Source: Capsulimonas corticalis
Lineage (GTDB): Bacteria; Armatimonadota; Armatimonadia; Armatimonadales; Capsulimonadaceae
NCBI RefSeq assembly: GCF_003574315.2
Contig: NZ_AP025739.1
Coordinates: 6,820,001-6,884,000, forward strand
Length of the DNA: 64,000 nt
Direction of reading: 5' to 3'
In this document: positions 1 through 64,000 of the stretch, piece by piece
Layout of the letters: the number at the start of each line of letters is the position of its first letter
How positions within the stretch are numbered: the first letter of the stretch is position 1
Notes under the pieces: generated by a model
Told to the model about the DNA's origin: nothing
Database searches by the model: none
Seen by the model: only the letters and a program-made list of their open reading frames with translations
Translations under genes and position numbers: made by a program

Positions 1-137
1 TCCAGAGTCAGGCGGATCGCAGCGTCGCTGGGATCGCTGTGGAAAAGGCGCACTTGCGACGGTTCGAGAAAACGGATCGCGAAGGGGTTGCGCTCTTCGG
101 TCGTTTCGCTGTTTGGGATTGTGGGTTCAAAGTTCAT
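1..137 (-). CDS. DUF1854 family protein, N-terminal part only
   Basis: Only the first 45 codons are inside the window; the gene continues past the left edge. The ATG at 137 lies 8 bases upstream of the end of the preceding ABC transporter gene, so the two overlap by 11 bases and are probably translationally coupled. The visible residues (IRFLEPSQVRLFHSD, then RLTL) resemble the start of DUF1854 proteins. In other genomes these are encoded beside an ABC exporter with the same PH/zinc-ribbon N-terminus and are named cyanophycin-metabolism-associated. The assignment rests on 45 residues plus this specific neighbour; the function is unknown. Confidence 0.6.
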   Translation of the reverse strand, partial: MNFEPTIPNSETTEERNPFAIRFLEPSQVRLFHSDPSDAAIRLTL

Positions 138-2379
138 TGATCTGGTTTACCTCTCGCTGAAGATCGACCAGCTTGCGGAATACGCCGTCGGGCTTGGCGA
201 GCAGTTCGTCGTGCGTGCCAAGCTCGACCAGCTTGCCGCGCTCGATCACCATCAGGCGATCGGCGTTACGCAGCGTGGACAGACGGTGAGCGATGGCGAA
301 GGTGGTGCGGCCGGCGACGAGCCGGGCGATGGCGTCCTGAATCTTCTTCTCGGTCTGCGTATCGACTGAGGCCGTGGCTTCGTCGAGGATCAAGATGCGC
401 GGATCGTGCAGGATCGCGCGGGCGATGGAGATCCGCTGGCGCTCGCCGCCGGAGAGGCGCGCTCCGCGCTCGCCGACAAAAGTATCGTAGCCATCCGGGA
501 AGCGCATAATGAACTCATGCGCGTTCGCCGCCTTGGCCGCCTGCATGATCTCCTCAGGACCGGCGTCGGGATGCGCGTACTTGATGTTGTCCGCAATCGA
601 CCCAGGGAACAGATACGGCTCCTGAAGCACCACGCCGATCTGCCGCCGCAGGTCGCCCAGATCGATCTTGCGGATATCGACGCCGTCGATCAAAATGGCG
701 CCTTCCTTGACATCGTAGAACCGCGAGAGCAGATTGATGATCGTGGACTTGCCGGCGCCGGAATGGCCGACCAGGCCGATCATCTCCCCCGCCTTCACAT
801 CGATCGAAACGCCGTCGAGCACCGGCTGGTTCTTGTCGTAGGAAAACCGAACGCTGCGCAGCTCGACATGGCCCTCGATGCGCGGCATGCGCACGGCGTC
901 CTCGGCGCTCTGGATGTCGGGTTCGGCGTCGATGACTTCAAAGACGCGCTCGGCGCTGGCCGTCGAGCGGGACAGCCAGTCCGCGATACGCGTCATGCCC
1001 TGCAATGGCCCCAGCAGCATCGCGGTATACGAGAGAAACATGCCGAGGACGCCGAGGGTCATGCCCTCGGACGGCTTGTTGCTCAGATTGCCGAACACCT
1101 CGCGCCCGCCGATCAGCCAGATGATATAAACGCCGAGCGTCGTCACGAACTCGATCATCGGGAAGTATGTGGCGACGCCCATATCGTAATACGACGTCGC
1201 GTCGCGCAGTTTGGCCGATCGGTCCTCGAACTGATCCTTTTCGCGTTCTTCCTGCGCGAAGGCTTTCACGACGCGCACGCCGGAGAGCACGGAAGTCAGC
1301 GACGCCGACAGATTGCTGCGCAGGTAGTAGAGACGCACGAGACGGCCGCGCAGGCGCTTCCATGTGGCGTTGACCAGATAGACCGTGATCGGCACGGGGA
1401 TCAGCACCAGCAGCGTCAGCAGCCAGTTATACCGGAACATGATCACGAGGATGCCGACAATGGTCAGGGAGTTGACGAGAAAGAACTGGATCCCATCGAC
1501 CATGAAATTTTGCAGCTCGTTGACGTCCTGCGTGACGCGCGCGAGCAGGGATCCGGTCTGCCGCTTATCGTAGTAGCCGAGCGAAAGGTCCTGGAGACGG
1601 TTGTACGCCTGCGTACGCAGCACATAGACCATCCGGTTGGAGATCCAGGCCGCGAGGCGGCCGCGCCAGATCGTCAGCGCCCGCGAGAGCACGCTCACCA
1701 AAATCAGGCCCAGGACAATGCCGCCGATCCAGCCGAAGTGCTTGTGCGGCACGAGGACTTCGTCGGTGAGGCGCTGCTGGAAAATCGGCGGCACAACGCC
1801 CACCGCCGTTCCGGCCAGCATCAGCACCGCAATGAGGATGCACTGCATCCGGAACGGGAACGCATAGCTCAGAAGCCGGCGCAGCACCGCGCGCTTATCG
1901 ACGCACTTGACGCAGACATTGGTGTCGTCGGGAAGCGGATCGCCACACTTGGGGCAGACCTTGCGCTCTACATCCGCCGCAGATGTCTCCGGCGGCTCCT
2001 CGTCCTTCGCCATCGCCTCCAGCGCGCGCGCCGCGACGCCGAACTTGGGCGCCAGGGCGGCGGAGAAGCGCAGCGCCTCGATCGTGGCGCCCGAATTCGT
2101 TTCGACAATCAGCGCGCCGCTGCCCACCAGCGTATCGATGCGCACTTCGCGGATCTGAGACAGCGCCAGCTCCAGATCGCGGGTTACGCCCCCGCCCTTC
2201 CCCACCGTCGCGACATACACCGCGCGGCGATCCGCGATCAGCCAGCGCTCGCCAAAGCTCCCATCCCGGCCGATGTCTCCCGCCAGCGAAAGCCGCGTCC
2301 CATCGACCAGCTCCTCCCCATCTCTCACCCCGACCAGCGAAGCGCGCACGGCGTCGGGCAGATCGTCTAATAATGCCAA
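127..2379 (-). CDS. ABC exporter (TMD-NBD half transporter) with PH-like and zinc-ribbon N-terminus
   Basis: A 750-residue half transporter of the inner membrane. It has an N-terminal PH-like region (about 130 residues), then a zinc ribbon with two CxxC pairs (CPKCGDPLP...VCVKC), a six-helix exporter domain, and an ATPase domain. The ATPase shows Walker A GHSGAGKST, signature LSGGERQR, Walker B ILILDEATASVD and H-loop AHRLS. The reading frame is open to 2499, but TTG at 2379 is preceded by GGGAAGG at 8 bp, whereas the upstream ATGs have no ribosome site. This architecture next to DUF1854 matches the transporter called cyanophycin-metabolism-associated in annotation resources. The substrate is unknown, and no cyanophycin gene is visible here. 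Confidence 0.85.
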   Translation of the reverse strand: MALLDDLPDAVRASLVGVRDGEELVDGTRLSLAGDIGRDGSFGERWLIADRRAVYVATVGKGGGVTRDLELALSQIREVRIDTLVGSGALIVETNSGATIEALRFSAALAPKFGVAARALEAMAKDEEPPETSAADVERKVCPKCGDPLPDDTNVCVKCVDKRAVLRRLLSYAFPFRMQCILIAVLMLAGTAVGVVPPIFQQRLTDEVLVPHKHFGWIGGIVLGLILVSVLSRALTIWRGRLAAWISNRMVYVLRTQAYNRLQDLSLGYYDKRQTGSLLARVTQDVNELQNFMVDGIQFFLVNSLTIVGILVIMFRYNWLLTLLVLIPVPITVYLVNATWKRLRGRLVRLYYLRSNLSASLTSVLSGVRVVKAFAQEEREKDQFEDRSAKLRDATSYYDMGVATYFPMIEFVTTLGVYIIWLIGGREVFGNLSNKPSEGMTLGVLGMFLSYTAMLLGPLQGMTRIADWLSRSTASAERVFEVIDAEPDIQSAEDAVRMPRIEGHVELRSVRFSYDKNQPVLDGVSIDVKAGEMIGLVGHSGAGKSTIINLLSRFYDVKEGAILIDGVDIRKIDLGDLRRQIGVVLQEPYLFPGSIADNIKYAHPDAGPEEIMQAAKAANAHEFIMRFPDGYDTFVGERGARLSGGERQRISIARAILHDPRILILDEATASVDTQTEKKIQDAIARLVAGRTTFAIAHRLSTLRNADRLMVIERGKLVELGTHDELLAKPDGVFRKLVDLQREVNQINEL

Positions 2380-2571
2380 ATAACTTACCTTCCCAGCGCC
2401 CCGGCTGGGACGCAACTGCATCTGTTTCCAACAGCATCCGAAAAAGATTCGTTCCGGACACAAATACTCTTGTGGTATAAGACACAGAGAAAGATGCAAA
2501 CGGCTCCCGCCGACCCATCATCCGAGGAGCCTCCATCGCGCGGATCCTAAACGGCGCGAAGCAAGCAGCGC

Positions 2572-2600
2572 TTGCGCCCGGGAACTTTTTCGCCTATAAT
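2572..2600 (+). promoter_or_regulatory. sigma70-type promoter for the polysaccharide deacetylase
   Basis: The -35 box TTGCGC (2572-2577) and the perfect -10 box TATAAT (2595-2600) are separated by 17 bp. Transcription should start near 2607, giving a leader of about 80 nt before the ATG at 2687. Confidence 0.7.
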
Positions 2601-2686
2601 AACGCCATATTACTTTGCAGTGTTGCAAAATACGCAAGGCGCTAAGGACGCGTTGCGTAAACTTGAATTTCTATCCCACGAGACCC

Positions 2687-3604
2687 ATGAGCACAAAATC
2701 TTTCTGGACGTCGATTGTCCCGTTGGTGACGATCGCCGCTGTCGTTGCGCCCGCCCACGCCGCCGGCAAGCGCCCGCTTTCATTCCGTGAAAAACTTCAG
2801 CCGATGACGCGCCCCGGCCGCGCCGACGATACGCCGACCGCCGTCGAGCGCATCCGCAGGAACACGCCGACCGCGTTTCTCGGATCCGGCGAAATCCCGC
2901 AATCCCAGGTCGAGCTGCTGGCGAAGGACACTTACGAAAAGTCCAAAGGCTATCGGTTCAACAAGATCATTCGCGGCAATCTGAATCGAAAAGAGATCGC
3001 GCTGACGTTTGACGACGGCCCGCACGCCGTCTACACGCTCAAGCTCCTCAAGATCCTGAAGCAGCTGCACACCCCCGCCACATTTTTCGTGGTCGGCAAG
3101 CAGGTGGAGAAGTTCCCCACCCTGGTGCAGCTCGAAGTGATCGAGGGCCACGAAGTCGGCGATCACACCTACGACCATGTCAATCTGACGGAGCTGACGC
3201 CCGATCTGGTCGAGTACGAAATGGACCGCTGCGACCGCGCGATCAAGAACGTGACCGGATCCTCCGTGCGCTTCATCCGCCCTCCCGGCGGCGACTACAA
3301 TCAAACCGTGCTGAGCGCCGCCAGCCGGCGTGGTTACGTCACCGCCCTGTGGACCGACGATCCCGGCGACTGGGCGCGCATCCCCAGCGACGTGATCCTC
3401 CAGCGCTCCCTCGACCGTCTCGAAAACGGCGCGATCCTTCTTCTTCATGATGGTATCCCGGAGACGCTCGACATCCTGCCCCAGCTCATCAACGAAGCCC
3501 GCGCGCGCGGCTACAAGTTCGTGACGCTGAGCCAGCTCGCCATGGACCGCGACAAAAAAGACATCGAACCGATCGGCGCCGGCAGAATCCTGAAGAAATA
3601 CTAA
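2687..3604 (+). CDS. secreted polysaccharide deacetylase (NodB homology, CE4)
   Basis: A 305-residue metal-dependent deacetylase of N-acetylated glycans such as peptidoglycan or chitin-like polymers. The start at 2687 gives a signal peptide (STKSFWTSIVPLVTIAAVV, then APAHA). The NodB motifs are in order: TFDDGPH (motif 1), DHTYDH with the two metal-binding histidines (motif 2), RPPGGDYN (motif 3) and LLLHDG (motif 5). The catalytic Asp and metal-binding residues are all present, so the enzyme should be active. It is monocistronic: its own promoter lies upstream and a terminator follows. The exact substrate cannot be told from sequence. Confidence 0.9.
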   Translation: MSTKSFWTSIVPLVTIAAVVAPAHAAGKRPLSFREKLQPMTRPGRADDTPTAVERIRRNTPTAFLGSGEIPQSQVELLAKDTYEKSKGYRFNKIIRGNLNRKEIALTFDDGPHAVYTLKLLKILKQLHTPATFFVVGKQVEKFPTLVQLEVIEGHEVGDHTYDHVNLTELTPDLVEYEMDRCDRAIKNVTGSSVRFIRPPGGDYNQTVLSAASRRGYVTALWTDDPGDWARIPSDVILQRSLDRLENGAILLLHDGIPETLDILPQLINEARARGYKFVTLSQLAMDRDKKDIEPIGAGRILKKY

Positions 3605-3636
3605 CGCCGCCCGCCGCTTGCTCTCCCATTCGATTG

Positions 3637-3677
3637 CCCCTGATCTCGATCACCTCCGAGACCAGGGGCTTTGTTTT
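3637..3677 (+). terminator. rho-independent terminator
   Basis: A CCCCTG-A-TCTCG / CGAGA-C-CAGGGG hairpin is followed by CTTTGTTTT, 32 bp after the deacetylase stop codon. Confidence 0.75.
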
Positions 3678-3766
3678 GCGTGGCGAACGCGTCTGGCGGC
3701 CATACGTCTTAATTACGAATATTTCGTGACGGAAAATAATTTTCCAAACAGACCGATTTCTCGCGC

Positions 3767-3796
3767 TTGCATGCATAAAACCGTGAATCTTATGGT
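3767..3796 (+). promoter_or_regulatory. possible promoter for the prepilin gene
   Basis: TTGCAT (3767-3772) and TATGGT (3791-3796) are 18 bp apart in an AT-rich stretch. The predicted leader is about 100 nt. The -10 box is imperfect and other hexamers nearby could serve. Confidence 0.4.
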
Positions 3797-3900
3797 AAAC
3801 TCGATACTATGAGAAACAATGTTTCATATGCCTGATTTGCGATTTAATACGAATAAAATCGCACTTTGTCGTCAATCATCCGTAAGACTGGAGAAATTGC

Positions 3901-4710
3901 ATGAAAAGCTCATCCCGATCTTCCTTGCCATCGCAAGGATTTACTCTTATCGAGTTACTCGTTGTTATCGCAATAATAGCGATATTAGCATCCATTCTCT
4001 TCCCCGTTTTCGCTTCGGCGCGGGCCAAGGCGCGAGATATCGCCACACTATCCAATCTCAAGCAGATCGGCCTGGCGGCCGTGCAGTACACACAGGACTA
4101 CGACGGCGTCAATGTCCCCATGCAGATGCAGTCGCCGCCATGGTATGCGTGGGGAGTGATTCTCCAGCCGTATATAAAGTCCACGAGTGTCTGTTTTGAC
4201 GCGCAGCGCACCGTTCCCTATGTGCAGATCGATCCTTACGGTCAGTGGGCATGGAGCACGACGCTCGCCATCAATCGTTACGGCTACGCGTCCAAGTGGC
4301 AGAATGAGACCGATACTCGTTTGGACGGCGGGTTTCAAAGTCCATCCACACGCGCGGCCTTTATCGCGCAAGGCGATCCCGTCGGCGTCAACAACGACTT
4401 CCAGTCCATGCATTGGTTTGACGGCCAGCGATCCTCGTGCCCCAATGTCTCGAATTTGAAAGACACTACGGATTGGATGTGGCAGTACAACCGCATCTAT
4501 GCAGGCGCGAAAACTTACCATCGCAACTTCACGCCCGTCGTCTTCGCGGACGGCCACGCGAAAGCAATCAATCTGGACCAGTATATCGGCGGCGATACGT
4601 CTTACGGAGCCTGTGAAAATGTTTATTACAACCCTGGGGACCTGCCGAACACCACCAAGGGCGGAAAGATGCAGGAATTCTGGGGGCGCTGGTGGGAGAC
4701 GAGTTTCTAA
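3901..4710 (+). CDS. DUF1559-type prepilin-like protein
   Basis: A 269-residue type II secretion/type IV pilin-like protein. The N-terminus has a short basic leader ending SQG, followed by [17 protein letters not shown], the standard prepilin peptidase cleavage site (G^F with Glu at mature position +5) and a hydrophobic helix. The helix runs into the [10 protein letters not shown] segment and the NLKQIGLA motif typical of DUF1559 (SBP_bac_10) proteins. A C-terminal H-x-G motif ([10 protein letters not shown]) is the second hallmark of the family. These proteins are strongly expanded in Planctomycetes, Verrucomicrobia and Armatimonadota, and their role is not established. GGAGA lies about 9 bp before the ATG. 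A small membrane protein gene follows by 82 bp. Confidence 0.9.
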
Positions 4711-4792
4711 GCCTTATCCATAATCTGCGGCGCGGACAGCCGGCGCAGGCGACAGACCGATCGATAAGGAAAGAATATCAAAGGCGAATACG

Positions 4793-5035
4793 ATGAACGA
4801 AGATACAGCTTCGAAACGCATGCTGGGGATTGGCGTCGCCGCCATCATCGCGGTCATAGGCGTGATGATTTACTTCTTTCGCGCAAGCGATCCCGCCGCG
4901 CGTCCCCCGATCCCATACAAGAAGTTCGATATGGATCAGCACATGGCGGAATTGCGCCAGCATGAAGGAACGGCGGCGGGCCAGCACGCCGGCGCGCAGG
5001 CGAACAATGCTCCCGCGCCTGCCGGAGCTCATTGA
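4793..5035 (+). CDS. small single-helix membrane protein
   Basis: An 80-residue protein with a hydrophilic N-terminus (MNEDTASKR), one transmembrane helix (GIGVAAIIAVIGVMIYFF), then a charged and Ala/Gly/His-rich tail of about 45 residues. No known domain is recognised. AAGGCG lies upstream of the ATG. It follows the prepilin gene by 82 bp with no terminator between them and is ended by a strong hairpin, so the two probably form an operon. A role accompanying the prepilin-like protein is an inference from position only. Confidence 0.7.
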   Translation: MNEDTASKRMLGIGVAAIIAVIGVMIYFFRASDPAARPPIPYKKFDMDQHMAELRQHEGTAAGQHAGAQANNAPAPAGAH

Positions 5036-5049
5036 GACCAAAAATAAAG

Positions 5050-5083
5050 GAGCCGCCTCGGATTTCCGAGGCGGCTCTTTCTT
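5050..5083. terminator. bidirectional terminator
   Basis: A perfect 12-bp stem GAGCCGCCTCGG / CCGAGGCGGCTC has an ATTT loop. It has TTTCTT on the plus side and, on the minus strand, CTTTATTTTT. It separates the convergent prepilin operon and carbonic-anhydrase-like gene. Confidence 0.85.
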
Positions 5084-5093
5084 ACGCGATGGA

Positions 5094-5642
5094 CTACGCT
5101 TCCGGAGCGATATCCACGTATTGGACACGCAGGTCTTCCATGACCTCTGCGCGGTAAGCGCGGACTTTGACGTGCAATAGCGCCGGACCGGCGTCGCGGA
5201 TGATCGTGGCGACATCCTCGCGCTGCTTTTGCTTGATCTCCGCCGCCGTCGCCCGGGGCATGATCCGGTGGTAGTGCGCGCAGACGGCTCCCTTGGTGCT
5301 GTCGTCGGCGGAGCCGTGCGCGATGAAGATCACCTGCTCCGTTTCATGGGCGAGCAGCAGGAAAAGGAACTGCTGCCGGAAGGCGTCGGCGCGCATGTAC
5401 TCGAACCCGCCGCTCGCCAGCGCCCCCGGACCGCCGGGCGCATAAAGCCGGTCGTAGTTTTCAATTCCGAGATGATGGAAGAGAAATCGGTCGATGCTGG
5501 TTTGCAGACGCCCGTCGGAACATGCGATCACCAGCGTGTGCGGGCGTTCGGCGCTCCAGCGCTCCTCACAAATATAAATGTCTTCTGGAAGGCTCTGGCT
5601 TCCGTCATCCACCATCACGATCTTTTCATCCGCGTTCGTCAC
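5094..5642 (-). CDS. beta-carbonic-anhydrase-like protein, zinc site incomplete
   Basis: A 182-residue cytosolic protein with the beta-carbonic anhydrase core. ACSDGR corresponds to the CxDSR motif, followed by the helix RFLFHHLG and the APGGPGAL loop. A later segment, FIAHGSADDS, corresponds to the HTDCG zinc motif but has Ala where the second zinc cysteine should be. One zinc ligand is therefore missing, and hydration activity is doubtful. The frame is open to 5759. The GTG at 5642 is chosen because a perfect AAAGGAG lies 8 bp before it. It could be a metal-free relative with another role. The gene stands alone between two terminators and promoters. Confidence 0.65.
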   Translation of the reverse strand: MTNADEKIVMVDDGSQSLPEDIYICEERWSAERPHTLVIACSDGRLQTSIDRFLFHHLGIENYDRLYAPGGPGALASGGFEYMRADAFRQQFLFLLLAHETEQVIFIAHGSADDSTKGAVCAHYHRIMPRATAAEIKQKQREDVATIIRDAGPALLHVKVRAYRAEVMEDLRVQYVDIAPEA

Positions 5643-5806
5643 GCTTTTATCTCCTTTATTCGTTATTCGCCGCGCAACATCGTCATAAGGCTCTATTGTG
5701 GGCCGCCAATGTGACGAAATGGTTTCGTCTCGTCGCCGGACATGGCATTCGATTTGCATCCCTGTGTATAATACCGGACAAACGCCTTATCGTGTATGCC
5801 TGGCGA

Positions 5807-5836
5807 TTGACGTCGGTCACGGCAATATGTTACAAT
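5807..5836 (+). promoter_or_regulatory. promoter for the glycosyltransferase gene
   Basis: TTGACG (5807-5812), an 18-bp spacer and TACAAT (5831-5836) give a leader of about 56 nt before the ATG at 5899. A second TATAAT lies at 5767-5772 without a clear -35 box. Confidence 0.65.
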
Positions 5837-5898
5837 ACCCAAGCAGCCGGGCATTCTCGCCTCGTTCTGAAATTCCTTCTCAGCCGAAGAAACCAGCC

Positions 5899-7587
5899 AT
5901 GCGTCATCGCGTCAGTGTTCTGCTGGAGACGCTGGATCTCTTCGATCCCGAACTCTCAAACCTTCCCCTTCACGGCGCCAACCTCGCGACCGTCGATCTT
6001 TTGCGGCGCATCGCTTCCCACAATCGCGTCGAGGCGCTGGAAGTGTTTCTCGCGCCCGCCGCAATGGCGCGCGCCGATCAGATGGCGCTCGCCGCGCAGC
6101 AGGTCCTGCCGCCCGCCCTGCGCGGCCAGGGGCGCTTGAGCTTCTACCCCATGCACGCTCTGAGGGACATCTGGGCCGACGGCAAGCCGCGCATCCACTG
6201 GTGCATGGACCCTAGCTGGATGGCGCGGGACCGGTATCTGCGCGACCGGTTCGCCGCCGGGCCGACCCCCATCGCCTGCGACACGCACGGCTACGGTCAT
6301 CATACCCTGTGGGGCCCGCTCGCGCGGTTCGCCGCCGCGCCGCCCGTGGCCTTCGACAGCATGCTCAGTTTGAGCACGATGGCTCTCAAAGCGCTCGAAC
6401 GGATCTTTTCTGATTTTCTGAGCGCGCCCGGCGCGCGGCCGCCATGCCGGCTGGATCTGGTTCCGCGCGGCGTCGATCCCGATCTCTTCCATCCCCACGA
6501 TGCGGCGGAAAAAGACGCCGCGCGGCGCGCGCTGGACCTGCCGCCCGGAGCCCGGATCGCGCTGTATGCGGGACGCGTCACGGCGCACGGCAAGGCGGAC
6601 CTGCTTCCCCTGATCCGCGCGTTCGCCGCCGCAGCCGGTCCGGACGATATCCTCCTCATCGCCGGGACCGAATATCCCGCTGGATACGGCGCGAAGCTTT
6701 TGGAATTTGGAAAGTCGCTCGGACTGGGCGAGCGGCTGATCGTCCACCCACGCGTCGAGCCCTCGATGCGCCCCCGTTACTACGGCGCCTCGGACATCTT
6801 CGTCTTCCCCGGCGACACCGTTCAGGAGACGCTGGGCATTACGATGCTGGAAGCCATGGCCTCGGGCCTGCCGTGCATCGTCTCGGAGTGGGACGGAATG
6901 CGCGATCTCATTCGAGACGGCGAGACGGGCTTCACCATCCCAACCTGGTGGATGCCGGGCCTGGACGCGATGGACGCCTTTTCGCCAATTATCCCGCAGT
7001 CGAGCGAGTATCTCCTCACTGCCCAGCGCGTTTGGGTGGACACGGAGCGCTTGTCGTCCGCCCTGGCGACGCTGCTCTCCTCCCCGGAAACACGCGCCGC
7101 GATGGGCGCCGCCGGCCGAGAGTGGATCGAATCCGATTTCGCGCTGCCCAAAATCATGGATCGATGGATCGACTTATGGGACGAATTGGCGGAAACCGCC
7201 GCATCGGAGTCGGATGCGGACCGCATTCTCCGGCGATCCTACGCCGATCGCCTTGGCCATCCCACGCCGTATGACCGCCTGTTCTCGCACTATGCGGCGG
7301 CGACGCTGGACGATCGCCGCGATTCGGTGCGTTTGACGCAGCACGGCCGATCGGTCGCCGCCCGCGCGCAGCCGCTTGAGCTCTACGAAGAAACGCTCTC
7401 GCTGGCGCAGCCGGCGATCCTCGACGCCATCATGGACCGATTGACTCAGACGGGAAACGAGTGGATGAAACTCGGCGCGGCAATCGCGGGAGCGGCCGCC
7501 ATGACCGGCCAGCCCCCGGACAAAGTGCGTTTCCATCTGTGCCTCCTGTTAAAGCGCGATGTTCTTCAATTGCGCCGAGACGAGTAA
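5899..7587 (+). CDS. GT4-family glycosyltransferase
   Basis: A 562-residue retaining glycosyltransferase of the GT-B fold. The C-terminal half carries the glycosyl transferase group 1 region: LYAGRVTAHGKADLL at the start of the nucleotide-sugar domain, YYGASDIFVFP, and the E-x7-E motif (ETLGITMLEAMASGLP). About 110 further residues follow the usual end of the domain. The N-terminal half is less conserved and binds the acceptor. The start at 5899 is preferred over the upstream ATG at 5698 because the family-like sequence begins here and the TTGACG/TACAAT promoter lies between. The ribosome site (GAAGAAA) is weak. No polysaccharide cluster surrounds it, so the acceptor is unknown. Confidence 0.85.
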   Translation: MRHRVSVLLETLDLFDPELSNLPLHGANLATVDLLRRIASHNRVEALEVFLAPAAMARADQMALAAQQVLPPALRGQGRLSFYPMHALRDIWADGKPRIHWCMDPSWMARDRYLRDRFAAGPTPIACDTHGYGHHTLWGPLARFAAAPPVAFDSMLSLSTMALKALERIFSDFLSAPGARPPCRLDLVPRGVDPDLFHPHDAAEKDAARRALDLPPGARIALYAGRVTAHGKADLLPLIRAFAAAAGPDDILLIAGTEYPAGYGAKLLEFGKSLGLGERLIVHPRVEPSMRPRYYGASDIFVFPGDTVQETLGITMLEAMASGLPCIVSEWDGMRDLIRDGETGFTIPTWWMPGLDAMDAFSPIIPQSSEYLLTAQRVWVDTERLSSALATLLSSPETRAAMGAAGREWIESDFALPKIMDRWIDLWDELAETAASESDADRILRRSYADRLGHPTPYDRLFSHYAAATLDDRRDSVRLTQHGRSVAARAQPLELYEETLSLAQPAILDAIMDRLTQTGNEWMKLGAAIAGAAAMTGQPPDKVRFHLCLLLKRDVLQLRRDE

Positions 7588-7659
7588 GACGGCGGGGCGC
7601 TGCAGCCAGCCTATTTTCCGACTGCAGCACAGTTCACACAATTTCGAAGGAGATTCCGG

Positions 7660-8358
7660 TTGAAAACTCAACGCACATTAACCCCCTGGACCATCGCCTC
7701 GTTCTTCGCGGTCCCGCTCACGCTGGTCCTCAGCGCCGCCGCCGCTCAAGCGGCGGACGGCGTCGTCCCCCCGATCTCCGTTCAGGTGGGCGTCGGCTAC
7801 CTGACCGATAGCTCCGCCCGCAATGCGGCGGGCGACGCGGGCCTGCACGCTGGTCTGTCCTACGGCCTTCCCAACAAGAGCCTGCTGTCCACGCTGCACG
7901 GCAAGCCGTCGATCGATGTGGATTACAACCACACCGGCGGCCATGGCGGCCGCGTCGATGTCCTGGGCTTTAGCTACACCGAGCGCATCTCGGTCGGCAA
8001 CGCTGTGACCGACGTCGTCACCAGCGGCGCCCGCCCGTATGTGGGCCTGGGTATCGGCGCATTCCGCACGGATGTCAAGCGCCGCACCACCACCACGACA
8101 ACCACGAGTGACAGTGGTAACCCCGGCAGCGGCAACCCGGGAACCATCCAGACCACCAGCGGCACGCCCGGCGTCAACTCGCAACTGACCACCACCACGA
8201 CTTCGTCGCAGTCGGCGAACGGCTGGAGCCTGGGCGGCAAGATCCTCGCCGGCGTCGATTTCGGCAAGACGTACATTGAGGCGTCGTACCAGATCGGCGG
8301 ATCCAAGCTCGGCGTCCGCTCCGACACCGCGAACCTCTCGGTCGGCGTCCACTTCTAA
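7660..8358 (+). CDS. secreted outer-membrane beta-barrel-like protein
   Basis: A 232-residue exported protein that starts at TTG with AAGGAG 8 bp upstream. The signal peptide is basic, then hydrophobic (ASFFAVPLTLVLSAAAA) and ends AQAADG. The mature part alternates short amphipathic beta-strand-like segments (SVQVGVGYL, HAGLSYGL, PYVGLGIGAF, TYIEASYQIGG) and ends in LSVGVHF, the aromatic C-terminal strand typical of outer-membrane barrels. A low-complexity Thr/Ser/Gly loop of about 60 residues sits between two strands, presumably facing outwards. No specific family is recognised. A strong terminator follows. Confidence 0.6.
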   Translation: MKTQRTLTPWTIASFFAVPLTLVLSAAAAQAADGVVPPISVQVGVGYLTDSSARNAAGDAGLHAGLSYGLPNKSLLSTLHGKPSIDVDYNHTGGHGGRVDVLGFSYTERISVGNAVTDVVTSGARPYVGLGIGAFRTDVKRRTTTTTTTSDSGNPGSGNPGTIQTTSGTPGVNSQLTTTTTSSQSANGWSLGGKILAGVDFGKTYIEASYQIGGSKLGVRSDTANLSVGVHF

Positions 8359-8379
8359 GCGCCCGTCCCGACGCAGCAA

Positions 8380-8413
8380 AACGCCTCGGCCTTCCAGCGA
8401 AGGCCGAGGCGTT
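8380..8413. terminator. terminator between convergent genes
   Basis: A perfect 14-bp stem AACGCCTCGGCCTT / AAGGCCGAGGCGTT with a 6-nt loop lies between two convergent stop codons. The T tract is weak on both sides. Confidence 0.75.
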
Positions 8414-8426
8414 CTCAATTCCGCGA

Positions 8427-9389
8427 TTACCGAATCTGCGTGGTCACGCCCCAGCTGCCGGTGAGGCTCATGCCGGGATCCAGCGCCGCCAGTCCCCATT
8501 CCGGGTGGTTGAAGGCGTCGGAGGCGCAGGTCATCGGCTCGATCGCGAGCGAGTGGCGGCGCAGACCTTCGGGAAGCGGATCGCCGCTGTAGAGGACCGC
8601 CGAGAAGAACGTCTTGTCCATCCAGACCGTCACGCCGCGCGTCTGAGATTGCAGGGAGATGCGCACGACGCCGTCCGCGCCGTCCCGGTCCGGATCTACA
8701 AAGCAGTGGTTGATCTCCAGATTGCCGATGGCGCGCGGCGTCGTAAAGTCAAACGGCGTACCGGCGACGGGCAGAACCTTCCCCGTCGGGATCAAGTCCT
8801 CAAACTCCAGAATCGAATGCATCGGCACATGAAGGATATCCGTGTCGATCAATCCTTCACCCACCCGGAAGTATGGGTGGAAGCCGGCGGCCACCGGCGC
8901 CGCTGTCTCCCCCGCGTTCTCAATCCGGAAGTCACAGATCAGACCGTCGTCGGTCAGTTCATAAGCGATTTCGACATCCAGCGTGAACGGATACCCCTTG
9001 TCGGCGTAATCCGCGCCGTTCAAGCGAGTCCGGAACACCACGCCGTAGTCGCCGCGCGCGGCGTAGTCCCAAACGAGCGTGCGCATAAAGCCATGGATCG
9101 CATGCGGCGCGTCATGGCCGGTGTTGGGCAGCTGATAGCCCTGGCCGTCGAACGTATACTGCCCGCCCTTGACCCGGCCGGGGAACGGAATCAAAACATC
9201 CCCCTGCCCCGCCTGCTTATTCGCCGCGCCCTGATACCCCCAGATCACATTCCAATCCGTCCCATCGGCCTGCCGCCGCGTCAGCGTGCGCAGCGAAGCG
9301 CCGCGATTGGACGCGGTGAGCGTGATATCGCCGCGTGTGAGAGTGATGTCGAGGTCGCTCGGGTCATTGCCCGTCGCTTGATACGCCAT
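8427..9389 (-). CDS. aldose 1-epimerase / galactose mutarotase family protein
   Basis: A 320-residue cytosolic enzyme interconverting alpha and beta anomers of an aldose or a related sugar. Family landmarks are GRVKGGQYTFDGQ and HAIHGFM near the substrate pocket, AGFHPYFR with the catalytic histidine, and LAIEPMTCASDAFN with the catalytic glutamate. The length fits the family. GGAG is placed 9 bp before the ATG. It is monocistronic: a palindromic repeat lies upstream and a terminator downstream. The exact sugar cannot be assigned, and it could equally be a hexose-6-phosphate mutarotase relative. Confidence 0.88.
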   Translation of the reverse strand: MAYQATGNDPSDLDITLTRGDITLTASNRGASLRTLTRRQADGTDWNVIWGYQGAANKQAGQGDVLIPFPGRVKGGQYTFDGQGYQLPNTGHDAPHAIHGFMRTLVWDYAARGDYGVVFRTRLNGADYADKGYPFTLDVEIAYELTDDGLICDFRIENAGETAAPVAAGFHPYFRVGEGLIDTDILHVPMHSILEFEDLIPTGKVLPVAGTPFDFTTPRAIGNLEINHCFVDPDRDGADGVVRISLQSQTRGVTVWMDKTFFSAVLYSGDPLPEGLRRHSLAIEPMTCASDAFNHPEWGLAALDPGMSLTGSWGVTTQIR

Positions 9390-9443
9390 TGGTGTCGATT
9401 CTCCGTGGTGAATATAATGTCGTTGTCAGTTGTCAGGAAGAGT

Positions 9444-9602
9444 GGCCCTCACCCGGCCCTTCGGGCCACCCTCTCCCAATTCTGGGAGAGGGTTAAGAGC
9501 TAAGAGGAGTATCAAAAATCCTCAAAACAAAAACTCTGACTCCCCCTCTCCCAGAATTGGGAGAGCCGGGTACCCGCTTGCGGGTGGAGGGGGGCGAGGG
9601 CC
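9444..9602. repeat. palindromic intergenic element, copy A
   Basis: First of five copies in the window. It begins GGCCCTCACCCGGCCC and ends with GGGGCGAGGGCC. Each half holds an inner hairpin built on CCCTCTCCCAATTCTGGG and its complement. The right end of this copy is diverged (GAGCCGGGTACCCGC). It lies 5 bp beyond the stop codon of the acetyltransferase gene. Confidence 0.9.
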
Positions 9603-9607
9603 TAATC

Positions 9608-10810
9608 CTAAAACCCATCCTTCAAGAAACACGTCGCTGGCGGCAGCAGCGCCGCGAGTAACTGATACGCGGGTTCGTCCAGAACCTCCAGCCGGCCGGC
9701 GGCGCGGAGGCGGTCGAGGGACGGCTGGCCCCAGTAGGCCTGGGACAGCGTCGCGATGTCTAAAGACATGCCTGGCGCTTGGTCCGTGCGGCTGACGGAA
9801 ACTGCGCCGCCTTCGATCTCGAGGGCGAAAGCGCCGGTGTTCCATTCGGCCTGACTGTCGGTGACGCCGATCGTGACGCTTCCTGTCAGGTCCGTCGCAG
9901 GCTGAAGCGCAGTGAGGGCTTGATCGACGGAGGCGATGCGGCCCATGAAGAGGGGGATCAGACGCGTTTGCAGATCGTAGCCTTGAATGTACAGCGCCAA
10001 TGGGTCGTCGAGCGGGGCGTTCCAGGAGACCTTCGCCAACTGGGTGCCGTAGTAGTGCAGCATCGACAGCAGTCCGCGATAGGCCGATGGCGTCAGCGCG
10101 AAGAATTCGTGCAGCGTCGCTGTGTCGCCTTCGGCGGGATATCGAAAAACGAGGTATCCTTCGTCGGCGCTTGTCACAGGATTACGGTAGACGTAGGTGT
10201 AGGTCGTGTAGCCGTCCCGATGATCGAGGCCGCTCCAGTAGTTCGGATTGGGGTCTTTCCGGGTGATCATTCCCCGGTAACGCCGCGTGTACGCTTCGTA
10301 AATCGGCCGGACTGTCTCCAGCGCCTCCATGCCTTCCATGCGGCGCGTGTCGCGGCCTTCGGGAAAGCTGGGGATCATGGAAAGCGCGGCGGTGTAGCTG
10401 CGCTGCTCCCCCACCCAATCCCAGCCGTGCTTGCGGTAAAAGGCGTAGGCAAAGGGGAACAGGCCGCTCAGCGGCTGGCGGCGCTCCCGCATATCCCGCA
10501 GGCCCTCGGCGAGCAGACGGGCGACGTAGCCGCGCCCTCGGCAATCGGCGGCGCAGGCGACGCCCGCGACGCCGCTCATAGCGAGCTCAACCCCGCCGCC
10601 CCAGCCCAGGTGCATCGCATGGTATGTGGCGGCGGCGACCAGCCGGCCCGCCTCGAAGAAACCCAATTGGGGAGAACGCGGCTTCTCCGCAGGCAGCGCG
10701 CCCGTGAAGTCCAGAGTAGCAGGGCGGCGTCCGCGCGCGAACGCTTCGTTCATTAAGGCGGTATGGGCGGCGTCATCGCCCGGCGTCAACCAGCGAAGTT
10801 CAGGTGTCAT
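9608..10810 (-). CDS. Eis-like GNAT N-acetyltransferase
   Basis: A 400-residue protein with the Eis architecture. An N-terminal GNAT domain has the acetyl-CoA loop CRGRGYVARLLAEGL preceded by the strand VAGVACAADC and followed by FPFAYAFYRKHGW. A second GNAT-like region and a C-terminal SCP2-like domain complete it. Eis enzymes acetylate amines such as aminoglycosides or protein lysines, and the substrate here is unknown. The start ATG overlaps the TGA of rsgA by 4 bases, so the two are translationally coupled. The gene is followed directly by a palindromic repeat. Confidence 0.85.
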   Translation of the reverse strand: MTPELRWLTPGDDAAHTALMNEAFARGRRPATLDFTGALPAEKPRSPQLGFFEAGRLVAAATYHAMHLGWGGGVELAMSGVAGVACAADCRGRGYVARLLAEGLRDMRERRQPLSGLFPFAYAFYRKHGWDWVGEQRSYTAALSMIPSFPEGRDTRRMEGMEALETVRPIYEAYTRRYRGMITRKDPNPNYWSGLDHRDGYTTYTYVYRNPVTSADEGYLVFRYPAEGDTATLHEFFALTPSAYRGLLSMLHYYGTQLAKVSWNAPLDDPLALYIQGYDLQTRLIPLFMGRIASVDQALTALQPATDLTGSVTIGVTDSQAEWNTGAFALEIEGGAVSVSRTDQAPGMSLDIATLSQAYWGQPSLDRLRAAGRLEVLDEPAYQLLAALLPPATCFLKDGF

Positions 10811-11814
10811 AAGGTCGATAATTCGACGAAGCTTCGATAACGGCGCTCGTCGATCTTTCCTTCATCGCGGGCCGCGCAGATCGCGCAGCCGAGTTCATCA
10901 AGGTGCCGGCAGTCCGCAAAGCGGCATTCGCCCAGATACGGCTTAAATTCGGGGAAGCAGTACTGGATGTCTTCTTTGTCCACCTGCCAGAATTCGAGCT
11001 GGCGCAAGCCCGGCGTGTCCGCCACCCATCCCGCCTTGCCTTCCTCCAATGGAATCAATTCGGCGCTCGTCGTGGTGTGCCGGCCTTTGTAGGTGATATA
11101 CCCAATGTCGCCCACCCGCAGGTCCAGACCAGGACAAAGGGCGTTGATCATGCGGCTCTTCCCGACGCCGCTGGGGCCGGCGAAGGCGGAAATCTTATCG
11201 CGCAGCTCCGCGCGCAGATCGTCGATCCCAATATTCTCCCGCGCGCTGACGTACCAGATCCGATAGCCCGCGCGCTCGTAGACGGCCATGCGCAGACGCA
11301 GCGATTCTTCCTCGCCGCTATCCACGAGGTCGATCTTGTTGACGACGATGCTGGCAGTGATATCCGCCGATTCCGCCATCACGAGAAACCGGTCGAGCAG
11401 CCACGGGTCCGGCTGCGGCTCCTTCGCGGCGCAGGCGACAAAGAGATGGTCTAAATTCGCGACCAGGGTATGCTGCCCGCGCTGCGAGGGCGATTCGCGA
11501 GCGATCTCGGTGCGGCGAGGCAGGATCTCCTCGATCATGGCGAGATCCGGATCGATGCGTACATGCTCGCCGACCGCGATGGGATCGGTGTCGCGGCGCT
11601 TCTTCGCCGAATCCACGCGCTTCGCGCGGCTGCCGGAAGTGGAGTAAACAAGCTCCTTCTTCAAGTTACCGCGCAGCTTGCAGATCACCACCCCATGCTC
11701 CTCGGTCTGCACGTGGTAGTTCCCGCTGTTGATCCGAAAGACCGTGCCGTCCACGATTGTGGCCGGCGCGGCTTCCGTCTCCGGTCGTATTTCTAAATCT
11801 ATGGAGGACCTCAA
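10807..11814 (-). CDS. rsgA: ribosome small subunit-dependent GTPase A
   Basis: A 335-residue circularly permuted GTPase that checks late 30S subunit maturation. An N-terminal OB fold (DGTVFRINSGNYHVQ) precedes the G motifs in the permuted order: NKID (G4), the SARE loop (G5), GPSGVGKS (G1) and DTPGLRQLE (G3). A C-terminal zinc finger with C-x4-C-x-H-x6-C spacing (ECRFADCRHLDELGC) follows. The first in-frame start is TTG at 11814 with no clear ribosome site; no better start is seen downstream, so the N-terminus is uncertain. It is divergent from the AraC-type gene and overlaps the acetyltransferase by 4 bases. Confidence 0.93.
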   Translation of the reverse strand: MRSSIDLEIRPETEAAPATIVDGTVFRINSGNYHVQTEEHGVVICKLRGNLKKELVYSTSGSRAKRVDSAKKRRDTDPIAVGEHVRIDPDLAMIEEILPRRTEIARESPSQRGQHTLVANLDHLFVACAAKEPQPDPWLLDRFLVMAESADITASIVVNKIDLVDSGEEESLRLRMAVYERAGYRIWYVSARENIGIDDLRAELRDKISAFAGPSGVGKSRMINALCPGLDLRVGDIGYITYKGRHTTTSAELIPLEEGKAGWVADTPGLRQLEFWQVDKEDIQYCFPEFKPYLGECRFADCRHLDELGCAICAARDEGKIDERRYRSFVELSTL

Positions 11815-11905
11815 TTGGATTTTGCAAATTTCATCATTATGTGGATACTATCCCATCCGATTTGATTTGTCAATCATCGGGCGTGAGATTGACGCCGGAT
11901 TCCCG

Positions 11906-11935
11906 TTGCGCCGCCGCCGCGATGTCCGGTATAGT
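11906..11935 (+). promoter_or_regulatory. promoter giving a leaderless AraC-type mRNA
   Basis: TTGCGC (11906-11911), an 18-bp spacer and TATAGT (11930-11935). The ATG at 11942 lies exactly 6 bp after the -10 box, where transcription would begin, and no ribosome site is present. Confidence 0.6.
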
Positions 11936-11941
11936 AAGATC

Positions 11942-12805
11942 ATGCGTGGTGAAGAGTGGGTGACATTTGAGGAAAGCACGGGACTGACGGTCATCGACGG
12001 CCGGCCTTCGGTCATGCCGACATACCACCGGCACCAGGAGATCGAGCTGAATTTTCTACCGCAGGGCAGCATGACCTATCTCTTCGCCGGCGTCCAGCGA
12101 ACGGTCCCCACCGGCCGCCTGGCGGTCTTCTGGGCGGCGTTTCCGCATCGCCTGATCCATACCGAAGGCGACCCGACCTTTTACTGCTTTTACCTGCCGC
12201 TCGCCCGGCTACTGCAATGGCGCATCCCCGGCGAGCTTACGACCGCCATCCTGAACGGCGCTCTGGTCATCGATCAGGACGACTCCAACATCCTCATCGA
12301 TCAGGTGCTGCTCCCGCGCTGGGCGGACGAACTGGCCGACTGCAACCCCGCGCGCGAAAAGACGTGTTATCTGGAGATGGAGGCGCGCATGCGCCGGCTT
12401 TCCGTGGCGCTCCAGACGCACACGCCGCTCAGCCGCGACGCGGAGCGCGTCAACGGCCTCGCCTCCACAGCCAACGAGATGGAAAAAGTGGAGCGGATCA
12501 CCGCCATCATCGCCGCCCACTACACGGACCCCCTCGGCGTCAGCGATATCGCCGCCCTCGTCGGCCTGCATCCCAAGTACGCCATGACCCTGTTCAAGAA
12601 AAACTTCGGGATGTCGATCTTAGAATACCTCACCCGCCACCGCCTTTCCCACGCCCAGCGCCTGCTGGCGACCACCAACGCTAAGATCGTCGACATCGCC
12701 TTCGACGCCGGATTTGGCTCCGCCAGCCGCTTTTACGAGATCTTCGAGCGAGAATGCGGCCAATCGCCCCGCGAGTTCCGCAGACGCATGCAGTTTGGGG
12801 AGTGA
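11942..12805 (+). CDS. AraC/XylS family transcriptional regulator
   Basis: A 287-residue regulator. Residues 1 to about 160 form a cupin-like ligand-binding region (MPTYHRHQEIELNFLPQG, RLAVFWAAFPHRLI), as in sugar-responsive AraC proteins. The last 100 residues hold two helix-turn-helix motifs (VSDIAALVGLHPKYAMTLFK and IVDIAFDAGFGSASRFYEIF) and the family signature ending QSPREFRR. The ATG at 11942 is preferred to the open frame from 11729, which would run back through the divergent rsgA start. The -10 box 6 bp upstream implies a leaderless message. The target is unknown; the GH4 glycosidase nearby is a possible one by position only. Confidence 0.88.
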   Translation: MRGEEWVTFEESTGLTVIDGRPSVMPTYHRHQEIELNFLPQGSMTYLFAGVQRTVPTGRLAVFWAAFPHRLIHTEGDPTFYCFYLPLARLLQWRIPGELTTAILNGALVIDQDDSNILIDQVLLPRWADELADCNPAREKTCYLEMEARMRRLSVALQTHTPLSRDAERVNGLASTANEMEKVERITAIIAAHYTDPLGVSDIAALVGLHPKYAMTLFKKNFGMSILEYLTRHRLSHAQRLLATTNAKIVDIAFDAGFGSASRFYEIFERECGQSPREFRRRMQFGE

Positions 12806-12830
12806 GTCTGCGTTCGTCCCTATTCCCCCC

Positions 12831-13388
12831 CTACCGCTCCGAAGCCGCGGAAAACGAGTGCCGGACGCGCCAGCCTTCTTTGAGATCGTGTTCGATCATG
12901 ACGTAGGCGACGAGCAGGGCGGCGGCGAAGGGAACGGCGGGAGCGCCGCTAGTTGGGGCAATCAGGTAGTGTTCGGCGGGGTCGCGGTCGGCGCGGAAGG
13001 TAAGGGCGTGGGCGCGGTCTCCATGGGCGCTCAGCCAGCTGCCGCGCCAGCCGTTGCCCAGCAGGTCGAAGCCGCCGGCGCGGTTGTCGCCCAGTGTCAC
13101 GCGTGTTACGGGATGGAAGATTCCTTCGTTCCCGATGAAGTAGGCCGCGAGCGCGGTTCCGCCATGGGAGGAGGGAACGGTGAGGGTGCGGATGCCGTCG
13201 CGGCGGACGACCGGCCAGAGGCGGTCGGAGCCGGCGGCGACGATCCCTTCCCCGATGTGGAAGGTCGCCGCCGCCGAGCCGTCTGCCCAGAGTCCTTCGT
13301 GGTACCATCGATAGCGCTGCGCCGACACGAGCACGCCGCCGGCCGAACGGACCTGCGCGGACTTCGCCGGAATCGGCGTGATCGTCAT
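12831..13388 (-). CDS. hypothetical protein
   Basis: A 185-residue protein with no family I recognise. It lacks a signal peptide and transmembrane segments. Composition is Gly/Ala/Trp/His-rich with probable beta strands (YRWYHEGLWADGSAAATFHI, VRRDGIRTLTVPSSHGG). That would fit a small beta-sandwich or an enzyme accessory domain, but nothing specific supports a function. It is convergent with the AraC gene (25-bp gap) and lies 60 bp before the GH4 gene's stop on the same strand. Codon use is like the neighbours, which supports it being real. Confidence 0.6.
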   Translation of the reverse strand: MTITPIPAKSAQVRSAGGVLVSAQRYRWYHEGLWADGSAAATFHIGEGIVAAGSDRLWPVVRRDGIRTLTVPSSHGGTALAAYFIGNEGIFHPVTRVTLGDNRAGGFDLLGNGWRGSWLSAHGDRAHALTFRADRDPAEHYLIAPTSGAPAVPFAAALLVAYVMIEHDLKEGWRVRHSFSAASER

Positions 13389-13448
13389 CGGTTGTACAAT
13401 TGCGCTATAAGGGTCTACGAGCTTGAACCTCTGTTTCGATGAGTGGCG

Positions 13449-15317
13449 CTAGAAGTTCGGCTTCGATACGGAAACCGAATACCCCCAGCCGCCGTCATGA
13501 TTGGTGACTTTGACGAGAATGCGGTTAACACCGGCATTCAAGCGAATGGCGACCTTATCTTCCTTCGGGCTTAAGCTGCGCTTGGCGTCGTTTGTGTGAA
13601 TGACGCGGCCGTTGAGCCAGATCTGGATGCCGTCATCGCTGCCGCACTGCAGCACCGCCTCGCGCGCATGGATCGATTCGAGCTCCGCGTAGCCGTAAGC
13701 CGCCACATAGTCATAGTTGCCGACGATCGCCAGAAGGTTAACGACCCCCTTGGCGGTTGCGGCGCTGCGCCAGGCGATCTTGCGGCCGTCGGCGCCGGTA
13801 TACTCGGCGCTTCGGTCGATTTGACCGTCGGCGCCCAGTGCGGATTCCAGCGCCGTCGGCAGCGCCAGCGAGATCTCTCCGGCCGTCTCGCCCGAGAACG
13901 GTCCCGCAACGCTCCATTCCCCGATGGCGTCTTCGGTCGCGGCCTTCTGCGCGGCGTCCCAGCTGGCGCGCAGATCGCGCGGGTCCACCGCGCCGAACTC
14001 CTTGCCGCTGGTCGGCACGCGCATCGGGGTGTCGAGCTTCGGCAGCAAGTCTCCATGGGCGGCGATCAGTTCATCGCACATCTCCACGATCTGGTCCAGT
14101 GTCAGAGTCGCCGCCGTCAGCGGGTCGAACATCGCGGCCTGATAGACATGATCGCGTCGCCCTTGCAGCGCCGCCTGGATGAACAGCTCGTGCTGCGCGA
14201 CATGCGGCTGCATGTAGGCGAGCAATTGCGTGGGAAGCGCGCCGACGGTCGTGAAGCGCAGGCCGCTGCGGTCCACCAGGGTCGGAACTTCGGCGATGGC
14301 GTCGTGAGGCAGGTTCGAGATCGCGCCGTTGTTAGGCATGTTGCCATAGACGACCGACGGCGTTCCGGTGACGATCGAGTGGATAATCGTGCTGCCATAC
14401 TCGTGGCTCTTATGCACCTCCATCGGCTCGTCGGAGACACTAAAAGTCTTCATGCGCTCGAACTCGTCGACAATGCCGTCGCAGCGGCGCAGATATTCGT
14501 CGATCGGAACGTCATAGCGGTCGATGACTTCCTGGCCGCGCGGAATGAAGTACGGGCTGTACTCGGCGTTGTGCTCGCTGGACTCGGTGACGAAATAGCC
14601 AAGCCGCTTCATCATCTCGAAGCGGACCTTGTTGGTGTTGTAGACCTTGGGATCGTCCATCGCCTCGAATAATCGCGGGTACAGATCGACGCCGTTCTTC
14701 TTCATCTGAAGGTAGAACGCCATATGGTTGATGCCCGCGCAGGTGAAGGCGACCTGTTCGGGATCTTCGCCGATATATCCCATCAGCTGATTGAACGTGC
14801 CCTGGACGCTATGGCAGAGACCGACGGCGCGGATGCTGCTCGTGCGCGTGATCGTCTGCATGTTCATCGACATCGGGTTCGAATAGTTCAGCAGGACCGC
14901 GTCCGGACAAAGCTCCTCCATCGTGTGAACCAGCTCCGTCAGCATCGGATAGGTGCGCAGGGCGCGGAACAGGCCGCCGGGTCCGGTAGTGTCCGCGATG
15001 GTGAAGTTCAGGCCGTACTTGCGTGGGATCTCAAAGTCCACCAGCGTCGAGTTAAACCCGCCGATCTGGACCATATTGATGACGAAATCCGCGCCTTCCA
15101 GCGCCTTACGCAGATTGAGCGTCGCCTCGATCGTCGGATTGGCGCCGAGGGTCTTCGCCACCTTGCGGCACAGATTGGCGCCGACTTCCAATCGCTCGGC
15201 GTCGATATCCATGTAGGAAAACGTGGCGTCGCGAAACTCGGGATATCCAAGGATATCGCCGGTCAGGTTCTTGGAGAATACGACGCTGCCCGCGCCGATC
15301 ATGGCTACTTTGATCAT
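13449..15317 (-). CDS. GH4 glycosidase (alpha-galactosidase-like) with C-terminal beta-sandwich extension
   Basis: A 622-residue protein. The first 460 residues are an NAD- and divalent-metal-dependent glycoside hydrolase of family 4. They show the dinucleotide motif IGAGSVVFSKNL, the substrate loop NYSNPMSMN, the metal-binding cysteine motif GLCHSVQG and the histidine motif AGINHMAFY. GH4 enzymes usually end near 430-480 residues. Here about 155 residues follow, beginning EWSVAGPF and containing QCGSDDGIQIWLNG and NRILVKVTNHDGGWG. That is a PA14-like beta-sandwich seen attached to many Planctomycete-type secreted hydrolases. There is no signal peptide, as expected for an NAD enzyme. The ribosome site is AGAGAG, and a TATAAT lies at 15359-15364 on this strand. 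Confidence 0.88.
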   Translation of the reverse strand: MIKVAMIGAGSVVFSKNLTGDILGYPEFRDATFSYMDIDAERLEVGANLCRKVAKTLGANPTIEATLNLRKALEGADFVINMVQIGGFNSTLVDFEIPRKYGLNFTIADTTGPGGLFRALRTYPMLTELVHTMEELCPDAVLLNYSNPMSMNMQTITRTSSIRAVGLCHSVQGTFNQLMGYIGEDPEQVAFTCAGINHMAFYLQMKKNGVDLYPRLFEAMDDPKVYNTNKVRFEMMKRLGYFVTESSEHNAEYSPYFIPRGQEVIDRYDVPIDEYLRRCDGIVDEFERMKTFSVSDEPMEVHKSHEYGSTIIHSIVTGTPSVVYGNMPNNGAISNLPHDAIAEVPTLVDRSGLRFTTVGALPTQLLAYMQPHVAQHELFIQAALQGRRDHVYQAAMFDPLTAATLTLDQIVEMCDELIAAHGDLLPKLDTPMRVPTSGKEFGAVDPRDLRASWDAAQKAATEDAIGEWSVAGPFSGETAGEISLALPTALESALGADGQIDRSAEYTGADGRKIAWRSAATAKGVVNLLAIVGNYDYVAAYGYAELESIHAREAVLQCGSDDGIQIWLNGRVIHTNDAKRSLSPKEDKVAIRLNAGVNRILVKVTNHDGGWGYSVSVSKPNF

Positions 15318-15516
15318 GACAATTCAAAACTCTCTTTGGGGGTGTCTAGTCTGCCCTTATTATAGAGTCAATCATAACGGATTTCTTCTGAATATTTCGC
15401 AAATTTGTCCGGAATAGTAAGATTCTATATCCTTACAGAAATCTAATCTCACTTTGATTTTATCAGTATATAGGAGGCTTTCCGATCTGTCAATCCGCAA
15501 GCGTCCGAAAAACACG

Positions 15517-15548
15517 AAAACAGCCGGAGCAAACGCTCCGGCTGTTTT
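15517..15548 (-). terminator. terminator of the YHS-protein gene
   Basis: A 14-bp stem AAAACAGCCGGAGC / GCTCCGGCTGTTTT has a 4-nt loop. On the minus strand it runs into TTTTCGTGTTTTT, 25 bp after the stop codon. Confidence 0.85.
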
Positions 15549-15573
15549 GAAAAAAGGCGGCCACGAGCCGCGA

Positions 15574-15855
15574 TTACATCGCGTGCATCGGCTTTTTGAC
15601 GGCGGCGCTGGCGACGAACTTCTTCGGGTTCTTGTCGAACTCGGGCTTACAGCCGGCGCAGCAGAAGTAATAGGTCTTGCCCTTGTAGGTGCTGTGCCCG
15701 GCGGCGGCGCCGACGGATGCGATCTTATCGCCCGTGACGGGGCAAACGAGCGCGGCCGGCGCGGCGGCCTTCTTAACGACTTTGGCGGGGGTGGCGGCGA
15801 AGGCGGAGGACGCGAGCAGCATAGTGGCGGCCACGGCGATCAATGGACGGATCAT
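15574..15855 (-). CDS. secreted YHS-domain metal-binding protein
   Basis: A 93-residue exported protein. The signal peptide is IRPLIAVAATMLLASSAFA, cleaved near ATPA. The mature part is a YHS/TRASH-like domain with cysteines in CPVTGDKI and YYFCCAGCKPEFDKNPKKF, which normally bind a metal such as copper or zinc in the periplasm. AAGGAG lies 9 bp before the ATG. The gene is monocistronic with its own terminator and is divergent from ndk. The metal and partner cannot be told from the sequence. Confidence 0.85.
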   Translation of the reverse strand: MIRPLIAVAATMLLASSAFAATPAKVVKKAAAPAALVCPVTGDKIASVGAAAGHSTYKGKTYYFCCAGCKPEFDKNPKKFVASAAVKKPMHAM

Positions 15856-15889
15856 AGGTGAATACTCCTTGATAAGGTCGGTCGAAAAC

Positions 15890-15918
15890 TTGACAATCTG
15901 AAGTGATTATACTATACT
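15890..15918 (+). promoter_or_regulatory. consensus promoter for ndk
   Basis: A perfect -35 box TTGACA (15890-15895), a 17-bp spacer and TATACT (15913-15918) lie about 40 bp upstream of the TTG start of ndk. Confidence 0.85.
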
Positions 15919-15966
15919 ACTGGGGCTTTTGTTCCCAACAATGTCGGTGTGAAGGAGTCTAATACT

Positions 15967-16365
15967 TTGGAACGAACGTTTCTCATGGTCAAGCCGGATG
16001 GAGTGCAGCGCCGCCTGGTGGGCGAGATCATACAGCGATTTGAGCAGAAGGGCTTCAAGCTTGTCGAGCTGAAGCTGCTCACCCCGACCCGCGAACTGGC
16101 CGAGGAGCACTACGGAGTGCACCGCGATAAGCCGTTCTTCGAAGGCGTCGTCAGCTTCATCAGCTCCGGCCCGGTCGTCGCGATGGTGTGGGAAGGCGAC
16201 GACGTGATCGCCCTGTCCCGCAAGCTCGTCGGCGCCACCAAGCCCAGCGACGCCGCCCCCGGCACGATCCGCGGCGACTACGCGAACTCGGTCGGCGAGA
16301 ACTTGATCCACGGTTCGGACTCGGTCGAGAACGCCGAAGCCGAGATCAAACTCTGGTTTAGCTAA
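15967..16365 (+). CDS. ndk: nucleoside diphosphate kinase
   Basis: A 132-residue cytosolic enzyme that transfers gamma-phosphate between nucleoside triphosphates and diphosphates through a phosphohistidine. The first residues [15 protein letters not shown] carry the family start. [14 protein letters not shown] contains the catalytic histidine and the NxxHGSD signature. The frame is open from a GTG at 15949, but TTG at 15967 is preceded by AAGGAG at 9 bp and gives the standard N-terminus. It is monocistronic with a near-consensus promoter. Confidence 0.96.
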
Positions 16366-16481
16366 AAGCCCCATCTCCCCGCGCTTGGGTAAGTTTCCCC
16401 TTTTTCTCTGCTAAAGGCACTTCGGGCAGGAAAGAGGGCGTTCGTAACTCAAGCCGCACGAGGGTTACGTAAGGTTGAAAG

Positions 16482-16518
16482 AAATAGCCTATCACCTAAT
16501 CAAGGCGATGGGCTATTT
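16482..16518 (-). terminator. terminator of the ankyrin-repeat gene
   Basis: A 15-bp imperfect stem (AAATAGCCTATCACC / GGCGATGGGCTATTT, one mismatch) with a 7-nt loop is followed on the minus strand by CTTT. It lies 28 bp after the ankyrin stop codon. Confidence 0.65.
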
Positions 16519-16545
16519 TCTTCGTAGGTAGTAACGGCTTTGTAC

Positions 16546-17529
16546 CTACTGAAGCAAATCCACAATTTCTCCATGCCCCTTTTCCAAAGCCCACTCCAGC
16601 GCCAACGTCTTGTCCAAATCAATTTCATTGCTTCGCGCATATTCCAGTAACAATCTAACCGTTTCCGTATGCCCGCTGAGCGCTGCATAGGACAAACTGG
16701 TTTGTCCGCGATCCGTCTTACGATTGATGTCTGATCCAGCCATGAGCAATAATGTGACAATCTCGTTATAGCCTTCATCGGCGGCCCGCATTAACGGTGT
16801 CCCTCCTCCGACCCTTTGTGTGACATCAACCTCTGCTTTGTACTCCAATAGGAGTGAGACAAGTTTGACGTAACCACGTTCTGCAACAATGAGGAGCAGA
16901 GGAGCAGGATCATTATCTCCAATACGCGCATCGGTTGGAATCCCACCATCTAATTGTGCTTTCAGCAGATCATAGTCGCCCGTCTTGGCCGCATGGACCG
17001 CCGGAACAATGTGCGTGATCCAATCGAGTGCAACCCCACCTTTTACTGGCGCGAGAAGCATGTCTTCTGGCCGCGCTCCCGCCTCAAGTAAGGCCCAGGC
17101 GAGAGGGGCTTGTCTGCCGTTGTAAGCACGATCTAAGAGGCTCATCCCCAGCCCATTCTTTTGGTGAATGTCCGCGCCGCCTTTGACCAATTCATGAAGA
17201 CAGCAGCCATCATTCGCAATCATGACAGCGGTATTGCCATATTTGTCGACTGCATTGATATCCGCGCCATGCTGCAAAAGAAAACGAACGATCCCAGGAT
17301 GGCCTTGACGCACGGCGATCATTAGCGGCGTTTCCTTGGAACGGTTGACCTTATGAACGCTAGCGCCCTGGTCGAGCAAAAACTGGAGAAACTCATCGCT
17401 AGCCCCGCACACGATCGCCATCATCAGTGGGGTGATATTGCCTTTGAGCGCGTTAATATTGGCGCCTCCCCCCAGGCACGCCAGCACGCCATCAACACTC
17501 TTAAGTTTGGATTGTTCAATAATATCCAT
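16546..17529 (-). CDS. ankyrin-repeat protein
   Basis: A protein of about 327 residues made almost entirely of ankyrin repeats. At least eight helix-turn-helix units are visible, for example TPLMMAIVCGASDEFLQFLL, TPLMIAVRQGHPGIVRFLL, TPLMRAADEGYNEIVTLLL and TSLSYAALSGHTETVRLLL. No signal peptide, catalytic or membrane segment is present, so it is probably a cytosolic protein-binding scaffold. The start is uncertain: ATG at 17529 has a GAGAG 7 bp upstream, ATG at 17535 and TTG at 17571 are also in frame, and the last abuts the pheT terminator. GC is lower than in neighbouring genes, which suggests acquisition. Confidence 0.8.
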   Translation of the reverse strand: MDIIEQSKLKSVDGVLACLGGGANINALKGNITPLMMAIVCGASDEFLQFLLDQGASVHKVNRSKETPLMIAVRQGHPGIVRFLLQHGADINAVDKYGNTAVMIANDGCCLHELVKGGADIHQKNGLGMSLLDRAYNGRQAPLAWALLEAGARPEDMLLAPVKGGVALDWITHIVPAVHAAKTGDYDLLKAQLDGGIPTDARIGDNDPAPLLLIVAERGYVKLVSLLLEYKAEVDVTQRVGGGTPLMRAADEGYNEIVTLLLMAGSDINRKTDRGQTSLSYAALSGHTETVRLLLEYARSNEIDLDKTLALEWALEKGHGEIVDLLQ

Positions 17530-17573
17530 TAGCATGCTCTCGCTGTTATTATCACCTTTCCCGTCATGCAATC

Positions 17574-17605
17574 AAAAGGGCGAACGCTGAATAGCGCTCG
17601 CCCTT
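17574..17605 (-). terminator. terminator of the infC-pheT operon
   Basis: A 13-bp stem AAGGGCGAACGCT / AGCGCTCGCCCTT (one G-T pair on the minus strand) with a GAAT loop is followed on the minus strand by TTTTGATT, 30 bp after the pheT stop. Confidence 0.85.
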
Positions 17606-17635
17606 AATCTCAGTCTTATGCTAGCCTAGCTGGAC

Positions 17636-19699
17636 TTACCGATGCACGGCCCCCACCCGCTCAGCGAGAGCGGTTTCGACGGCGCGCATTTGCGCCTCGA
17701 CTTCGGCGTCGGTGAGCGTGCGGTCGGCGGCGCGGAAGACGAAGCGGATGGCGACGCTTTTTTTGCCTTCGCCGATCTTTTCGCCGGTGTAGATGCTTTC
17801 GGGGGCGATCTCTTCCAGCAGCGTTTCTTCGACGACGGAACGCGCGGTGCTTTCGAGCGCCCAGTAGCCGACTTCGCTGTCCACCACGACCGCGAGGACG
17901 CGGGTGACGGCGGGGAAGCGCGGGAGCGGTGTGTAGTGGCGCGTGTCGGCGGCGATGGCGAGCAGGGCGTCGGCGTCCAGCTCGAAGGCGGCGACGCGGC
18001 CGACGCTAGCGGGAACGTTCAGGTCGGACTTCACGGCGTCGGGGTCCAGCTCGGCCACGTAGCCGATGGGCTGACCATCGAGCTCAATCAGCGCGGTGCG
18101 TCCGGGATGCATGCCGTGGACCTGGCCGGGCACGAACTGCGGCGCGGGCAGTCGCAGGCGCGTGAAGAGGCCTTCGACCACGCCCTTGGCGGCGTAGAAG
18201 TCGATGGCGGGGATCTCTTCGCCGGTCCAGCGGCGGGGCGAGACGGCGCCGGTGAGAACGCCGGCGACGCGGCGCGTCTCCAGATAATTGCTCACCCCTT
18301 CGCCCTTCGCGAAGACTTTGCCGACTTCAAAGAGCCGCACGTCGGGCTCGCGCTGGCGCAGGTTATGCGACAGGACTTCGAGCAGGTTCGGGACGAGCGC
18401 CTGGCGCAGGCCCGAAAGCTCGGCCGAAAGCGCGAGGCGGATCGCGACACGCTCGTCTGCCTTTTTGGGATCGTCGAAGGGCGACGGGGCCGCGAGCGAA
18501 TGTGTCAGCGCTTCCTGCAAACCCATGCTGGTGAGGACGGTGCGCAGATCGCCGGCGAACTTGCCGCGCGGCGCGTCCACCGCTCCGGCGCCGGGCGCGG
18601 CGGGCAGCGACTCGGGCAGCGTGTCGTAACCGATCATTCGGCCGACTTCCTCAATCAAATCGATCTCTTTGAGAAGGTCGGTGCGGAAGGTCGGCACGAG
18701 GACTTTGAAAGGCGTCACGGACGGATCGACGATCAGGCCCAGACGCGTGAGCGAGTGCGCAATCGTCTCATCGCTCAGATCCGTGCCGAGGATCGCATTG
18801 GTGCGCGCGGGGCGCAAAGCAATCGGCAGAGCGCGCGCGGGGCTGGGATACAGATCGATCCGGCCCAGCGCGACTTCGCCGCCCGCGAGATCCGCCAGCA
18901 GCTCAGCGGCGCGCTCCAGAGCCAGGGGAACCATCTCGGGGTCGATCGTGCGCTCGAAACGATAAGAAGCATCCGTGGAAAGGCCAAGCACTTTGGACGT
19001 CCGGCGAATACTGCCCGCGTCGAACAGCGCAGCTTCTAAGAAGATATGCCGCGTCTTGTCCGTGACTTCGGTCTCCGCGCCGCCCATGACGCCGGCGACG
19101 GCGATGGGCTTCTCACGGTCGGCGATCACAAGCATGCCCGCTTGAAGAGTGCGTTCGGCGCCATCCAGCGTCACAATCGTCTCGCCGGCATTGGCTGGGC
19201 GGACGACGATCTTGCCTTCGGGGATCGTGTCGTAGTCGAAGGCGTGCAGCGGCTGGCCGAGTTCGAGCATCACGTAATTCGTAACATCGACCACGACGTT
19301 CACCGGACGCATGCCGCAGGCGGCGATGCGCTTCTGGATCCAGTCGGGCGACGGGCCGATCGTGACGTTGCGCACGACCTTGCCGGCGTAGCGCGGGCAA
19401 CCTGCGGTGTCGGTGATGACCACGCCCGCCCAGCGGCGCACGTCGTCATTCTCGTCCGGCAGCGGCGTGGGCGCCCAGGACATCTTCGTGTCGAGCGTCG
19501 CGGCCGTTTCGCGGGCGACGCCGAGCAGGGACATCCAATCGCCTCGGTTAGGCGTGACCTTGGTATGGTAGACCGGACCGTCTTCCGACGGCGTGATCTC
19601 CTCCACTTCGAGGCCCGCCATGGTCAATTTGTCGGCCAGCGCTTTGTCATCCAGCGTCGTCGGGACGAACTCGCGCAGCCATTCCACGGGAAATTTCAT
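17636..19699 (-). CDS. pheT: phenylalanyl-tRNA synthetase beta subunit lacking the tRNA-binding OB domain
   Basis: A 687-residue beta subunit; the family is usually 785-800. Residues 1-38 are the normal B1 start (MKFPVEWLREFVPTTL, AGLEVEEI). The usual EMAP-II-like tRNA-binding OB domain of about 110 residues is absent. The chain goes straight to YHTKVTPNRGDWMSLLGVAR, which normally follows that domain. The B3/B4 editing domain (HAFDYDTI, RRTSKVLGLSTDASYRFER), B5 and the C-terminal ferredoxin-like anticodon-binding domain (HYTPLPRFPAVTRVLAVVVD) are present. It is the last gene of the infC-rpmI-rplT-pheS-pheT operon, 17 bp after pheS. The deletion looks clean and the frame is intact, so the protein is probably functional. 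Confidence 0.93.
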   Translation of the reverse strand: MKFPVEWLREFVPTTLDDKALADKLTMAGLEVEEITPSEDGPVYHTKVTPNRGDWMSLLGVARETAATLDTKMSWAPTPLPDENDDVRRWAGVVITDTAGCPRYAGKVVRNVTIGPSPDWIQKRIAACGMRPVNVVVDVTNYVMLELGQPLHAFDYDTIPEGKIVVRPANAGETIVTLDGAERTLQAGMLVIADREKPIAVAGVMGGAETEVTDKTRHIFLEAALFDAGSIRRTSKVLGLSTDASYRFERTIDPEMVPLALERAAELLADLAGGEVALGRIDLYPSPARALPIALRPARTNAILGTDLSDETIAHSLTRLGLIVDPSVTPFKVLVPTFRTDLLKEIDLIEEVGRMIGYDTLPESLPAAPGAGAVDAPRGKFAGDLRTVLTSMGLQEALTHSLAAPSPFDDPKKADERVAIRLALSAELSGLRQALVPNLLEVLSHNLRQREPDVRLFEVGKVFAKGEGVSNYLETRRVAGVLTGAVSPRRWTGEEIPAIDFYAAKGVVEGLFTRLRLPAPQFVPGQVHGMHPGRTALIELDGQPIGYVAELDPDAVKSDLNVPASVGRVAAFELDADALLAIAADTRHYTPLPRFPAVTRVLAVVVDSEVGYWALESTARSVVEETLLEEIAPESIYTGEKIGEGKKSVAIRFVFRAADRTLTDAEVEAQMRAVETALAERVGAVHR

Positions 19700-19716
19700 G
19701 ATTTAAAATCTACGGT

Positions 19717-20703
19717 TCAAAACTGCCGGAGGAACCGGACGTCGTTCTCCGCGAAAAGTCGGATGTCGTCGATGCCGTACTTCGCCATCGGCATCCGGTC
19801 GATGCCCAGGCCCCACGCGAAGCCCGTATAGCGCTCGCTGTCGATTCCCATCGACTCCAGGATGTTGGGGTGGACCATGCCCGCGCCGCCCAGCTCCAGC
19901 CAGCCCTCGCCCCATTGGATGGCGACTTCGACGCCGGGTTCAACAAACGGGAAGAAGTCGGGACGGAAGCGAATGGTGACGTCGCCGAACAGCAGCTTGA
20001 CAAGCTGCGCGAACGTCCCCTTGAGATCCGCCAGCGTCAGACCCTCGTCCACGGCCAGCAGGTCGACCTGATGGAACGTATGCGAGTGCGTGGCGTCGAC
20101 GGCTTCGTAGCGGTAGCACTTGCCGATCGTCGCCTGCCGGATGGGAGGCTTTTGATTCTCCATCACGTGCGCCTGGAACGCCGTCGTCTGGGTGCGAAGC
20201 AGATGGGAGTCGTCGATATAGAACGACATCTGCTCGTCGAATGCTGGATGATCCGGAGGATAGTTCAGCATCTCAAAATTGTAATGATAATGCTCGATGT
20301 CCGGGTACTCGTCGAACGAGTAGCCCATGGAGATCAGAGCATCCTTCACGGCCTGCATCTGGCGCGTGATCGGATGGGGTCCGCCCGTCCAGACATTGCG
20401 CCCGGGCAGGGTGACATCCACCGAGTCGGCGGACAGACGCGCGGCGCGCTCGGCGGCGGCCAGACCGCCCCGGCGTGCGCCCAGGCGTTCCAGCAGGTCC
20501 GCTTTGCGGACATTGACGGCTTGTCCGAACTGCGGCTTTTCCTCGGCGGGCAGAGAACCAACGAGGCGCAGAAGGCCGGTTAACCGGCCCTTGCGCCCCA
20601 GATAGTCCACTTCCACACCGTCCAGCTGCGCCACTGTTCCCGCGTTATCCACGGCGTCGGCGGCTTCCATCGCGATTTGCGCGAGTTCTTCGTACGGTGT
20701 CAT
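19717..20703 (-). CDS. pheS: phenylalanyl-tRNA synthetase alpha subunit
   Basis: A 328-residue catalytic subunit that charges tRNA-Phe as an alpha2-beta2 enzyme with PheT. After the coiled-coil N-terminus come the class II motifs. Motif 1 region is HPITRQMQAVKDALISMGY. Motif 2 is GKCYRYEAVDATHSHTFHQ, with FRPDFFPFVEPGVEV in the Phe pocket. Motif 3 is GFAWGLGIDRMPMAKYGI. Length and order are standard. The stretch before motif 2 reads FDEQMSFYIDDSHLLRTQTT, a mild variation on the usual DTFYI. It lies between rplT (9-bp gap) and pheT. Confidence 0.96.
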   Translation of the reverse strand: MTPYEELAQIAMEAADAVDNAGTVAQLDGVEVDYLGRKGRLTGLLRLVGSLPAEEKPQFGQAVNVRKADLLERLGARRGGLAAAERAARLSADSVDVTLPGRNVWTGGPHPITRQMQAVKDALISMGYSFDEYPDIEHYHYNFEMLNYPPDHPAFDEQMSFYIDDSHLLRTQTTAFQAHVMENQKPPIRQATIGKCYRYEAVDATHSHTFHQVDLLAVDEGLTLADLKGTFAQLVKLLFGDVTIRFRPDFFPFVEPGVEVAIQWGEGWLELGGAGMVHPNILESMGIDSERYTGFAWGLGIDRMPMAKYGIDDIRLFAENDVRFLRQF

Positions 20704-20712
20704 GATCGTGAT

Positions 20713-21096
20713 TTAAGACGTCGCGATGCCGGCCGTCGGGGCCACCACCGTGATGTTGAGCGACTTCACCAGCGAATTGAACGCGTTGATGTCGCTGATC
20801 GCCATCTCCGACAGGACCTTGCGATCCAGCTCGATGCCCGAGGCGCCGAGGGCGGCGATGAAGCGGCTGTACTGAACGCCCTGCGCGCGGCAGGCGGCGT
20901 TGATACGCGCGATCCAGAGCGAGCGGAAGCTGCGCTTCTTGTTGCGGCGGTCACGGTAGGCGTAGTTGCCGGACTTCATGACCTGTTCGTTCGCGCTCTT
21001 GTAGAGGCGAGACTTGCCGCCGAAGTAGCCCGAGGCTTCCTTCAAAATCTTGTGGTGACGCTTGTGGCGCATCACGCCACGCTTGACACGTGCCAT
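20713..21096 (-). CDS. rplT: 50S ribosomal protein L20
   Basis: A 127-residue protein that binds 23S rRNA early in 50S assembly. The basic N-terminal helix [19 protein letters not shown] and the globular domain ([35 protein letters not shown]) are typical. AAAGGA lies upstream of the ATG. L20 usually represses its own operon by binding leader or intergenic RNA. The 120-bp rpmI-rplT gap contains three hairpins, including GGTCTTTAA/TTAAAGACC at 21197-21220 and CGGGCGC/GCGCCCG at about 21112-21129. Confidence 0.97.
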
Positions 21097-21217
21097 ATCT
21101 CTGTCCTTTTACGGGCGCTCACGCGCCCGGTTCTTTTAATATCAATGACGCCGCAAAACGCTGCGGCGAAAAATTGCGCTTTAAATAAATTCAAGACCGC
21201 CAGGTCTTTAAATCGAA

Positions 21218-21418
21218 TTAAAGACCGTTGGGAAGCATGCGCTTCATGGCTTTGAGCTTGCCCTTGTAGAGCTGGCTTTCGGCGGCCAATTTGCGGGACG
21301 TTCCCGGTCCCTTGTGGATGTTCAGGTGATTGCGGTAAGCATGCTGATGGATCAGCTTGCCGGTGCCCGTCACTTTAAAGCGCTTCGCCGCGGTTTTGCG
21401 GGTCTTGATCTTCGGCAT
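21218..21418 (-). CDS. rpmI: 50S ribosomal protein L35
   Basis: A 66-residue basic ribosomal protein with the full family pattern: [20 protein letters not shown] at the start, then [14 protein letters not shown] and [11 protein letters not shown] at the end. GAAGGAGA lies 9 bp before the ATG. It is the second gene of the infC operon; a 195-bp gap carrying a 10-bp-stem hairpin separates it from infC. Confidence 0.97.
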
Positions 21419-21495
21419 CGTATCAGTCTCCTTCGTACAAAAACTCTATTCAGGGCGCCCACAGGGACTCCCCGCAATTCTTCTTCACGCAACAA

Positions 21496-21525
21496 CGAAC
21501 CCGGCCACACGTCGCGCCGGGTTCG
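21496..21525 (-). promoter_or_regulatory. hairpin in the infC-rpmI gap, possible attenuator or L20 site
   Basis: A 10-bp perfect stem CGAACCCGGC / GCCGGGTTCG with a 10-nt loop. On the minus strand it is followed by TTGTTGCG, a weak T tract. It lies about 80 bp upstream of rpmI. Such a structure could end part of the transcripts or be read by L20. Confidence 0.45.
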
Positions 21526-21613
21526 ATGCGATTCTTTTTATCCATCCCGAAACCCATCAGCGTTCCGAATGGACCGCGAAGGACACGAAGCGAAAGCGCT
21601 CGAACACGATCGC

Positions 21614-22360
21614 TTACGCGGCGGGCGGGTTCTCCGGCTCAGGAGCCGGCGCGGGCGTCGCCGCCGGCGCAGCCGCTTCCGGGGCGGGCGCGGGCGTTAC
21701 GACCGGAGCGGGCGCGGCGACTGGCGCCGTATTCGCTGCGGGCGCCGCAGGACGCGGAGCGGCGGGCTTCGGCGCGGCGGGGGCCTTGGGAGCTCCCGGC
21801 GCGGCGGGCTTGGGTCCACCCGCCTTCAGCGGGCTCAGGATCATGGTCATCATTCGGCCTTCCATCGACGGCGGCTTCTCCACCTGACCGACTTCGGAGA
21901 CCATATTGGTGACTTTGTCCATCTGCTGGCGGCCAAACTCTGGGTGCGTGATCTGGCGTCCCTTGAACCGGATCGTCACCTTGACTTTGTCGCCGTCCTC
22001 CAGGAACTTGATGGCGCTGCGAACTTTGACATTGAAGTCATGATCCTCGATGTTCGGAAACATCTGGATGCCCTTCAGTTCGCTTTGCTTGTGCTTCTTG
22101 GCGGATTCTTTTTCTTTTTTGGCCTGCTCGTACTTGAACTTGCCATAGTCCATGATCTTGCAGACCGGCGGCTGCGCCTGAGGCGCGACTTCGATCAAGT
22201 CGATCCCGCGCTCCCGTGCGATCGCCAGGGCTTCGCGGGGCGTCATGATGCCCAGCTGACCGCCATCATCATCGATGACGCGGATCTCCCGCGCTCGAAT
22301 CCGCTCGTTCATGTTTACCCGCGGCTCACGCGGGTCTCTGCGAAAATCCCGACTGTTTAT
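21614..22360 (-). CDS. infC: translation initiation factor IF-3, probable AUA start codon
   Basis: IF-3 prevents 50S joining and proofreads start codons. The conserved core runs from NERIRAREIRVI through KIMDYGKFKYEQAKK to the C-terminal domain (GDKVKVTIRFKGRQITHPE). About 65 Pro/Ala-rich residues follow, ending PEPENPPAA, an unusual tail. The first ATG is at 22312, but it has no ribosome site. The frame stays open upstream and encodes RDFRRDPREPRVN, a segment commonly found before this point in IF-3. A perfect GGAGG (22367-22371) lies 6 bp before ATA at 22358-22360, the only suitable codon. Non-canonical infC starts are a known autoregulation device. With AUA the protein is 248 residues. Confidence 0.9.
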   Translation of the reverse strand: MNSRDFRRDPREPRVNMNERIRAREIRVIDDDGGQLGIMTPREALAIARERGIDLIEVAPQAQPPVCKIMDYGKFKYEQAKKEKESAKKHKQSELKGIQMFPNIEDHDFNVKVRSAIKFLEDGDKVKVTIRFKGRQITHPEFGRQQMDKVTNMVSEVGQVEKPPSMEGRMMTMILSPLKAGGPKPAAPGAPKAPAAPKPAAPRPAAPAANTAPVAAPAPVVTPAPAPEAAAPAATPAPAPEPENPPAA

Positions 22361-22454
22361 AAAATTCCTCCGAAATCGCTCGCTCGAAAACGTCAGTTTT
22401 GACGACCGTTAGCATACTGGCGCGCTTGCATTTAGCCAGTAAAAAACTCCCTAC

Positions 22455-22483
22455 AGTATAGCTTATTCCACGATAGGAGTCAA
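22455..22483 (-). promoter_or_regulatory. infC: near-consensus promoter of the infC operon
   Basis: On the minus strand TTGACT (22483-22478), a 17-bp spacer and TATACT (22460-22455). Transcription from about 22448 gives a leader of roughly 88 nt to the AUA start, holding an ACTGGC...GCCAGT stem and an AT-rich stretch. Confidence 0.85.
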
Positions 22484-22533
22484 GAGAAGCAAACAATGAG
22501 TCGGCTATATTTCGTGAAGTTTTTCCACTCACA

Positions 22534-22562
22534 TTAAAAATATTCCTAAAAACGGGTATATT
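22534..22562 (+). promoter_or_regulatory. promoter of the AbiE-like pair
   Basis: TTAAAA (22534-22539), a 17-bp spacer and TATATT (22557-22562). Transcription near 22569 would leave only about 8 nt before the ATG at 22577. The -35 box is poor. Confidence 0.5.
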
Positions 22563-22576
22563 CTTAATTGAGAAAT

Positions 22577-23710
22577 ATGAACAAATCAGGAATATCAAGA
22601 GATGTACCGCTGACAGAGCATCAAATGCTGGCGTCTTTATTCAACGGACAAGTACGTTTTCCCGCCTTGGATGTTCGCGCGCGCCTCGCCCCATTTCGAT
22701 CGCCGGCCCCGAAGACATCGATTACCGGCGCTGACGCGATCGTCGATGTCACGTGGGGCGCCAAAACGTACACGTTCGTCGTCGAATGCAAGACACAATC
22801 TACGCCCAAAATCATCGATGCGGCTATTGGACAGGCAACGCGATATTCCCAGGATATGGGCCTGCTCCCCATGATTTTTACGCCCTATCTCAGTCGAGAG
22901 GCGCTGGAGCGCTTAGAGGCGGCTGGGATAAGCGGCGTCGACCTCTCCGGCAACGGTATTATTCACGTCCCAGGCGAAATATTTATCTATCAAAGCGGCG
23001 CGCCAAATCGATACCCGTCTCGCCGCCAGGGACCAAATCCGTATCGCGGCGCATCCTCTCTCGTCGCCCGGACATTGGCGATACAGACGGAATTCGGCTC
23101 CTCCCGCGCTATTGAGAAGTTCATCGCGGAACGCGGAGGCATGATTACCCAGGGCGCCATTTCCAAAGCGCTCAATGAGCTTGAAGACGATTTGGTTATT
23201 CTGCGCGAACAACGCGCCATCCGAGTCCTGCAATATGATGTGCTACTCGACGCGCTCGTCCGCCATTTTGAACGCCCCGATCCTCACGAGGCGCGCAGCT
23301 GTAAAGTCAGCGGATCCCCCGGCGAAATCCAAAAGATTATCGTGGATCAGGCCATCAAGCAAAGTGAGAAAGTCATTGTGACCGGTCTGGGATCCGCCAG
23401 TCACTACACGGCAATGGCGCAGTCTCCGCCAATCCCAATTTATTGCCGTCGCCTAGATTTGCTGGACGGTTACGCCGACTTCGAGAGCAGATTCCCCAAT
23501 GTCGTGATTAAGCGTATGGCCGATCCTGGTGTTTATTACGATGCTCACATGGAAGGCGGCCTGCCATGGGCGTCCCCCGTTCAAACTTATCTTGAGCTGA
23601 TGAACGGCGGAGCTAGAGATCGCGAGATGGCGGATAATGTTCGCCGCTTTTTCTCCATGGAGATTGGCAAAAAGCAATCCATTTCCGATGAGACCAACAA
23701 CAATGCGTGA
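22577..23710 (+). CDS. AbiEi-family antitoxin-like protein with nuclease-fold N-terminus
   Basis: A 377-residue protein. Residues about 45-90 look like a PD-(D/E)xK core: DAIVDVTWGAKTYTFVVECK has the Asp and the E-x-K on adjacent strands, followed by a helix AAIGQATRYS. Residues about 150-215 form a winged helix (GMITQGAISKALNELEDDLV). The C-terminal part (VIVTGLGSASHYTAMAQSPP, IPIYCRRLDLL) resembles AbiEi regulators. In type IV toxin-antitoxin pairs AbiEi represses the operon and counters an AbiEii nucleotidyltransferase, and such a gene follows here with an 8-bp overlap. Some known AbiEi families carry an E-x-K region too. Whether the nuclease motif is catalytic is open. GC is lower than its neighbours. 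Confidence 0.65.
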   Translation: MNKSGISRDVPLTEHQMLASLFNGQVRFPALDVRARLAPFRSPAPKTSITGADAIVDVTWGAKTYTFVVECKTQSTPKIIDAAIGQATRYSQDMGLLPMIFTPYLSREALERLEAAGISGVDLSGNGIIHVPGEIFIYQSGAPNRYPSRRQGPNPYRGASSLVARTLAIQTEFGSSRAIEKFIAERGGMITQGAISKALNELEDDLVILREQRAIRVLQYDVLLDALVRHFERPDPHEARSCKVSGSPGEIQKIIVDQAIKQSEKVIVTGLGSASHYTAMAQSPPIPIYCRRLDLLDGYADFESRFPNVVIKRMADPGVYYDAHMEGGLPWASPVQTYLELMNGGARDREMADNVRRFFSMEIGKKQSISDETNNNA

Positions 23711-24599
23711 ACCACAAAACGAGATGATGGGAGCGCTGCTCGACATCTATTACGAATTACGAGAGACTCAGATCCGTCCCATCATCATCGGCGGTTTGGG
23801 AATCTATCTCAGAGCGCGAGATGTCTTCGAACGAGAAGTGACAACTCTCACTCCTCTCGCTCCCGCACGCGCGACTCAGGACATTGATATGGTTCTGCGT
23901 CCGGAAACAATCCTCAGGCCGGAATTAAGGTCCAGCTTCCAGCACATGCTGGCCACACTAAAGTTCCGCGTGATCAAAACGCGCGCCTACTGGCAATATA
24001 AAAGACTCCACTACTACCACGAGCAAAAACTAGATCTGCATACCTGGGCGCCGACAGAAGAATCGCAAAGCTCTTACCAGATCGTTAATGAAAAGCTTAT
24101 CTCATTGGATCCCAACGCTATGCTGGACGCGCACATTGCCAATGAAGCGATTGGGGCGAACGAATTCGCAACGGCCATTCGCTGCTCTGGCTACCGAAGC
24201 GAGGGGGCATTCTACGAATGCGCCGCTTTTGTCGCCCACCCGTTCACTCTCGCTGTTATGAAATTACTCGCCTACCGCGATTTTGCGCACAAGACCGCCA
24301 CTGCGGAATTATCAGCCGAAGAAGCGCGAACCAATCTGCAATTCGTCCAAAAGCATGCTCTTGACATCTACATACTTCTTTCGACGATTACAGAAGAGGA
24401 ATGGGAGCACGCGAAAGAACTGGCGGCCCATTATAGCAATATATCCATATTTCACAACGCAAAGACCGTTGTGCGAGAAGCATTTTCAGAACTTGATGCG
24501 CCGGGAATGGTCCAAATGCGCACCAGTCTAGACGCCACTCCTGAGATGCAGTTTGAAGCTGCTCCATCTCTACTGAACGAACTTTTTGGCGTTCGATAA
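23703..24599 (+). CDS. AbiEii-like nucleotidyltransferase toxin candidate
   Basis: A 298-residue protein with the AbiEii/MNT nucleotidyltransferase core. IIIGGLGIYLRAR gives the G-G motif and ATQDIDMVL supplies the paired acidic residues (D-x-D). A third acidic position is probably KLDLHTWAP, about 75 residues later. The C-terminal helical region (HPFTLAVMKLLAYRDF) fits the toxin family, where a Lys follows the substrate site. AbiEii/MenT toxins block growth by adding nucleotides to tRNA 3' ends. The ATG at 23703 overlaps the AbiEi-like stop by 8 bases; ATG at 23688 is an alternative. It could also be a housekeeping DUF6036-type protein. Confidence 0.65.
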   Translation: MREPQNEMMGALLDIYYELRETQIRPIIIGGLGIYLRARDVFEREVTTLTPLAPARATQDIDMVLRPETILRPELRSSFQHMLATLKFRVIKTRAYWQYKRLHYYHEQKLDLHTWAPTEESQSSYQIVNEKLISLDPNAMLDAHIANEAIGANEFATAIRCSGYRSEGAFYECAAFVAHPFTLAVMKLLAYRDFAHKTATAELSAEEARTNLQFVQKHALDIYILLSTITEEEWEHAKELAAHYSNISIFHNAKTVVREAFSELDAPGMVQMRTSLDATPEMQFEAAPSLLNELFGVR

Positions 24600-24601
24600 A
24601 T

Positions 24602-24638
24602 AGGGCGCACCTGCATGGGTCCCATGCAGGCGCGCCCT
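24602..24638 (-). terminator. hairpin terminator at the end of thrS
   Basis: An 18-bp stem (AGGGCGCACCTGCATGGG against CCCATGCAGGCGCGCCCT) with one position that is a G-T pair only on the minus strand is followed there by ATTTAT. It lies between convergent genes and may serve both. Confidence 0.75.
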
Positions 24639-24649
24639 GCTCAAAGAGT

Positions 24650-26404
24650 TTACGCCGTTTCTTCCACCAGCCGCGCAATGAAGTCGTCGAGCGGGATCGC
24701 GCCCAGGTCCGTGCCGCCGTGCAGGCGCACGGAGACGGTTCCGGCGGCGGCGTCGCGGTCGCCGACGACGAGCATGTACGGGATCTTCTGGACTTCGGAT
24801 TCGGCGACTTTCTTGCCGACCTTTTCGTTGCGCGCGTCGAGTTCGACGCGGAAACCCTTGGCTTTGAGCTTATCGACAACAGACTGGCCGTACTCTTTGT
24901 GGCGATCGACGATCGGCAGCACGACGGCCTGGACCGGCGCAAGCCACGTCGGGAAGACGCCGGCGTAGTGCTCGATCAGGAAGGCCACCATGCGCTCCAT
25001 CGTGCTGATGATGCCGCGATGGATCATGACCGGCTGGTGCTTGTGACCGTCCTCGCCCGTGTAGTCCAATCCGAACTGCTTGGGAAGGTGGCGGTCGACT
25101 TGCACCGTCGAGACCGTTTCTTCCTTGCCGAGCATGTTGCGCAGCTGGATGTCGATCTTCGGGCCGTAGAAGGCCGCCTCGCCCGCCGCTTCGTAGTACG
25201 GCAGGCCGAGGTCTTTGAAGACGTCGCGCAGCTCGCCCTCGGCGCGCTCCCACAGCTCGGGGTTATCGACATACTTCTCTTTGTCGTTTGGATCGTGCAG
25301 GCTCAGGCGATAGGTGTAATCCGTGATGCCCAGCTTGCGATACGCCGCCTCGACCATCAAAATACAGCCCTTGACCTCTTCGACCACTTGATCCTCGCGG
25401 CAGAAGATATGGGCGTCGTTGAGCGTCATGGCGCGAACGCGGGAAAGACCGCTGAGTTGTCCGGACTTCTCATATCGATACATCGTCCCGAGCTCCGCCA
25501 GGCGCACCGGCAGGTCCCGGTACGAATGCGGATCGTTCTGATAGATCATGATGTGGTGCGGGCAGTTCATCGGACGAAGCACGAACTCTTCGTTCTCGAT
25601 CTTCATGACCGGGAACATGCCGTCCTGATAGTGCTCCCAGTGCCCGGAGATCTTGTACAGATCGACCTTCGCCATCTGGGGCGTGTAGACGTGGCTGTAC
25701 CCCGAGGCCAACTCGACATCCACGATATGGCGCTCCAGCACGCGACGGATCGTGGCGCCCTTCGGCAGCCACAGCGGCAGGCCAGGTCCGATCGTTCCGT
25801 TGTTCGCGAACAGGCCGAGCTGCTTGCCCAGGACTTTGTGGTCGCGCCGCTTCGCCTCTTCGAGGCGAGCCAGATGCGCGTCCATCTCCTCCTGCGTGTC
25901 AAAAAGATAGCCGTAGATGCGCTGGAGCTGGTCGCGCTTCTCATCGCCGCGCCAATAGGCGCCGGCGACCGAAGCGAGCTTGAAGACGCCGATCTTGCCG
26001 GTGCTCTCGACATGCGGTCCGCGGCAGAGGTCCGTGAACGGTCCCTGCGTGTAGAACGAGATCGTCTCGCCCTCCGGAAGATCGTGGATCAGCTCCGCCT
26101 TAAACGGCTGGCCGCGCTCCTCTTCCCAGGCAATCGCCTCCTCGCGGGGCTTCTCACTGCGCACGAGCGGGAAGTTATCACGCTTGATCCGCTTCATCCG
26201 CGACGCGACTTCCACAAGATCCTCGGGCGTCAGCGTACGGGGCAGATCGAAATCGTAATAGAAGCCGTCCTCGATTGGCGGGCCGATCGCGAGCTTCGCA
26301 GTCGGAAACATCTCCACGACCGCCTGGGCCAGGACATGCGCGGCGGTGTGGCGCTGCTTCCAGATCTCATCATACTGCTCAGCGGGTTGCGAATTGTCAG
26401 CCAC
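24650..26404 (-). CDS. thrS: threonyl-tRNA synthetase without TGS domain
   Basis: A 584-residue class II synthetase charging tRNA-Thr. It begins directly with the editing domain (RHTAAHVLAQAVVEMFPTAK, GPPIEDGFYYDFD, and the C-x3-H motif CRGPHVES). The usual N-terminal TGS domain of about 60 residues is missing, as in some other bacterial ThrS. Motif 1 lies near LWLPKGATIRRVLERHI. Motif 2 carries zinc ligands in RPMNCPHHIMIY and HIFCRE. Motif 3 is HRGIISTMERMVAFLIEHY. The anticodon-binding domain ends the protein. It is monocistronic, with a terminator after it. Confidence 0.95.
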   Translation of the reverse strand: MADNSQPAEQYDEIWKQRHTAAHVLAQAVVEMFPTAKLAIGPPIEDGFYYDFDLPRTLTPEDLVEVASRMKRIKRDNFPLVRSEKPREEAIAWEEERGQPFKAELIHDLPEGETISFYTQGPFTDLCRGPHVESTGKIGVFKLASVAGAYWRGDEKRDQLQRIYGYLFDTQEEMDAHLARLEEAKRRDHKVLGKQLGLFANNGTIGPGLPLWLPKGATIRRVLERHIVDVELASGYSHVYTPQMAKVDLYKISGHWEHYQDGMFPVMKIENEEFVLRPMNCPHHIMIYQNDPHSYRDLPVRLAELGTMYRYEKSGQLSGLSRVRAMTLNDAHIFCREDQVVEEVKGCILMVEAAYRKLGITDYTYRLSLHDPNDKEKYVDNPELWERAEGELRDVFKDLGLPYYEAAGEAAFYGPKIDIQLRNMLGKEETVSTVQVDRHLPKQFGLDYTGEDGHKHQPVMIHRGIISTMERMVAFLIEHYAGVFPTWLAPVQAVVLPIVDRHKEYGQSVVDKLKAKGFRVELDARNEKVGKKVAESEVQKIPYMLVVGDRDAAAGTVSVRLHGGTDLGAIPLDDFIARLVEETA

Positions 26405-26570
26405 GTTGCTTTTCTCCTCTGCGAAAATGTTCTCTAGTATGACAGAAACCCGGTAATCTTGTCAAACTCAAACCTCTGCCGTCACCTGCGCTTATTCCAT
26501 GAAATTCCACCCGTGTCGCGTTGCCGGAGGTATAATATCGAAAATCGGAGCTGGAGAGGGTAACGCAGCA

Positions 26571-27173
26571 ATGAAGCGATCCGCGATTTTTTGTTCGGTC
26601 TTCACCCTGGTTCTGGCTCTCGCTCCCCCGGCTCCGCAGCCTCGCGCGTTCGGCGCTGCTCCATCGACAGGCAAGGCGCAGATTCTGCTTCAGGATCTGG
26701 AGGGGCGCGCGGCTCCGGCGTTTGATGACGCCGCGCGCGTCGCTTCGGTGTATTTTTTCATCATCCACGACTGCCCTATCTGCAACACTTACGCCCCGGA
26801 GATCAACCGTATCTCTCAAGATTACCAGACATCGGGCATCGCGTTCCATATTGTTTATGTGGAAAACGACCTCTCGCGGGCCGAGGCGAAGAAGCACGCC
26901 CTGGAGCGCCGGTTTACGTGCCCCGTACTGCTGGATCCGCAGCGCCGGTTGGTCAAGTTCACCGGCGCCGTGACGGCCCCGGAGGCGGTGGTTCTTTCGC
27001 CGGACCGGAAAGTTTTGTACCGAGGCCGAATCGACAATCGCATGCTGGGATGGAGCGTCATGCATATGCCCAATGTCCACGATCTGCGGGACGCGCTGAC
27101 GGCGATACAAAATGGGCAGGCGGCGGCGCGGCCTTGGAAGCCTCCAGTCGGCTGCGCGATCTCCACGCCATGA
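26571..27173 (+). CDS. secreted redoxin (thioredoxin-fold) protein
   Basis: A 200-residue exported protein. The signal peptide is basic then hydrophobic (RSAIFCSVFTLVLALAP) and ends near AFGAAPS. The domain is an AhpC/TSA-like thioredoxin fold with the C-x-x-C motif HDCPICNTYAPEINRIS. FHIVYVENDLS follows, then the cis-Pro region TCPVLLDPQRRLVKFTGAVTAPEAVVL. It probably works in the periplasm as a disulfide reductase or heme/metal delivery factor. A perfect TATAAT lies at 26531-26536. The cytochrome c gene follows with a 4-base overlap, and this redoxin-cytochrome pairing is frequent in Planctomycetes-type genomes. Confidence 0.85.
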   Translation: MKRSAIFCSVFTLVLALAPPAPQPRAFGAAPSTGKAQILLQDLEGRAAPAFDDAARVASVYFFIIHDCPICNTYAPEINRISQDYQTSGIAFHIVYVENDLSRAEAKKHALERRFTCPVLLDPQRRLVKFTGAVTAPEAVVLSPDRKVLYRGRIDNRMLGWSVMHMPNVHDLRDALTAIQNGQAAARPWKPPVGCAISTP

Positions 27174-28558
27174 GCGACGCCCTGTCTTCCCGCTCGATGT
27201 TCTATCCGATGTCGGCGACGGTCGTTCTGATCGCGAGTATCTTTGCGCTCACGACGCGGACGGCGCCGGTCCATTCGGCTCCGCCCATTCACGCGAGCCG
27301 CGCGGTGGCCGACGCGTCGCCCAATTACACGCGCGATATCGCGCCGATTCTCCTTCACTCCTGCGCCTCCTGCCACCGTCCCGGCGCTTCGGCGCCGTTT
27401 TCACTGCTCACGCCTCATGACGCGCAAAAGCGGGCGGCGCAGATCGCGGAGCTCACGCGAATCCGTTATATGCCGCCATGGCTGCCGGAGCCGGGCCATG
27501 GCGACTTTGCCGGCGACCGGCGCCTGACCGACGCGCAAATTCGCAAAATCGCGGACTGGGTCAAAGCGGGCGCTCCCGAAGGTCCCCGATCGCTCACCCC
27601 TACCCCTCCGTCCCCCAAAGACTGGCCGCTCGGTCCGCCGGACCTGATCGTGCGTATGGCCCAGCCGTTTTCATTCGGCGCCGCCGATGAGGCGCAGTGC
27701 CGCAGTTTTCTGCTGCCCAAACGGCTCACCCAGGATCGATATCTCAGGGCCGTGGATTTTCGAACCGGCGCGCCCGGCGTCGTGCGCCACGCCTCTCTGT
27801 TTATTGACGGCTCGGACAAGGCGCGCAGGCTCCAGCAGCAAAGCGGCGCGGTCGGATGGACGGACTTTTCGGGAAGCGCCGGGCCGGAGCGGCGCCGGAT
27901 TGGGGAGTGGGCGGTCGGGCGTGAACCCAGTCGATTTCCGAAAGGGACCGCCGCGCTGCTGAAGCGGAAGGACGATCTGGTATTGCAGCTTCGTTTTCAG
28001 CCGGACGGGCGGCAAGTGCAGGAACGTTCGGAAATCGCGCTGTACTTTGCCTCCTCTCCAGCGGACGCTCCCGAATCGGTCGCGCTCGGAAACGCCTGGG
28101 TCAATTTGCGCCCGAACGAAGTCGCCGCCGTCACCGACTCGTTCACCCTGCCGGTCGCGGCGCGGATCCACGCCGTCAGTCCGCACGCGGAGATGATGTG
28201 CCGCTCCATCACGGCGGATGCGACTTTGCCCACAGGCGCCGTCACGCCGCTGCTGTCAATCCCGCAGTTCAACCTGGACTGGGCGGAGCCGCTGCGATAC
28301 CGGTCGCCGGTGGATCTGCCGGCGGGGACACGGATCACGGTGACGCTGAAGTACGACAACTCCGCCGGAAATCCCCGGAATGCGGAGGGCGTTCCCATGG
28401 TCGCCGCGCCGGGATTCGGCTGCACCGACGAATTCGCGGGGGTTGAGTTTCAGATCACGGCCGCCCAGCCGCGCGACGCCTCCGCTCTCTCCAAGGTCTT
28501 AGCCGCCAGGGGCGCCACATACGTCATCAAATCCTCAGGCGCAACCGGCCACGGATAA
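27170..28558 (+). CDS. secreted c-type cytochrome fused to a copper-monooxygenase-like domain
   Basis: A 462-residue exported protein. After the signal/anchor (MFYPMSATVVLIASIFALTT) comes a cytochrome c domain with the heme motif CASCH and a candidate axial Met in YMPPWLPEPG. The remaining 300 residues resemble the type II copper ascorbate-dependent monooxygenase fold. VVRHASLFIDG stands at the usual His-His site and SPHAEMMCRSI at the second-copper region. Key histidines are partly replaced, so catalysis is uncertain. Start ATG at 27170 overlaps the redoxin stop (ATGA). The two form an operon and probably act together in the periplasm. Confidence 0.8.
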   Translation: MSDALSSRSMFYPMSATVVLIASIFALTTRTAPVHSAPPIHASRAVADASPNYTRDIAPILLHSCASCHRPGASAPFSLLTPHDAQKRAAQIAELTRIRYMPPWLPEPGHGDFAGDRRLTDAQIRKIADWVKAGAPEGPRSLTPTPPSPKDWPLGPPDLIVRMAQPFSFGAADEAQCRSFLLPKRLTQDRYLRAVDFRTGAPGVVRHASLFIDGSDKARRLQQQSGAVGWTDFSGSAGPERRRIGEWAVGREPSRFPKGTAALLKRKDDLVLQLRFQPDGRQVQERSEIALYFASSPADAPESVALGNAWVNLRPNEVAAVTDSFTLPVAARIHAVSPHAEMMCRSITADATLPTGAVTPLLSIPQFNLDWAEPLRYRSPVDLPAGTRITVTLKYDNSAGNPRNAEGVPMVAAPGFGCTDEFAGVEFQITAAQPRDASALSKVLAARGATYVIKSSGATGHG

Positions 28559-28682
28559 CGCGACGCCATCGCGGCTCCGATAAGCGACATATTTCCGAAA
28601 TACCCCCAACTCAAAATTCGCGGTTTCATCCACCTTCATTTGGGGAATGACTACCAGGGTTTTGGACCCAGAAATTTTCCTC

Positions 28683-29813
28683 ATGGCTTCTATTTGGTCC
28701 CAAAAATGCAATAATAGCGGGAGACGGCTCTCCACGGCCCTCGCCATTTCTCTTCTGTGCGCCGGGACATTCCCATTATGTGTCTCAAACGGCGCCGCCG
28801 TTCCCACATCGAACGCACCCTCCTATTCCATCACGGATTTGGGTGGCCTTGCGGATGTCGCGGACGAAGCGACGGTCAGTCTTAACAATGCGGGCGACGT
28901 GTCGCTGGATATCGTGTCGGGCCAGCATGTCCATGCGGCGCTTTGGAGCCATGGGCGGCTGAGGGATTTGGGAGACGCTCCAGGCTACCCGAACGGCGTC
29001 CCCCACGCTTTGAACGGTCACAACACGGTTGTGGGCTGGACCAATACCAGCGACAATCCCGTGGACAGCATGGCGGCCACGCGGGCGTTTGTGAATGACG
29101 GACACGGAATGCGCGTGCTGGGAACGCTGGGCGGACGCGACAGCCGGGCCCTCGGCGTCAATGACTCCGGACGGATCGTCGGCGTGTCGAATCTCGACGA
29201 TCGGACGCGGCACGCATTCGTCTCTGACGGTGGCGGCGCGCTCAAGGACCTGGGCGCGCTGCCCGGCGGGCGCTTCAGCGCCGCCTACGCCGTCAACGCG
29301 GCGGGCGACGCGGCCGGAGTGGCGGATACTCCCGGGCAGATCAGTCACCCTGTTTGCTGGCGCAAGGGCAAGATCCACGATCTTGGGACGCTGCCCGGAG
29401 GCGATTCCGGATGCGCGCTCGCGATCAATGCGCGCGGCGACGCCGCAGGATATTCCGAGACGAAGGACGGCGTCCATGCATTTCTCTACAGCCGTGGCCG
29501 CATGCGAAATCTGGGCGTCCTCAAATTCGATCCGAGCGCCGCGAACGGTCTCAACGACAGCGACGACGTCGTCGGAACCTCAAACGTTTCGGCGAGCGCG
29601 CGTCACGCGTTCCTCTGGCGCAAAGGCCGGATGGATGATCTCAACGACTTAATCGCCCAAAACACCGGATGGACTCTCACCGCAGGATGCGCTATCAACA
29701 ACGCCGGACAAATCGTCTGCATCGCGGGCAAACGGGGCGAGCCAAGCCATGCGCTGCTGCTGACCCCGATCGCCAGCCCGCGTTCCCTCCCAGTCCGCCA
29801 AGGTAAGGAATAA
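28683..29813 (+). CDS. secreted HAF-repeat protein
   Basis: A 376-residue exported protein made of HAF repeats. Each unit of 40-50 residues contains an H-A-F (or H-A-x) triplet and a conserved NxxGDxxG or NDxGRxxG turn, for example GVNDSGRIVGVS with HAFVSDGGGALKDLG, and INARGDAAGYS with HAFLYSRGRMRNLG. These predict a beta-propeller-like extracellular structure of unknown function. The start at 28683 places a signal peptide (LSTALAISLLCAGTFPLC) after a short basic stretch; an ATG at 28647 is also in frame. The next gene follows by 4 bp, so the two are co-transcribed. Confidence 0.8.
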   Translation: MASIWSQKCNNSGRRLSTALAISLLCAGTFPLCVSNGAAVPTSNAPSYSITDLGGLADVADEATVSLNNAGDVSLDIVSGQHVHAALWSHGRLRDLGDAPGYPNGVPHALNGHNTVVGWTNTSDNPVDSMAATRAFVNDGHGMRVLGTLGGRDSRALGVNDSGRIVGVSNLDDRTRHAFVSDGGGALKDLGALPGGRFSAAYAVNAAGDAAGVADTPGQISHPVCWRKGKIHDLGTLPGGDSGCALAINARGDAAGYSETKDGVHAFLYSRGRMRNLGVLKFDPSAANGLNDSDDVVGTSNVSASARHAFLWRKGRMDDLNDLIAQNTGWTLTAGCAINNAGQIVCIAGKRGEPSHALLLTPIASPRSLPVRQGKE

Positions 29814-29817
29814 CTTT

Positions 29818-31917
29818 ATGCCGCGCAAACCCACCACAAAGCCGTTCCGTTTCCGGATAACCGCCGCGATCCCAGCCCTGCTCGCGATTCCCGCCCTACT
29901 GACGGCGTCCGCGCCAAGCTGGAGTCAGGTCTCGGTGCTGACCCACCACAACGACAACTCGCGCACCGGCGCCAACCTGAGCGAGACGACGCTCAACACA
30001 ACCAATGTCAACGCCAATACGTTCGGCAAGCTCTTCACGCGCAGCGTCGACGGGCAGATCTACGCGCAGCCCCTCTACGTCCCGAATGTCGCCGTCCCCG
30101 GACAGGGAACGCACAATATCGTCTTTGTCGCCACGATGCACGACAGCGTCTACGCCTTCGATGCGGACAGCCCCACCGCGTCGGCGCCGCTCTGGCAAGT
30201 CTCCCTGGGAACGCCAAGGCCGTCCGGGTTCAACACGCGTTACGGCGCGTACGCCGATATCCGCGTCGAAATCGGCGTGCTGGCGACACCCGTGATCGAT
30301 CCGGCGACGAATACGATCTATATCGCCGCCTACACGCAGGACAGCTCCACGGGCCCATACCATTGGAAGCTGCATGCGCTGGACATCGCGACCGGCGCGG
30401 AGAAGCTCGGCGGCCCCATTGAGATCGCGGCCAGCGTCCCCGGCGCGGGCGACGGGAGCGTGGGAGGCGTGGTCACATTCAATCCGACGCTGCAAAACCT
30501 GCGACCGGCGCTGACACTTTCGGGCGGCGTGGTGTACGTGGCGTCCGCGTCCTTCGCGGATACGAACCCCTACCACGGTTGGGTCATCGGCTACAACGCC
30601 TCCAACCTCACGCGGGCCAGCGTCTTCAACACGACGCCCAACGGCGACGAGGGCGGCTTATGGATGGCGGGCGAAGGGCTGACCGAAGACGCCTCCGGCA
30701 ACTTGTACTGCTTGACGGGAAACGGCGCGGATACGGCCAAGAGCGGCGGCGACGGATACGGGGAATCGTTCGTCAAACTCAGCCATGCGCTGGCGCCGCT
30801 GGATTTCTTCATGCCCTCCAACGCGGACTCGCTCAACGCCGGCGACACGGATCTTGGCGCGTCCGGCGTCCTTGGGATCCCCGGCTCCAACCTCATCATC
30901 AGCGGCGGCAAGCAGGGCATCCTGTACCTGCTCAACACCAACAACATGGGGCATTTCAACTCCGGGGGCGATAATGTCGTCCAGGAATGGCAGGCGATCA
31001 ACACTTCGCAATCCGGCTCCCACCACGTGCATGGAAACCCGATCTATTACGTCGGTCCGGGCGGCGCCCATATCTACGTCTGGGGCGAGAACGATTACCT
31101 GCGCGCGTTCGCGTTCAACGGCGCCACATTCAACACCACCGCGTCCTCCAAGAGCACGATGCTGGCGCCGCAGATCAACTCCGGAATGCCGGGCGGCTTC
31201 CTCTCGATCTCCGCGAACGGGACCGCCGCCGGCACGGGCATCGTCTGGGCGTCCACGCCTTATAACGGCGACGCGCAGCATAACACGGTGACGGGGATCC
31301 TCCGAGCGTTCGACGCCAGCGATCTGAGCAAGGAGCTCTGGGACAGCAACCAGAACTCCGCGCGGGACGCCATCGGCAATCTCGCCAAATATACGCCCCC
31401 AACCGTGGCGAACGGCAAGGTCTACGCCGCCACCTTCTCGAATGTCCTCGCGGTGTACGGCCTGATCCCCGCCGGCTCCAGCCCCATCGTCAGCGGCCAC
31501 ACCTACCGGTTCGTCAACAAGTCCAGCGGCCTCGTGCTCGACGTGACCGGCGCCGCGACCACCACCACCCCGCTGGAGCAATGGGGCGCCAACGGCGGGA
31601 CAAACCAGGTCTGGCTCGCCACCGCGCTCACCGGCGGATATTGGAAGTTTACGAGCGTCAAGAGCGGGCTGGCGGTCGACGTGAAGGGGCAGAGCACGGC
31701 GTCCGGCGCGACCGTCCAGCAATACGCCTGGAACGGCGGCAACAACCAGCAATGGAGCGTCGCCGCCGTCGGCGATGGGACCTACAAAGTCGTCAACCGC
31801 AACAGCGGCCTGCTGCTCGACGACACCAACGCCTCGCCCAGCCCCGGCAGCCCCATCATCCAGAAAACAGACAACAGCGGCGCCGACGAACACTGGACCT
31901 TCCAGTTCGTGCAGTAA
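29818..31917 (+). CDS. secreted PQQ-like beta-propeller protein with ricin-B lectin domain
   Basis: A 699-residue exported protein. A signal peptide ends near SAPSWSQ. Residues about 40-550 hold propeller blades with PQQ-like motifs (NIVFVATMHDSVYAFDADS, GILYLLNTNN, KVYAATFSNVLAVYGL), a fold found in quinoprotein-like and purely structural proteins. The last 140 residues are a ricin-type beta-trefoil with three QxW-type repeats (NGGTNQVWLA, GGNNQQWSV, DEHWTFQF), which normally bind galactosides or other glycans. AAGGAAT stands before the ATG. It is likely a cell-surface or secreted glycan-binding protein. No enzymatic signature is certain. Confidence 0.88.
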   Translation: MPRKPTTKPFRFRITAAIPALLAIPALLTASAPSWSQVSVLTHHNDNSRTGANLSETTLNTTNVNANTFGKLFTRSVDGQIYAQPLYVPNVAVPGQGTHNIVFVATMHDSVYAFDADSPTASAPLWQVSLGTPRPSGFNTRYGAYADIRVEIGVLATPVIDPATNTIYIAAYTQDSSTGPYHWKLHALDIATGAEKLGGPIEIAASVPGAGDGSVGGVVTFNPTLQNLRPALTLSGGVVYVASASFADTNPYHGWVIGYNASNLTRASVFNTTPNGDEGGLWMAGEGLTEDASGNLYCLTGNGADTAKSGGDGYGESFVKLSHALAPLDFFMPSNADSLNAGDTDLGASGVLGIPGSNLIISGGKQGILYLLNTNNMGHFNSGGDNVVQEWQAINTSQSGSHHVHGNPIYYVGPGGAHIYVWGENDYLRAFAFNGATFNTTASSKSTMLAPQINSGMPGGFLSISANGTAAGTGIVWASTPYNGDAQHNTVTGILRAFDASDLSKELWDSNQNSARDAIGNLAKYTPPTVANGKVYAATFSNVLAVYGLIPAGSSPIVSGHTYRFVNKSSGLVLDVTGAATTTTPLEQWGANGGTNQVWLATALTGGYWKFTSVKSGLAVDVKGQSTASGATVQQYAWNGGNNQQWSVAAVGDGTYKVVNRNSGLLLDDTNASPSPGSPIIQKTDNSGADEHWTFQFVQ

Positions 31918-31971
31918 AGCCGCCATTTCCGCCCGCCGCCCCTTCTCAAGGGCGGCGGGCAAGGGCGGCTT
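31917..31971. terminator. large nested hairpin between convergent genes
   Basis: The outer stem AAGCCGCC / GGCGGCTT encloses GCCCGCCGCCC / GGGCGGCGGGC with an 8-nt loop. It lies directly after the ricin-domain gene's stop and 25 bp from the selO stop. There is no T run on either side, so termination is less certain. Confidence 0.55.
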
Positions 31972-31995
31972 CCCTTGGGATCCTCTCCGGCCCCA

Positions 31996-33474
31996 TTATG
32001 TCCCGCAGAACGTCTGATACACACGCTCAGAGTCTTGCGGCGGGTCCGCATAATGCGTAAAGGCCGGCTGATCTTCGAACGGGTTCGCCAGAACGGTCAG
32101 CAGTTCCTCGAACAGGCCGAAGTCGTTCTCCTCCACGGCCGCCTGGATGACTGCTTCCACGCGATGGTTCCTTGGAATGAAGGCCGGGTTCACCGACTGC
32201 ATCGCCGCGCGACGCGCGACGGCGTCCATTGGCTCCTGGGCCAGACGCTCTCGCCACCGAGCCGCCCACGCGTGGAAAGCCGAGGGGTCGGTAAAGAGAG
32301 CCGACACGCCCGAATCGCTATCTGAGTCCAGCGCGGCGTCGCTGAGACGGCGGAACGTGAGCGTGAAGTCGGCGCCGTTCGCCTCCATGGCGTCCAGCAG
32401 ATCGCGGCCGAGATCGGCGTCCCCTTCACGCACCGTCAAAAGACCCAGCTTGCGCCGCAATCCCGACTCGTACGCGTCCTCGAACGACGACGCGTACCCG
32501 CCAAGCGCTTCCATCGCCTCCGCGACGGCCGCATCCTCATCCTCGGACAGGAGCGGAAGGAGACACTCGGCAAGCCTCGTCAAGTTCCAGTGGCCAATGG
32601 CGGGCTGGTTCCGGTAGGCGTAGCGCCCCTGGACATCGATCGCGCTGAACGCCGCCTCCGGATCGTACCGATCAAGAAAAGCGCATGGGCCGTAATCGAT
32701 CGTTTCTCCGGATACGGACATGTTGTCCGTGTTCATAACCCCATGAATGAATCCAATATTCAGCCACCGCGCGATGAGCCTCGCCTGCGCCCCGATCACC
32801 GAATCGAGCAGCACGCGGTAAGGCCGCTCGGCCTGGTCCGCTTCGGGGTAGTGACGGGCAATGACGTAGTCCGCGAGCAGGCGCGTTCCCTCCACGTCGC
32901 CGTGGCGCGCAAAGAATTCAAACGTTCCGACGCGGATATGACTGGAAGCCACACGCGTCAGCACGGCTCCGGGGAGTATGGTTTCCCGCCTCACCCATTC
33001 TCCTGTCGTCACTGCGGCGAGCGAGCGCGTGGTGGGAACGCCCAGCGCCGCCATCGCCTCGCTGACGATGTATTCGCGCAGAACCGGTCCCAGCGCAGCC
33101 CTTCCATCGCCTCGGCGTGAGAAGGGAGTGGGGCCGGCGCCTTTCAGCTGAATGTCACGCCGCGCGCCGTCCTGGTCGACGACCTCGCCAAGCAGGATTG
33201 CGCGCCCATCTCCAAGCTGTGGGACGAATCCGCCAAACTGGTGCCCCGCATACGCCATGGCGATGGGCTCGGCGGTCTCGGAGACACGCCTGCCTGAAAG
33301 CACTTCCACCCCCTCCTCACTGGTGAGCCAGTCAGGATCAAGGCCAAGGCGCAACGCGAGAGACGTATTCACCCGGATCAGCCGCGGCGCGGCGACCGGG
33401 GTCGGAGCGGTGCGCGTGAAGAACCGCTCCGGCAGCCGCGAGTAGGTGTTGTCGAAAGGAAATTGGACAGTCAA
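31996..33474 (-). CDS. selO: protein adenylyltransferase SelO
   Basis: A 492-residue pseudokinase-fold enzyme that transfers AMP to Ser/Thr/Tyr of redox proteins. Markers are AGHQFGGFVPQLGDGRAILLGE, KGAGPTPFSRRGDGRA, REYIVSEAMAALGVPTTRSL, the catalytic-loop region GFIHGVMNTDNMS and IDYGPCAFLD, and NPAFIPRNHRVEAVI. The chain ends YQTFCGT, the C-terminal redox cysteine site where animal homologues place selenocysteine. Length is standard. It is monocistronic and convergent with the ricin-domain gene. It is related to oxidative stress defence in other bacteria. Confidence 0.95.
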   Translation of the reverse strand: MTVQFPFDNTYSRLPERFFTRTAPTPVAAPRLIRVNTSLALRLGLDPDWLTSEEGVEVLSGRRVSETAEPIAMAYAGHQFGGFVPQLGDGRAILLGEVVDQDGARRDIQLKGAGPTPFSRRGDGRAALGPVLREYIVSEAMAALGVPTTRSLAAVTTGEWVRRETILPGAVLTRVASSHIRVGTFEFFARHGDVEGTRLLADYVIARHYPEADQAERPYRVLLDSVIGAQARLIARWLNIGFIHGVMNTDNMSVSGETIDYGPCAFLDRYDPEAAFSAIDVQGRYAYRNQPAIGHWNLTRLAECLLPLLSEDEDAAVAEAMEALGGYASSFEDAYESGLRRKLGLLTVREGDADLGRDLLDAMEANGADFTLTFRRLSDAALDSDSDSGVSALFTDPSAFHAWAARWRERLAQEPMDAVARRAAMQSVNPAFIPRNHRVEAVIQAAVEENDFGLFEELLTVLANPFEDQPAFTHYADPPQDSERVYQTFCGT

Positions 33475-33591
33475 TTGGGTCTTCCATTATTCCGAAGATT
33501 TCTATTGGTAGGATACCTGACTTCCGGGGCCGCAAAACACCCACAAAGCGTCTCAAGAAGATTCAAGGCGCTCAAGCCGGCAATTAACGAC

Positions 33592-33620
33592 TTGCCGGGA
33601 TTGGTGATCCGTGCTACAAT
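33592..33620 (+). promoter_or_regulatory. promoter upstream of a possible structured RNA and DUF1330
   Basis: TTGCCG (33592-33597), a 17-bp spacer and TACAAT (33615-33620). The next supported coding gene on this strand begins at 33958, so the transcript has about 330 nt before it. Confidence 0.6.
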
Positions 33621-33627
33621 AGAGAAG

Positions 33628-33842
33628 TCCCTGCGGTTCGCGTGACGTCGGCATGGTTTTGAGCCGACGCGCATACTTTATGGGTGACGTTATAGGCGTG
33701 GACAAGTGGCAGCCCGCTGTCTCGGCCAGGATCAGCTTCGGCTCGTCCTGGCGATCCGGGAATCGCGTAAGCCCGCCGGCGAAACCCAGCCCGTTAAACG
33801 ACGGGTTCAAAAACCTGCTTGGCGCACGGCTCTCGCGGGGAT
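33628..33842 (+). ncRNA. possible structured RNA, 6S-like layout
   Basis: The stretch starts at the predicted transcription start and holds no convincing gene. It can fold into one long interrupted hairpin. The closing stem is TCCCTGCG (33628-33635) with CGCGGGGA. Next GAGCCG..GCGC pairs with GCGC.CGGCTC. The apex is GCCAGGA-TCAGC-TTCG-GCTCG-TCCTGGC. A roughly 215-nt single rod with a large one-sided bulge recalls 6S RNA, which binds RNA polymerase. Conserved primary sequence for 6S was not recognised, and no T-rich terminator follows. It may instead be a leader of the DUF1330 gene. Folding was done by eye only. Confidence 0.3.
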
Positions 33843-33957
33843 CCTCCTTCACATTTACAATCCTGGACGGTCAGGCGCGCAGCCAGCTCAGTCGATCATC
33901 CACACAGTCGGGCGACTGGATCTGCAGGCAAGAAATGGTCAGTGAATAAAGAAATAT

Positions 33958-34245
33958 ATGAGCGCATATTTGGTTTTCACCCGCGAAAGGACGCTGGATC
34001 CGGCGGAACTGGCTATCTATTGGGAAGAGATCGGAGCGACGTTTGCCGGCCATGAGGTAAAGTTGCTTGCGTCTTACGGTCCGCAGGAGGACCTGGAAGG
34101 CGCTCCAACCGAAGGAACCGTCATCGCCGAGTTTCCCAGTATGGAAGCCGCCAAAGCCTGGTATGACAGCCCCGCCTATGTGGCGGTGCGTCAGCATCGC
34201 CTGAAAGGGGCGGTTTATCACGGGCTGATCGTATCCGGGATTTAA
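33958..34245 (+). CDS. DUF1330 family protein
   Basis: A 95-residue protein of the DUF1330 dimeric alpha/beta-barrel (ferredoxin-like) family. Markers are the N-terminal strand SAYLVFTRERTLDPAEL, then GPQEDLEGAPTEGTVIAEFP, and the helix MEAAKAWYDSPAYVAVRQHR that defines the group. Members are small cytosolic proteins of unknown biochemical role, related to YciI and EthD folds. The ribosome site is weak (AAAGAAAT). It lies at the end of a 330-nt transcript led by the promoter at 33592. Confidence 0.85.
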   Translation: MSAYLVFTRERTLDPAELAIYWEEIGATFAGHEVKLLASYGPQEDLEGAPTEGTVIAEFPSMEAAKAWYDSPAYVAVRQHRLKGAVYHGLIVSGI

Positions 34246-34311
34246 AATCTACTGTGAGAGATTCGCGAGCCAAACAATTATGAGCGTGGAGTTGTCACTT
34301 TTATGGTCGAA

Positions 34312-34464
34312 TTAAATTGGCTGCGTGCGATCAGTTTTCGGACTTCGTAAGCCGCCATGGAGCCTAGGAGATGAGGCGCCTAAAAAGCAAAACGGGCAGC
34401 AGCTACGAACTGCCGCCCGCTTCGCAATCCCGGTGTAGCGGAATCGTCGATTTGTACGACGCAT
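34312..34464 (-). CDS. candidate 50-residue arginine-rich peptide
   Basis: An open frame of 50 codons begins MRRTNRRFRYTGIAKRAA and contains CCPFC. Its only strong support is a perfect AAAGGAGG 8 bp before the ATG at 34464. A hairpin with a T-rich tail for the same strand lies inside the frame (34382-34419), so most transcripts might stop before the end. The seven Arg codons among the first 20 would fit a leader peptide, but no gene follows in this orientation until selO. It could be a chance frame or an orphan attenuator. Confidence 0.25.
   Translation of the reverse strand: MRRTNRRFRYTGIAKRAAVRSCCPFCFLGASSPRLHGGLRSPKTDRTQPI
34382..34419 (-). terminator. terminator hairpin on the minus strand with no upstream gene
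   Basis: CGGGCAGCAG / CTGCCGCCCG with a 7-nt loop; one pair is G-T on the minus strand only. There it is followed by TTTTGCTTTTT. The only candidate it could end is the small frame starting at 34464. Confidence 0.6.
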
Positions 34465-34492
34465 AAAAGATACCTCCTTTCTGCGACGTTAG

Positions 34493-34527
34493 AAAGAGCA
34501 GCCCGGCAAGGCTGCTCTTTCGTTTTT
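34493..34527 (+). terminator. rho-independent terminator upstream of rarA
   Basis: A perfect 11-bp stem AAAGAGCAGCC / GGCTGCTCTTT with a 6-nt loop is followed by CGTTTTT. It presumably ends transcripts from the DUF1330 side and insulates rarA. The 34246-34605 gap otherwise shows only the minus-strand hairpin and small frame listed here. Confidence 0.85.
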
Positions 34528-34605
34528 GATTATACCGCTCACACGAAACTCCCGACGAACAATCCCACCTCATGCGAACATCTGTATTAGGGGTACAATG
34601 GCCCC

Positions 34606-35973
34606 ATGGATCTGTTTGACGATGGCCCTGATATCGGCAAAAGCGCGCCTTCCGCGGCGGCGGCCCCCAATACGCCGCTGGCGGCGCGCATGCGGCCGCG
34701 TACGCTGGAAGAGTTTGTCGGCCAGGATCATATCATCGGTGAGAACTCTTTGCTGCGGCGCGCGATTGAAAACGACGCGCTGACGTCGGTGCTCTTTTAT
34801 GGCCCGCCCGGAGTCGGCAAGAGCACGCTCGCGGGCGTGATCGCCAACACAACCAAGGCGAACTTCGAGAATTTCTCGGCGGTCACGCAGGGCGTGCCCG
34901 ATCTGCGCAAAGTAATCGAAGCCGCCGCGATGCGCCGCAAGCTTTACGGCACGAAGACCGTGCTGTTCATCGACGAAATCCATCGCTTCAATAAGTCCCA
35001 GCAGGACGCCCTGCTGCCGCATGTGGAAAACGGCACCGTGGTGCTGATCGGCGCGACCACCGAGAACCCTTATTTTGAAGTCAACGCGCCCCTGCTCTCG
35101 CGCGCACGCGTCTTCACGTTCGAGTCGCTGACGAACGAGCAGATCGGCGGCCTGATCGACCGCGCCGTTTCGGACACCAAAGTCGGCCTGGGCGATCTGC
35201 GCATCGAATTGGAGCCCGACGCCCGCGAGCATATCATCGACCGCGCGCAGGGCGACGCGCGCACGGCGCTGAACGCCCTGGAGCTTGCGGCGGTCACGAC
35301 GCGGCCGGAATCGCGCAAGGCGGACGCGGTGCGCCGCATCACGCGCGCCGTCGCCGAGGACGCCCTCCAGCAGCGCGCCCTCGCCTACGACAAAGGCGGC
35401 GACAACCACTACGACACGATCTCCGCCTTCATCAAATCCCTGCGCGGCACCGATCCCGACGCCGCCCTGCACTACCTCGCCAAGATGCTCAAAGCCGGCG
35501 AAGACGCCCGCTTCATCGCCCGCCGCCTCGTCGTCCTCGCCTCCGAGGACATCGGCAACGCCGACCCGATGGCGCTGGTCGTCGCGAACGCCGCCGCGCA
35601 CGCCGTGGAGTACGTCGGCCTGCCCGAAGCGCGGATCAACCTCGCCCAGGCCGTCACCTATCTCGCGTCCGCCCCCAAGTCCAACGCCTCCTATGTCGGA
35701 CTGAACCGCGCGATGCAAGACCTGGAAGCGGCCCAGCAGCGCGCCGTCCCCAAGCACCTGCGCGACCCACGCAGCGGCACAGGAAGGCCGAAGACGGAAG
35801 ATATTCCCTACGTCTATCCGCACGACCAGCCAAACGGCTACGCCGATCAGCAGTATATGCCCGAGGGCATTCAAACTCAGCCGTATTACGAGCCGACAGA
35901 CAGGGGACACGAAATCCGAATCCGCGAGCGGCTGGCGCGGTTGCGGGGGACGGCGGCGGAGAGCGAAGAATAG
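34606..35973 (+). CDS. rarA: replication-associated recombination protein A (RarA/MgsA AAA+ ATPase)
   Basis: A 455-residue clamp-loader-like AAA+ ATPase acting at stalled replication forks. It shows [18 protein letters not shown], Walker [10 protein letters not shown], the Walker B/DExH region [19 protein letters not shown], sensor 1 [11 protein letters not shown], and the C-terminal tetramerisation domain ([40 protein letters not shown]). The last 35 residues are a charged tail. TACAAT at 34594-34599 lies exactly 6 bp before the ATG, and there is no ribosome site, so the message is probably leaderless. A palindromic repeat begins 4 bp after the stop. Confidence 0.95.
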
Positions 35974-35977
35974 AAGA

Positions 35978-36122
35978 GGCCCTCACCCGGCCCTTCGGGC
36001 CACCCTCTCCCAATTCTAGGAGAGGGTTAAGAGTAAGATTTTGGATCTTCGATCCAAATCAGAAAATCCCCTCTGACTCCCCCTCTCCCAATTTTGGGAG
36101 AGGGGGCCGGGGGGTGAGGGCT
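35978..36122. repeat. palindromic intergenic element, copy B
   Basis: The left end GGCCCTCACCCGGCCC is identical to copy A. Inner hairpins are CCCTCTCCCAATTCTAGGAG and its partner, and the centre is GGATCTTCGATCC. The right end is GGGGGGTGAGGGCT. It begins 4 bp after the rarA stop. Confidence 0.9.
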
Positions 36123-36147
36123 CTCCAATTCCCGTCCGCCCGCTTGA

Positions 36148-36176
36148 TTGACGCCCTCTTTGTTTATATGGATAAT
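36148..36176 (+). promoter_or_regulatory. promoter of pepV-mnmA
   Basis: TTGACG (36148-36153), a 17-bp spacer and GATAAT (36171-36176) lie 32 bp beyond the edge of a palindromic repeat and give a leader of about 30 nt. Confidence 0.75.
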
Positions 36177-36214
36177 AAGCTGGGTATATTGTCGTCCGAT
36201 GGAGAGAAGTAAGC

Positions 36215-37633
36215 GTGACCCAATACGAGAAGATTGACGAGCAGTTGTCGGCCTGGATCGATGCGCATTCCGAGGAAATTATCGAAGTCACCCGAGGTCT
36301 GCTGAGGATCCCGAGCGTCAAAGGCGAGCCGGCCGACGGAGCGCCGTTTGGAGCCGAAACGCGGCGCGCTCTCGACTTCGCGCTGGGTTACGCACAGACG
36401 CAGGGCCTGACGATTCGCAATCTCGACGGGTATGCGGGACACGCCGAATGGCGCGCGCCGGGCGTGGCCGAAGATGCGCCGATCGTCGGCGTTCTGGCGC
36501 ATGTGGACGTGGTTCCCGCCGGTGACGGCTGGAAGCATGAGCCCTACGGCGCGGAGCTTGAAGACGGAATTATTTACGCGCGCGGCGTGGCCGATGACAA
36601 AGGCCCGGCGATGGCGGGACTGTTCGCCGTGCTCGCGGCGCACGCCGTCGGCGCGCCGGCGACCCACCGCGTGCGCGTGATTTTGGGCGCCGATGAAGAA
36701 AGCGGCTTCGGCTGCGTCAAGCACTACTTTGCGCAGGAAGAGATGCCGGCGACCGGGTTCACGCCCGACGCGGCCTTCCCGCTCGTGTACGCCGAAAAGG
36801 GCATCGCGAACTTCATCGTGACCAAGGAACTTTCGCGACCGGAAAGCGGTTGGATTCTGGAGAGTCTGAGCGGCGGCCTACGCTCCAATATGGTCCCGGA
36901 CTCCGCCACGGCCGTCGTGACGGGACCGGCGGCGGACCTGGAAAGCGCGGCGGCGACGCTGAATGCGATCGATGATGTGACGGCGGATCTTCAGGGCGAT
37001 ACGCTGAGCGTGAAGGCGGTTGGAATCTCCGCCCATGGCAGCACGCCCGACGAGGGGCGCAACGCCGTTGCGGTCCTGGCGAAGGCCCTGCTGACCCTGG
37101 ATGGCTGGAACGCGCCAACGCGCAATCTCGTAGAGATTGTTGAGCGCTGGGGCGCGGACACCACGGGCGCGGCCCTGGGAGTCGCGGGCGAGGATGAAGT
37201 TGCGGGACCGCTGACTTCCAACCTCGGCGTGACGATGTTTCAAGACGGCAAGCTGACCCTGACCTTTAACTTCCGATACCCGGTTACGTGGGGGCTGGAC
37301 GCCGTCAAGGCGAAGATCGCGCCGGCGCTTGCCGAGAGCGAGTTTACGCTGGCGGACGTCCACAACCAGGATGCGATCTATATTCCGACGGACGATCCGC
37401 TGGTCGCCACGCTGCTGAAAGTCTATCGCGACGAGACCGGCGACATGAGCGCTCCGCTGACCATGGGCGGCGGCACCTATGCGCGCGCCATGAAAAAGGG
37501 CGTGGCGTTCGGCCCTGGGTTCCCGGGCTTCGCGACCGGCATTCACCAATCGGACGAGCGATGGCCGGTCGATCACCTGATTCGTTCGGCGAAGATTTAC
37601 GCCAAGGCGATTGTCCGCCTGGCGAACGGCTAA
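36215..37633 (+). CDS. pepV: M20 family dipeptidase PepV
   Basis: A 472-residue zinc peptidase that hydrolyses dipeptides. Metal ligands are seen in GVLAHVDVVPAGDGWKHEPY (His and, after YARGVADDKGP, Asp), then ILGADEESGFGCVKHYF with the catalytic and metal Glu, and AFPLVYAEKG. The lid domain includes GISAHGSTPDEGRNAV, and the last ligand His is in FATGIHQSDERWPVDHLI. Start is GTG with GGAGAG 9 bp upstream. mnmA follows by 42 bp with no terminator between them, so the two probably share the promoter at 36148. Confidence 0.93.
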   Translation: MTQYEKIDEQLSAWIDAHSEEIIEVTRGLLRIPSVKGEPADGAPFGAETRRALDFALGYAQTQGLTIRNLDGYAGHAEWRAPGVAEDAPIVGVLAHVDVVPAGDGWKHEPYGAELEDGIIYARGVADDKGPAMAGLFAVLAAHAVGAPATHRVRVILGADEESGFGCVKHYFAQEEMPATGFTPDAAFPLVYAEKGIANFIVTKELSRPESGWILESLSGGLRSNMVPDSATAVVTGPAADLESAAATLNAIDDVTADLQGDTLSVKAVGISAHGSTPDEGRNAVAVLAKALLTLDGWNAPTRNLVEIVERWGADTTGAALGVAGEDEVAGPLTSNLGVTMFQDGKLTLTFNFRYPVTWGLDAVKAKIAPALAESEFTLADVHNQDAIYIPTDDPLVATLLKVYRDETGDMSAPLTMGGGTYARAMKKGVAFGPGFPGFATGIHQSDERWPVDHLIRSAKIYAKAIVRLANG

Positions 37634-37675
37634 CCCACGAGTGAGACCGCGCCGAGCCGGCGCAAGGCGAAATTT

Positions 37676-38773
37676 ATGAGTACGAAGCCAACAGTTGTGG
37701 TCGCGATGAGCGGCGGAGTCGATTCCTCGGTCGCTGCGGGCCTTCTGCTGCGTCAAGGCTACAACGTCCTTGGCATTACGATGCAGATCTGGCAGGAAAG
37801 CACGACGCAGACCAAAGGCGCCGGCTGCTGCAGCCTGGGAGCCGTGGAGGACGCGCGCCGCGTCGCCGCCAAGCTCGGCATCCCGCATTACGTCATGAAC
37901 TTCCGCGAGTTCTTCGCCGAGAAGGTCATCGACAACTTCATCTCGGAATACAAGAACGGACGCACCCCGAACCCGTGCGTCAACTGCAATCGCTACGTCA
38001 AGTTCGACGCCCTTTTGTCCAAAGCGCAGGATCTGGGCGCGGAGTATTTAGCGACCGGTCATTACGCCCGTGTGGAGTTCCACGAAGACCGCCGCCGCTG
38101 GACGCTGCGACGCGCGCTGGATCACGACAAGGATCAGACGTACGCCCTGTACCACTTCACGCAGCCGGAGTTGGAGCATACGCTCATGCCGCTGGGCCTG
38201 GTGACGAACAAGGCCGAAACCCGCGCCATCGCCGAAGAGCTGGGCCTGCTGGTCAGCAACAAGCCCGATTCCCAGGAAATCTGCTTCGTGCAGGGCGGCT
38301 CTTACACGGACTTCCTCGCCGACGCCGCGCCGGAAACGGTGCAGCCAGGCGATATCGTGGACACCACCGGCAAACGGCGCGGCTCGCATGACGGCATCGC
38401 GTTCTACACGATCGGCCAGCGCAAGCGCGTAAACGTCGGCTCCCCGATCCCGCTCTACGTGGTCGGTATCGACGCAAAAACCAACACGATCACGGTCGGC
38501 GGCAATGACGATCTTCTGGAAGAGGGCCTGATCGCCGACGACGTCAACTGGATCGGTCTCGCCGGCATCGACGGCCCGCTGCCGATCATGGCGAAGATCC
38601 GCTACAACATGGACGCCGTTCCCGCCGTTGTTTCTCCTGGCGAGAATGGCTCGCTAATTCTGAAATTCGATCAAGCGCAGCGCGCCGTGACGCCCGGCCA
38701 GTCGCTCGTCATGTACGAAGACAACGGCGACTCCGTCATCGGCGGGGGGACGATCCAGCAGGCGTTTAAGTAA
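37676..38773 (+). CDS. mnmA: tRNA-specific 2-thiouridylase MnmA
   Basis: A 365-residue enzyme that thiolates U34 of tRNA-Lys, Glu and Gln with ATP and a sulfur relay. The PP-loop MSGGVDSSVAA starts the protein. The catalytic cysteines lie in NPCVNCNRYVKF and SQEICFVQGGSYTDFL, and tRNA-binding segments are GHYARV and KDQTYALYHF. The C-terminal domain holds GKRRGSHDGIAFYTIGQRKR. MnmA works in the same U34 pathway as MnmE, found at 59531 in this window. AAGG stands upstream of the ATG. A palindromic repeat begins 2 bp after the stop. Confidence 0.96.
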   Translation: MSTKPTVVVAMSGGVDSSVAAGLLLRQGYNVLGITMQIWQESTTQTKGAGCCSLGAVEDARRVAAKLGIPHYVMNFREFFAEKVIDNFISEYKNGRTPNPCVNCNRYVKFDALLSKAQDLGAEYLATGHYARVEFHEDRRRWTLRRALDHDKDQTYALYHFTQPELEHTLMPLGLVTNKAETRAIAEELGLLVSNKPDSQEICFVQGGSYTDFLADAAPETVQPGDIVDTTGKRRGSHDGIAFYTIGQRKRVNVGSPIPLYVVGIDAKTNTITVGGNDDLLEEGLIADDVNWIGLAGIDGPLPIMAKIRYNMDAVPAVVSPGENGSLILKFDQAQRAVTPGQSLVMYEDNGDSVIGGGTIQQAFK

Positions 38774-38775
38774 GA

Positions 38776-38909
38776 GGCCCTCACCCCCAGCCCCCTCTCC
38801 CAATTTTGGGAGAGGGGGAGTCAGAGGGATTTTTATTTGGATCTTTGATCCAACTCTTAACCCTATCCTAGAATTGGGAGAGGGTGGCGCGAAGCGCCGG
38901 GTGAGGGCC
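38776..38909. repeat. palindromic intergenic element, copy C
   Basis: Opposite orientation to copies A and B: it begins GGCCCTCACCCCCAGCC and ends CGCCGGGTGAGGGCC. The centre GGATCTTTGATCC matches copy B. It starts 2 bp after the mnmA stop. Confidence 0.9.
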
Positions 38910-38923
38910 GCTCCGAGTAAATT

Positions 38924-39244
38924 ATGGCAAAAGAAGAACAAAATGGCGCGGGGATCATTATTCTCGCGGGGATCGGCGTCGGCGTGCTGACGGGCGTCGC
39001 GGTCGGGCTGCTGCTGGGGCGTCGCAATGCGCAGCGGACCAGCGATGAGATCACCGAAACCGTCGATGAGCTGCGCACGAAGGCTCAGCATGTGCTGCAA
39101 GAGCTATCGGATAATGTGACCGATCTGGTGGAGAAGAGCCGCCAAATTCTGGAAGACGCAGACAGTGACGCCGCCAATCATGCGGCGGCGCCCCAAAGCA
39201 ATCATCATAACGGCGCGACCAACACCCATGCGGAGATCCGGTAA
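38924..39244 (+). CDS. YtxH-domain membrane protein
   Basis: A 106-residue protein with one transmembrane helix (GIIILAGIGVGVLTGVAVGL) followed by LGRRNAQRTSDEI, a coiled-coil-like amphipathic region and a His/Asn/Ala-rich tail. This is the YtxH (gas-vesicle GvpP-like) layout, found in many general-stress proteins. It stands 36 bp before the RsbV/RsbW/sigma module, which suggests it belongs to or is controlled with the stress regulon. No specific biochemical role is known. Confidence 0.75.
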   Translation: MAKEEQNGAGIIILAGIGVGVLTGVAVGLLLGRRNAQRTSDEITETVDELRTKAQHVLQELSDNVTDLVEKSRQILEDADSDAANHAAAPQSNHHNGATNTHAEIR

Positions 39245-39280
39245 GACCACGGACGGGCAGGGAACAGAAGGAGAATTCCA

Positions 39281-39634
39281 TTGAACTTGACGATTAATAG
39301 CCGAACTCCGAATGAAACGACCCGGATCCTTGAGATCGAGGGCGAAATCGATGTCTACACTTCGCCGCAGCTCAAGCAAGAGATTGTCAAGCTGGCCGAA
39401 GGCGGCGTCAAGCACCTGATCATTAACCTCTCCAAGGTGGAATATCTCGACAGCACCGGCCTCGGCGTGCTGATCGGCGGACTGAAGCGGCTGCGCGAAG
39501 CCGAAGGCAACCTCGTCCTCGTGGGACCGGCGCTGCGCATCCTGCGCATCTTCGAGATCACCGGCCTGGATAAGATTTTCGACATCTACGCGACCGAAGA
39601 AGACGCAGCGGCCAAAGAAGGAGTGTCTTTGTGA
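39281..39634 (+). CDS. rsbV: anti-sigma factor antagonist (STAS, RsbV/SpoIIAA type)
   Basis: A 117-residue STAS-domain protein that, when unphosphorylated, binds the anti-sigma factor and frees the sigma factor. It has ILEIEGEIDVYTSPQLKQ and the phosphorylation loop VEYLDSTGLGVLIGGLKRL with the conserved Ser, followed by the usual NLVLVGPALRILRIFEITGL helix region. Start is TTG with AAGGAG 8 bp upstream. The last codons overlap the RsbW start by 4 bases. It forms a partner-switch module with the next two genes. Confidence 0.92.
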   Translation: MNLTINSRTPNETTRILEIEGEIDVYTSPQLKQEIVKLAEGGVKHLIINLSKVEYLDSTGLGVLIGGLKRLREAEGNLVLVGPALRILRIFEITGLDKIFDIYATEEDAAAKEGVSL

Positions 39635-40059
39635 CTCAGACTCTTTGCGACACCGTAGAACTCGTGATCCCCTGCCGTCCGGAATATGTCGGTGTTGCGC
39701 GACTCGCCGTGCTGGGCATTGCCAGCCGCATGCCGTTCTCCTATGACGAAGTGGAAGATGTCCGCCTCGCCGTGGGCGAGGCCTGCACCCACGCCGTCGA
39801 GCGCGCCGGCGACACGTCCGCGCAGATCAAGATCGTCAGCACCATCGACTCCGTCGCCCTGGTCATCGAAGTGATCGACGACGTACCTGTCGGCACGGAG
39901 CCGGTCGTCCAGTCCGAGGACGCGCAGCTTCTGGAAGCCGCCGGAGTGGACCAGCAGGGCCTGGGCGCGCTGCTGATGGAGATCCTCGTGGATGAGGTCA
40001 AAATCACGTCGTCCGAAACCGGCACCAGCGTTCGCCTGACGAAGTTTGCTCCCGAATAA
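39631..40059 (+). CDS. rsbW: anti-sigma regulatory factor (RsbW-like GHKL protein) with altered ATP site
   Basis: A 142-residue HATPase_c-like protein. The N-box region reads DVRLAVGEACTHAVERAG. The Asn that binds Mg-ATP in SpoIIAB/RsbW (EAxxN) is His here, and the nearby His is Arg. The first glycine box (EVIDDVPVGTEP) lacks the usual DxGxG, while GLGALLMEILVDEVKI matches the second box. It should still bind the sigma factor and antagonist, but kinase activity against RsbV is doubtful. GTG start overlaps the upstream stop (GTGA). It is followed after 60 bp by the sigma gene. Confidence 0.85.
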   Translation: MTQTLCDTVELVIPCRPEYVGVARLAVLGIASRMPFSYDEVEDVRLAVGEACTHAVERAGDTSAQIKIVSTIDSVALVIEVIDDVPVGTEPVVQSEDAQLLEAAGVDQQGLGALLMEILVDEVKITSSETGTSVRLTKFAPE

Positions 40060-40119
40060 AGCAACGGCGCTTCTTTTTTAGCAGCGTCGCTTCCTGGCGC
40101 GAATAGATCTAACCCTACT

Positions 40120-40899
40120 ATGACACTCAAAAAGGCCAGCAGCGACTGGACCCAGGCCGATACGGACACGCTGTTCGCACGTTATATCCGGACACGTGAT
40201 CCCGCCCTGCGCGATCGGCTCGTCGTTCTTCACCAAAACCTGGTGCGATATCTCGCCAGCAAGTTCGTCAATCGCGGCGAGCCGCTCGACGATCTCATCC
40301 AGGTCGGCACGATTGGCCTCATCAACGCCATCGACCGCTTCGATTCCGATCGCGGCACGAAGTTCTCGACCTACGCCACTCCCACGATCGTCGGGGAGAT
40401 CCGCCGATACTTCCGCGACAAGGCCTGGAGCCTCAAAGTTCCTCGCCGGCTTCAGGAGCTCAACCAGGCCGCCGCGAAGGCGCAGGAAGACCTGAGCAGC
40501 AAACTCGGCCGGCCGCCCACGATCCAGGAAGTCGCCGCGCGCATCGGCGCCACGGAAGAAGAAACCCTCGAAGCGATCGAACTAGGGAACGCCTACGACA
40601 CCGTTTCGCTTGACAGCAAGATGATGTCCGATTCGGACAGCGCTCCGCTGTCGCTCGCGGAGTTCGTCGGCGCCGAGGATGAATCCCTGCAAGCCCTGGA
40701 AGAGTACGGCGATCTGGACAAGGCTATCGAGTGCCTGGATCCCCGGGAGCGCGCCATCATCGTCCACCGCTTCTTCAAGGATATGTCGCAGGCCGAAGTC
40801 GCCAAGCAGCTCAACATCTCACAGATGCACGTCTCACGACTGCAAAACCGCGCCCTGCAGCAGCTAAAGCGCTTTATGAACGAGGCGGAGCCACGCTGA
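40120..40899 (+). CDS. RNA polymerase sigma factor, SigB/SigF/SigG group
   Basis: A 259-residue group 3 sigma factor. Region 2 contains [38 protein letters not shown] and [18 protein letters not shown]. Region 3 spans [17 protein letters not shown]. Region 4 has [19 protein letters not shown] and [20 protein letters not shown]. It is probably held inactive by the upstream RsbW-like protein and released by RsbV. pckA follows by 26 bp without a terminator and may be read through from this operon. Confidence 0.95.
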
Positions 40900-40925
40900 C
40901 ACCCGTCAAAGGATATCGACAAACA

Positions 40926-42512
40926 ATGCCTACGGAACACTCCGTCCGTTTTTTCGCCGCATTGGAGCGGCACGCTCACAGGCTGCATCGCAGCCTGAGC
41001 GTGCCGCTTTTGTTTGAGGCCGCCATCCATCGCGGCGAAGCCCAGGTCTCCGAGACCGGCGCCCTGCGCGCCGTCACCGGCAAGTACACGGGGCGCTCGC
41101 CGCAAGACAAATTCCTGGTGGATAACGCCGCGACACACGACCTCGTTGATTGGGGAAAAGTCAATCAGCCACTCGCCCCCGAAGACTTCGAGAACCTGCG
41201 CGCTCGAATGGAAGAGTTCGCCGCCGGCAAAGAACTCTTCGTCTTCGACGGCTTCGCGGGCGCGTCGCCCGAATACCGCCTCCCGATCCGCGTCGTCACA
41301 CAGTACGCCTGGCATTCGCTCTTCGCGCACCAGCTTTTCGTCCGCCCTACTCCATCCCAATTGGAGAACTTCGTCCCGGAGTTCTTGCTGGTCGATCTGC
41401 CCGGCTTCCACGCCGATCCCGTGCGCGACCATACGCGCTCCGAAACGGTGATCACGCTCAACTTCGAAAGCCGCATTGGTCTCATCTGCGGCACGGAGTA
41501 CGCCGGCGAGATCAAAAAGAGCATCTTCACTGTCCTGAATTTCTTGCTGCCCCAGCAGGACGTCTTCCCGATGCACTGCTCGGCCAACACCGGCCCGGAC
41601 GGCGGCGTCTCCCTCTTCTTCGGCTTATCGGGAACGGGTAAGACCACGCTCTCCGCCGATCCCGACCGTAAGCTTATCGGCGACGACGAACACGGCTGGT
41701 CCGGCGCCGGCGTGTTCAACTTCGAAGGCGGCTGCTACGCCAAATGCATTCGGCTGAGCGCCGAAGGCGAGCCGCAGATCTGGGACGCCATCAAGTTCGG
41801 TTCTGTCCTGGAAAACGTTGTCCTCGACCCCGAAACGCGTGCGGCGGATTACGACGATGTCTCGCTCACCGAGAACACGCGCGCCGCCTACCCCGTCGAT
41901 TTCATCCCGAGCGCGGTAATCCCCGGCGTCGGCGGCCACCCCGACACAATCTTCTTCCTCACCGCCGACGCCTTCGGCGTCCTGCCGCCGATCTCACGCC
42001 TGACGCGCGATCAGGCGATGTACCACTTCATGAGCGGCTACACGAGTAAGCTCGCCGGCACCGAGCGCGGCGTCACCGAACCCGAACCCAACTTCAGCTC
42101 CTGCTTCGGCGCCCCCTTCTGGCCGCTGCCGCCCGCGCACTACGCCCAGATGCTCGGCAACCGTTTGGACACCCACAACGCCGTCTGCTATCTCGTAAAC
42201 ACCGGCTGGACCGGCGGCCCCTACGGCGTCGGCTCCCGCATGAAACTCACCTACACCCGCGCCATGATCCACGCCGCCCTCTCCGGCGCTCTGCGCGACG
42301 CACAGACGGTCATCGATCCCGTCTTCGGCCTCCAAATCCCCACACATATCGACGGCGTGCCCGACGAGATCTTGCAGCCCAGCCAGACATGGAGCAGCAA
42401 GTCCGAGTACGACACAGCAGCGCAGAAGCTCGCGCAGCGATTTGCGGAGAACTTCCAAAAGTTTGGGGAAGTGTCGGCGGAGATTGCCGGGGCGGGACCG
42501 AGGATCTCGTGA
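40926..42512 (+). CDS. pckA: phosphoenolpyruvate carboxykinase (ATP)
   Basis: A 528-residue gluconeogenic enzyme that makes PEP, CO2 and ADP from oxaloacetate and ATP. It has [15 protein letters not shown], the [18 protein letters not shown] segment and the [10 protein letters not shown] loop. Walker A is [15 protein letters not shown], and the kinase-2-like LIGDDEHGW with [12 protein letters not shown] carries metal and substrate ligands. The frame is open back to 40731 within the sigma gene; ATG at 40926, with AAAGGA upstream, gives the family N-terminus. It lies 26 bp after the sigma factor gene, which may tie it to stress or starvation. Confidence 0.95.
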
Positions 42513-42623
42513 CCCTGGCGGCGCCCCGTCCCCCCGCGCTTTAGCGCGTCCACCCAGAGGGCGCCAGGGCCGAAGCCGGGAAAGGGGACAAACGAGCCAA
42601 AGCGAGTTGAGGGGAGGGGGCCT
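42513..42623. repeat. inverted-repeat intergenic sequence
   Basis: Lies between convergent pckA and the esterase. CCCTGGCG at its start pairs with CGCCAGGG about 45 bp later, and a CGCGCTTTAGCGCG palindrome lies between them; a run of GAGGGGAGGGGGCC ends it. It resembles REP-type dispersed palindromes but no second copy is in the window. Confidence 0.45.
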
Positions 42624-43673
42624 CTAATTCCTCAGCGCCCACGTCACCCCGCGCTCAATCCGATCCATCAAGAAATCCATATGCCCGCCGGGCGCTTCGT
42701 AGAAGAAGCTGCGAACGCTGCGGCCCTGGAGGACGTTCGCGATTTTTTGCGCGCCGATGTTGGCGTGGAATTCGTCGTGGACTCCGCCGTCGAGGTACAC
42801 GTTGCGGGTGTGCTTGAACGCGGCGTGATGCTTGCGGACGATCTCCAGGGGGTCGTTCGCCATCCAGCGCCGCCAGACGGTTGGGCGGAACTGGTGCTGG
42901 GCGTCGTAGAGCCAATCGACCTGACCGGGATGTTTTTTGCCGAGAGGCGAATAAGCGGCGGCGAGCGCCATGGCGTAGGTGGGACCGCTCTGGATCGGAG
43001 TCAAAGCGCGGACTTTATCGAGCGGATAGAGCTTGGCGTCGTCGCCGGAAACGAGCGGCAGCTGGGAGATATTGAAATCACAGTCCGGGGCGAGCGCGAC
43101 GACGTGGCCGAAGATCTTGGGATAGGCGTATCCCAGTCGCAGAGCGCCGAAGCCGCCGCTGGAGTGGCCGGCGATGATCCGATTGGCCGGGCCATGGGCG
43201 ACGCGATAGTGGCTTTCGACGAAGGCGACGACATCCTTGGCGATGTAATCCGCGTACTTCCCCTGCGCCGGCGAATTGATATACTGACTGCATGACCATC
43301 GGGTGCGCCCGTCGATCACAACGATCACCACCGGCGCGGCGGCGTCCACAAGGTTCTGCACCGAGTTCTTCCAGATGTCGGCGTCGCGGATCGCGTCATC
43401 CGGTGAGCCGCCGAAGCCGGGGAGGTAGTAGACGACGGGCAAAACCGCGGCGTTATCGTACTGCGGCGGCAGAAATACGGCGATCTTTCGATTGGAGGGA
43501 TCGTTCAGCGGATTGCCCTGTAAGCTCTTGCTGGGAACGATCGGAGTTTCGAGTCGAACCTGCGCGGAGGCGGAGTGTAATGTCATGGCGCTCAGGATTC
43601 CGGCGATGAGCAGAAACGTGATGTACGGGACGCACTGGCGACGCATACGGGATCGGTTCGTGAAATATTGCAA
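42624..43673 (-). CDS. secreted alpha/beta-hydrolase esterase (esterase D family)
   Basis: A 349-residue exported serine hydrolase. The TTG at 43673 has GAGGAG 7 bp upstream, whereas the open frame to 43727 would cross a terminator hairpin. The signal peptide is basic (NRSRMRRQ) then hydrophobic (YITFLLIAGILSAMTLHS) and ends SASAQ. The catalytic Ser sits in IIAGHSSGGFGALRLGY, the Asp in YLDGGVHDEFH and the His in APGGHMDF. YYLPGFGGSPDD forms the oxyanion region. It belongs to the esterase D/mycolyltransferase-like group; the ester substrate is unknown. Confidence 0.85.
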   Translation of the reverse strand: MQYFTNRSRMRRQCVPYITFLLIAGILSAMTLHSASAQVRLETPIVPSKSLQGNPLNDPSNRKIAVFLPPQYDNAAVLPVVYYLPGFGGSPDDAIRDADIWKNSVQNLVDAAAPVVIVVIDGRTRWSCSQYINSPAQGKYADYIAKDVVAFVESHYRVAHGPANRIIAGHSSGGFGALRLGYAYPKIFGHVVALAPDCDFNISQLPLVSGDDAKLYPLDKVRALTPIQSGPTYAMALAAAYSPLGKKHPGQVDWLYDAQHQFRPTVWRRWMANDPLEIVRKHHAAFKHTRNVYLDGGVHDEFHANIGAQKIANVLQGRSVRSFFYEAPGGHMDFLMDRIERGVTWALRN

Positions 43674-43692
43674 ACGTACTCTCCTCACGCCG

Positions 43693-43728
43693 AAACACAA
43701 AATGCCGGCGAACGAATTCGCCGGCATT
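43693..43728 (-). terminator. terminator of the lepB-purC-apgM operon
   Basis: A 12-bp perfect stem AATGCCGGCGAA / TTCGCCGGCATT with a CGAA loop is followed on the minus strand by TTGTGTTT, 20 bp after the apgM stop. Confidence 0.85.
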
Positions 43729-43747
43729 CCACTTAAGAGATTTACCC

Positions 43748-44938
43748 TTACTTCTCTCCCAGCAGCATTTTGATCAGCTGCGTGCCGTCTTCCACCTGGG
43801 TCTTCGCCTCTTCCACCGCGCGCTCGTCGAACGGATAGTGCGACTGCGTATGCGGGCGGCTGGAGTCGTAAAGCAGGAACGGGACCGGCCCCTCTTTGTG
43901 CGTCTTCAAAGCCAGGGGCGTCGCATGGTCGGGAACGATCAGCAGGCGGTAGTCGCCGCGCTTCTCCATACCCTTGCGCAGAACGCTGACGACCTTTTTG
44001 TCGATGTCTTCGATGCTGCGCAGCTTGTGCTCGAGGTTGCCCTCGTGACCGGATTCATCGGGCGATTCGATGTGCAGATAGATGAAATCCAGACTGTCCA
44101 GGGCGGCCAGCGCGTAATTGGCCTTCGCGGTGTAATCGGTGTCGATATAGCCTGTGGCGCCGGGGACATCGATGATCCGCATGCCGGTGGCGCGGCCGAG
44201 GCCGCGCACGACGTCGACCGCCGTGATGACGCCGCCGGTCTTGCCGTGCGTCTGCAAAAACTGCGGCATGGACGGCGCATAACCCTGCCCCCAGAGCCAG
44301 ATCATGTTGCCCGGCGCCTTACCCTCTTCACGGCGGCGCTGATTGATCGGATGATCGTTCAGAATCTCCAGCGAATCCAGCATGAGCTGCTGCAAGAAAT
44401 CCTCGCCATCGCCCTTCGGCCAGTACTTCGCCAGTTCCTGCCCGGCAAAGTCGTGCGGCGGCGTGGTCTCCATGTTGGTCTTGCCGTCGCGCCACGCCAT
44501 GATGTGCCGATAGCCGACGCCGGGATAGAACTTCAGCTTGCCGCCGCCGAGCTTCTTATCGATCAGCTCGATCAGCGGACGCGATTCTTCGGTGGTGATG
44601 TGGCCGCTGGAGTAATCCAGCAGCGTGGTTCCGTCGGAGGTGACGAGCGAGCACCGGAAGGCGACGTCGTGGCGATCCAGCGGAACGCCCATGGCGACAG
44701 CTTCGATCGGGCCGCGCCCCGTGTAGTACTGGCGCGGATCGTAACCGAGGAGGCACATATTGGCGACATCGCTGCCGGGATACATCCCGGCGGGGACCGT
44801 CAGCACCGAGCCGACGAGCGACTGCTCGGCGAGCGCGTCAAAGTTCGGCGTGTGGGCGGCCTGCATCGGCGTCTTGCCGTCGAGTTCGGGCATCGGCAGG
44901 TCGGCCATGCCGTCGGGGATCAATTGGATATACTTCAT
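43748..44938 (-). CDS. apgM: 2,3-bisphosphoglycerate-independent phosphoglycerate mutase, archaeal type
   Basis: A 396-residue glycolytic enzyme of the alkaline phosphatase superfamily, interconverting 3- and 2-phosphoglycerate with two metal ions. Landmarks are LIPDGMADLP with the first metal Asp, then PGSDVANMCLLGYDP with the phosphorylated Ser, GPIEAVAMGV, HIESPDESGHEGN with two metal ligands, and LLIVPDHATPLALKTH with the Asp-His ligands. It overlaps purC by 4 bases and is followed by a strong terminator. Confidence 0.92.
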   Translation of the reverse strand: MKYIQLIPDGMADLPMPELDGKTPMQAAHTPNFDALAEQSLVGSVLTVPAGMYPGSDVANMCLLGYDPRQYYTGRGPIEAVAMGVPLDRHDVAFRCSLVTSDGTTLLDYSSGHITTEESRPLIELIDKKLGGGKLKFYPGVGYRHIMAWRDGKTNMETTPPHDFAGQELAKYWPKGDGEDFLQQLMLDSLEILNDHPINQRRREEGKAPGNMIWLWGQGYAPSMPQFLQTHGKTGGVITAVDVVRGLGRATGMRIIDVPGATGYIDTDYTAKANYALAALDSLDFIYLHIESPDESGHEGNLEHKLRSIEDIDKKVVSVLRKGMEKRGDYRLLIVPDHATPLALKTHKEGPVPFLLYDSSRPHTQSHYPFDERAVEEAKTQVEDGTQLIKMLLGEK

Positions 44939-45885
44939 TGCTGTGCTCCCTCATGGAGTTCTCGGCCCGTCAGGCGGCGATAGGCGTCCCGGTACTTCTC
45001 GGCGGTCTTTTCGACGATCTCCGCCGGCAGCGCCGGTCCGGGGGCCGTTTTGTCCCAGTCCAGAGTCAGCAGATAGTCGCGGACAAACTGCTTATCAAAC
45101 GAAAGCTGCGCGCGGCCCGGCTTGTAGTCCGACGCCTCCCAGAAGCGCGAGGAATCAGGCGTCAGAGCCTCGTCGATCAAGATGATCTGACCGTCGATCT
45201 CGCCAAATTCAAACTTGGTGTCCGCGATGATAATCCCATGCTGGGCGGCGTAGTCCCGCGCCGTCGTATAGAGCGCGATACTCTTAGCCTTCAGCTCCTC
45301 AAAGGCCGCCTGCCCCACGATCTCGGCGGCGCGCGCCTGCGTGATATTCTCATCGTGACCGCTATGCGACTTGCTGGCCGGCGTGAACAGCGGTTCGGGG
45401 AAGAGGTCCGATTCGCGCAGACCGACGGGAACGGGGATGCCGTACAGGTTCACGGTCCCGCCATGGCCGAACATCGTCTTATAGTCGTTGTACGCCGATC
45501 CCGCGAGATATCCGCGCACGACGCATTCGACGGGGAACGCCTTGCACTTCTTCACGAGCAGCGAGCGCCCTTCGAGCTGCGAGACAAGCTCGGAGGTGAT
45601 CTCGGTTGCGCCGGCGTCACGCAGGCGCTGGCCGATCGTATCCATGTCCGTCGCGATCAGATGGTTCGGCAGGAGATCCTTGGTCAATTCGAACCAGAAC
45701 ACGGACATCTGAGTCAGAACGCGGCCCTTGTCCGGAATGCCGGTGGGAAGGACGACGTCGAAAGCCGAGATACGATCTGTGGCGACGAGCAGCAGCGCAT
45801 CGCCCAGGTCATAAACGTCCCGGACCTTGCCCGTGACGAACTTTTGCAGTCCGGGAATATCCGTGCTGATTACTGGTTCCGGCAT
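44935..45885 (-). CDS. purC: phosphoribosylaminoimidazole-succinocarboxamide synthase
   Basis: A 316-residue ATP-dependent ligase joining aspartate to CAIR in purine synthesis. Markers are GKVRDVYDLGDALLLVATDR, ISAFDVVLPTGIPDKG, FPVECVVRGYLAGSAYNDY, GHDENIT, and IIADTKFEFGEIDGQIILID with DSSRFW at the ATP and substrate site. Length is standard for the long bacterial form. It is the middle gene of lepB-purC-apgM: 38 bp after lepB and overlapping apgM by 4 bases. No other pur gene is in the window. Confidence 0.96.
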   Translation of the reverse strand: MPEPVISTDIPGLQKFVTGKVRDVYDLGDALLLVATDRISAFDVVLPTGIPDKGRVLTQMSVFWFELTKDLLPNHLIATDMDTIGQRLRDAGATEITSELVSQLEGRSLLVKKCKAFPVECVVRGYLAGSAYNDYKTMFGHGGTVNLYGIPVPVGLRESDLFPEPLFTPASKSHSGHDENITQARAAEIVGQAAFEELKAKSIALYTTARDYAAQHGIIIADTKFEFGEIDGQIILIDEALTPDSSRFWEASDYKPGRAQLSFDKQFVRDYLLTLDWDKTAPGPALPAEIVEKTAEKYRDAYRRLTGRELHEGAQQ

Positions 45886-45923
45886 GAGTTTCGTGAGTAC
45901 CTTTGTGTGTTAAAATGCGGATG

Positions 45924-46400
45924 TTAGAAGACAACCTTGCCGAGGATCTGGTTCGTGTCCACCGGGCCGTAATCGCGGCTGTCTTCGGAGTGTTCGTAAT
46001 TGTCGCCGAGGACAAAAATCGTAATCTTACCCAACTGAGGCTTCTTGAGTAGGTCGCCTTTGGGCGATGCGGCAAAGTCCACGAACATATCGTCGAAGGA
46101 CTTGTAACCCTGAGGCGTCCAGACTTGCTTGGGCGGCTTCGGCAGTCCGTCCTTCTCCCGAATATAAGCGATGCGCTTGATGACTTCCGTACCGTCGTCG
46201 GTGCGGAATACGATCACATCGCCGATTTTGAGCTGGTCGAGCGGCGCGTGCTTCCAAACAAACACCGTTTGTCCCGTATGGAATGTCGGCTGCATCGAGA
46301 CGCCGCTGACCACGACGCGCTGAAAATTGAAATAAGCGTAGAGAGCGGCGGCGAGCAGAATGCTCAGCACGAACCACTCTCGTTTCCTCAAAGAGCGCAT
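45924..46400 (-). CDS. lepB: signal peptidase I
   Basis: A 158-residue membrane peptidase that removes signal peptides. ATG at 46400 has AGGAGG 8 bp upstream, so the frame extension to 46460 is not used. An N-terminal helix (WFVLSILLAAALYAYF) anchors it. The catalytic Ser is in VVVSGVSMQPTFHTGQ and the catalytic Lys in GTEVIKRIAY. Box D/E is FVLGDNYEHSEDSRDYGPV. Single-anchor, short form like the Bacillus SipS group. It begins the lepB-purC-apgM operon, 77 bp after the thrC stop. Confidence 0.93.
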   Translation of the reverse strand: MRSLRKREWFVLSILLAAALYAYFNFQRVVVSGVSMQPTFHTGQTVFVWKHAPLDQLKIGDVIVFRTDDGTEVIKRIAYIREKDGLPKPPKQVWTPQGYKSFDDMFVDFAASPKGDLLKKPQLGKITIFVLGDNYEHSEDSRDYGPVDTNQILGKVVF

Positions 46401-46477
46401 GCTATCCGCCTCCTGTGTATAGGCGGAATTAACATGCGAACGTCCTAGGGCGATACTCATTCGGGATCAATTGAACC

Positions 46478-47536
46478 TCACAATCCTAAAGCTTGGACGA
46501 CAGCTTCGAGCGAGGCGGGGACGGTAATCGGGTGCGGCGCACTCTTGATGGCGCGATCCGGGTCTTTCAATCCATGACCGGTGAGGGTCACGGCGATAGA
46601 AACGGGCTCGCCGCCGAAATAGCCTTGAGCGGCAAGCTTTCGCAGTCCGGCGATGGGCGCGACGCTTGCGGGCTCGGCGAAAACGCCTTCCAGCGTCGCC
46701 GTCATGGCGTAGGCTTCAAGAATCTCTTCGTCGGTCACTTTGTCGATCAATCCATGGGACTGATCGCGTGCGGCAAGCGCGGATTCCGCAGATGCGGGAT
46801 CGCCGATACGAATGGCGGTCGCGATCGTGTGCGGCTTTGCGACAGGCGCGCCATCGACGAGAGGCGCCGCCCCGGCCGCCTGGAAACCAAGCATTTTGGG
46901 CAGTCCCGATACTTTACCCAGTTTATGGTACTCTTGATACCCTTTCCAGTAAGCCGTAATGTTACCGGCGTTTCCAACCGGAATCGCATGGTAATCGGGC
47001 GCAAATCCCAGGTCGTCGCAAATCTCAAACGCCCCGGTCTTTTGCCCCTCGATGCGAAACGGGTTGACGGAGTTGACCAGCGCCAGCGGGTACTTCGCCG
47101 TGATCTCGCGCACCAATCGCAGCGCGTCGTCAAACGTCCCCTCAATCGCGATGACCTTCGCGCCATGGATCAGCGCCTGGGAGAGTTTCCCCAGCGCGAC
47201 ATCCGTGTTGGGCAGCAGCACCACGCAGTCGATCCCCGCCCGCGCCGCATACGCGGCGGCGGCGGCGCTGGTGTTGCCGGTGGAGGCGCACATGATCGCG
47301 GTCGCCCCCTCCTCCACCGCTTTGGTCACGGCGAGCGTCATGCCCCGGTCCTTGAACGATCCCGTGGGGTTCATTCCCTCGAACTTCAAATAAAGCTTGA
47401 TATTCGGCGCGATCGCCGCCGCCAGCCTGGGCGCCTCGATCAGCGGCGTATCGCCCTCAGCAAGCGAAATCACCGGCGTCGACTCCGTCACCGGTAAGTA
47501 AGCTCGATATTTGTTGATGATTCCTTGTCGCAGCAT
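46478..47536 (-). CDS. thrC: threonine synthase
   Basis: A 352-residue PLP enzyme making threonine from O-phosphohomoserine. The PLP lysine is in [11 protein letters not shown]. The phosphate-binding and cofactor segments are [31 protein letters not shown] and [13 protein letters not shown]. Length is that of the short (class II-like) bacterial form. ATG at 47536 gives the family start [14 protein letters not shown]. The preceding pathway enzyme, homoserine dehydrogenase, is encoded 1 kb upstream on the same strand, separated by a flavin reductase and two palindromic elements. Confidence 0.95.
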
Positions 47537-47569
47537 AAGTGTTGATTCCCGATGAGCCGTCTTATTGAC

Positions 47570-47713
47570 GGCCCTCATCCCCAGCCCCTTCTCCCAATTT
47601 TGGGAGAAGGGGAGCCAGAGTTTATAGTGATAAGATCTTTCGGATCAAAAATCCGAAATCTTAACCCTCTCCCAGAATTGGGAGAGGGTGGCCCGGAGGG
47701 CCGGGTGAGGGCT
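47570..47713. repeat. palindromic intergenic element, copy D
   Basis: Same orientation as copy C: it begins GGCCCTCATCCCCAGCC, with inner hairpin CTTCTCCCAATTTTGGGAG, and ends GGCCGGGTGAGGGCT. It lies 9 bp beyond the stop of the flavin reductase gene and 34 bp upstream of thrC. Confidence 0.9.
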
Positions 47714-47722
47714 CCGCGCGCC

Positions 47723-48325
47723 TCACTCCCAAGTCTTCGGCAGCGTCAGCACCTCTCCGTTGAGCGAGAGATAGTCTTCCACCCCCACGCTCGCCAGCAG
47801 ATCGGCGGCCAGAGGATCGAAGCCGTTTTCCGAGGCAAATTCATCGCGCAGGTAAACGCCGGTCACCTGGGCGACCACGAATTCGCATTTGCTGGGCGGC
47901 AGCGCCACGATTTGCAGCAGGCGGCACTCCAGCGCGGCGGGACATTCGACGATACGCGGTGGCGCGACGGTTTCGGATTTCGCGGGGTTCACGTTCAAAC
48001 GCTCGAAATCATCCTCGGGTTCGCCATGCGACGCGGACTGCGTCATGATCTCCGCCAGATAGCGCGGCACAAGGTTGACCACAAATTCACCGTTCGCGCG
48101 GATGTTCTGAAGCGTGCGCTTCTCGCTCCCATCGGGCCGGAGCCCGAAGGAAAGACCGAGCAGCGGCGGGTAGTTGGAGAGGGCGGCGTACGAGCTGAAC
48201 GGGGCGATGTTCTTCACGCCATCGCCGTCTTGCGTCGAAACGAGCGCCAGTGGGCGCGGCGCGATGAGCTGCGCCCAGAGCCGGCCATTCAAGTCACGGG
48301 GAATCTGATCCGCCGGCAGGTACAT
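47723..48325 (-). CDS. flavin reductase family protein
   Basis: A 200-residue FMN-binding split-barrel protein. Markers are the N-terminal IAPRPLALVSTQDGDGVKN and IAPFSSYAALSNYPPLLGLS that hold the FMN phosphate, the KRTLQNIRANGEFVVNLV segment, and the C-terminal EFVVAQVTGVYLRD. Related proteins reduce flavins with NAD(P)H for monooxygenases or bind FMN for unknown redox steps. ATG at 48325 is preferred over the TTG at 48346. It stands between two palindromic elements, with no evident operon. Confidence 0.85.
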   Translation of the reverse strand: MYLPADQIPRDLNGRLWAQLIAPRPLALVSTQDGDGVKNIAPFSSYAALSNYPPLLGLSFGLRPDGSEKRTLQNIRANGEFVVNLVPRYLAEIMTQSASHGEPEDDFERLNVNPAKSETVAPPRIVECPAALECRLLQIVALPPSKCEFVVAQVTGVYLRDEFASENGFDPLAADLLASVGVEDYLSLNGEVLTLPKTWE

Positions 48326-48356
48326 AAAAAACCGCAGTCCCCTCAAATAAGATAGC

Positions 48357-48498
48357 CGGCGAATGAATTCGCGCCTATAAGTACGGCCGTCCGCCTTCGC
48401 GGACTTCGGAGCCTACGGCGTTTAGAGAAGCGCCTGCGGCGCTAAATCTGAACCCGCGAAGGCGGGTGACCGTACTTTTAGCCGCGAATTCATTCGCC
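48357..48498. repeat. long inverted repeat of a second family
   Basis: Arms GGCGAATGAATTCGCG-CTATAAGTACGG and, inverted, CCGTACTTTTAGCCGCGAAT-TCATTCGCC enclose CGCCTTCGCGG / CCGCGAAGGCG and a central region with TTTAG...CTAAA. The whole is about 142 bp and palindromic at several levels. It lies between the flavin reductase start and the hom stop. Unrelated in sequence to copies A-E. Confidence 0.85.
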
Positions 48499-48512
48499 AG
48501 GTTCATATAACA

Positions 48513-48533
48513 CCGAACGTCTTCGACATTCGG
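48513..48533 (-). terminator. weak terminator after hom
   Basis: CCGAACGTC / GACATTCGG (one G-T pair) with a TTC loop is followed on the minus strand by TGTTATAT. It lies 30 bp after the hom stop. Confidence 0.4.
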
Positions 48534-48563
48534 CAAAAATGACAATCAACACGCCGCCCGAAC

Positions 48564-49853
48564 TCACTCCTCGACCCGGATCGAGTTCTGAACGCCGGCG
48601 ACGAATTTCAAGCGGCCGATTACGTCCAGCGCCGAGCGCAGGTTGGCTTCGATGGCTTTGTGCGTGATCCAGACGATCTCGGCGTCGCCGTCCGGAAGCG
48701 CGCGCTGGACGACGCTTTCGATGCTGACGTCGAAATCGCCGAAGACGCTGGCGATGCTGGCGAGAACCTTGGGACGATCGTGCGCGACGAGGCGGACGTA
48801 AAACTTGGCTTCCAGTTGATCGACGCCGACGGCGGGTTTGCTGTCGAAGCAGGTGCAGCCCATGCGGCCGGTCGAACCGCTGCGGATATTGCGCGCCGTT
48901 TCGATAATATCGCCGACAATCGCCGAACCGGTCGGCATGCTGCCGGCGCCGCGTCCGTAGAACATCACGTCGCCCACGGCGTCGCCCTGCACGAAGACCG
49001 CATTATACACATCGTTGACCGAGGCCAGCGGGTGCGACTTCGGCAGCAATACGGGATGGACGCGCACGGAGACCGCGCCGCCCAGATCCTCGCCGATGCC
49101 CAGCAGCTTGATCACGTAACCAAGATCCTTGGCGACCTCGATATCGCGCTTGGCGATCTTGGTGATGCCCTCGACCGAGATATCGGCGAGATTGATGCGG
49201 GAGTTGAAAGCAATGCTCGCGAGGATCGCCGTTTTGTACTGCGCGTCGAAGCCGCCGACATCGGCCGTCGGATCCGCTTCCGCGTAGCCCTTCGCCTGCG
49301 CTTCGGCCAGCACGTCGGCGAAATCGGCGTCATCGCTCGTCATTTTCGAGAGGATATAGTTGGTGGTGCCGTTGACGATCCCAGCGACCTTGCGGAATTT
49401 GTTGCCGGCGAGCGCCTGCTTGAGCGGCTGGATGATCGGGATGCCACCGGCGACGCTGCCTTCGAAGCTGAAGTCCAGTCCGTTCTGCTCCGCCGCATGC
49501 AGCAGCGCGTTGCCGGACTTCGCCATCATCTCTTTGTTCGCGGTGACGATATTCTTGCCGTTTTTGATCGCGCGCATGACCAGGTCATACGCCGGATCCA
49601 TGCCGCCGACCAGTTCACAGACGATGTCGATCTCGGGATCGTCCGTAACGTCCTCGGGGCGCGTGGTGAGGATCGCAGGATCGACCGCGAAATCCCGCGC
49701 TCGGTCCAGGCTGCGCACGGCGATCCGCTTCACGGTGATCGGCGCACCGACGCGCTTGGCGATCGTCTCCGCGTTCTCCGCCAGGATGCGGGCCGTTCCG
49801 CCTCCGACGACGCCAAAGCCGATCAATCCGACATTGATATGATCTTTACTCAC
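48564..49853 (-). CDS. hom: homoserine dehydrogenase
   Basis: A 429-residue NAD(P)-dependent enzyme reducing aspartate semialdehyde to homoserine. It has the Rossmann motif GLIGFGVVGGGTARIL, then NGKNIVTANKEMMAK and FEGSVAGGIPIIQPLKQAL. NGTTNYIL follows, then EADPTADVGGFDAQYK with the catalytic Asp and Lys. A C-terminal ACT domain (FYVRLVAHDRPKVLASIASV) gives threonine feedback. GTG start overlaps the accB stop (GTGA), with GGAG 7 bp upstream. It feeds threonine synthase encoded nearby. Confidence 0.96.
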   Translation of the reverse strand: MSKDHINVGLIGFGVVGGGTARILAENAETIAKRVGAPITVKRIAVRSLDRARDFAVDPAILTTRPEDVTDDPEIDIVCELVGGMDPAYDLVMRAIKNGKNIVTANKEMMAKSGNALLHAAEQNGLDFSFEGSVAGGIPIIQPLKQALAGNKFRKVAGIVNGTTNYILSKMTSDDADFADVLAEAQAKGYAEADPTADVGGFDAQYKTAILASIAFNSRINLADISVEGITKIAKRDIEVAKDLGYVIKLLGIGEDLGGAVSVRVHPVLLPKSHPLASVNDVYNAVFVQGDAVGDVMFYGRGAGSMPTGSAIVGDIIETARNIRSGSTGRMGCTCFDSKPAVGVDQLEAKFYVRLVAHDRPKVLASIASVFGDFDVSIESVVQRALPDGDAEIVWITHKAIEANLRSALDVIGRLKFVAGVQNSIRVEE

Positions 49854-50329
49854 GATGGCTCCACATAGAACAGAGGCTGTCCCATCTGCACGAGCTTGCC
49901 GTTTTCCGCCACGATCTCGACGACGCGTCCCGACTTCTCCGCCGGCACTTCGCTGTACGTCTTCATGGCTTCGATCAGACCAATCGTCTGATCGACGGCG
50001 ACATAATCGCCCACATTAATAAACGGAGGATCGTCCGGTGTCGGCGAGCGATAGAACACGCCCACCATCGGGGACTCCAGCGCGACGCGCGTCGTGGATT
50101 TTGCGGGCGCGGCCGGGGCCGCCGCGGGGGAGGAAACCGGCGCGGAAACCTGAGGAACGGCCGCCGGCCACATCTGCGGCGCGGCGAAAACAGGCGGCGC
50201 CTCCGCGCTCACGCCCTTGATCCGAATCGCGATCCCTTCCTGCTCAATCTCCAGATCGGAGAGCCCGTGCTCCACAACCAAAGCGAGCAGCCGGCGTATC
50301 GTCTCCGTTGAATTGTCGATCTCGGTCAA
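49850..50329 (-). CDS. accB: biotin carboxyl carrier protein of acetyl-CoA carboxylase
   Basis: A 159-residue carrier that shuttles carboxyl groups on biotin for fatty acid synthesis. The N-terminal helix region (ETIRRLLALVVEHGLSDLEI) is followed by an Ala/Pro-rich linker and the biotinyl domain VALESPMVGVFYRSPTPDDP. The biotin Lys is in IEAMKTYSEV, where Thr replaces the usual Met after Lys. TTG at 50329 with GGGAG 6 bp before it is chosen; the longer frame to 50710 crosses the promoter. accC is not adjacent. It overlaps hom by 4 bases. Confidence 0.93.
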   Translation of the reverse strand: MTEIDNSTETIRRLLALVVEHGLSDLEIEQEGIAIRIKGVSAEAPPVFAAPQMWPAAVPQVSAPVSSPAAAPAAPAKSTTRVALESPMVGVFYRSPTPDDPPFINVGDYVAVDQTIGLIEAMKTYSEVPAEKSGRVVEIVAENGKLVQMGQPLFYVEPS

Positions 50330-50419
50330 TCGGTGCTCCCAAAGAGGGCGGCCAGAGGGAGGATTTCCAGCAAAACCACTCAAAAACTCCCCGCCAGCCG
50401 CCGAAAAAATGCGTTTGGT

Positions 50420-50448
50420 ATTGTAGCATGTGGCCAAATTGAAGTCAA
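50420..50448 (-). promoter_or_regulatory. near-consensus promoter of accB-hom
   Basis: On the minus strand TTGACT (50448-50443), a 17-bp spacer and TACAAT (50425-50420). Transcription near 50413 gives a leader of about 84 nt. Confidence 0.8.
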
Positions 50449-50510
50449 GCGCGTGGCGAGGCGCGCTCATGGCAGGAATCCCCCCCTTGCACGGCGAATC
50501 AGGCCCCATC

Positions 50511-51578
50511 ATGAGTCTGACAAATTTACGCGAGCAGATCGACGCTATTGATAGCGAACTGGTCTCTCTTCTCAATCGACGCGCCGAGATTTCTCTGCAA
50601 GTCGGCAAGCAAAAAGCCGGCGAACCCAACGTACGCATCTTTGCTCCCGAGCGCGAGCGCGACGTCATCCAGCGCGTTCTTGCGCTGCACAGCGACGGCG
50701 CGCTGCCCAAGGACGCGCTGGTGGCGATCTATCGGGAGATCATCTCCGCCAGCATCGCGCTGCAGCGGCCGATCACGGTCGCCTACTGGGGACCGCCCGG
50801 AACATTCACGCACATGGCCGCATTGCAGCGGTTCGGATCGTCGGCGCAGTTCCACGACGCCTCCAATATCCCATCGATCTTCGGTGAAGTCGAGCGCGGG
50901 CTGGCGGACTTCGGCGTCGTTCCCGTCGAGAACTCCACGGAGGGCGTCGTTAACTACACGCTGGACATGTTCCACGAGACGGAGCTGAAGATCTGCGCGG
51001 AGATCTACATCAACATCGCGCATCAGCTGGTCAGCCAGGCAAAGTCAATCGCGGACATTAAGCGGCTGTACACGTTCAGCCAGCCGCTCGGTCAGTGCAA
51101 GCAGTGGGTGGAAACGCATCTGCCGAACGTCCCGATTGTCGAGACGATGCCGACGTCGCGCGCCGCCGAGCGCGCCTCCGAGGATCCCGAAGGCGCCGGC
51201 ATCTCCACCGAAAAAGCCGCCGAGATTTACGGCGTCCCGATCCTGCAGCCCCATATCGAGGACAACGCGAACAACCGCACCCGCTTCCTGGTCATCGGGC
51301 GCAATGAGCCGCCGCAGACCGGCCGGGACAAAACCAGCGTGCTGTTCGCCGTGAAGAACGAGCCTGGCTCCCTGGGACGCGCCCTGCGCGCCTTCGAAGA
51401 CCACAACGTCAACCTCAGCATGATCGCCTCCCGGCCCACGCGCAACGTTTCCTGGGAATATGTCCAGTTCGCCGACTTCCAGGGACACGAAAAGGACGAG
51501 CCCGTACAGCGCGCCCTCGCCGAACTGCGCAAGCATTCCATCTATGTGAACGTGCTGGGATCTTATCCCGAAGGCTGA
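50511..51578 (+). CDS. pheA: bifunctional chorismate mutase / prephenate dehydratase
   Basis: A 355-residue P-protein of phenylalanine synthesis. Residues 1-85 are an AroQ chorismate mutase (LREQIDAIDSELVSLLNRRA, then RERDVIQRVLALH). The prephenate dehydratase domain follows with TVAYWGPPGTFTHMAA, VPVENSTEGVVNYTLDM and NNRTRFLVI with the T-R-F motif. A C-terminal ACT domain (LFAVKNEPGSLGRALRAF, and the ESRP-like IASRPTR) gives phenylalanine inhibition. ATG at 50511 is the family start; the ribosome site is weak. It is divergent from accB-hom. Confidence 0.95.
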   Translation: MSLTNLREQIDAIDSELVSLLNRRAEISLQVGKQKAGEPNVRIFAPERERDVIQRVLALHSDGALPKDALVAIYREIISASIALQRPITVAYWGPPGTFTHMAALQRFGSSAQFHDASNIPSIFGEVERGLADFGVVPVENSTEGVVNYTLDMFHETELKICAEIYINIAHQLVSQAKSIADIKRLYTFSQPLGQCKQWVETHLPNVPIVETMPTSRAAERASEDPEGAGISTEKAAEIYGVPILQPHIEDNANNRTRFLVIGRNEPPQTGRDKTSVLFAVKNEPGSLGRALRAFEDHNVNLSMIASRPTRNVSWEYVQFADFQGHEKDEPVQRALAELRKHSIYVNVLGSYPEG

Positions 51579-51603
51579 CCCCCCGGGAAACCTTGGCGTC
51601 TTT

Positions 51604-51630
51604 GGGAACCGCGCCGCGCGGTCCCTTGTT
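51604..51630 (+). terminator. hairpin between pheA and dapF
   Basis: GGGAACCGCGC / GCGCGGTCCC (one bulge) is followed by TTGTT. It ends 10 bp before the dapF ATG, so it may be a weak terminator of pheA or a structure affecting dapF initiation. Confidence 0.4.
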
Positions 51631-51639
51631 GGACATGGC

Positions 51640-52503
51640 ATGCGATTTACTAAGATGCAGGGCGTCGGCAACGACTTCGTGGTGATTGACGCCAGCGCGT
51701 TTCCGCAAGACGGGGACCTGGCGGCGCTGTCGCTGCAGGTATGCGAACGCCGATTCGGCATTGGCGCCGATGGCCTTCTGGTGGTGGGACAGAGCAATTC
51801 GAAGGCGACTCCCGTCACGATGCGGATGTTCAATCCCGACGGCTCCGAGGATATGTGCGGAAACGGCCTGCGCTGCGCCGGCCTCTGGGCGTTCGCGCGG
51901 GGCTGGACGGCCGGCGAGCGCGAGTTTTCCGTGGCGACCAAAGAAGGTGTACGCAATGTGCGCGTTCTGGAATCCGACGCCGAAGCCCGTCACGGTCAAC
52001 TGACGGTGGACATGGGCCTGCCGCGATTCGCCTCGGAAGAGATCCCATTCTGCGGGCCGACCGGCGCGCCCGTGCGGAATTTTCCACTGACGATTGACGG
52101 CGAGACGTTCTCCATCCACAGCGTCAACACGGGCAGCACGCACACCGTGATCTTCGGAGACGAGGCGGACGACGCGCGGTTCACGCGCTTTTCGCCGATC
52201 ATTGAGGAGCACCCCCTCTTTCCCGAACGCACCAGCGTGCAGTGGGCCGTTCCAAATGGCGACTGTGCGATCGAAGTGCGTATCTGGGAGCGCGGGGTCG
52301 GCGAGACGCTGGGCTGCGGGACCGGCGCCTGCGCCGTCGCAGTCGCCGCGAAGCGGCAGGGCGTTGTCCCGATGGACGCCGAGTCCATCGATATCCGATC
52401 GAAAGGCGGCGTTCTGCGCATCGCCTGGGCGGGCGAAGGCGCGGCGATCGCCATGACCGGCCCCGCCGATGTTGTATTTGAGGGAGAGATTACCATTGAT
52501 TGA
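51640..52503 (+). CDS. dapF: diaminopimelate epimerase
   Basis: A 287-residue cofactor-independent racemase converting LL- to meso-diaminopimelate for lysine and peptidoglycan. The two catalytic cysteines are in SEDMCGNGLRCAG and LGCGTGACAVA. Start MRFTKMQGVGNDFVVID is the family N-terminus. The substrate loops FNPDGSE and ERGVGET are intact. The stop is overlapped by 8 bases by the VanX-like dipeptidase gene, linking two peptidoglycan functions. Confidence 0.96.
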   Translation: MRFTKMQGVGNDFVVIDASAFPQDGDLAALSLQVCERRFGIGADGLLVVGQSNSKATPVTMRMFNPDGSEDMCGNGLRCAGLWAFARGWTAGEREFSVATKEGVRNVRVLESDAEARHGQLTVDMGLPRFASEEIPFCGPTGAPVRNFPLTIDGETFSIHSVNTGSTHTVIFGDEADDARFTRFSPIIEEHPLFPERTSVQWAVPNGDCAIEVRIWERGVGETLGCGTGACAVAVAAKRQGVVPMDAESIDIRSKGGVLRIAWAGEGAAIAMTGPADVVFEGEITID

Positions 52504-53266
52504 GCCGGCGCCGCGCTACCCGAAACCCCTCATCCTCCATTCATTTGATGTCCGCTTTGACCGTCGATCCTTCGGAGAACCTCTGAGCCGCCTGCGCGCG
52601 ATCCCAATCGTCGACAACGGCGAGCCGCTGGTAGACCTGCGCGACGCCTGCCCCGATGTCGTCCTGCGTCCCGGCTGCCTCCCGTTCCTGCGCAAAACCG
52701 TCGCCGCGATGGTAAACGAAGTCCAGGCGGCGCTGCCGACCGGATGCAAACTCGCCGTCGGCACGGGCCTGCGCACCTGGGAGATGCAGACGGAGATCCG
52801 AACGAACGTCGAAGCGTCCATGCGCGAGAAGCACCCCGAATGGAGCGCCGCCGCCTTGCAGCGCAATGTCAACCGGATGGTCGCGCCGCTGGAGCTCAAG
52901 TCTCCCCCGCCCCACACCACCGGCGCCGCTCTGGATGTCGGCGTCCTCAACCCCGACGGAACGCCGATGGACTTCACCGCCAGCGACGATTTCTGGGCGA
53001 CCGCCCCCACCTACCTTCACACCCTCCCCGACCACGCCCGCGAAAACCGAATCATGTTGATCCGCGCGATGGAAGACGCCGGCCTGACCAACTACGTCGG
53101 CGAATGGTGGCACTGGAGCTACGGCGACCAGGGCTGGGCCCTGCGCGTCGGCAGCCCCACCGCCTGCTACGGCTCCGTGGTTCTGGAAGACGCCGAGAGC
53201 AAGCGCCTTCCCAAAGAAGAAGAGAAAACAGATCCGGAAACTGTGGCCGAGCAGAACAGCGATTAG
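52496..53266 (+). CDS. D-alanyl-D-alanine dipeptidase (VanX/DdpX family)
   Basis: A 256-residue M15D-type zinc dipeptidase. Zinc ligands appear in the H-x6-D motif HTTGAALDVGV and in EWWHWSYG, with the catalytic Glu and last His ligand in the latter. RTWEMQTEI carries the transition-state Arg region. The TTG at 52496 with GGGAGAG 7 bp upstream lies inside dapF. There is no signal peptide, so it acts in the cytoplasm, probably recycling D-Ala-D-Ala rather than giving vancomycin resistance, since no vanH/vanA genes are near. The C-terminal tail of about 25 acidic residues is extra. Confidence 0.88.
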   Translation: MIEPAPRYPKPLILHSFDVRFDRRSFGEPLSRLRAIPIVDNGEPLVDLRDACPDVVLRPGCLPFLRKTVAAMVNEVQAALPTGCKLAVGTGLRTWEMQTEIRTNVEASMREKHPEWSAAALQRNVNRMVAPLELKSPPPHTTGAALDVGVLNPDGTPMDFTASDDFWATAPTYLHTLPDHARENRIMLIRAMEDAGLTNYVGEWWHWSYGDQGWALRVGSPTACYGSVVLEDAESKRLPKEEEKTDPETVAEQNSD

Positions 53267-53354
53267 ATCGCGCATTCTCCATGGCTTATCGCAATCCACG
53301 ATAAACAAGTGAACAGAAAAGTTGATTTTCAGTTGATTCTCTATCGATTTCTGC

Positions 53355-53383
53355 TTGATAGTCACGAGTGTTCAGGGTACAAT
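53355..53383 (+). promoter_or_regulatory. promoter of the RES/Xre toxin-antitoxin operon
   Basis: TTGATA (53355-53360), a 17-bp spacer and TACAAT (53378-53383) lie 20 bp upstream of the antitoxin ATG. The preceding AT-rich stretch contains GTTGATTTTCAGTTGATT, a direct repeat that could be an operator. Confidence 0.7.
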
Positions 53384-53402
53384 CTTCTCGAAGGAGGAAA
53401 CG

Positions 53403-54245
53403 ATGAGCAATATTTTAATCGTGGATGACGAGGGGAAATTATCTCAGCGTTTTTGGCCTGTTCGGCGCATGCGCGCCGGCGCGGAACCGAAAGAGAATTC
53501 ACCAAACCAGCAGAGTACGACATGGCGAGACTACGCCGCTCATGCGCACGAATATACGCCGGGAGACGTCGTGGTGTTCAATTTGGAAACTCCCGGCGCT
53601 CCGACACTCCAGGAAGCTGTTCGCTTGCGTAAAGCGCAGCCAGATCTGGGTTTTGTGTATGTGGTGGATATTATGGGCAATGTACCGAAGCGTACGCTGA
53701 CTGCGCTTTCCCAGCCGGGCGTCACCTGGGTCAGCAGCACGGCGAGCGACCGGGAATTAAGACTCCGCGTACGCGGCGTGGCTGAACTAATACAAGAATC
53801 TCACCGGCGTAACCAGGCAAAACTCATCGAGCGGCCACAAAAGGCGACTCTCTCATTTGACATATCAAAATCTCAAAAGCAGTCGCCCTGGATGCATGTG
53901 ATGCCTGAGCTGCACAATCAAGAGAGTGGAAGATTGGATTCGGCGCGGATCGCGGAGTGGTTCGGGATGCCTCTCAAGACGCTCGCCGGGCTATTGGGAC
54001 GTGGATACGCAACCGTTCACAAGACACCCGATTCTGTCGCCGTTCAGAGCAAGCTCAAAGTTTTTTTAAGGATTGCTTCCGCCCTATCACGCCTCGCCGG
54101 ATCGCCGGCAGGAACTCGGATCTGGCTCAACACGCCGAACCCAGACCTGGAAAATAACCAAACACCGATGTCGGCGATTGAAATGGGCGAGCAGGAGATC
54201 ATTGCGGAGTTGCTGGAAGATGCGCTTGCGGGGCAGCCAGGCTGA
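53403..54245 (+). CDS. Xre/MbcA/ParS-type antitoxin with N-terminal pseudo-receiver domain
   Basis: A 280-residue protein with GAAGGAGG before the ATG. Residues 1-130 have the response-regulator receiver pattern. ILIVDDE supplies the acidic pair. DVVVFNLETPG stands where the phospho-acceptor strand ends, with Asn replacing the Asp, and no Lys-Pro motif follows GVTWVSS. Residues about 180-280 match the Xre/MbcA/ParS antitoxin: a helical region (IAEWFGMPLKTLAGLLG) and the toxin-binding segment TRIWLNTPNPDLENNQTPMS. A RES toxin gene follows with a 1-base stop/start overlap. The receiver-like fusion is unusual for this family, which is normally 120-160 residues. Confidence 0.85.
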   Translation: MSNILIVDDEGKLSQRFWPVRRMRAGAEPKENSPNQQSTTWRDYAAHAHEYTPGDVVVFNLETPGAPTLQEAVRLRKAQPDLGFVYVVDIMGNVPKRTLTALSQPGVTWVSSTASDRELRLRVRGVAELIQESHRRNQAKLIERPQKATLSFDISKSQKQSPWMHVMPELHNQESGRLDSARIAEWFGMPLKTLAGLLGRGYATVHKTPDSVAVQSKLKVFLRIASALSRLAGSPAGTRIWLNTPNPDLENNQTPMSAIEMGEQEIIAELLEDALAGQPG

Positions 54246-54853
54246 TGCACACAATCACGGATCTTGCCTGGATTTTGCCCACATTGCCTCGCCTCTCCAT
54301 GCACGGGCATGCCTACCGAATCATCGACTATAAATATTTGGCGGCTTCTCCGCCTCTTCATCCAAATCGCTATTTGTATGGCCTGGGCGCTCCTGCGGCG
54401 GGAGCACGTTTTACGTCAAAGGGGGGACCTCAGGCCATTTATATTGCGAATGATTTGGCGACGGCGTTCGATGAAGCTAACCCGGTGCAGGCCATTTTGA
54501 GACAGACGGATCCTGGGCTGGCGCCGCCAACGCCGCCGGGAGGATACGCCTCCATCCTCTATCGATTGGAAAGCGTTTTGGATATCAGCGATCCCACAGT
54601 TCAGTCCGCACTCGGAACCAGTACTTCGGAACTCACAGGGCACTGGCGCCAAGCACAAAAGCGCGGACATGTTGCGGCCACGCAGATTCTTGGGCAAGCA
54701 GTCTATGACAGCGGCGTCTTCCAAGCAATTTGGTACGAATCCGCACGTGTTCCTGGAAGCTTTTGTTTGGCTGTATTGATTGATCGTTTGGTCGCCCCGG
54801 CCTATTTAGAAGTTCACGACCCGAATAACAACATCAACGAGCGCCTGCCTTAG
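54245..54853 (+). CDS. RES-domain toxin
   Basis: A 202-residue RES-family protein. In characterised members (MbcT, ParT, Res) it degrades NAD+ or ADP-ribosylates a target. The family pattern is visible. GHAYRIIDYKYLA begins the domain. GARFTSKGGPQAIYIANDLATAFDEAN carries the Arg, Tyr and Glu positions in order, and a Ser lies in the region STSELTGHWRQAQ. QAIWYESARVPGSFCLAVL is the terminal strand pair. ATG overlaps the TGA of the antitoxin by one base. With the preceding gene it forms a type II toxin-antitoxin operon. Confidence 0.85.
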   Translation: MHTITDLAWILPTLPRLSMHGHAYRIIDYKYLAASPPLHPNRYLYGLGAPAAGARFTSKGGPQAIYIANDLATAFDEANPVQAILRQTDPGLAPPTPPGGYASILYRLESVLDISDPTVQSALGTSTSELTGHWRQAQKRGHVAATQILGQAVYDSGVFQAIWYESARVPGSFCLAVLIDRLVAPAYLEVHDPNNNINERLP

Positions 54854-55125
54854 GGTCTCCATAAATGACAAAGCGGCCTCCGGTATATTCCGGCGACCGC
54901 CATGACGTCGATATTCAGTTGTCAGTGAGACTGTTCCCAAACGTGAGGCCGCCGCGCGATCCGGCTCATCGCAGACATGGACGATTGGGTTACCGTCGAT
55001 GGCTCCACGCCGGCCGCGACTGGCCCGGGAGAAGAATATCATCCTCCCAGCGCGCTTAGGTTTTTCAATTCACCAGTAAAATCCCCAAGAGCGTTTCGTT
55101 CTAAACTCCAAACAAAAAAATTCTT
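54854..55125. other. non-coding stretch after the RES toxin
   Basis: No convincing gene is seen in this 272-bp gap. An 8-bp inverted repeat GCGGCCTC (54874-54881) and GAGGCCGC (54943-54950) is present, and the last 80 bp are AT-rich. It may be remnant sequence of the inserted toxin-antitoxin segment. Confidence 0.4.
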
Positions 55126-55899
55126 TTACGCGGGTTTTAGCACGTCCAGCCCTAGCCGACGCTGAAGGTCCGAATAGCGCGTGCGGCTTACGGGCAGGCG
55201 CTGCGTGTCGGACAGACGCACTTCATAGGCGTGGCTGCCTAAAAAGAGCAGTTCTTCCACTTCTCCAAGCTGCACAAGACACGAATCATGGATGCGGAGA
55301 AAGTCCGTGGCGGGGAGAACGGATTCGAGATAGGCAAGCGTGTAGTAGGTGCGGTGCTCGCCGCCGTCCTTGGTGCGGACATAAACGCGCTTTTCCCGCG
55401 CGACGGCGCACAGGATCTCCTCGACGCGGATCAGGCGCACCGCGAAGTCGCCGCGGATCGGGAGACGGCGCAACGGCTCGGCTTCCGCGATTGCGCGCCG
55501 ATCGATCGCCTGCGCGGCGTCCTGGCGCGCCTGCTGGTCCGTGAGACGTCCGCGCGCCCGTGTCAGTGTCTTCGCCAGGCGCGCGGGCGAAACGGGCTTG
55601 AGAAGGTAATCGAGCGCGTCTCGCTCGAAGGCGTCCGCGGCGTATTCGGAGTAGCCGGTGACGAACACGATCAGCGGCGGCGCATCCAGATGTGTCAGCG
55701 CCTCGGCCGTCTGAAGGCCCGAGAGGCCGGGCATGCGGATATCGAGCATCAGCAAGTCGGGACGCAGGTCTTCCGCCATTTGGAGCGCCAGCGACGAATC
55801 GCCGGCCTCCCCCACGACCTCGACCGCTTGATCCTCCAAAAGTTTTCGCAGGTGCAGGCGCGCGAGCGGCTCGTCATCGGCAATCACGGCTCGGATCAT
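55126..55899 (-). CDS. LytTR-family response regulator
   Basis: A 257-residue two-component regulator. The receiver domain has the acidic pair in VIADDEPLAR, phospho-acceptor Asp in LLMLDIRMPGLSGL, the Thr in FVTGYSEYA and the Lys in YLLKPVSP. After a linker, the C-terminal LytTR DNA-binding domain (AVRLIRVEEILCAVAREKRVY, FLRIHDSCLVQLGEV, LPVSRTRY) contacts direct repeats in promoters. It overlaps the sensor kinase gene by 4 bases. Its targets are unknown; Tad pilus genes start divergently next to the kinase. Confidence 0.93.
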   Translation of the reverse strand: MIRAVIADDEPLARLHLRKLLEDQAVEVVGEAGDSSLALQMAEDLRPDLLMLDIRMPGLSGLQTAEALTHLDAPPLIVFVTGYSEYAADAFERDALDYLLKPVSPARLAKTLTRARGRLTDQQARQDAAQAIDRRAIAEAEPLRRLPIRGDFAVRLIRVEEILCAVAREKRVYVRTKDGGEHRTYYTLAYLESVLPATDFLRIHDSCLVQLGEVEELLFLGSHAYEVRLSDTQRLPVSRTRYSDLQRRLGLDVLKPA

Positions 55900-57161
55900 C
55901 GTTTTGCTCCTCCATTGCGGCCGTCGGGAACCATCAATACCGCCAATGTTCCGGCGTCTTCATTGCTGTACAAACGCACGCGGGAACGCTCCCCATACAA
56001 AAGTCTCATCTGCCGCGTCAGGATCTGAAGCCCGTGCTGCGCGGGTCCCGATCCTTCCAAAGCCGTGCGGCGCGCGTCCCGCGCCATCCCCGCCCCATCA
56101 TCCTGAACCGCAAGGATCGCGCGCCCGCGTCCACCTCGAAGGGACACGACGACCGTCCCAGGCTCCATCTTCGGCTCCACCCCATGGACGATGGCGTTTT
56201 CCAGGAGAGTCTGGACGGTGAATGCCGGAACCATCAGCGCGGCGCCATCGTCGGCGGCGAGACGCCAGTGAATGGTCAGACGTTCTCCAAATCGTTTTTC
56301 GGCGATGCGCGCGTAAACTCGCGCGGTCTCCAGATCCTGATGGATCGGGACGAGCGCGTTCTCATCCCCGCGCAAGTTCTGGCGCATCAGCGCGCTGAGA
56401 TCCATCACCGCTTCTTCGGCCTGCTCCGGCGCCACGCGGCAGAGCGCCGCGATCGCCGTCAGCGTGTTGAACAGAAAGTGCGGGCGAAGGCGCGCCTGGA
56501 GCGCCGCCAGCCGCGAGCGCACGGACAGGGCTTCGGCGCGCTCGGCTTGCAGACGGTGCCGCTCGCTGCGCGCCCGGGTGCGCGCGTCCCCGGTGACCAG
56601 CATCAGCAAGAGGACGCCGAAGCCATTCGCGGCCACGCTGATGGCGGCGTGGCCGCTAGACAGCACGCCCCGGAGCGGGTCCAGCAGCATGGAGAACGCC
56701 AGCGTCCATGCCTGGGTCAGCACGCCGGCCAGCAGCCCGGTCCACACAAACCGCTGTTGTGTCAGCATGCGCAGCGGATAAGTGACGAGAACGCACGCGA
56801 ACGCCGCAAAGATGCTTTCGGCGGCCACGACCGGCTCCTCTAAGGACAGCGCGCCCAGAACAACAAACGCCACGCACACCAGCGCGACCCGGATACCAAC
56901 CGTCAGCGCCACGAACGTAATGATCAGCGTATCCGTCACATAGGGATAGCGCGCGCCGGGAAATACGATCTCCGTCAGCGCCGCGATCCCAAAGATCACC
57001 CCCAGGCGCACCGTCTCAAAAGGAGTGCGCCGGCGCTGCTCCAGCAGCTCCAGGGCCGCCGGAGAACGCGTCAGAAGATACGCGACCATCACGATCACGC
57101 TGGTGTCTTCGATAAACGCGTTGAGGAGGGTGAGAACGTGGCGCACAGAGGATTCTAGCAT
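55896..57161 (-). CDS. LytS-type sensor histidine kinase
   Basis: A 421-residue inner-membrane kinase. Six or so hydrophobic helices (for example ETVRLGVIFGIAALTEIVF, TDTLIITFVALTVGI, VCVAFVVLGALSL) form a 5TM-type sensor region. It is followed by the HisKA_7TM/His_kinase domain with the phosphorylated His in LRPHFLFNTLTAIA and the ATP site in QTLLENAIVHGVEPK and VQDDGAGM. It pairs with the LytTR regulator downstream. The ligand is unknown; LytS-like sensors often follow wall or membrane state. Confidence 0.93.
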   Translation of the reverse strand: MLESSVRHVLTLLNAFIEDTSVIVMVAYLLTRSPAALELLEQRRRTPFETVRLGVIFGIAALTEIVFPGARYPYVTDTLIITFVALTVGIRVALVCVAFVVLGALSLEEPVVAAESIFAAFACVLVTYPLRMLTQQRFVWTGLLAGVLTQAWTLAFSMLLDPLRGVLSSGHAAISVAANGFGVLLLMLVTGDARTRARSERHRLQAERAEALSVRSRLAALQARLRPHFLFNTLTAIAALCRVAPEQAEEAVMDLSALMRQNLRGDENALVPIHQDLETARVYARIAEKRFGERLTIHWRLAADDGAALMVPAFTVQTLLENAIVHGVEPKMEPGTVVVSLRGGRGRAILAVQDDGAGMARDARRTALEGSGPAQHGLQILTRQMRLLYGERSRVRLYSNEDAGTLAVLMVPDGRNGGAKR

Positions 57162-57397
57162 ATTCCCGGCTGCTTGGCGGCGGTGGATTTTCGCGATTTT
57201 CGACGCCGATTTTCATCCGTGTTTTTGTCCCATTCATCCCCGGAAATGCGCGGCGTATCCCGAGACGAACTCGTTCGCCGAGACTTCGATTTATAATCTC
57301 CATGAAGCGCCGGCAAACACTCTCAAAATCAATCCGACTCGCCGGCCAGGAACGCGAAACGCCCATGAGAAGACGACGAGGTTATGAGGACAAGACG

Positions 57398-57847
57398 ATG
57401 AAGGGCCGGCGGCGCCGCTCCACTCGCGGCGCAGTGATTGTTGAGTTCGCGGTCGTCATCACGTTTCTGACGGTTATGCTTTTTGGCATCATCCAGTATG
57501 CGGTGATCCTGAACGCGACAAACACGCTGAGTCATCTGAGTCGCGAGGGAGCGCGCTTCGCGGCGGTGCATTCCATGGAGTCAACCGCCGATCAGCCGGC
57601 GACGACCGCCGGCAGTATCCGCAACTATATCCAAACCGCGTGCTCGAATACGACGATCAGTTACGCGCAGATCAATCAGGTCACCATCTCCCCTGCCCAG
57701 TCCAGCCCCACCCGCGCGGCCGGTTCTCCGATCACGGTCAGCATTCAATATGATATCAGCCAGAAGTACTTCATGAAGGACTTTATTCCGGGAACAAGCT
57801 CGGGGCCGGTCTACATTACGAGAACGACAACGGAACTGATCGAATAG
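57398..57847 (+). CDS. TadE-like pseudopilin
   Basis: A 149-residue membrane protein of the TadE group that accompanies Flp/Tad pili. The basic N-terminus KGRRRRSTRGA is followed by the conserved VIVEFAVVITFLTVMLFGII, which has the Glu at position +5 after the cleavage-type site, then NTLSHLSREGARFAAVH. ATG at 57398 has GAGGA 9 bp upstream; ATGs at 57302 and 57365 are in frame but less likely. A TATAAT lies at 57292-57297. The TadG-like gene follows by 34 bp. No Tad secretion ATPase is present in the window. Confidence 0.85.
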   Translation: MKGRRRRSTRGAVIVEFAVVITFLTVMLFGIIQYAVILNATNTLSHLSREGARFAAVHSMESTADQPATTAGSIRNYIQTACSNTTISYAQINQVTISPAQSSPTRAAGSPITVSIQYDISQKYFMKDFIPGTSSGPVYITRTTTELIE

Positions 57848-57881
57848 ATCCGTGAAATAGAGGAATGGTGCGGCAAACGCA

Positions 57882-59528
57882 ATGATGAGGCAAACGATAC
57901 GCAATCGACATTCCCGGCAGCGCGGGGTCGTCGTGGTCTATACGGTGCTGGCGCTGGTGGCGATTATCGCGTTCGCCGGCTGGGCGATCGACGTGAGCTA
58001 TCTGTATTCGCGTACGACCGACGCCCAGAAGGCCGCCGACACGGCCGCTCTGGCCGGCGCCTGGCAACTGGCCCACGGCGGCAGCACGGCGGCGGCGGTC
58101 GCCGCCGCGACACAGATGGCCAATCAGAATCACTATTCGAACGTGACGGTGGACACGGCCTACGGCGGCGATCCGCATCACGTCCACGTCCACGTTTCCC
58201 GCGCCGAGCCGATGTTCTTCGGCTATCTGTTTCACAACACACAGGAGCCGATCGGCGCTTCCGGGACCGCCGCCTACGATTCATTTCTCTGGCAGCAGCA
58301 GGACCCGACCTGGTATGGACGTGTCGGCGGCTTCGGCAACTACGCCGCTTACGGCCCCGACAACGGCGCGACGCGCGGCGACGCCGTCGATGTGAAGTGG
58401 ACCGCGATTGACGGCACGTTCACCAAAACGACCAATCCGCTCTACGCGGCCCACGGTCTCGACTATCAACTGAACGTCCCTCCCGACTACGCGATGCGCA
58501 ACGGAACGTCGCAGGTGGACGTGGAGATTTACGACCCGGACACCTATGAGGGCGCGAACACCCACGGGCGTTATGACGAAACCAATTCCAATACGACGTC
58601 GGAAAAGTGGCGCTACACCCTTTACAGCGATCAATATATCAACGGGCAGGATGTCCAAACGCAGATCGCGACGAAGGTGTATGGCGAAGGCGACGCCGAC
58701 CAGGTCAACACCAATGACAAATGGGTAACGCCAAGCGGCTTCCAGTTCGACGCCAGCCAGTATCCCAATGGAACGTTCACGGTGAACGTCCGCAGCGACG
58801 ACGGCAGCGGCAATCCGGGGACCGGATTGGACGAAAACGGCTTCCTGCTCCGCGCCGGCCCGCCCCACCCCGCGCTCAACCACGTCACCGACGTCAACAC
58901 CGGACAGGCGCGCCCGGATCTCTCCGATCCCTACCAAACCGATACCTGGGATCCGGCGAACTCCGCCAATCACGGCCTGACGGTCGATCAGCTCTGGGAG
59001 AATCTGTACGGCTCAGGCGCCGAATCGCCGAATGTGGACGCCAATGGCAACGCGATCAAAAATGGGACGACGATGGGGGAGAAGACGTACAATTCGTTCA
59101 ACTGCAACCGCGTCAGCTCCAGCGCCGTGATCCAGATTTACTTTGGCTACGCCCCGGCCAACACGTCGGGAGACACACGGATCACCTTCTACGGCTTCGA
59201 TGAAGACTCGGGAGCCTCTGGGATCTATTACATGTGCGACAAGTACCCTGGAGTGAAGTTCATCGGGATTCTGCCCACCACCAGCGCCGGAACGGGAAAT
59301 GGGATCTGGTCGGATCCGGGACCGCAGAACCGGGGCGTCGCGCAGGCGTCCACCCCGTCCAACACCGTCTACTTCCCCTCAGGTTCATACACCGGCGGAA
59401 ACTGGACGGCGTACTACACCACCGGCCCCACCGACAACACCACCTGGTACTGGACCGTCAACAACACCACGGGAACCGGATCGCCGCACATCCACTTGAT
59501 CGCGACAACGCCGACGGGGGTGTACTAA
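57882..59528 (+). CDS. TadG-like pilus-associated protein
   Basis: A 548-residue membrane-anchored protein. The N-terminal Tad domain is RQRGVVVVYTVLALVAIIAF, then GWAIDVSYLYSRTTDAQKAADTAALAGA, the usual TadG_N pattern. The remaining 480 residues are an extracellular beta-rich, Asn/Gly/Thr/Tyr-rich region without a recognised domain. Aspartate/asparagine-rich stretches (DDGSGNPGTGLDENG) might bind calcium. It lies 34 bp after TadE and is the last gene of the operon, convergent with mnmE by 2 bp. Confidence 0.8.
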   Translation: MMRQTIRNRHSRQRGVVVVYTVLALVAIIAFAGWAIDVSYLYSRTTDAQKAADTAALAGAWQLAHGGSTAAAVAAATQMANQNHYSNVTVDTAYGGDPHHVHVHVSRAEPMFFGYLFHNTQEPIGASGTAAYDSFLWQQQDPTWYGRVGGFGNYAAYGPDNGATRGDAVDVKWTAIDGTFTKTTNPLYAAHGLDYQLNVPPDYAMRNGTSQVDVEIYDPDTYEGANTHGRYDETNSNTTSEKWRYTLYSDQYINGQDVQTQIATKVYGEGDADQVNTNDKWVTPSGFQFDASQYPNGTFTVNVRSDDGSGNPGTGLDENGFLLRAGPPHPALNHVTDVNTGQARPDLSDPYQTDTWDPANSANHGLTVDQLWENLYGSGAESPNVDANGNAIKNGTTMGEKTYNSFNCNRVSSSAVIQIYFGYAPANTSGDTRITFYGFDEDSGASGIYYMCDKYPGVKFIGILPTTSAGTGNGIWSDPGPQNRGVAQASTPSNTVYFPSGSYTGGNWTAYYTTGPTDNTTWYWTVNNTTGTGSPHIHLIATTPTGVY

Positions 59529-59530
59529 AT

Positions 59531-60898
59531 TCACTTCCCAATGCAAAAGCGCGAGAAGATTTCGTGGATGATGTCTTCCGTCGCGGTCTCGCCCGTCACT
59601 TCGCCGAGGGACAGCAGCGCTCCGCGCACGTCGATTGAAATGAAGTCGGCGGGCATGTGGCCGCGCAGGGTCGCCAGCGCGTCGTCCAGGCGCGCCTGCG
59701 CGGCTTCCAGGGCATGGCGGTGGCGCGAGTGCGAGATCACGGCTCCCGCCGAGCCGGTGTCGATCACGCCGCCGGAAAGGGCGCGATGGGCGATGGTTTC
59801 TTCGAGCGCTTCGATCCCCTCGCCTGTCGAAGCCGAAACGCGGGCGTCGTCCGGGCCGGCGTTTTCCGGAGTCTGAAGATCACACTTGTTCCAGACAATG
59901 ACGTGCGGCGTGCTTCCGAGCTGCGCGCGCAAGGCGCGGTCCTCGTCGGTTTCGCCTACGGCGGCGTCCAGAATGAGCAGCACGAGGTCGGCGCCGCGCA
60001 GGCTTTCCATGGATCTCTCGACGCCGAGCTTCTCGACCAGGTCGTCGGTGTCCCGGACGCCGGCGGTATCCACGGCGCGCACGGGGATGCCCCGGATGTT
60101 GACGCTTTCCTCCAGCGTATCGCGCGTCGTGCCGGGTATCGGAGTGACGATGGCGCGGGAAACCCGCAGCAGGGCGTTCAGCAGCGACGATTTGCCGACG
60201 TTGGGGCGCCCGGCGAGAACCATCTTCAAGCCTTCCCGCACCAGGATGCCGCGATCCGCCGTGGCGAGCAGGCGAGCGATGCGCGCCTGCGCGTCCTGGA
60301 TCTCGCGCTCACAGAGATCCGTATCCAGCTCCCCGACATCCTCGGGAAAGTCGATTGACGCTTCGATCCGCGCCATCACTCCCAGGATCACATGACGGAT
60401 TTCGGCGACCTCCGAACTCAGCCGCCCCGATTGCTGGCTGCGCGCCAGCGCCAGCGCCTCATCGGTCCGTGCGGCGATGATATCTCCGACGGCCTCCGCC
60501 TGCGCCAGATCCATCTTGCCGTTAAGAAAGGCGCGCTGCGTGAACTCGCCCGGCTGCGCCAGGCGCGCGCCGTGGGTGAGCAAGCGGCTCAGGATGCGTC
60601 GAAGCGGGACCGGACCGCCGTGGGCGGAAACTTCCACGACGTTTTCGCCGGTATAGGAGCGGGGAGCGTGGAAAATCGCGAGCAAAACGTCGTCGATCAC
60701 CGAGCCGTCCTGCGCCAGCACGTCCGCGCGATGCAGGGTATGTCCCGCGAAAGAAGCGCTTGGAACGCTCCGTGGCCGCCGCGTCACGGCGTCGGCCACG
60801 GCGAACGCCGCCGGGCCGCTGATGCGGATCACGCCGATGCCGCCGACGCCCGGAGGCGTGGCGAGACTACAGATCGTATCGTCTAAAGAAGGTGTCAC
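59531..60898 (-). CDS. mnmE: tRNA uridine-5-carboxymethylaminomethyl GTPase MnmE
   Basis: A 455-residue GTPase that, with MnmG, installs the cmnm5 group on U34 of tRNAs. The N-terminal folate-binding domain has TICSLATPPGVGGIGVIRIS and SYTGENVVEVSAHGG. The G domain has GRPNVGKSSLLNALL (G1), GTTRD (G2), DTAG (G3) and NKCD (G4). The C-terminus has FSRFCIGK with the Cys of the C-[IL]GK motif. GTG at 60898 lies 6 bp after a TATAAT, with no ribosome site, so the message is probably leaderless. The open frame beyond 60898 is antisense to pspA. Confidence 0.95.
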   Translation of the reverse strand: MTPSLDDTICSLATPPGVGGIGVIRISGPAAFAVADAVTRRPRSVPSASFAGHTLHRADVLAQDGSVIDDVLLAIFHAPRSYTGENVVEVSAHGGPVPLRRILSRLLTHGARLAQPGEFTQRAFLNGKMDLAQAEAVGDIIAARTDEALALARSQQSGRLSSEVAEIRHVILGVMARIEASIDFPEDVGELDTDLCEREIQDAQARIARLLATADRGILVREGLKMVLAGRPNVGKSSLLNALLRVSRAIVTPIPGTTRDTLEESVNIRGIPVRAVDTAGVRDTDDLVEKLGVERSMESLRGADLVLLILDAAVGETDEDRALRAQLGSTPHVIVWNKCDLQTPENAGPDDARVSASTGEGIEALEETIAHRALSGGVIDTGSAGAVISHSRHRHALEAAQARLDDALATLRGHMPADFISIDVRGALLSLGEVTGETATEDIIHEIFSRFCIGK

Positions 60899-60904
60899 CT
60901 GAGG

Positions 60905-60910
60905 ATTATA
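60905..60910 (-). promoter_or_regulatory. mnmE: -10 box of mnmE (leaderless start)
   Basis: A perfect TATAAT on the minus strand is followed by 6 bp and the GTG start codon. TTGACA lies only 12 bp upstream, too close to be the -35 box, so no convincing -35 is seen. Confidence 0.55.
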
Positions 60911-60964
60911 CCTGGGCTCCAGTGTCAAGAGGGGGCTTCCGTATGCGCCGCGCGTGTCTCCACG

Positions 60965-60993
60965 TTGTAAAACCTCCTCCAGTGGGATATAAT
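60965..60993 (+). promoter_or_regulatory. promoter of the pspA operon
   Basis: TTGTAA (60965-60970), a 17-bp spacer and a perfect TATAAT (60988-60993) give a leader of about 76 nt. No sigma54-type -24/-12 elements are seen, unlike enterobacterial psp. Confidence 0.75.
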
Positions 60994-61075
60994 GTTCCCA
61001 GTTACCCACTGCAACTTTTTGACCGCCGGCGCGTCTCATCCAGTGAGAGTATTGCGCTGAAAGGGGAAGTCTTTT

Positions 61076-61867
61076 ATGTTCGGCAGGATTTGGCGCTATA
61101 TCAAGGCCGTACTCGGCTTCAAGCTGGATCAAATTGAGGATCCGGAAATTCTGCTCCAGCAGGCGCAGCAGGAAATGCGCGAGGCGCAGGCAAAGAACCG
61201 TGAGCGCGCCGTTCAGGCGATCACTCAGAAGAATAACTTGCAAAATCTGGTCGATCAGACGGAAAAGACGATCGCCAACTTGCAGGCCAAAGCAGAGCTG
61301 GCGCTGAAAAACGGCGACCGCGATCTTGCCCGGCAGCTTCTGGTGGAGAAGGGGCAGTACGAGACGACTCTGACTAGCACCAAGGCGTCGCTGGAGAACG
61401 TCGTTGAGACGACGGAAGCGATCAAGGTCGCGATCCGCCGCGAGGAAGAGCGTATCCGCGCCAAAACCGCACAGGCGCTGGCGATGAAGGCGCAGTGGAA
61501 GCAAGCGCAGATTGAGACGTCCATCAACAAGGCGCTCGACGGCATGACCACCGACGGCACCGACGCCGCCTTCGAACGCGCCCAGTCCAAGATCAGCAAC
61601 GCCCGCAGCGAAAGCGCGGCGCGCACGGAACTGGCTAAGGGACGGCTGGAAAACAAGATCGCCGCTCTGGACGACCTCGGCGCAAGCACCGCCGCCGACG
61701 CGGAGTTGGCGAAGATGGAAGAGAAGCTGGGCCTGCGTCCGGCGTCCACGCCCGCCACGACTTCGACGACGCCGGGCCACGTGACATCAACCAGCGAGAT
61801 CGACCGGCAGCTTCAGGAACTGGAAGCGCGTGTGGGCGGCAACGGAACCGGTCCGTCCGCCTCCTAA
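61076..61867 (+). CDS. pspA: PspA/IM30 (Vipp1) family membrane-stress protein
   Basis: A 263-residue ESCRT-III-like coiled-coil protein that assembles on damaged inner membrane. The family start is MFGRIWRYIKAVLGFKLDQI followed by EDPEILLQQAQQEMREAQAK, and long helices fill the protein to about residue 215. A Thr/Pro/Ser linker and a short C-terminal amphipathic helix (SEIDRQLQELEARV) extend it, as in Vipp1-type rather than enterobacterial PspA. AAAGGGGAAG lies before the ATG. It leads a three-gene operon with a J-like and a two-helix membrane protein. It has a sigma70 promoter. Confidence 0.93.
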   Translation: MFGRIWRYIKAVLGFKLDQIEDPEILLQQAQQEMREAQAKNRERAVQAITQKNNLQNLVDQTEKTIANLQAKAELALKNGDRDLARQLLVEKGQYETTLTSTKASLENVVETTEAIKVAIRREEERIRAKTAQALAMKAQWKQAQIETSINKALDGMTTDGTDAAFERAQSKISNARSESAARTELAKGRLENKIAALDDLGASTAADAELAKMEEKLGLRPASTPATTSTTPGHVTSTSEIDRQLQELEARVGGNGTGPSAS

Positions 61868-61894
61868 TCTATTGGACGTGAGAAGAAGCGATTC

Positions 61895-62425
61895 ATGAGT
61901 TCGATGCCCGACCGTCTCTATAAGGTCGCCAAAGCCTACCTCGACGCCGCCCGTGGACGTCTGGAAGATATCGACGCCGCGGCGCAGGAGGAACTGCGCC
62001 GCGCTCTGCCGCGCGAAAACACCGACTACGGCCGCTCCATTCCCGCCGCCAGCGACGATCCCATGGAGCGCGCCGCCGCCAAGATCGCGGCCGCCCGAAA
62101 CGCCGCCGCCGCCCGGCGCGAGATCACGCCGGAGCGCTACAACTTCAGCACGCCGTCCGAGGACGAAACGCCGGCGGCACCCAAAACGGCAAGCCTGGTC
62201 GAGAACGCCTACAAAATCATCGGCGTTCCCTTAGGCTCCGCCTTCCCCACCGTGGAAAAGGCGGTCGTCAAACTGCGCGAACGCTGCGCGCCGGACAAGT
62301 TCCCGGCGGGCTCGCCGGAGCAGGCGGAAGCGCGGCGCATCCTCTCCCGCATTGAGGACGCCTATCGGATTCTGCAGGATGCGCTCGGCGTACAGCAGGG
62401 TCGTTTCGACCGCTTAGAATTGTGA
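61895..62425 (+). CDS. PspA-linked protein with degenerate J-like domain
   Basis: A 176-residue protein, 27 bp after pspA. Residues 1-40 are helical (LYKVAKAYLDAARGRLEDID), a middle part is Ala/Arg-rich, and the last 70 residues resemble a DnaJ J-domain: VENAYKIIGVPLG, then KLRERCAPDKFPAGSPEQ, EARRILSRIEDAYRIL. The loop that should be HPD reads APD, so it would not stimulate a DnaK ATPase. It may act as an adaptor for PspA assembly; that is inference from position. No other family is recognised. Confidence 0.65.
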   Translation: MSSMPDRLYKVAKAYLDAARGRLEDIDAAAQEELRRALPRENTDYGRSIPAASDDPMERAAAKIAAARNAAAARREITPERYNFSTPSEDETPAAPKTASLVENAYKIIGVPLGSAFPTVEKAVVKLRERCAPDKFPAGSPEQAEARRILSRIEDAYRILQDALGVQQGRFDRLEL

Positions 62426-62438
62426 CGGCGGTATCGCC

Positions 62439-63032
62439 ATGCTGCTGCAAGAAATCCCCGGCGCGATCGAGCGTCCCGCCGGCTGCAATATCCAGGTAAC
62501 GCAGGAGCGGGACGCCGCCGAGATCACGATTCCGCCACGCCGAGCGACATGGATCGATAAGATCCCGACCACCCTGTACGTCTTCTCCCTCTTCACGTTT
62601 TTCTACGTCGGTCTGGTCTTTTTCATCTCCAAGCGCCTGATCATCGGCCCGGAGCTGAACATGGACCACGGCCACATCTCCCGATACCTCAACCATTACA
62701 TCTACTGGTTGCTCCCCGTCTGGCTCGCCTTCGAAGCCATTGGCTGGGGCACTGTGTACCTGGTCATGCGCCCGTTCTTCACCACCGAAACCCTGCGCAT
62801 CAGCCGCGAAGGCGTCGCCATCACCCGCGCCGTCCCCTTCTCCCGCAAGCGCAGCCTCCTGCTGCGAGAAAACCTGCGCGGATTTCTCCTGCGCCGCGAC
62901 CCGCAAGGCATGTGGGGCAGCACACTCGCGCTGCGCTCCGTAGGCGAGGAAATCGAAATCGGAGAATTTACCGGCGAAGCCGAACGCGAATGGCTGGCGT
63001 CCGTAGGAAACGCACTGCTGGGACGGTATTAA
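62439..63032 (+). CDS. two-helix membrane protein of the pspA operon
   Basis: A 197-residue protein, 13 bp after the J-like gene. A hydrophilic N-terminus with IQVTQERDAAEITIPPRRAT precedes two hydrophobic segments (LYVFSLFTFFYVGLVFFI and YWLLPVWLAFEAIGWGTVYL). A C-terminal soluble beta-rich part follows (TLRISREGVAITRAVPFSRK, EEIEIGEFTGEAEREWL), which looks like a PH-type membrane-protein domain of the kind seen in bPH_2 or YdbS-like proteins. It is probably the membrane anchor or sensor of the operon. Function is unknown. A palindromic repeat begins 4 bp after the stop. Confidence 0.7.
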   Translation: MLLQEIPGAIERPAGCNIQVTQERDAAEITIPPRRATWIDKIPTTLYVFSLFTFFYVGLVFFISKRLIIGPELNMDHGHISRYLNHYIYWLLPVWLAFEAIGWGTVYLVMRPFFTTETLRISREGVAITRAVPFSRKRSLLLRENLRGFLLRRDPQGMWGSTLALRSVGEEIEIGEFTGEAEREWLASVGNALLGRY

Positions 63033-63036
63033 GAGC

Positions 63037-63179
63037 GGCCCTCACCCCCGGCCCCCTCTCCCAATTCTGGGAGAAGGGGAGTCAGAGTTTTGAGTTTTAA
63101 GATCTCAAATATAAAATCCTAACTCTTATTCCGACTCCCCCTCTCCCAGAATTGGGAGAGGGGGCCGGGGGTGAGGGCC
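63037..63179. repeat. palindromic intergenic element, copy E
   Basis: Begins GGCCCTCACCCCCGGCC and ends GGCCGGGGGTGAGGGCC, with hairpins on CCCTCTCCCAATTCTGGGAG inside each half. It is the most symmetric copy. It fills the gap between two convergent stop codons (4 bp and 6 bp away). Confidence 0.92.
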
Positions 63180-63185
63180 GCAGTT

Positions 63186-64000
63186 CTACGCCCCAATCAG
63201 CGCGCCGAGTTTTTTGAGCTGGTCAGGCGATCCGATCGCGATCAGAACGTCTCCGGGGCCGAGGACGAGGCTATCGGCGGGGTTGGGCAGAAAATGGCCG
63301 CCTTTGCCGACGCGGCGGACGGCGACGACGAGGGCGCCGCTGCGGTCGTGCAGGCGGCTTTCGCCGAAGGTCTTGTGGGCGAATTCACTTTCGGAGAGGA
63401 CGACGAACTCCCGAACCTGAAATTTGTCGTGGTCGGCGTCGGTCATCGCGGTGATGAAGTCCGTGACGGCGGGGTTGATCGCGGTAATGCCCATCCAGCG
63501 GCCGCCGAGGATGTGCGGGGAGACGACTTTGCTGGCGCCGGCGCGATAGAGCTTGGCTTCGTTGGAGGAGCTGTCGGCGCGGGCGACGATGTAGAGATCG
63601 GGACGCAGGCCCCGGGCGCTCAAAACAATAAATGTGTTGACGGCGTCGGTGGGCGTTACGGCGATCAGCGCGGCGGCGCGGTCGATCCCCGCGCGCTTGA
63701 GCGTTTCGTCGTCCGCGGCGTCGCCTTCGATGAAGGGGACCGAATTCTCGCGCAGCATCTCCACGCGGCCGGGATCGCGCTCCATCACCAGATGCGGAAC
63801 GTTGTTCTGTGAGTAGTTGAGGGAGATTTCCTGGCCGATGCGGCCGTAGCCGCAAATGATGTAATGGTTGTTGAGGCTGTCGACCACGCGCTTCATCCGC
63901 CTTTGTGTGAGGATAGCCAGCGATTGCTCGCTGACGAAAACTTCAATCACCGTGGAGAAGACCCAGGCGGCGGTGCCGAGACCAACGACGATCAGGAAAA
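63186..64000 (-). CDS. TrkA-domain potassium channel protein, C-terminal part
   Basis: The gene runs off the right edge; 271 codons are visible and no start is inside. The first residues read LIVVGLGTAAWVFSTVIEVF, matching the second transmembrane helix of a two-helix potassium channel (Ion_trans_2). A TrkA-N Rossmann domain follows: HYIICGYGRIGQEISLNYSQ with NAD/ATP-binding glycines, and FIEGDAADDETLKRAGIDRA. Then comes a TrkA-C domain (REFVVLSESEFAHKTFGESR, LGPGDVLIAIGSPDQL). Such proteins are ligand-gated K+ channels of the Kch/MthK type. The gene is convergent with the pspA operon, separated by copy E of the repeat. Confidence 0.88.
   Translation of the reverse strand, partial: FLIVVGLGTAAWVFSTVIEVFVSEQSLAILTQRRMKRVVDSLNNHYIICGYGRIGQEISLNYSQNNVPHLVMERDPGRVEMLRENSVPFIEGDAADDETLKRAGIDRAAALIAVTPTDAVNTFIVLSARGLRPDLYIVARADSSSNEAKLYRAGASKVVSPHILGGRWMGITAINPAVTDFITAMTDADHDKFQVREFVVLSESEFAHKTFGESRLHDRSGALVVAVRRVGKGGHFLPNPADSLVLGPGDVLIAIGSPDQLKKLGALIGA

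Follow-up and report, generated by a model that had tools for sequence, protein, structure and literature searches.

Between infC and thrS of Capsulimonas corticalis lie two genes that very probably form a toxin-antitoxin pair with a nucleotidyltransferase (NTase) toxin, and the antitoxin just as probably begins with a domain of the PD-(D/E)XK fold, nearest to NucS/EndoMS and Mrr, as judged from the predicted structure, from motif conservation and from several individually weak profile matches. The gene pair is already known (2014); the nuclease-like N-terminal domain of the antitoxin is the part that the literature searched does not describe. We tentatively favour the reading in which the module is a toxin-antitoxin system whose antitoxin carries a working nuclease domain as an accessory and not as the main effector. 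Positions are those of the window, by which we mean the whole stretch of 64,000 nucleotides analysed (contig NZ_AP025739.1, positions 6,820,001 to 6,884,000); the host genome consists of one contig of 7.65 Mb.

Both genes (Table 1) are on the opposite strand to their neighbours infC (21614-22312, -) and thrS (24650-26404, -), overlap by 8 bp and have a GC content of 54.6% (gene 1, the antitoxin) and 50.6% (gene 2, the toxin), the pair reaching 52% against 62-63% in the flanks. Gene 1 could alternatively begin with the TTG at 22568. The genes thrS, infC, rpmI, rplT and pheS/pheT, named from their translations, follow one another on the minus strand, which is the usual order for such housekeeping genes. 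The hairpin between gene 2 and the convergent thrS is likely to serve as a two-way terminator for both.

Table 1. Features of the toxin-antitoxin locus, in window positions
Feature	Position	Strand	Basis
Candidate infC promoter, TTGACT-17-TATACT	22455..22483	-	Consensus scan
Candidate promoter of the pair, TTAAAA-17-TATATT	22534..22562	+	Consensus scan only, near chance rate
Candidate operator, half-sites ATATTCCT / AGGAATAT at 22540-22547 and 22588-22595	22540..22595	.	Inverted-repeat search; short, may be chance
Gene 1, antitoxin, COG4861/AbiEi_2-like, 377 aa, three domains	22577..23710	+	Open reading frame; PF09952 in homologues; AF2
N-terminal PD-(D/E)XK-like domain, residues ~11-145	22607..23011	+	Secondary structure of the model; partial NucS/Mrr/Hjc matches; Foldseek
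E14, helix-1 Glu of the putative active site	22616..22618	+	89% in 28 near homologues
D53, putative catalytic Asp, start of strand 2	22733..22735	+	96% in near homologues; 50/56 letters overall
E70-C71-K72, ExK motif, strand 3	22784..22792	+	E 93%, K 89% in near homologues
S119-GVDLSGNG-127, most conserved motif of the N-terminal domain	22931..22957	+	Conservation in near homologues
Winged helix-turn-helix, residues ~150-220	23024..23236	+	HTH matches in homologues; PDB profile matches
AbiEi-type C-terminal (antitoxicity) domain, NTase-like fold, residues ~232-363	23270..23665	+	PF09952 in homologues; Foldseek
Gene 2, NTase toxin, AbiEii/COG4849-like, 298 aa	23703..24599	+	PF08843 in homologues; AF2; Foldseek; MenT1 profile
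T58-x-D60-x-D62, metal-binding DxD and Thr equivalent to the MenT autophosphorylation site	23874..23888	+	Conservation
K187, catalytic Lys of DUF1814 NTases	24261..24263	+	Invariant
D221, motif IV Asp	24363..24365	+	Invariant
Hairpin, 18-nt arms, between gene 2 and convergent thrS	24602..24638	.	Inverted-repeat search

The place taken by the pair differs from relative to relative. Homology between the window and a congener (G001) spans infC and its upstream region and ends at 22485, just beyond the -35 box of the candidate infC promoter; there, an unrelated gene of 678 aa (L100:1221-3257, -) fills the slot upstream of infC, and its product, read from the sequence, is presumably an unusual fusion of a DnaK/Hsp70 N-terminus with a TIR-like C-terminus, which could itself be a defence gene. 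The spacing between thrS and infC is ~255 bp in one relative (G002) and ~167 bp in another (G004). In a further member of the family (G006), the gap is occupied by two tandem genes (L232:4563-5144 and 5148-5771, +) which, from a reading of their products, we take to be of the Uma2 type (DUF820), and the thrS-infC gap therefore appears as a recurrent accessory slot. The short gaps in the first two relatives, the DnaK-TIR gene and the Uma2-type genes together indicate that the pair occupies a replaceable slot. To judge from these sequence comparisons, the slot lies directly upstream of the likely infC promoter and is variable among relatives.

Single-sequence searches of Pfam, NCBIfam, PADLOC and the PDB with either window protein gave no significant match, a scan of genome contigs with the lone window sequence found no relative, and gene 2 alone as query found no plasmid relatives. 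One phmmer match in the PDB, to the photosystem I protein PsaD, was rejected as spurious; no single stretch of it was significant alone. The window proteins stay below the cut-offs of Pfam, NCBIfam and PADLOC, and their families were assigned through homologues, 32 of which came from genome contigs (Planctomycetota, Verrucomicrobiota, Melainabacteria, Acidobacteriota and others) and more from the host phylum and from plasmids. AbiEi_2 (PF09952) matches 32 of the 52 gene-1 homologues (best 1.1e-13) and AbiEii (PF08843) matches 8 of the 12 gene-2 homologues; PF09952 corresponds to COG4861 (PMC7251935), and Dy et al. 2014 (PMC3985639) described two AbiE-like pairings, of which COG4861-COG4849 is one. 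In 54 of 59 distinct gene-1 homologues the next gene downstream codes for an NTase (51 found automatically and three with an over-long start call), most homologous pairs overlap by a few bases, and the plasmid relatives are annotated as AbiEi-family antitoxin and AbiEii toxin. Among the five homologues with no NTase gene downstream, one lies at the end of its contig, and another has a HEPN-like gene in that place.

Variants of the arrangement were also seen. In one homologue (L027:2681-4956, +), the C-terminus of the antitoxin runs on into a minimal MNT-type nucleotidyltransferase, and the next gene is HEPN-like, which looks like a replacement of the toxin part by a HEPN/MNT module. The own genome of C. 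corticalis contains a second, distant pair near 2.242 Mb of its contig (L103:6169-7272 and 7266-8105, +), in which the antitoxin is intact and one in-frame TAG splits the toxin, as well as two more AbiEii genes of the ordinary PF08843 type (L020 and L021; C1:7370077-7370748 and 1893920-1894660).

For gene 2, the AF2 model (pLDDT 93.6) has an NTase fold, with ANT(2'')-Ia, MenT3/Rv1045 and CD-NTases among its Foldseek neighbours, and the best PDB profile match is MenT1 (E 6.6e-5). In the family alignment G30, D60, D62, K187 and D221 are invariant, the G30-G31 motif is invariant or nearly so, the catalytic residues are intact in 41 of 41 aligned partners, and all 41 toxins have Thr or Ser at position 58, just before the DxD. 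Binding of the antitoxin leads MenT1 and MenT3 to autophosphorylate the equivalent residue; the authors of that study report a phosphorylatable Ser/Thr as strictly conserved in both COG families of DUF1814 toxins and name the COG4861 antitoxins as still open (PMC11375011). By analogy, the autophosphorylation mechanism may be transferable to gene 2. As in AbiE and MenAT, the toxin would add nucleotides to tRNA acceptor ends and so stop translation.

The product of gene 1 was modelled with AF2 from 43 sequences, the rows of the plasmid database having been left out of the structure jobs (pLDDT 91.2, pTM 0.85). For the winged helix, the homologues match HTH families of the MarR, IclR and Crp types, and the PDB profile matches are MarR, Lrs14 and Fur regulators. 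The match to PF09952 is confined to the C-terminal domain (in relatives, residues ~204-372), and the ~145 residues before the winged helix match no Pfam family above its cut-off. Foldseek neighbours of the whole model include MenT1, 8AN4, 5KQJ and 4FO1, and the latter two are also DALI neighbours of the AbiEi of Streptococcus agalactiae (PMC7319586); the matches to MenT1, 5KQJ and 4FO1 presumably fall on the C-terminal domain. Comparison of this domain with the toxin by hhalign gave a score within that of shuffles, so that the NTase-like fold of the antitoxin domain is visible only by structure. From what is known of AbiE and MenAT, the winged helix would repress the operon, and the C-terminal domain would neutralise the toxin, probably by inducing autophosphorylation of T58. 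A first-pass annotation of this DNA had already described two overlapping genes of lower GC content between infC and thrS, paired them as AbiEi and AbiEii, read gene 2 as an NTase with the GG...DxD pattern of AbiEii/MenT toxins and given gene 1 a winged helix and an AbiEi-like C-terminus, and the gene calls, family matches, conserved residues and models bear all of this out.

In the model, the N-terminal domain consists of a helix (residues 14-22), three strands (31-37, 54-60 and 63-71), a helix (77-94), a strand (97-102), a helix (107-115) and a strand (119-122), i.e. it has the element order of the PD-(D/E)XK core (alpha-beta-beta-beta-alpha-beta), where D53 marks the start of strand 2 and E70-C-K72 the end of strand 3; most of these blocks have a pLDDT above 85, except residues 31-50. 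Foldseek of gene 1 returned the type IIS restriction enzyme PaqCI, EndoMS and phage models named 'restriction endonuclease' at probabilities of 0.87-1.00, in a run on the multi-domain model which gave poor superpositions and no domain coordinates. The best PDB match to the domain profile, individually weak, is the endonuclease NucS (E 0.094), and this alignment is in register: ELK pairs with EvK, QMKRY pairs with the QxxxY motif of the helix, and the next strand is aligned as well. Three homologues are hit by the NucS model of NCBIfam (best E 7.7e-4), and Hjc, NucS_C, Mrr_cat and HSDR_N give weak matches to single family members, among them that of Hjc to the window protein (E 0.066). With hhalign, the domain scored above 60 of 60 column shuffles against both UPF0102 and Mrr, yet at an absolute probability of only 5-6%; against a PIN control it did not score above column shuffles.

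Conservation points to the same site. Among 28 near homologues (the window protein itself together with relatives that have at least 27% identity to it, about 27-39%), E14, D53, E70 and K72 are kept at 89-96%, against 46% for the median position, and rank 26th, 11th, 18th and 24th among the 135 positions of the domain; Q86 is kept in 75%. The Asp...ExK pattern proposed in the first-pass annotation is real, with one correction: the aspartate is D53, and not D57 of the 'VDVTW' stretch, which ranks 91st. The PD-(D/E)XK-like region, likewise proposed there, is supported by the predicted fold and the alignment. The two observations which that annotation had named as speaking against it were not made, the ExK residues being far from freely variable (Table 1) and the N-terminus being no ordinary AbiEi N-terminus, as canonical AbiEi comprises a winged helix and a C-terminal domain only. 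Taken together, sequence and model suggest that the domain is probably an active nuclease in this protein, although we hold this with less assurance than the fold itself.

The most conserved feature of the domain is a different one. S119, G120, D122, L123, G125 and N126 are invariant in the 28 near homologues, D122 even in 58 of 58 letters overall, and this S119-GVDLxGN motif, which matches no recognised motif, surpasses the putative active site in conservation and lies outside the canonical one. That the invariant motif is GVDLxGN and not ExK would suit an ordinary pair in which the N-terminal domain is a non-cutting PD-(D/E)XK relic, a platform for DNA binding, dimerisation or toxin docking around this motif, and in which D-ExK persists for structure or for metal or ligand binding; folds of this type are often reused as non-catalytic modules. 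We consider such a relic a possible but rather doubtful explanation: four rightly placed residues are kept at 89-96% among relatives of about 27-39% identity to the window protein, although relics usually lose such residues faster, and the site is intact in most of the wider set of homologues as well.

In this wider set, the D/[ED]/K site is intact in 40 of 54 homologues and altered in 14; K-to-R and E-to-Q were counted as altered, although some of these changes could leave the site functional or reflect misalignment. The tree, from which the three site columns had been excluded, shows 13 changes between intact and altered, at least nine of which are forced by supported branches; they are mostly at the tips and scatter like shuffled labels. 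Several antitoxins with an altered site (L005, L061, L062, L071 and others) keep a partner with an intact toxin site, which likewise agrees with a relic. As the nuclease site has repeatedly been lost while the toxin stayed intact, it looks accessory to the toxin-antitoxin function; from the alignments and the tree, most lineages retain the nuclease-like site, yet it is dispensable to the toxin-antitoxin partnership.

These counts also bear on the proposal of the first-pass annotation that the antitoxin is at the same time an effector, which would make this a phage-defence locus. In its fuller form, the nuclease would be an anti-phage effector that cuts the DNA or RNA of the phage, and the NTase would either modify the nuclease or serve as a back-up killer. 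The conservation of the nuclease site would fit, as would the DnaK-TIR gene in the same slot of the congener and the defence genes that adjoin some homologues, whose flanks match Gabija GajB, type IIG restriction and DRT-type models in a PADLOC scan. On a Delftia plasmid (NZ_CP065697.1, L010), an annotated restriction endonuclease gene comes after the pair, with the Qat anti-phage gene qatA two genes further along. However, a nuclease site altered in 14 of 54 homologues beside a toxin site altered in none of 41 is the reverse of what a main effector predicts. Random host genes matched 87 PADLOC families against 200, counts that are inflated by redundant models and with a control from one genome; because random host genes also match many PADLOC models, a defence enrichment near the pair is not established. 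Furthermore, neither window protein matches a PADLOC model, while gene-2 homologues match AbiEii. Matches of relatives to the PADLOC model PDC-M05A were rejected as a sign of membership, since that module is an NTase/HEPN pair and the match probably arises through the winged helix. On this evidence we regard the proposal of an effector antitoxin, with two effectors in one locus, as improbable.

In the reading that we favour, the N-terminal domain would be a metal-dependent nuclease of the NucS/Mrr type with E14, D53, E70 and K72 as its site. It may engage and cut invading or damaged DNA and so set the toxin free, acting as an accessory sensor or trigger and not as the killing effector; we regard this role as plausible, though less likely than not. 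Still less likely, we think, is the generalisation that the COG4861 class as a whole consists of nuclease-antitoxins which would repress their operon, neutralise an NTase toxin and cut nucleic acid via a NucS/Mrr-like domain, the recognition and cutting of foreign DNA freeing a tRNA-modifying toxin. COG4861-COG4849 pairs are widespread, and one is found in Mycobacterium tuberculosis. If the N-terminal third is a working nuclease, a family annotated as regulators would be DNA-processing enzymes, and the question of the trigger would be directly testable with point mutants of D53, E70 and K72. If the domain is instead a relic, the layout of three domains still corrects an annotation now limited to the C-terminal domain.

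Among known systems, the COG4861-COG4849 pairs (PMC3985639), including Rv0837c-Rv0836c (PMC3968373), have the same gene order and consist, as here, of a winged-helix regulator and a DUF1814 NTase, and homologues of the window genes match PF09952 and PF08843. The accessible papers treat the COG4861 member only as a putative transcriptional regulator and make no mention of an N-terminal PD-(D/E)XK-like domain; no description of a nuclease-like domain in COG4861 antitoxins was found in the literature searched, which omits most subscription journals. The AbiE system of S. agalactiae (AbiEi, COG5340, with AbiEii) is likewise bicistronic, with a winged helix and an NTase toxin, and the C-terminal domain of its antitoxin shares the structural neighbours 5KQJ and 4FO1 with gene 1; that antitoxin, however, is a two-domain protein of 23 kDa, while gene 1 has an extra domain of ~145 residues before the winged helix. 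With the toxins of MenAT1 and MenAT3 (PMC11375011), gene 2 has in common the DxD, the catalytic Lys, the motif IV Asp and the Ser/Thr before the DxD, MenT1 being its best profile match and MenT3 a fold match. The MenAT antitoxins differ from gene 1, MenA1 lacking both the winged helix and the antitoxicity domain at the C-terminus and MenA3 being homologous to AbiEi. Finally, NucS/EndoMS and Mrr-type nucleases resemble the N-terminal domain in the order of the structural elements and in having D...ExK and QxxxY in register, but sequence similarity to them is at the limit of detection, and in gene 1 a winged helix and an antitoxin domain follow in the same protein.
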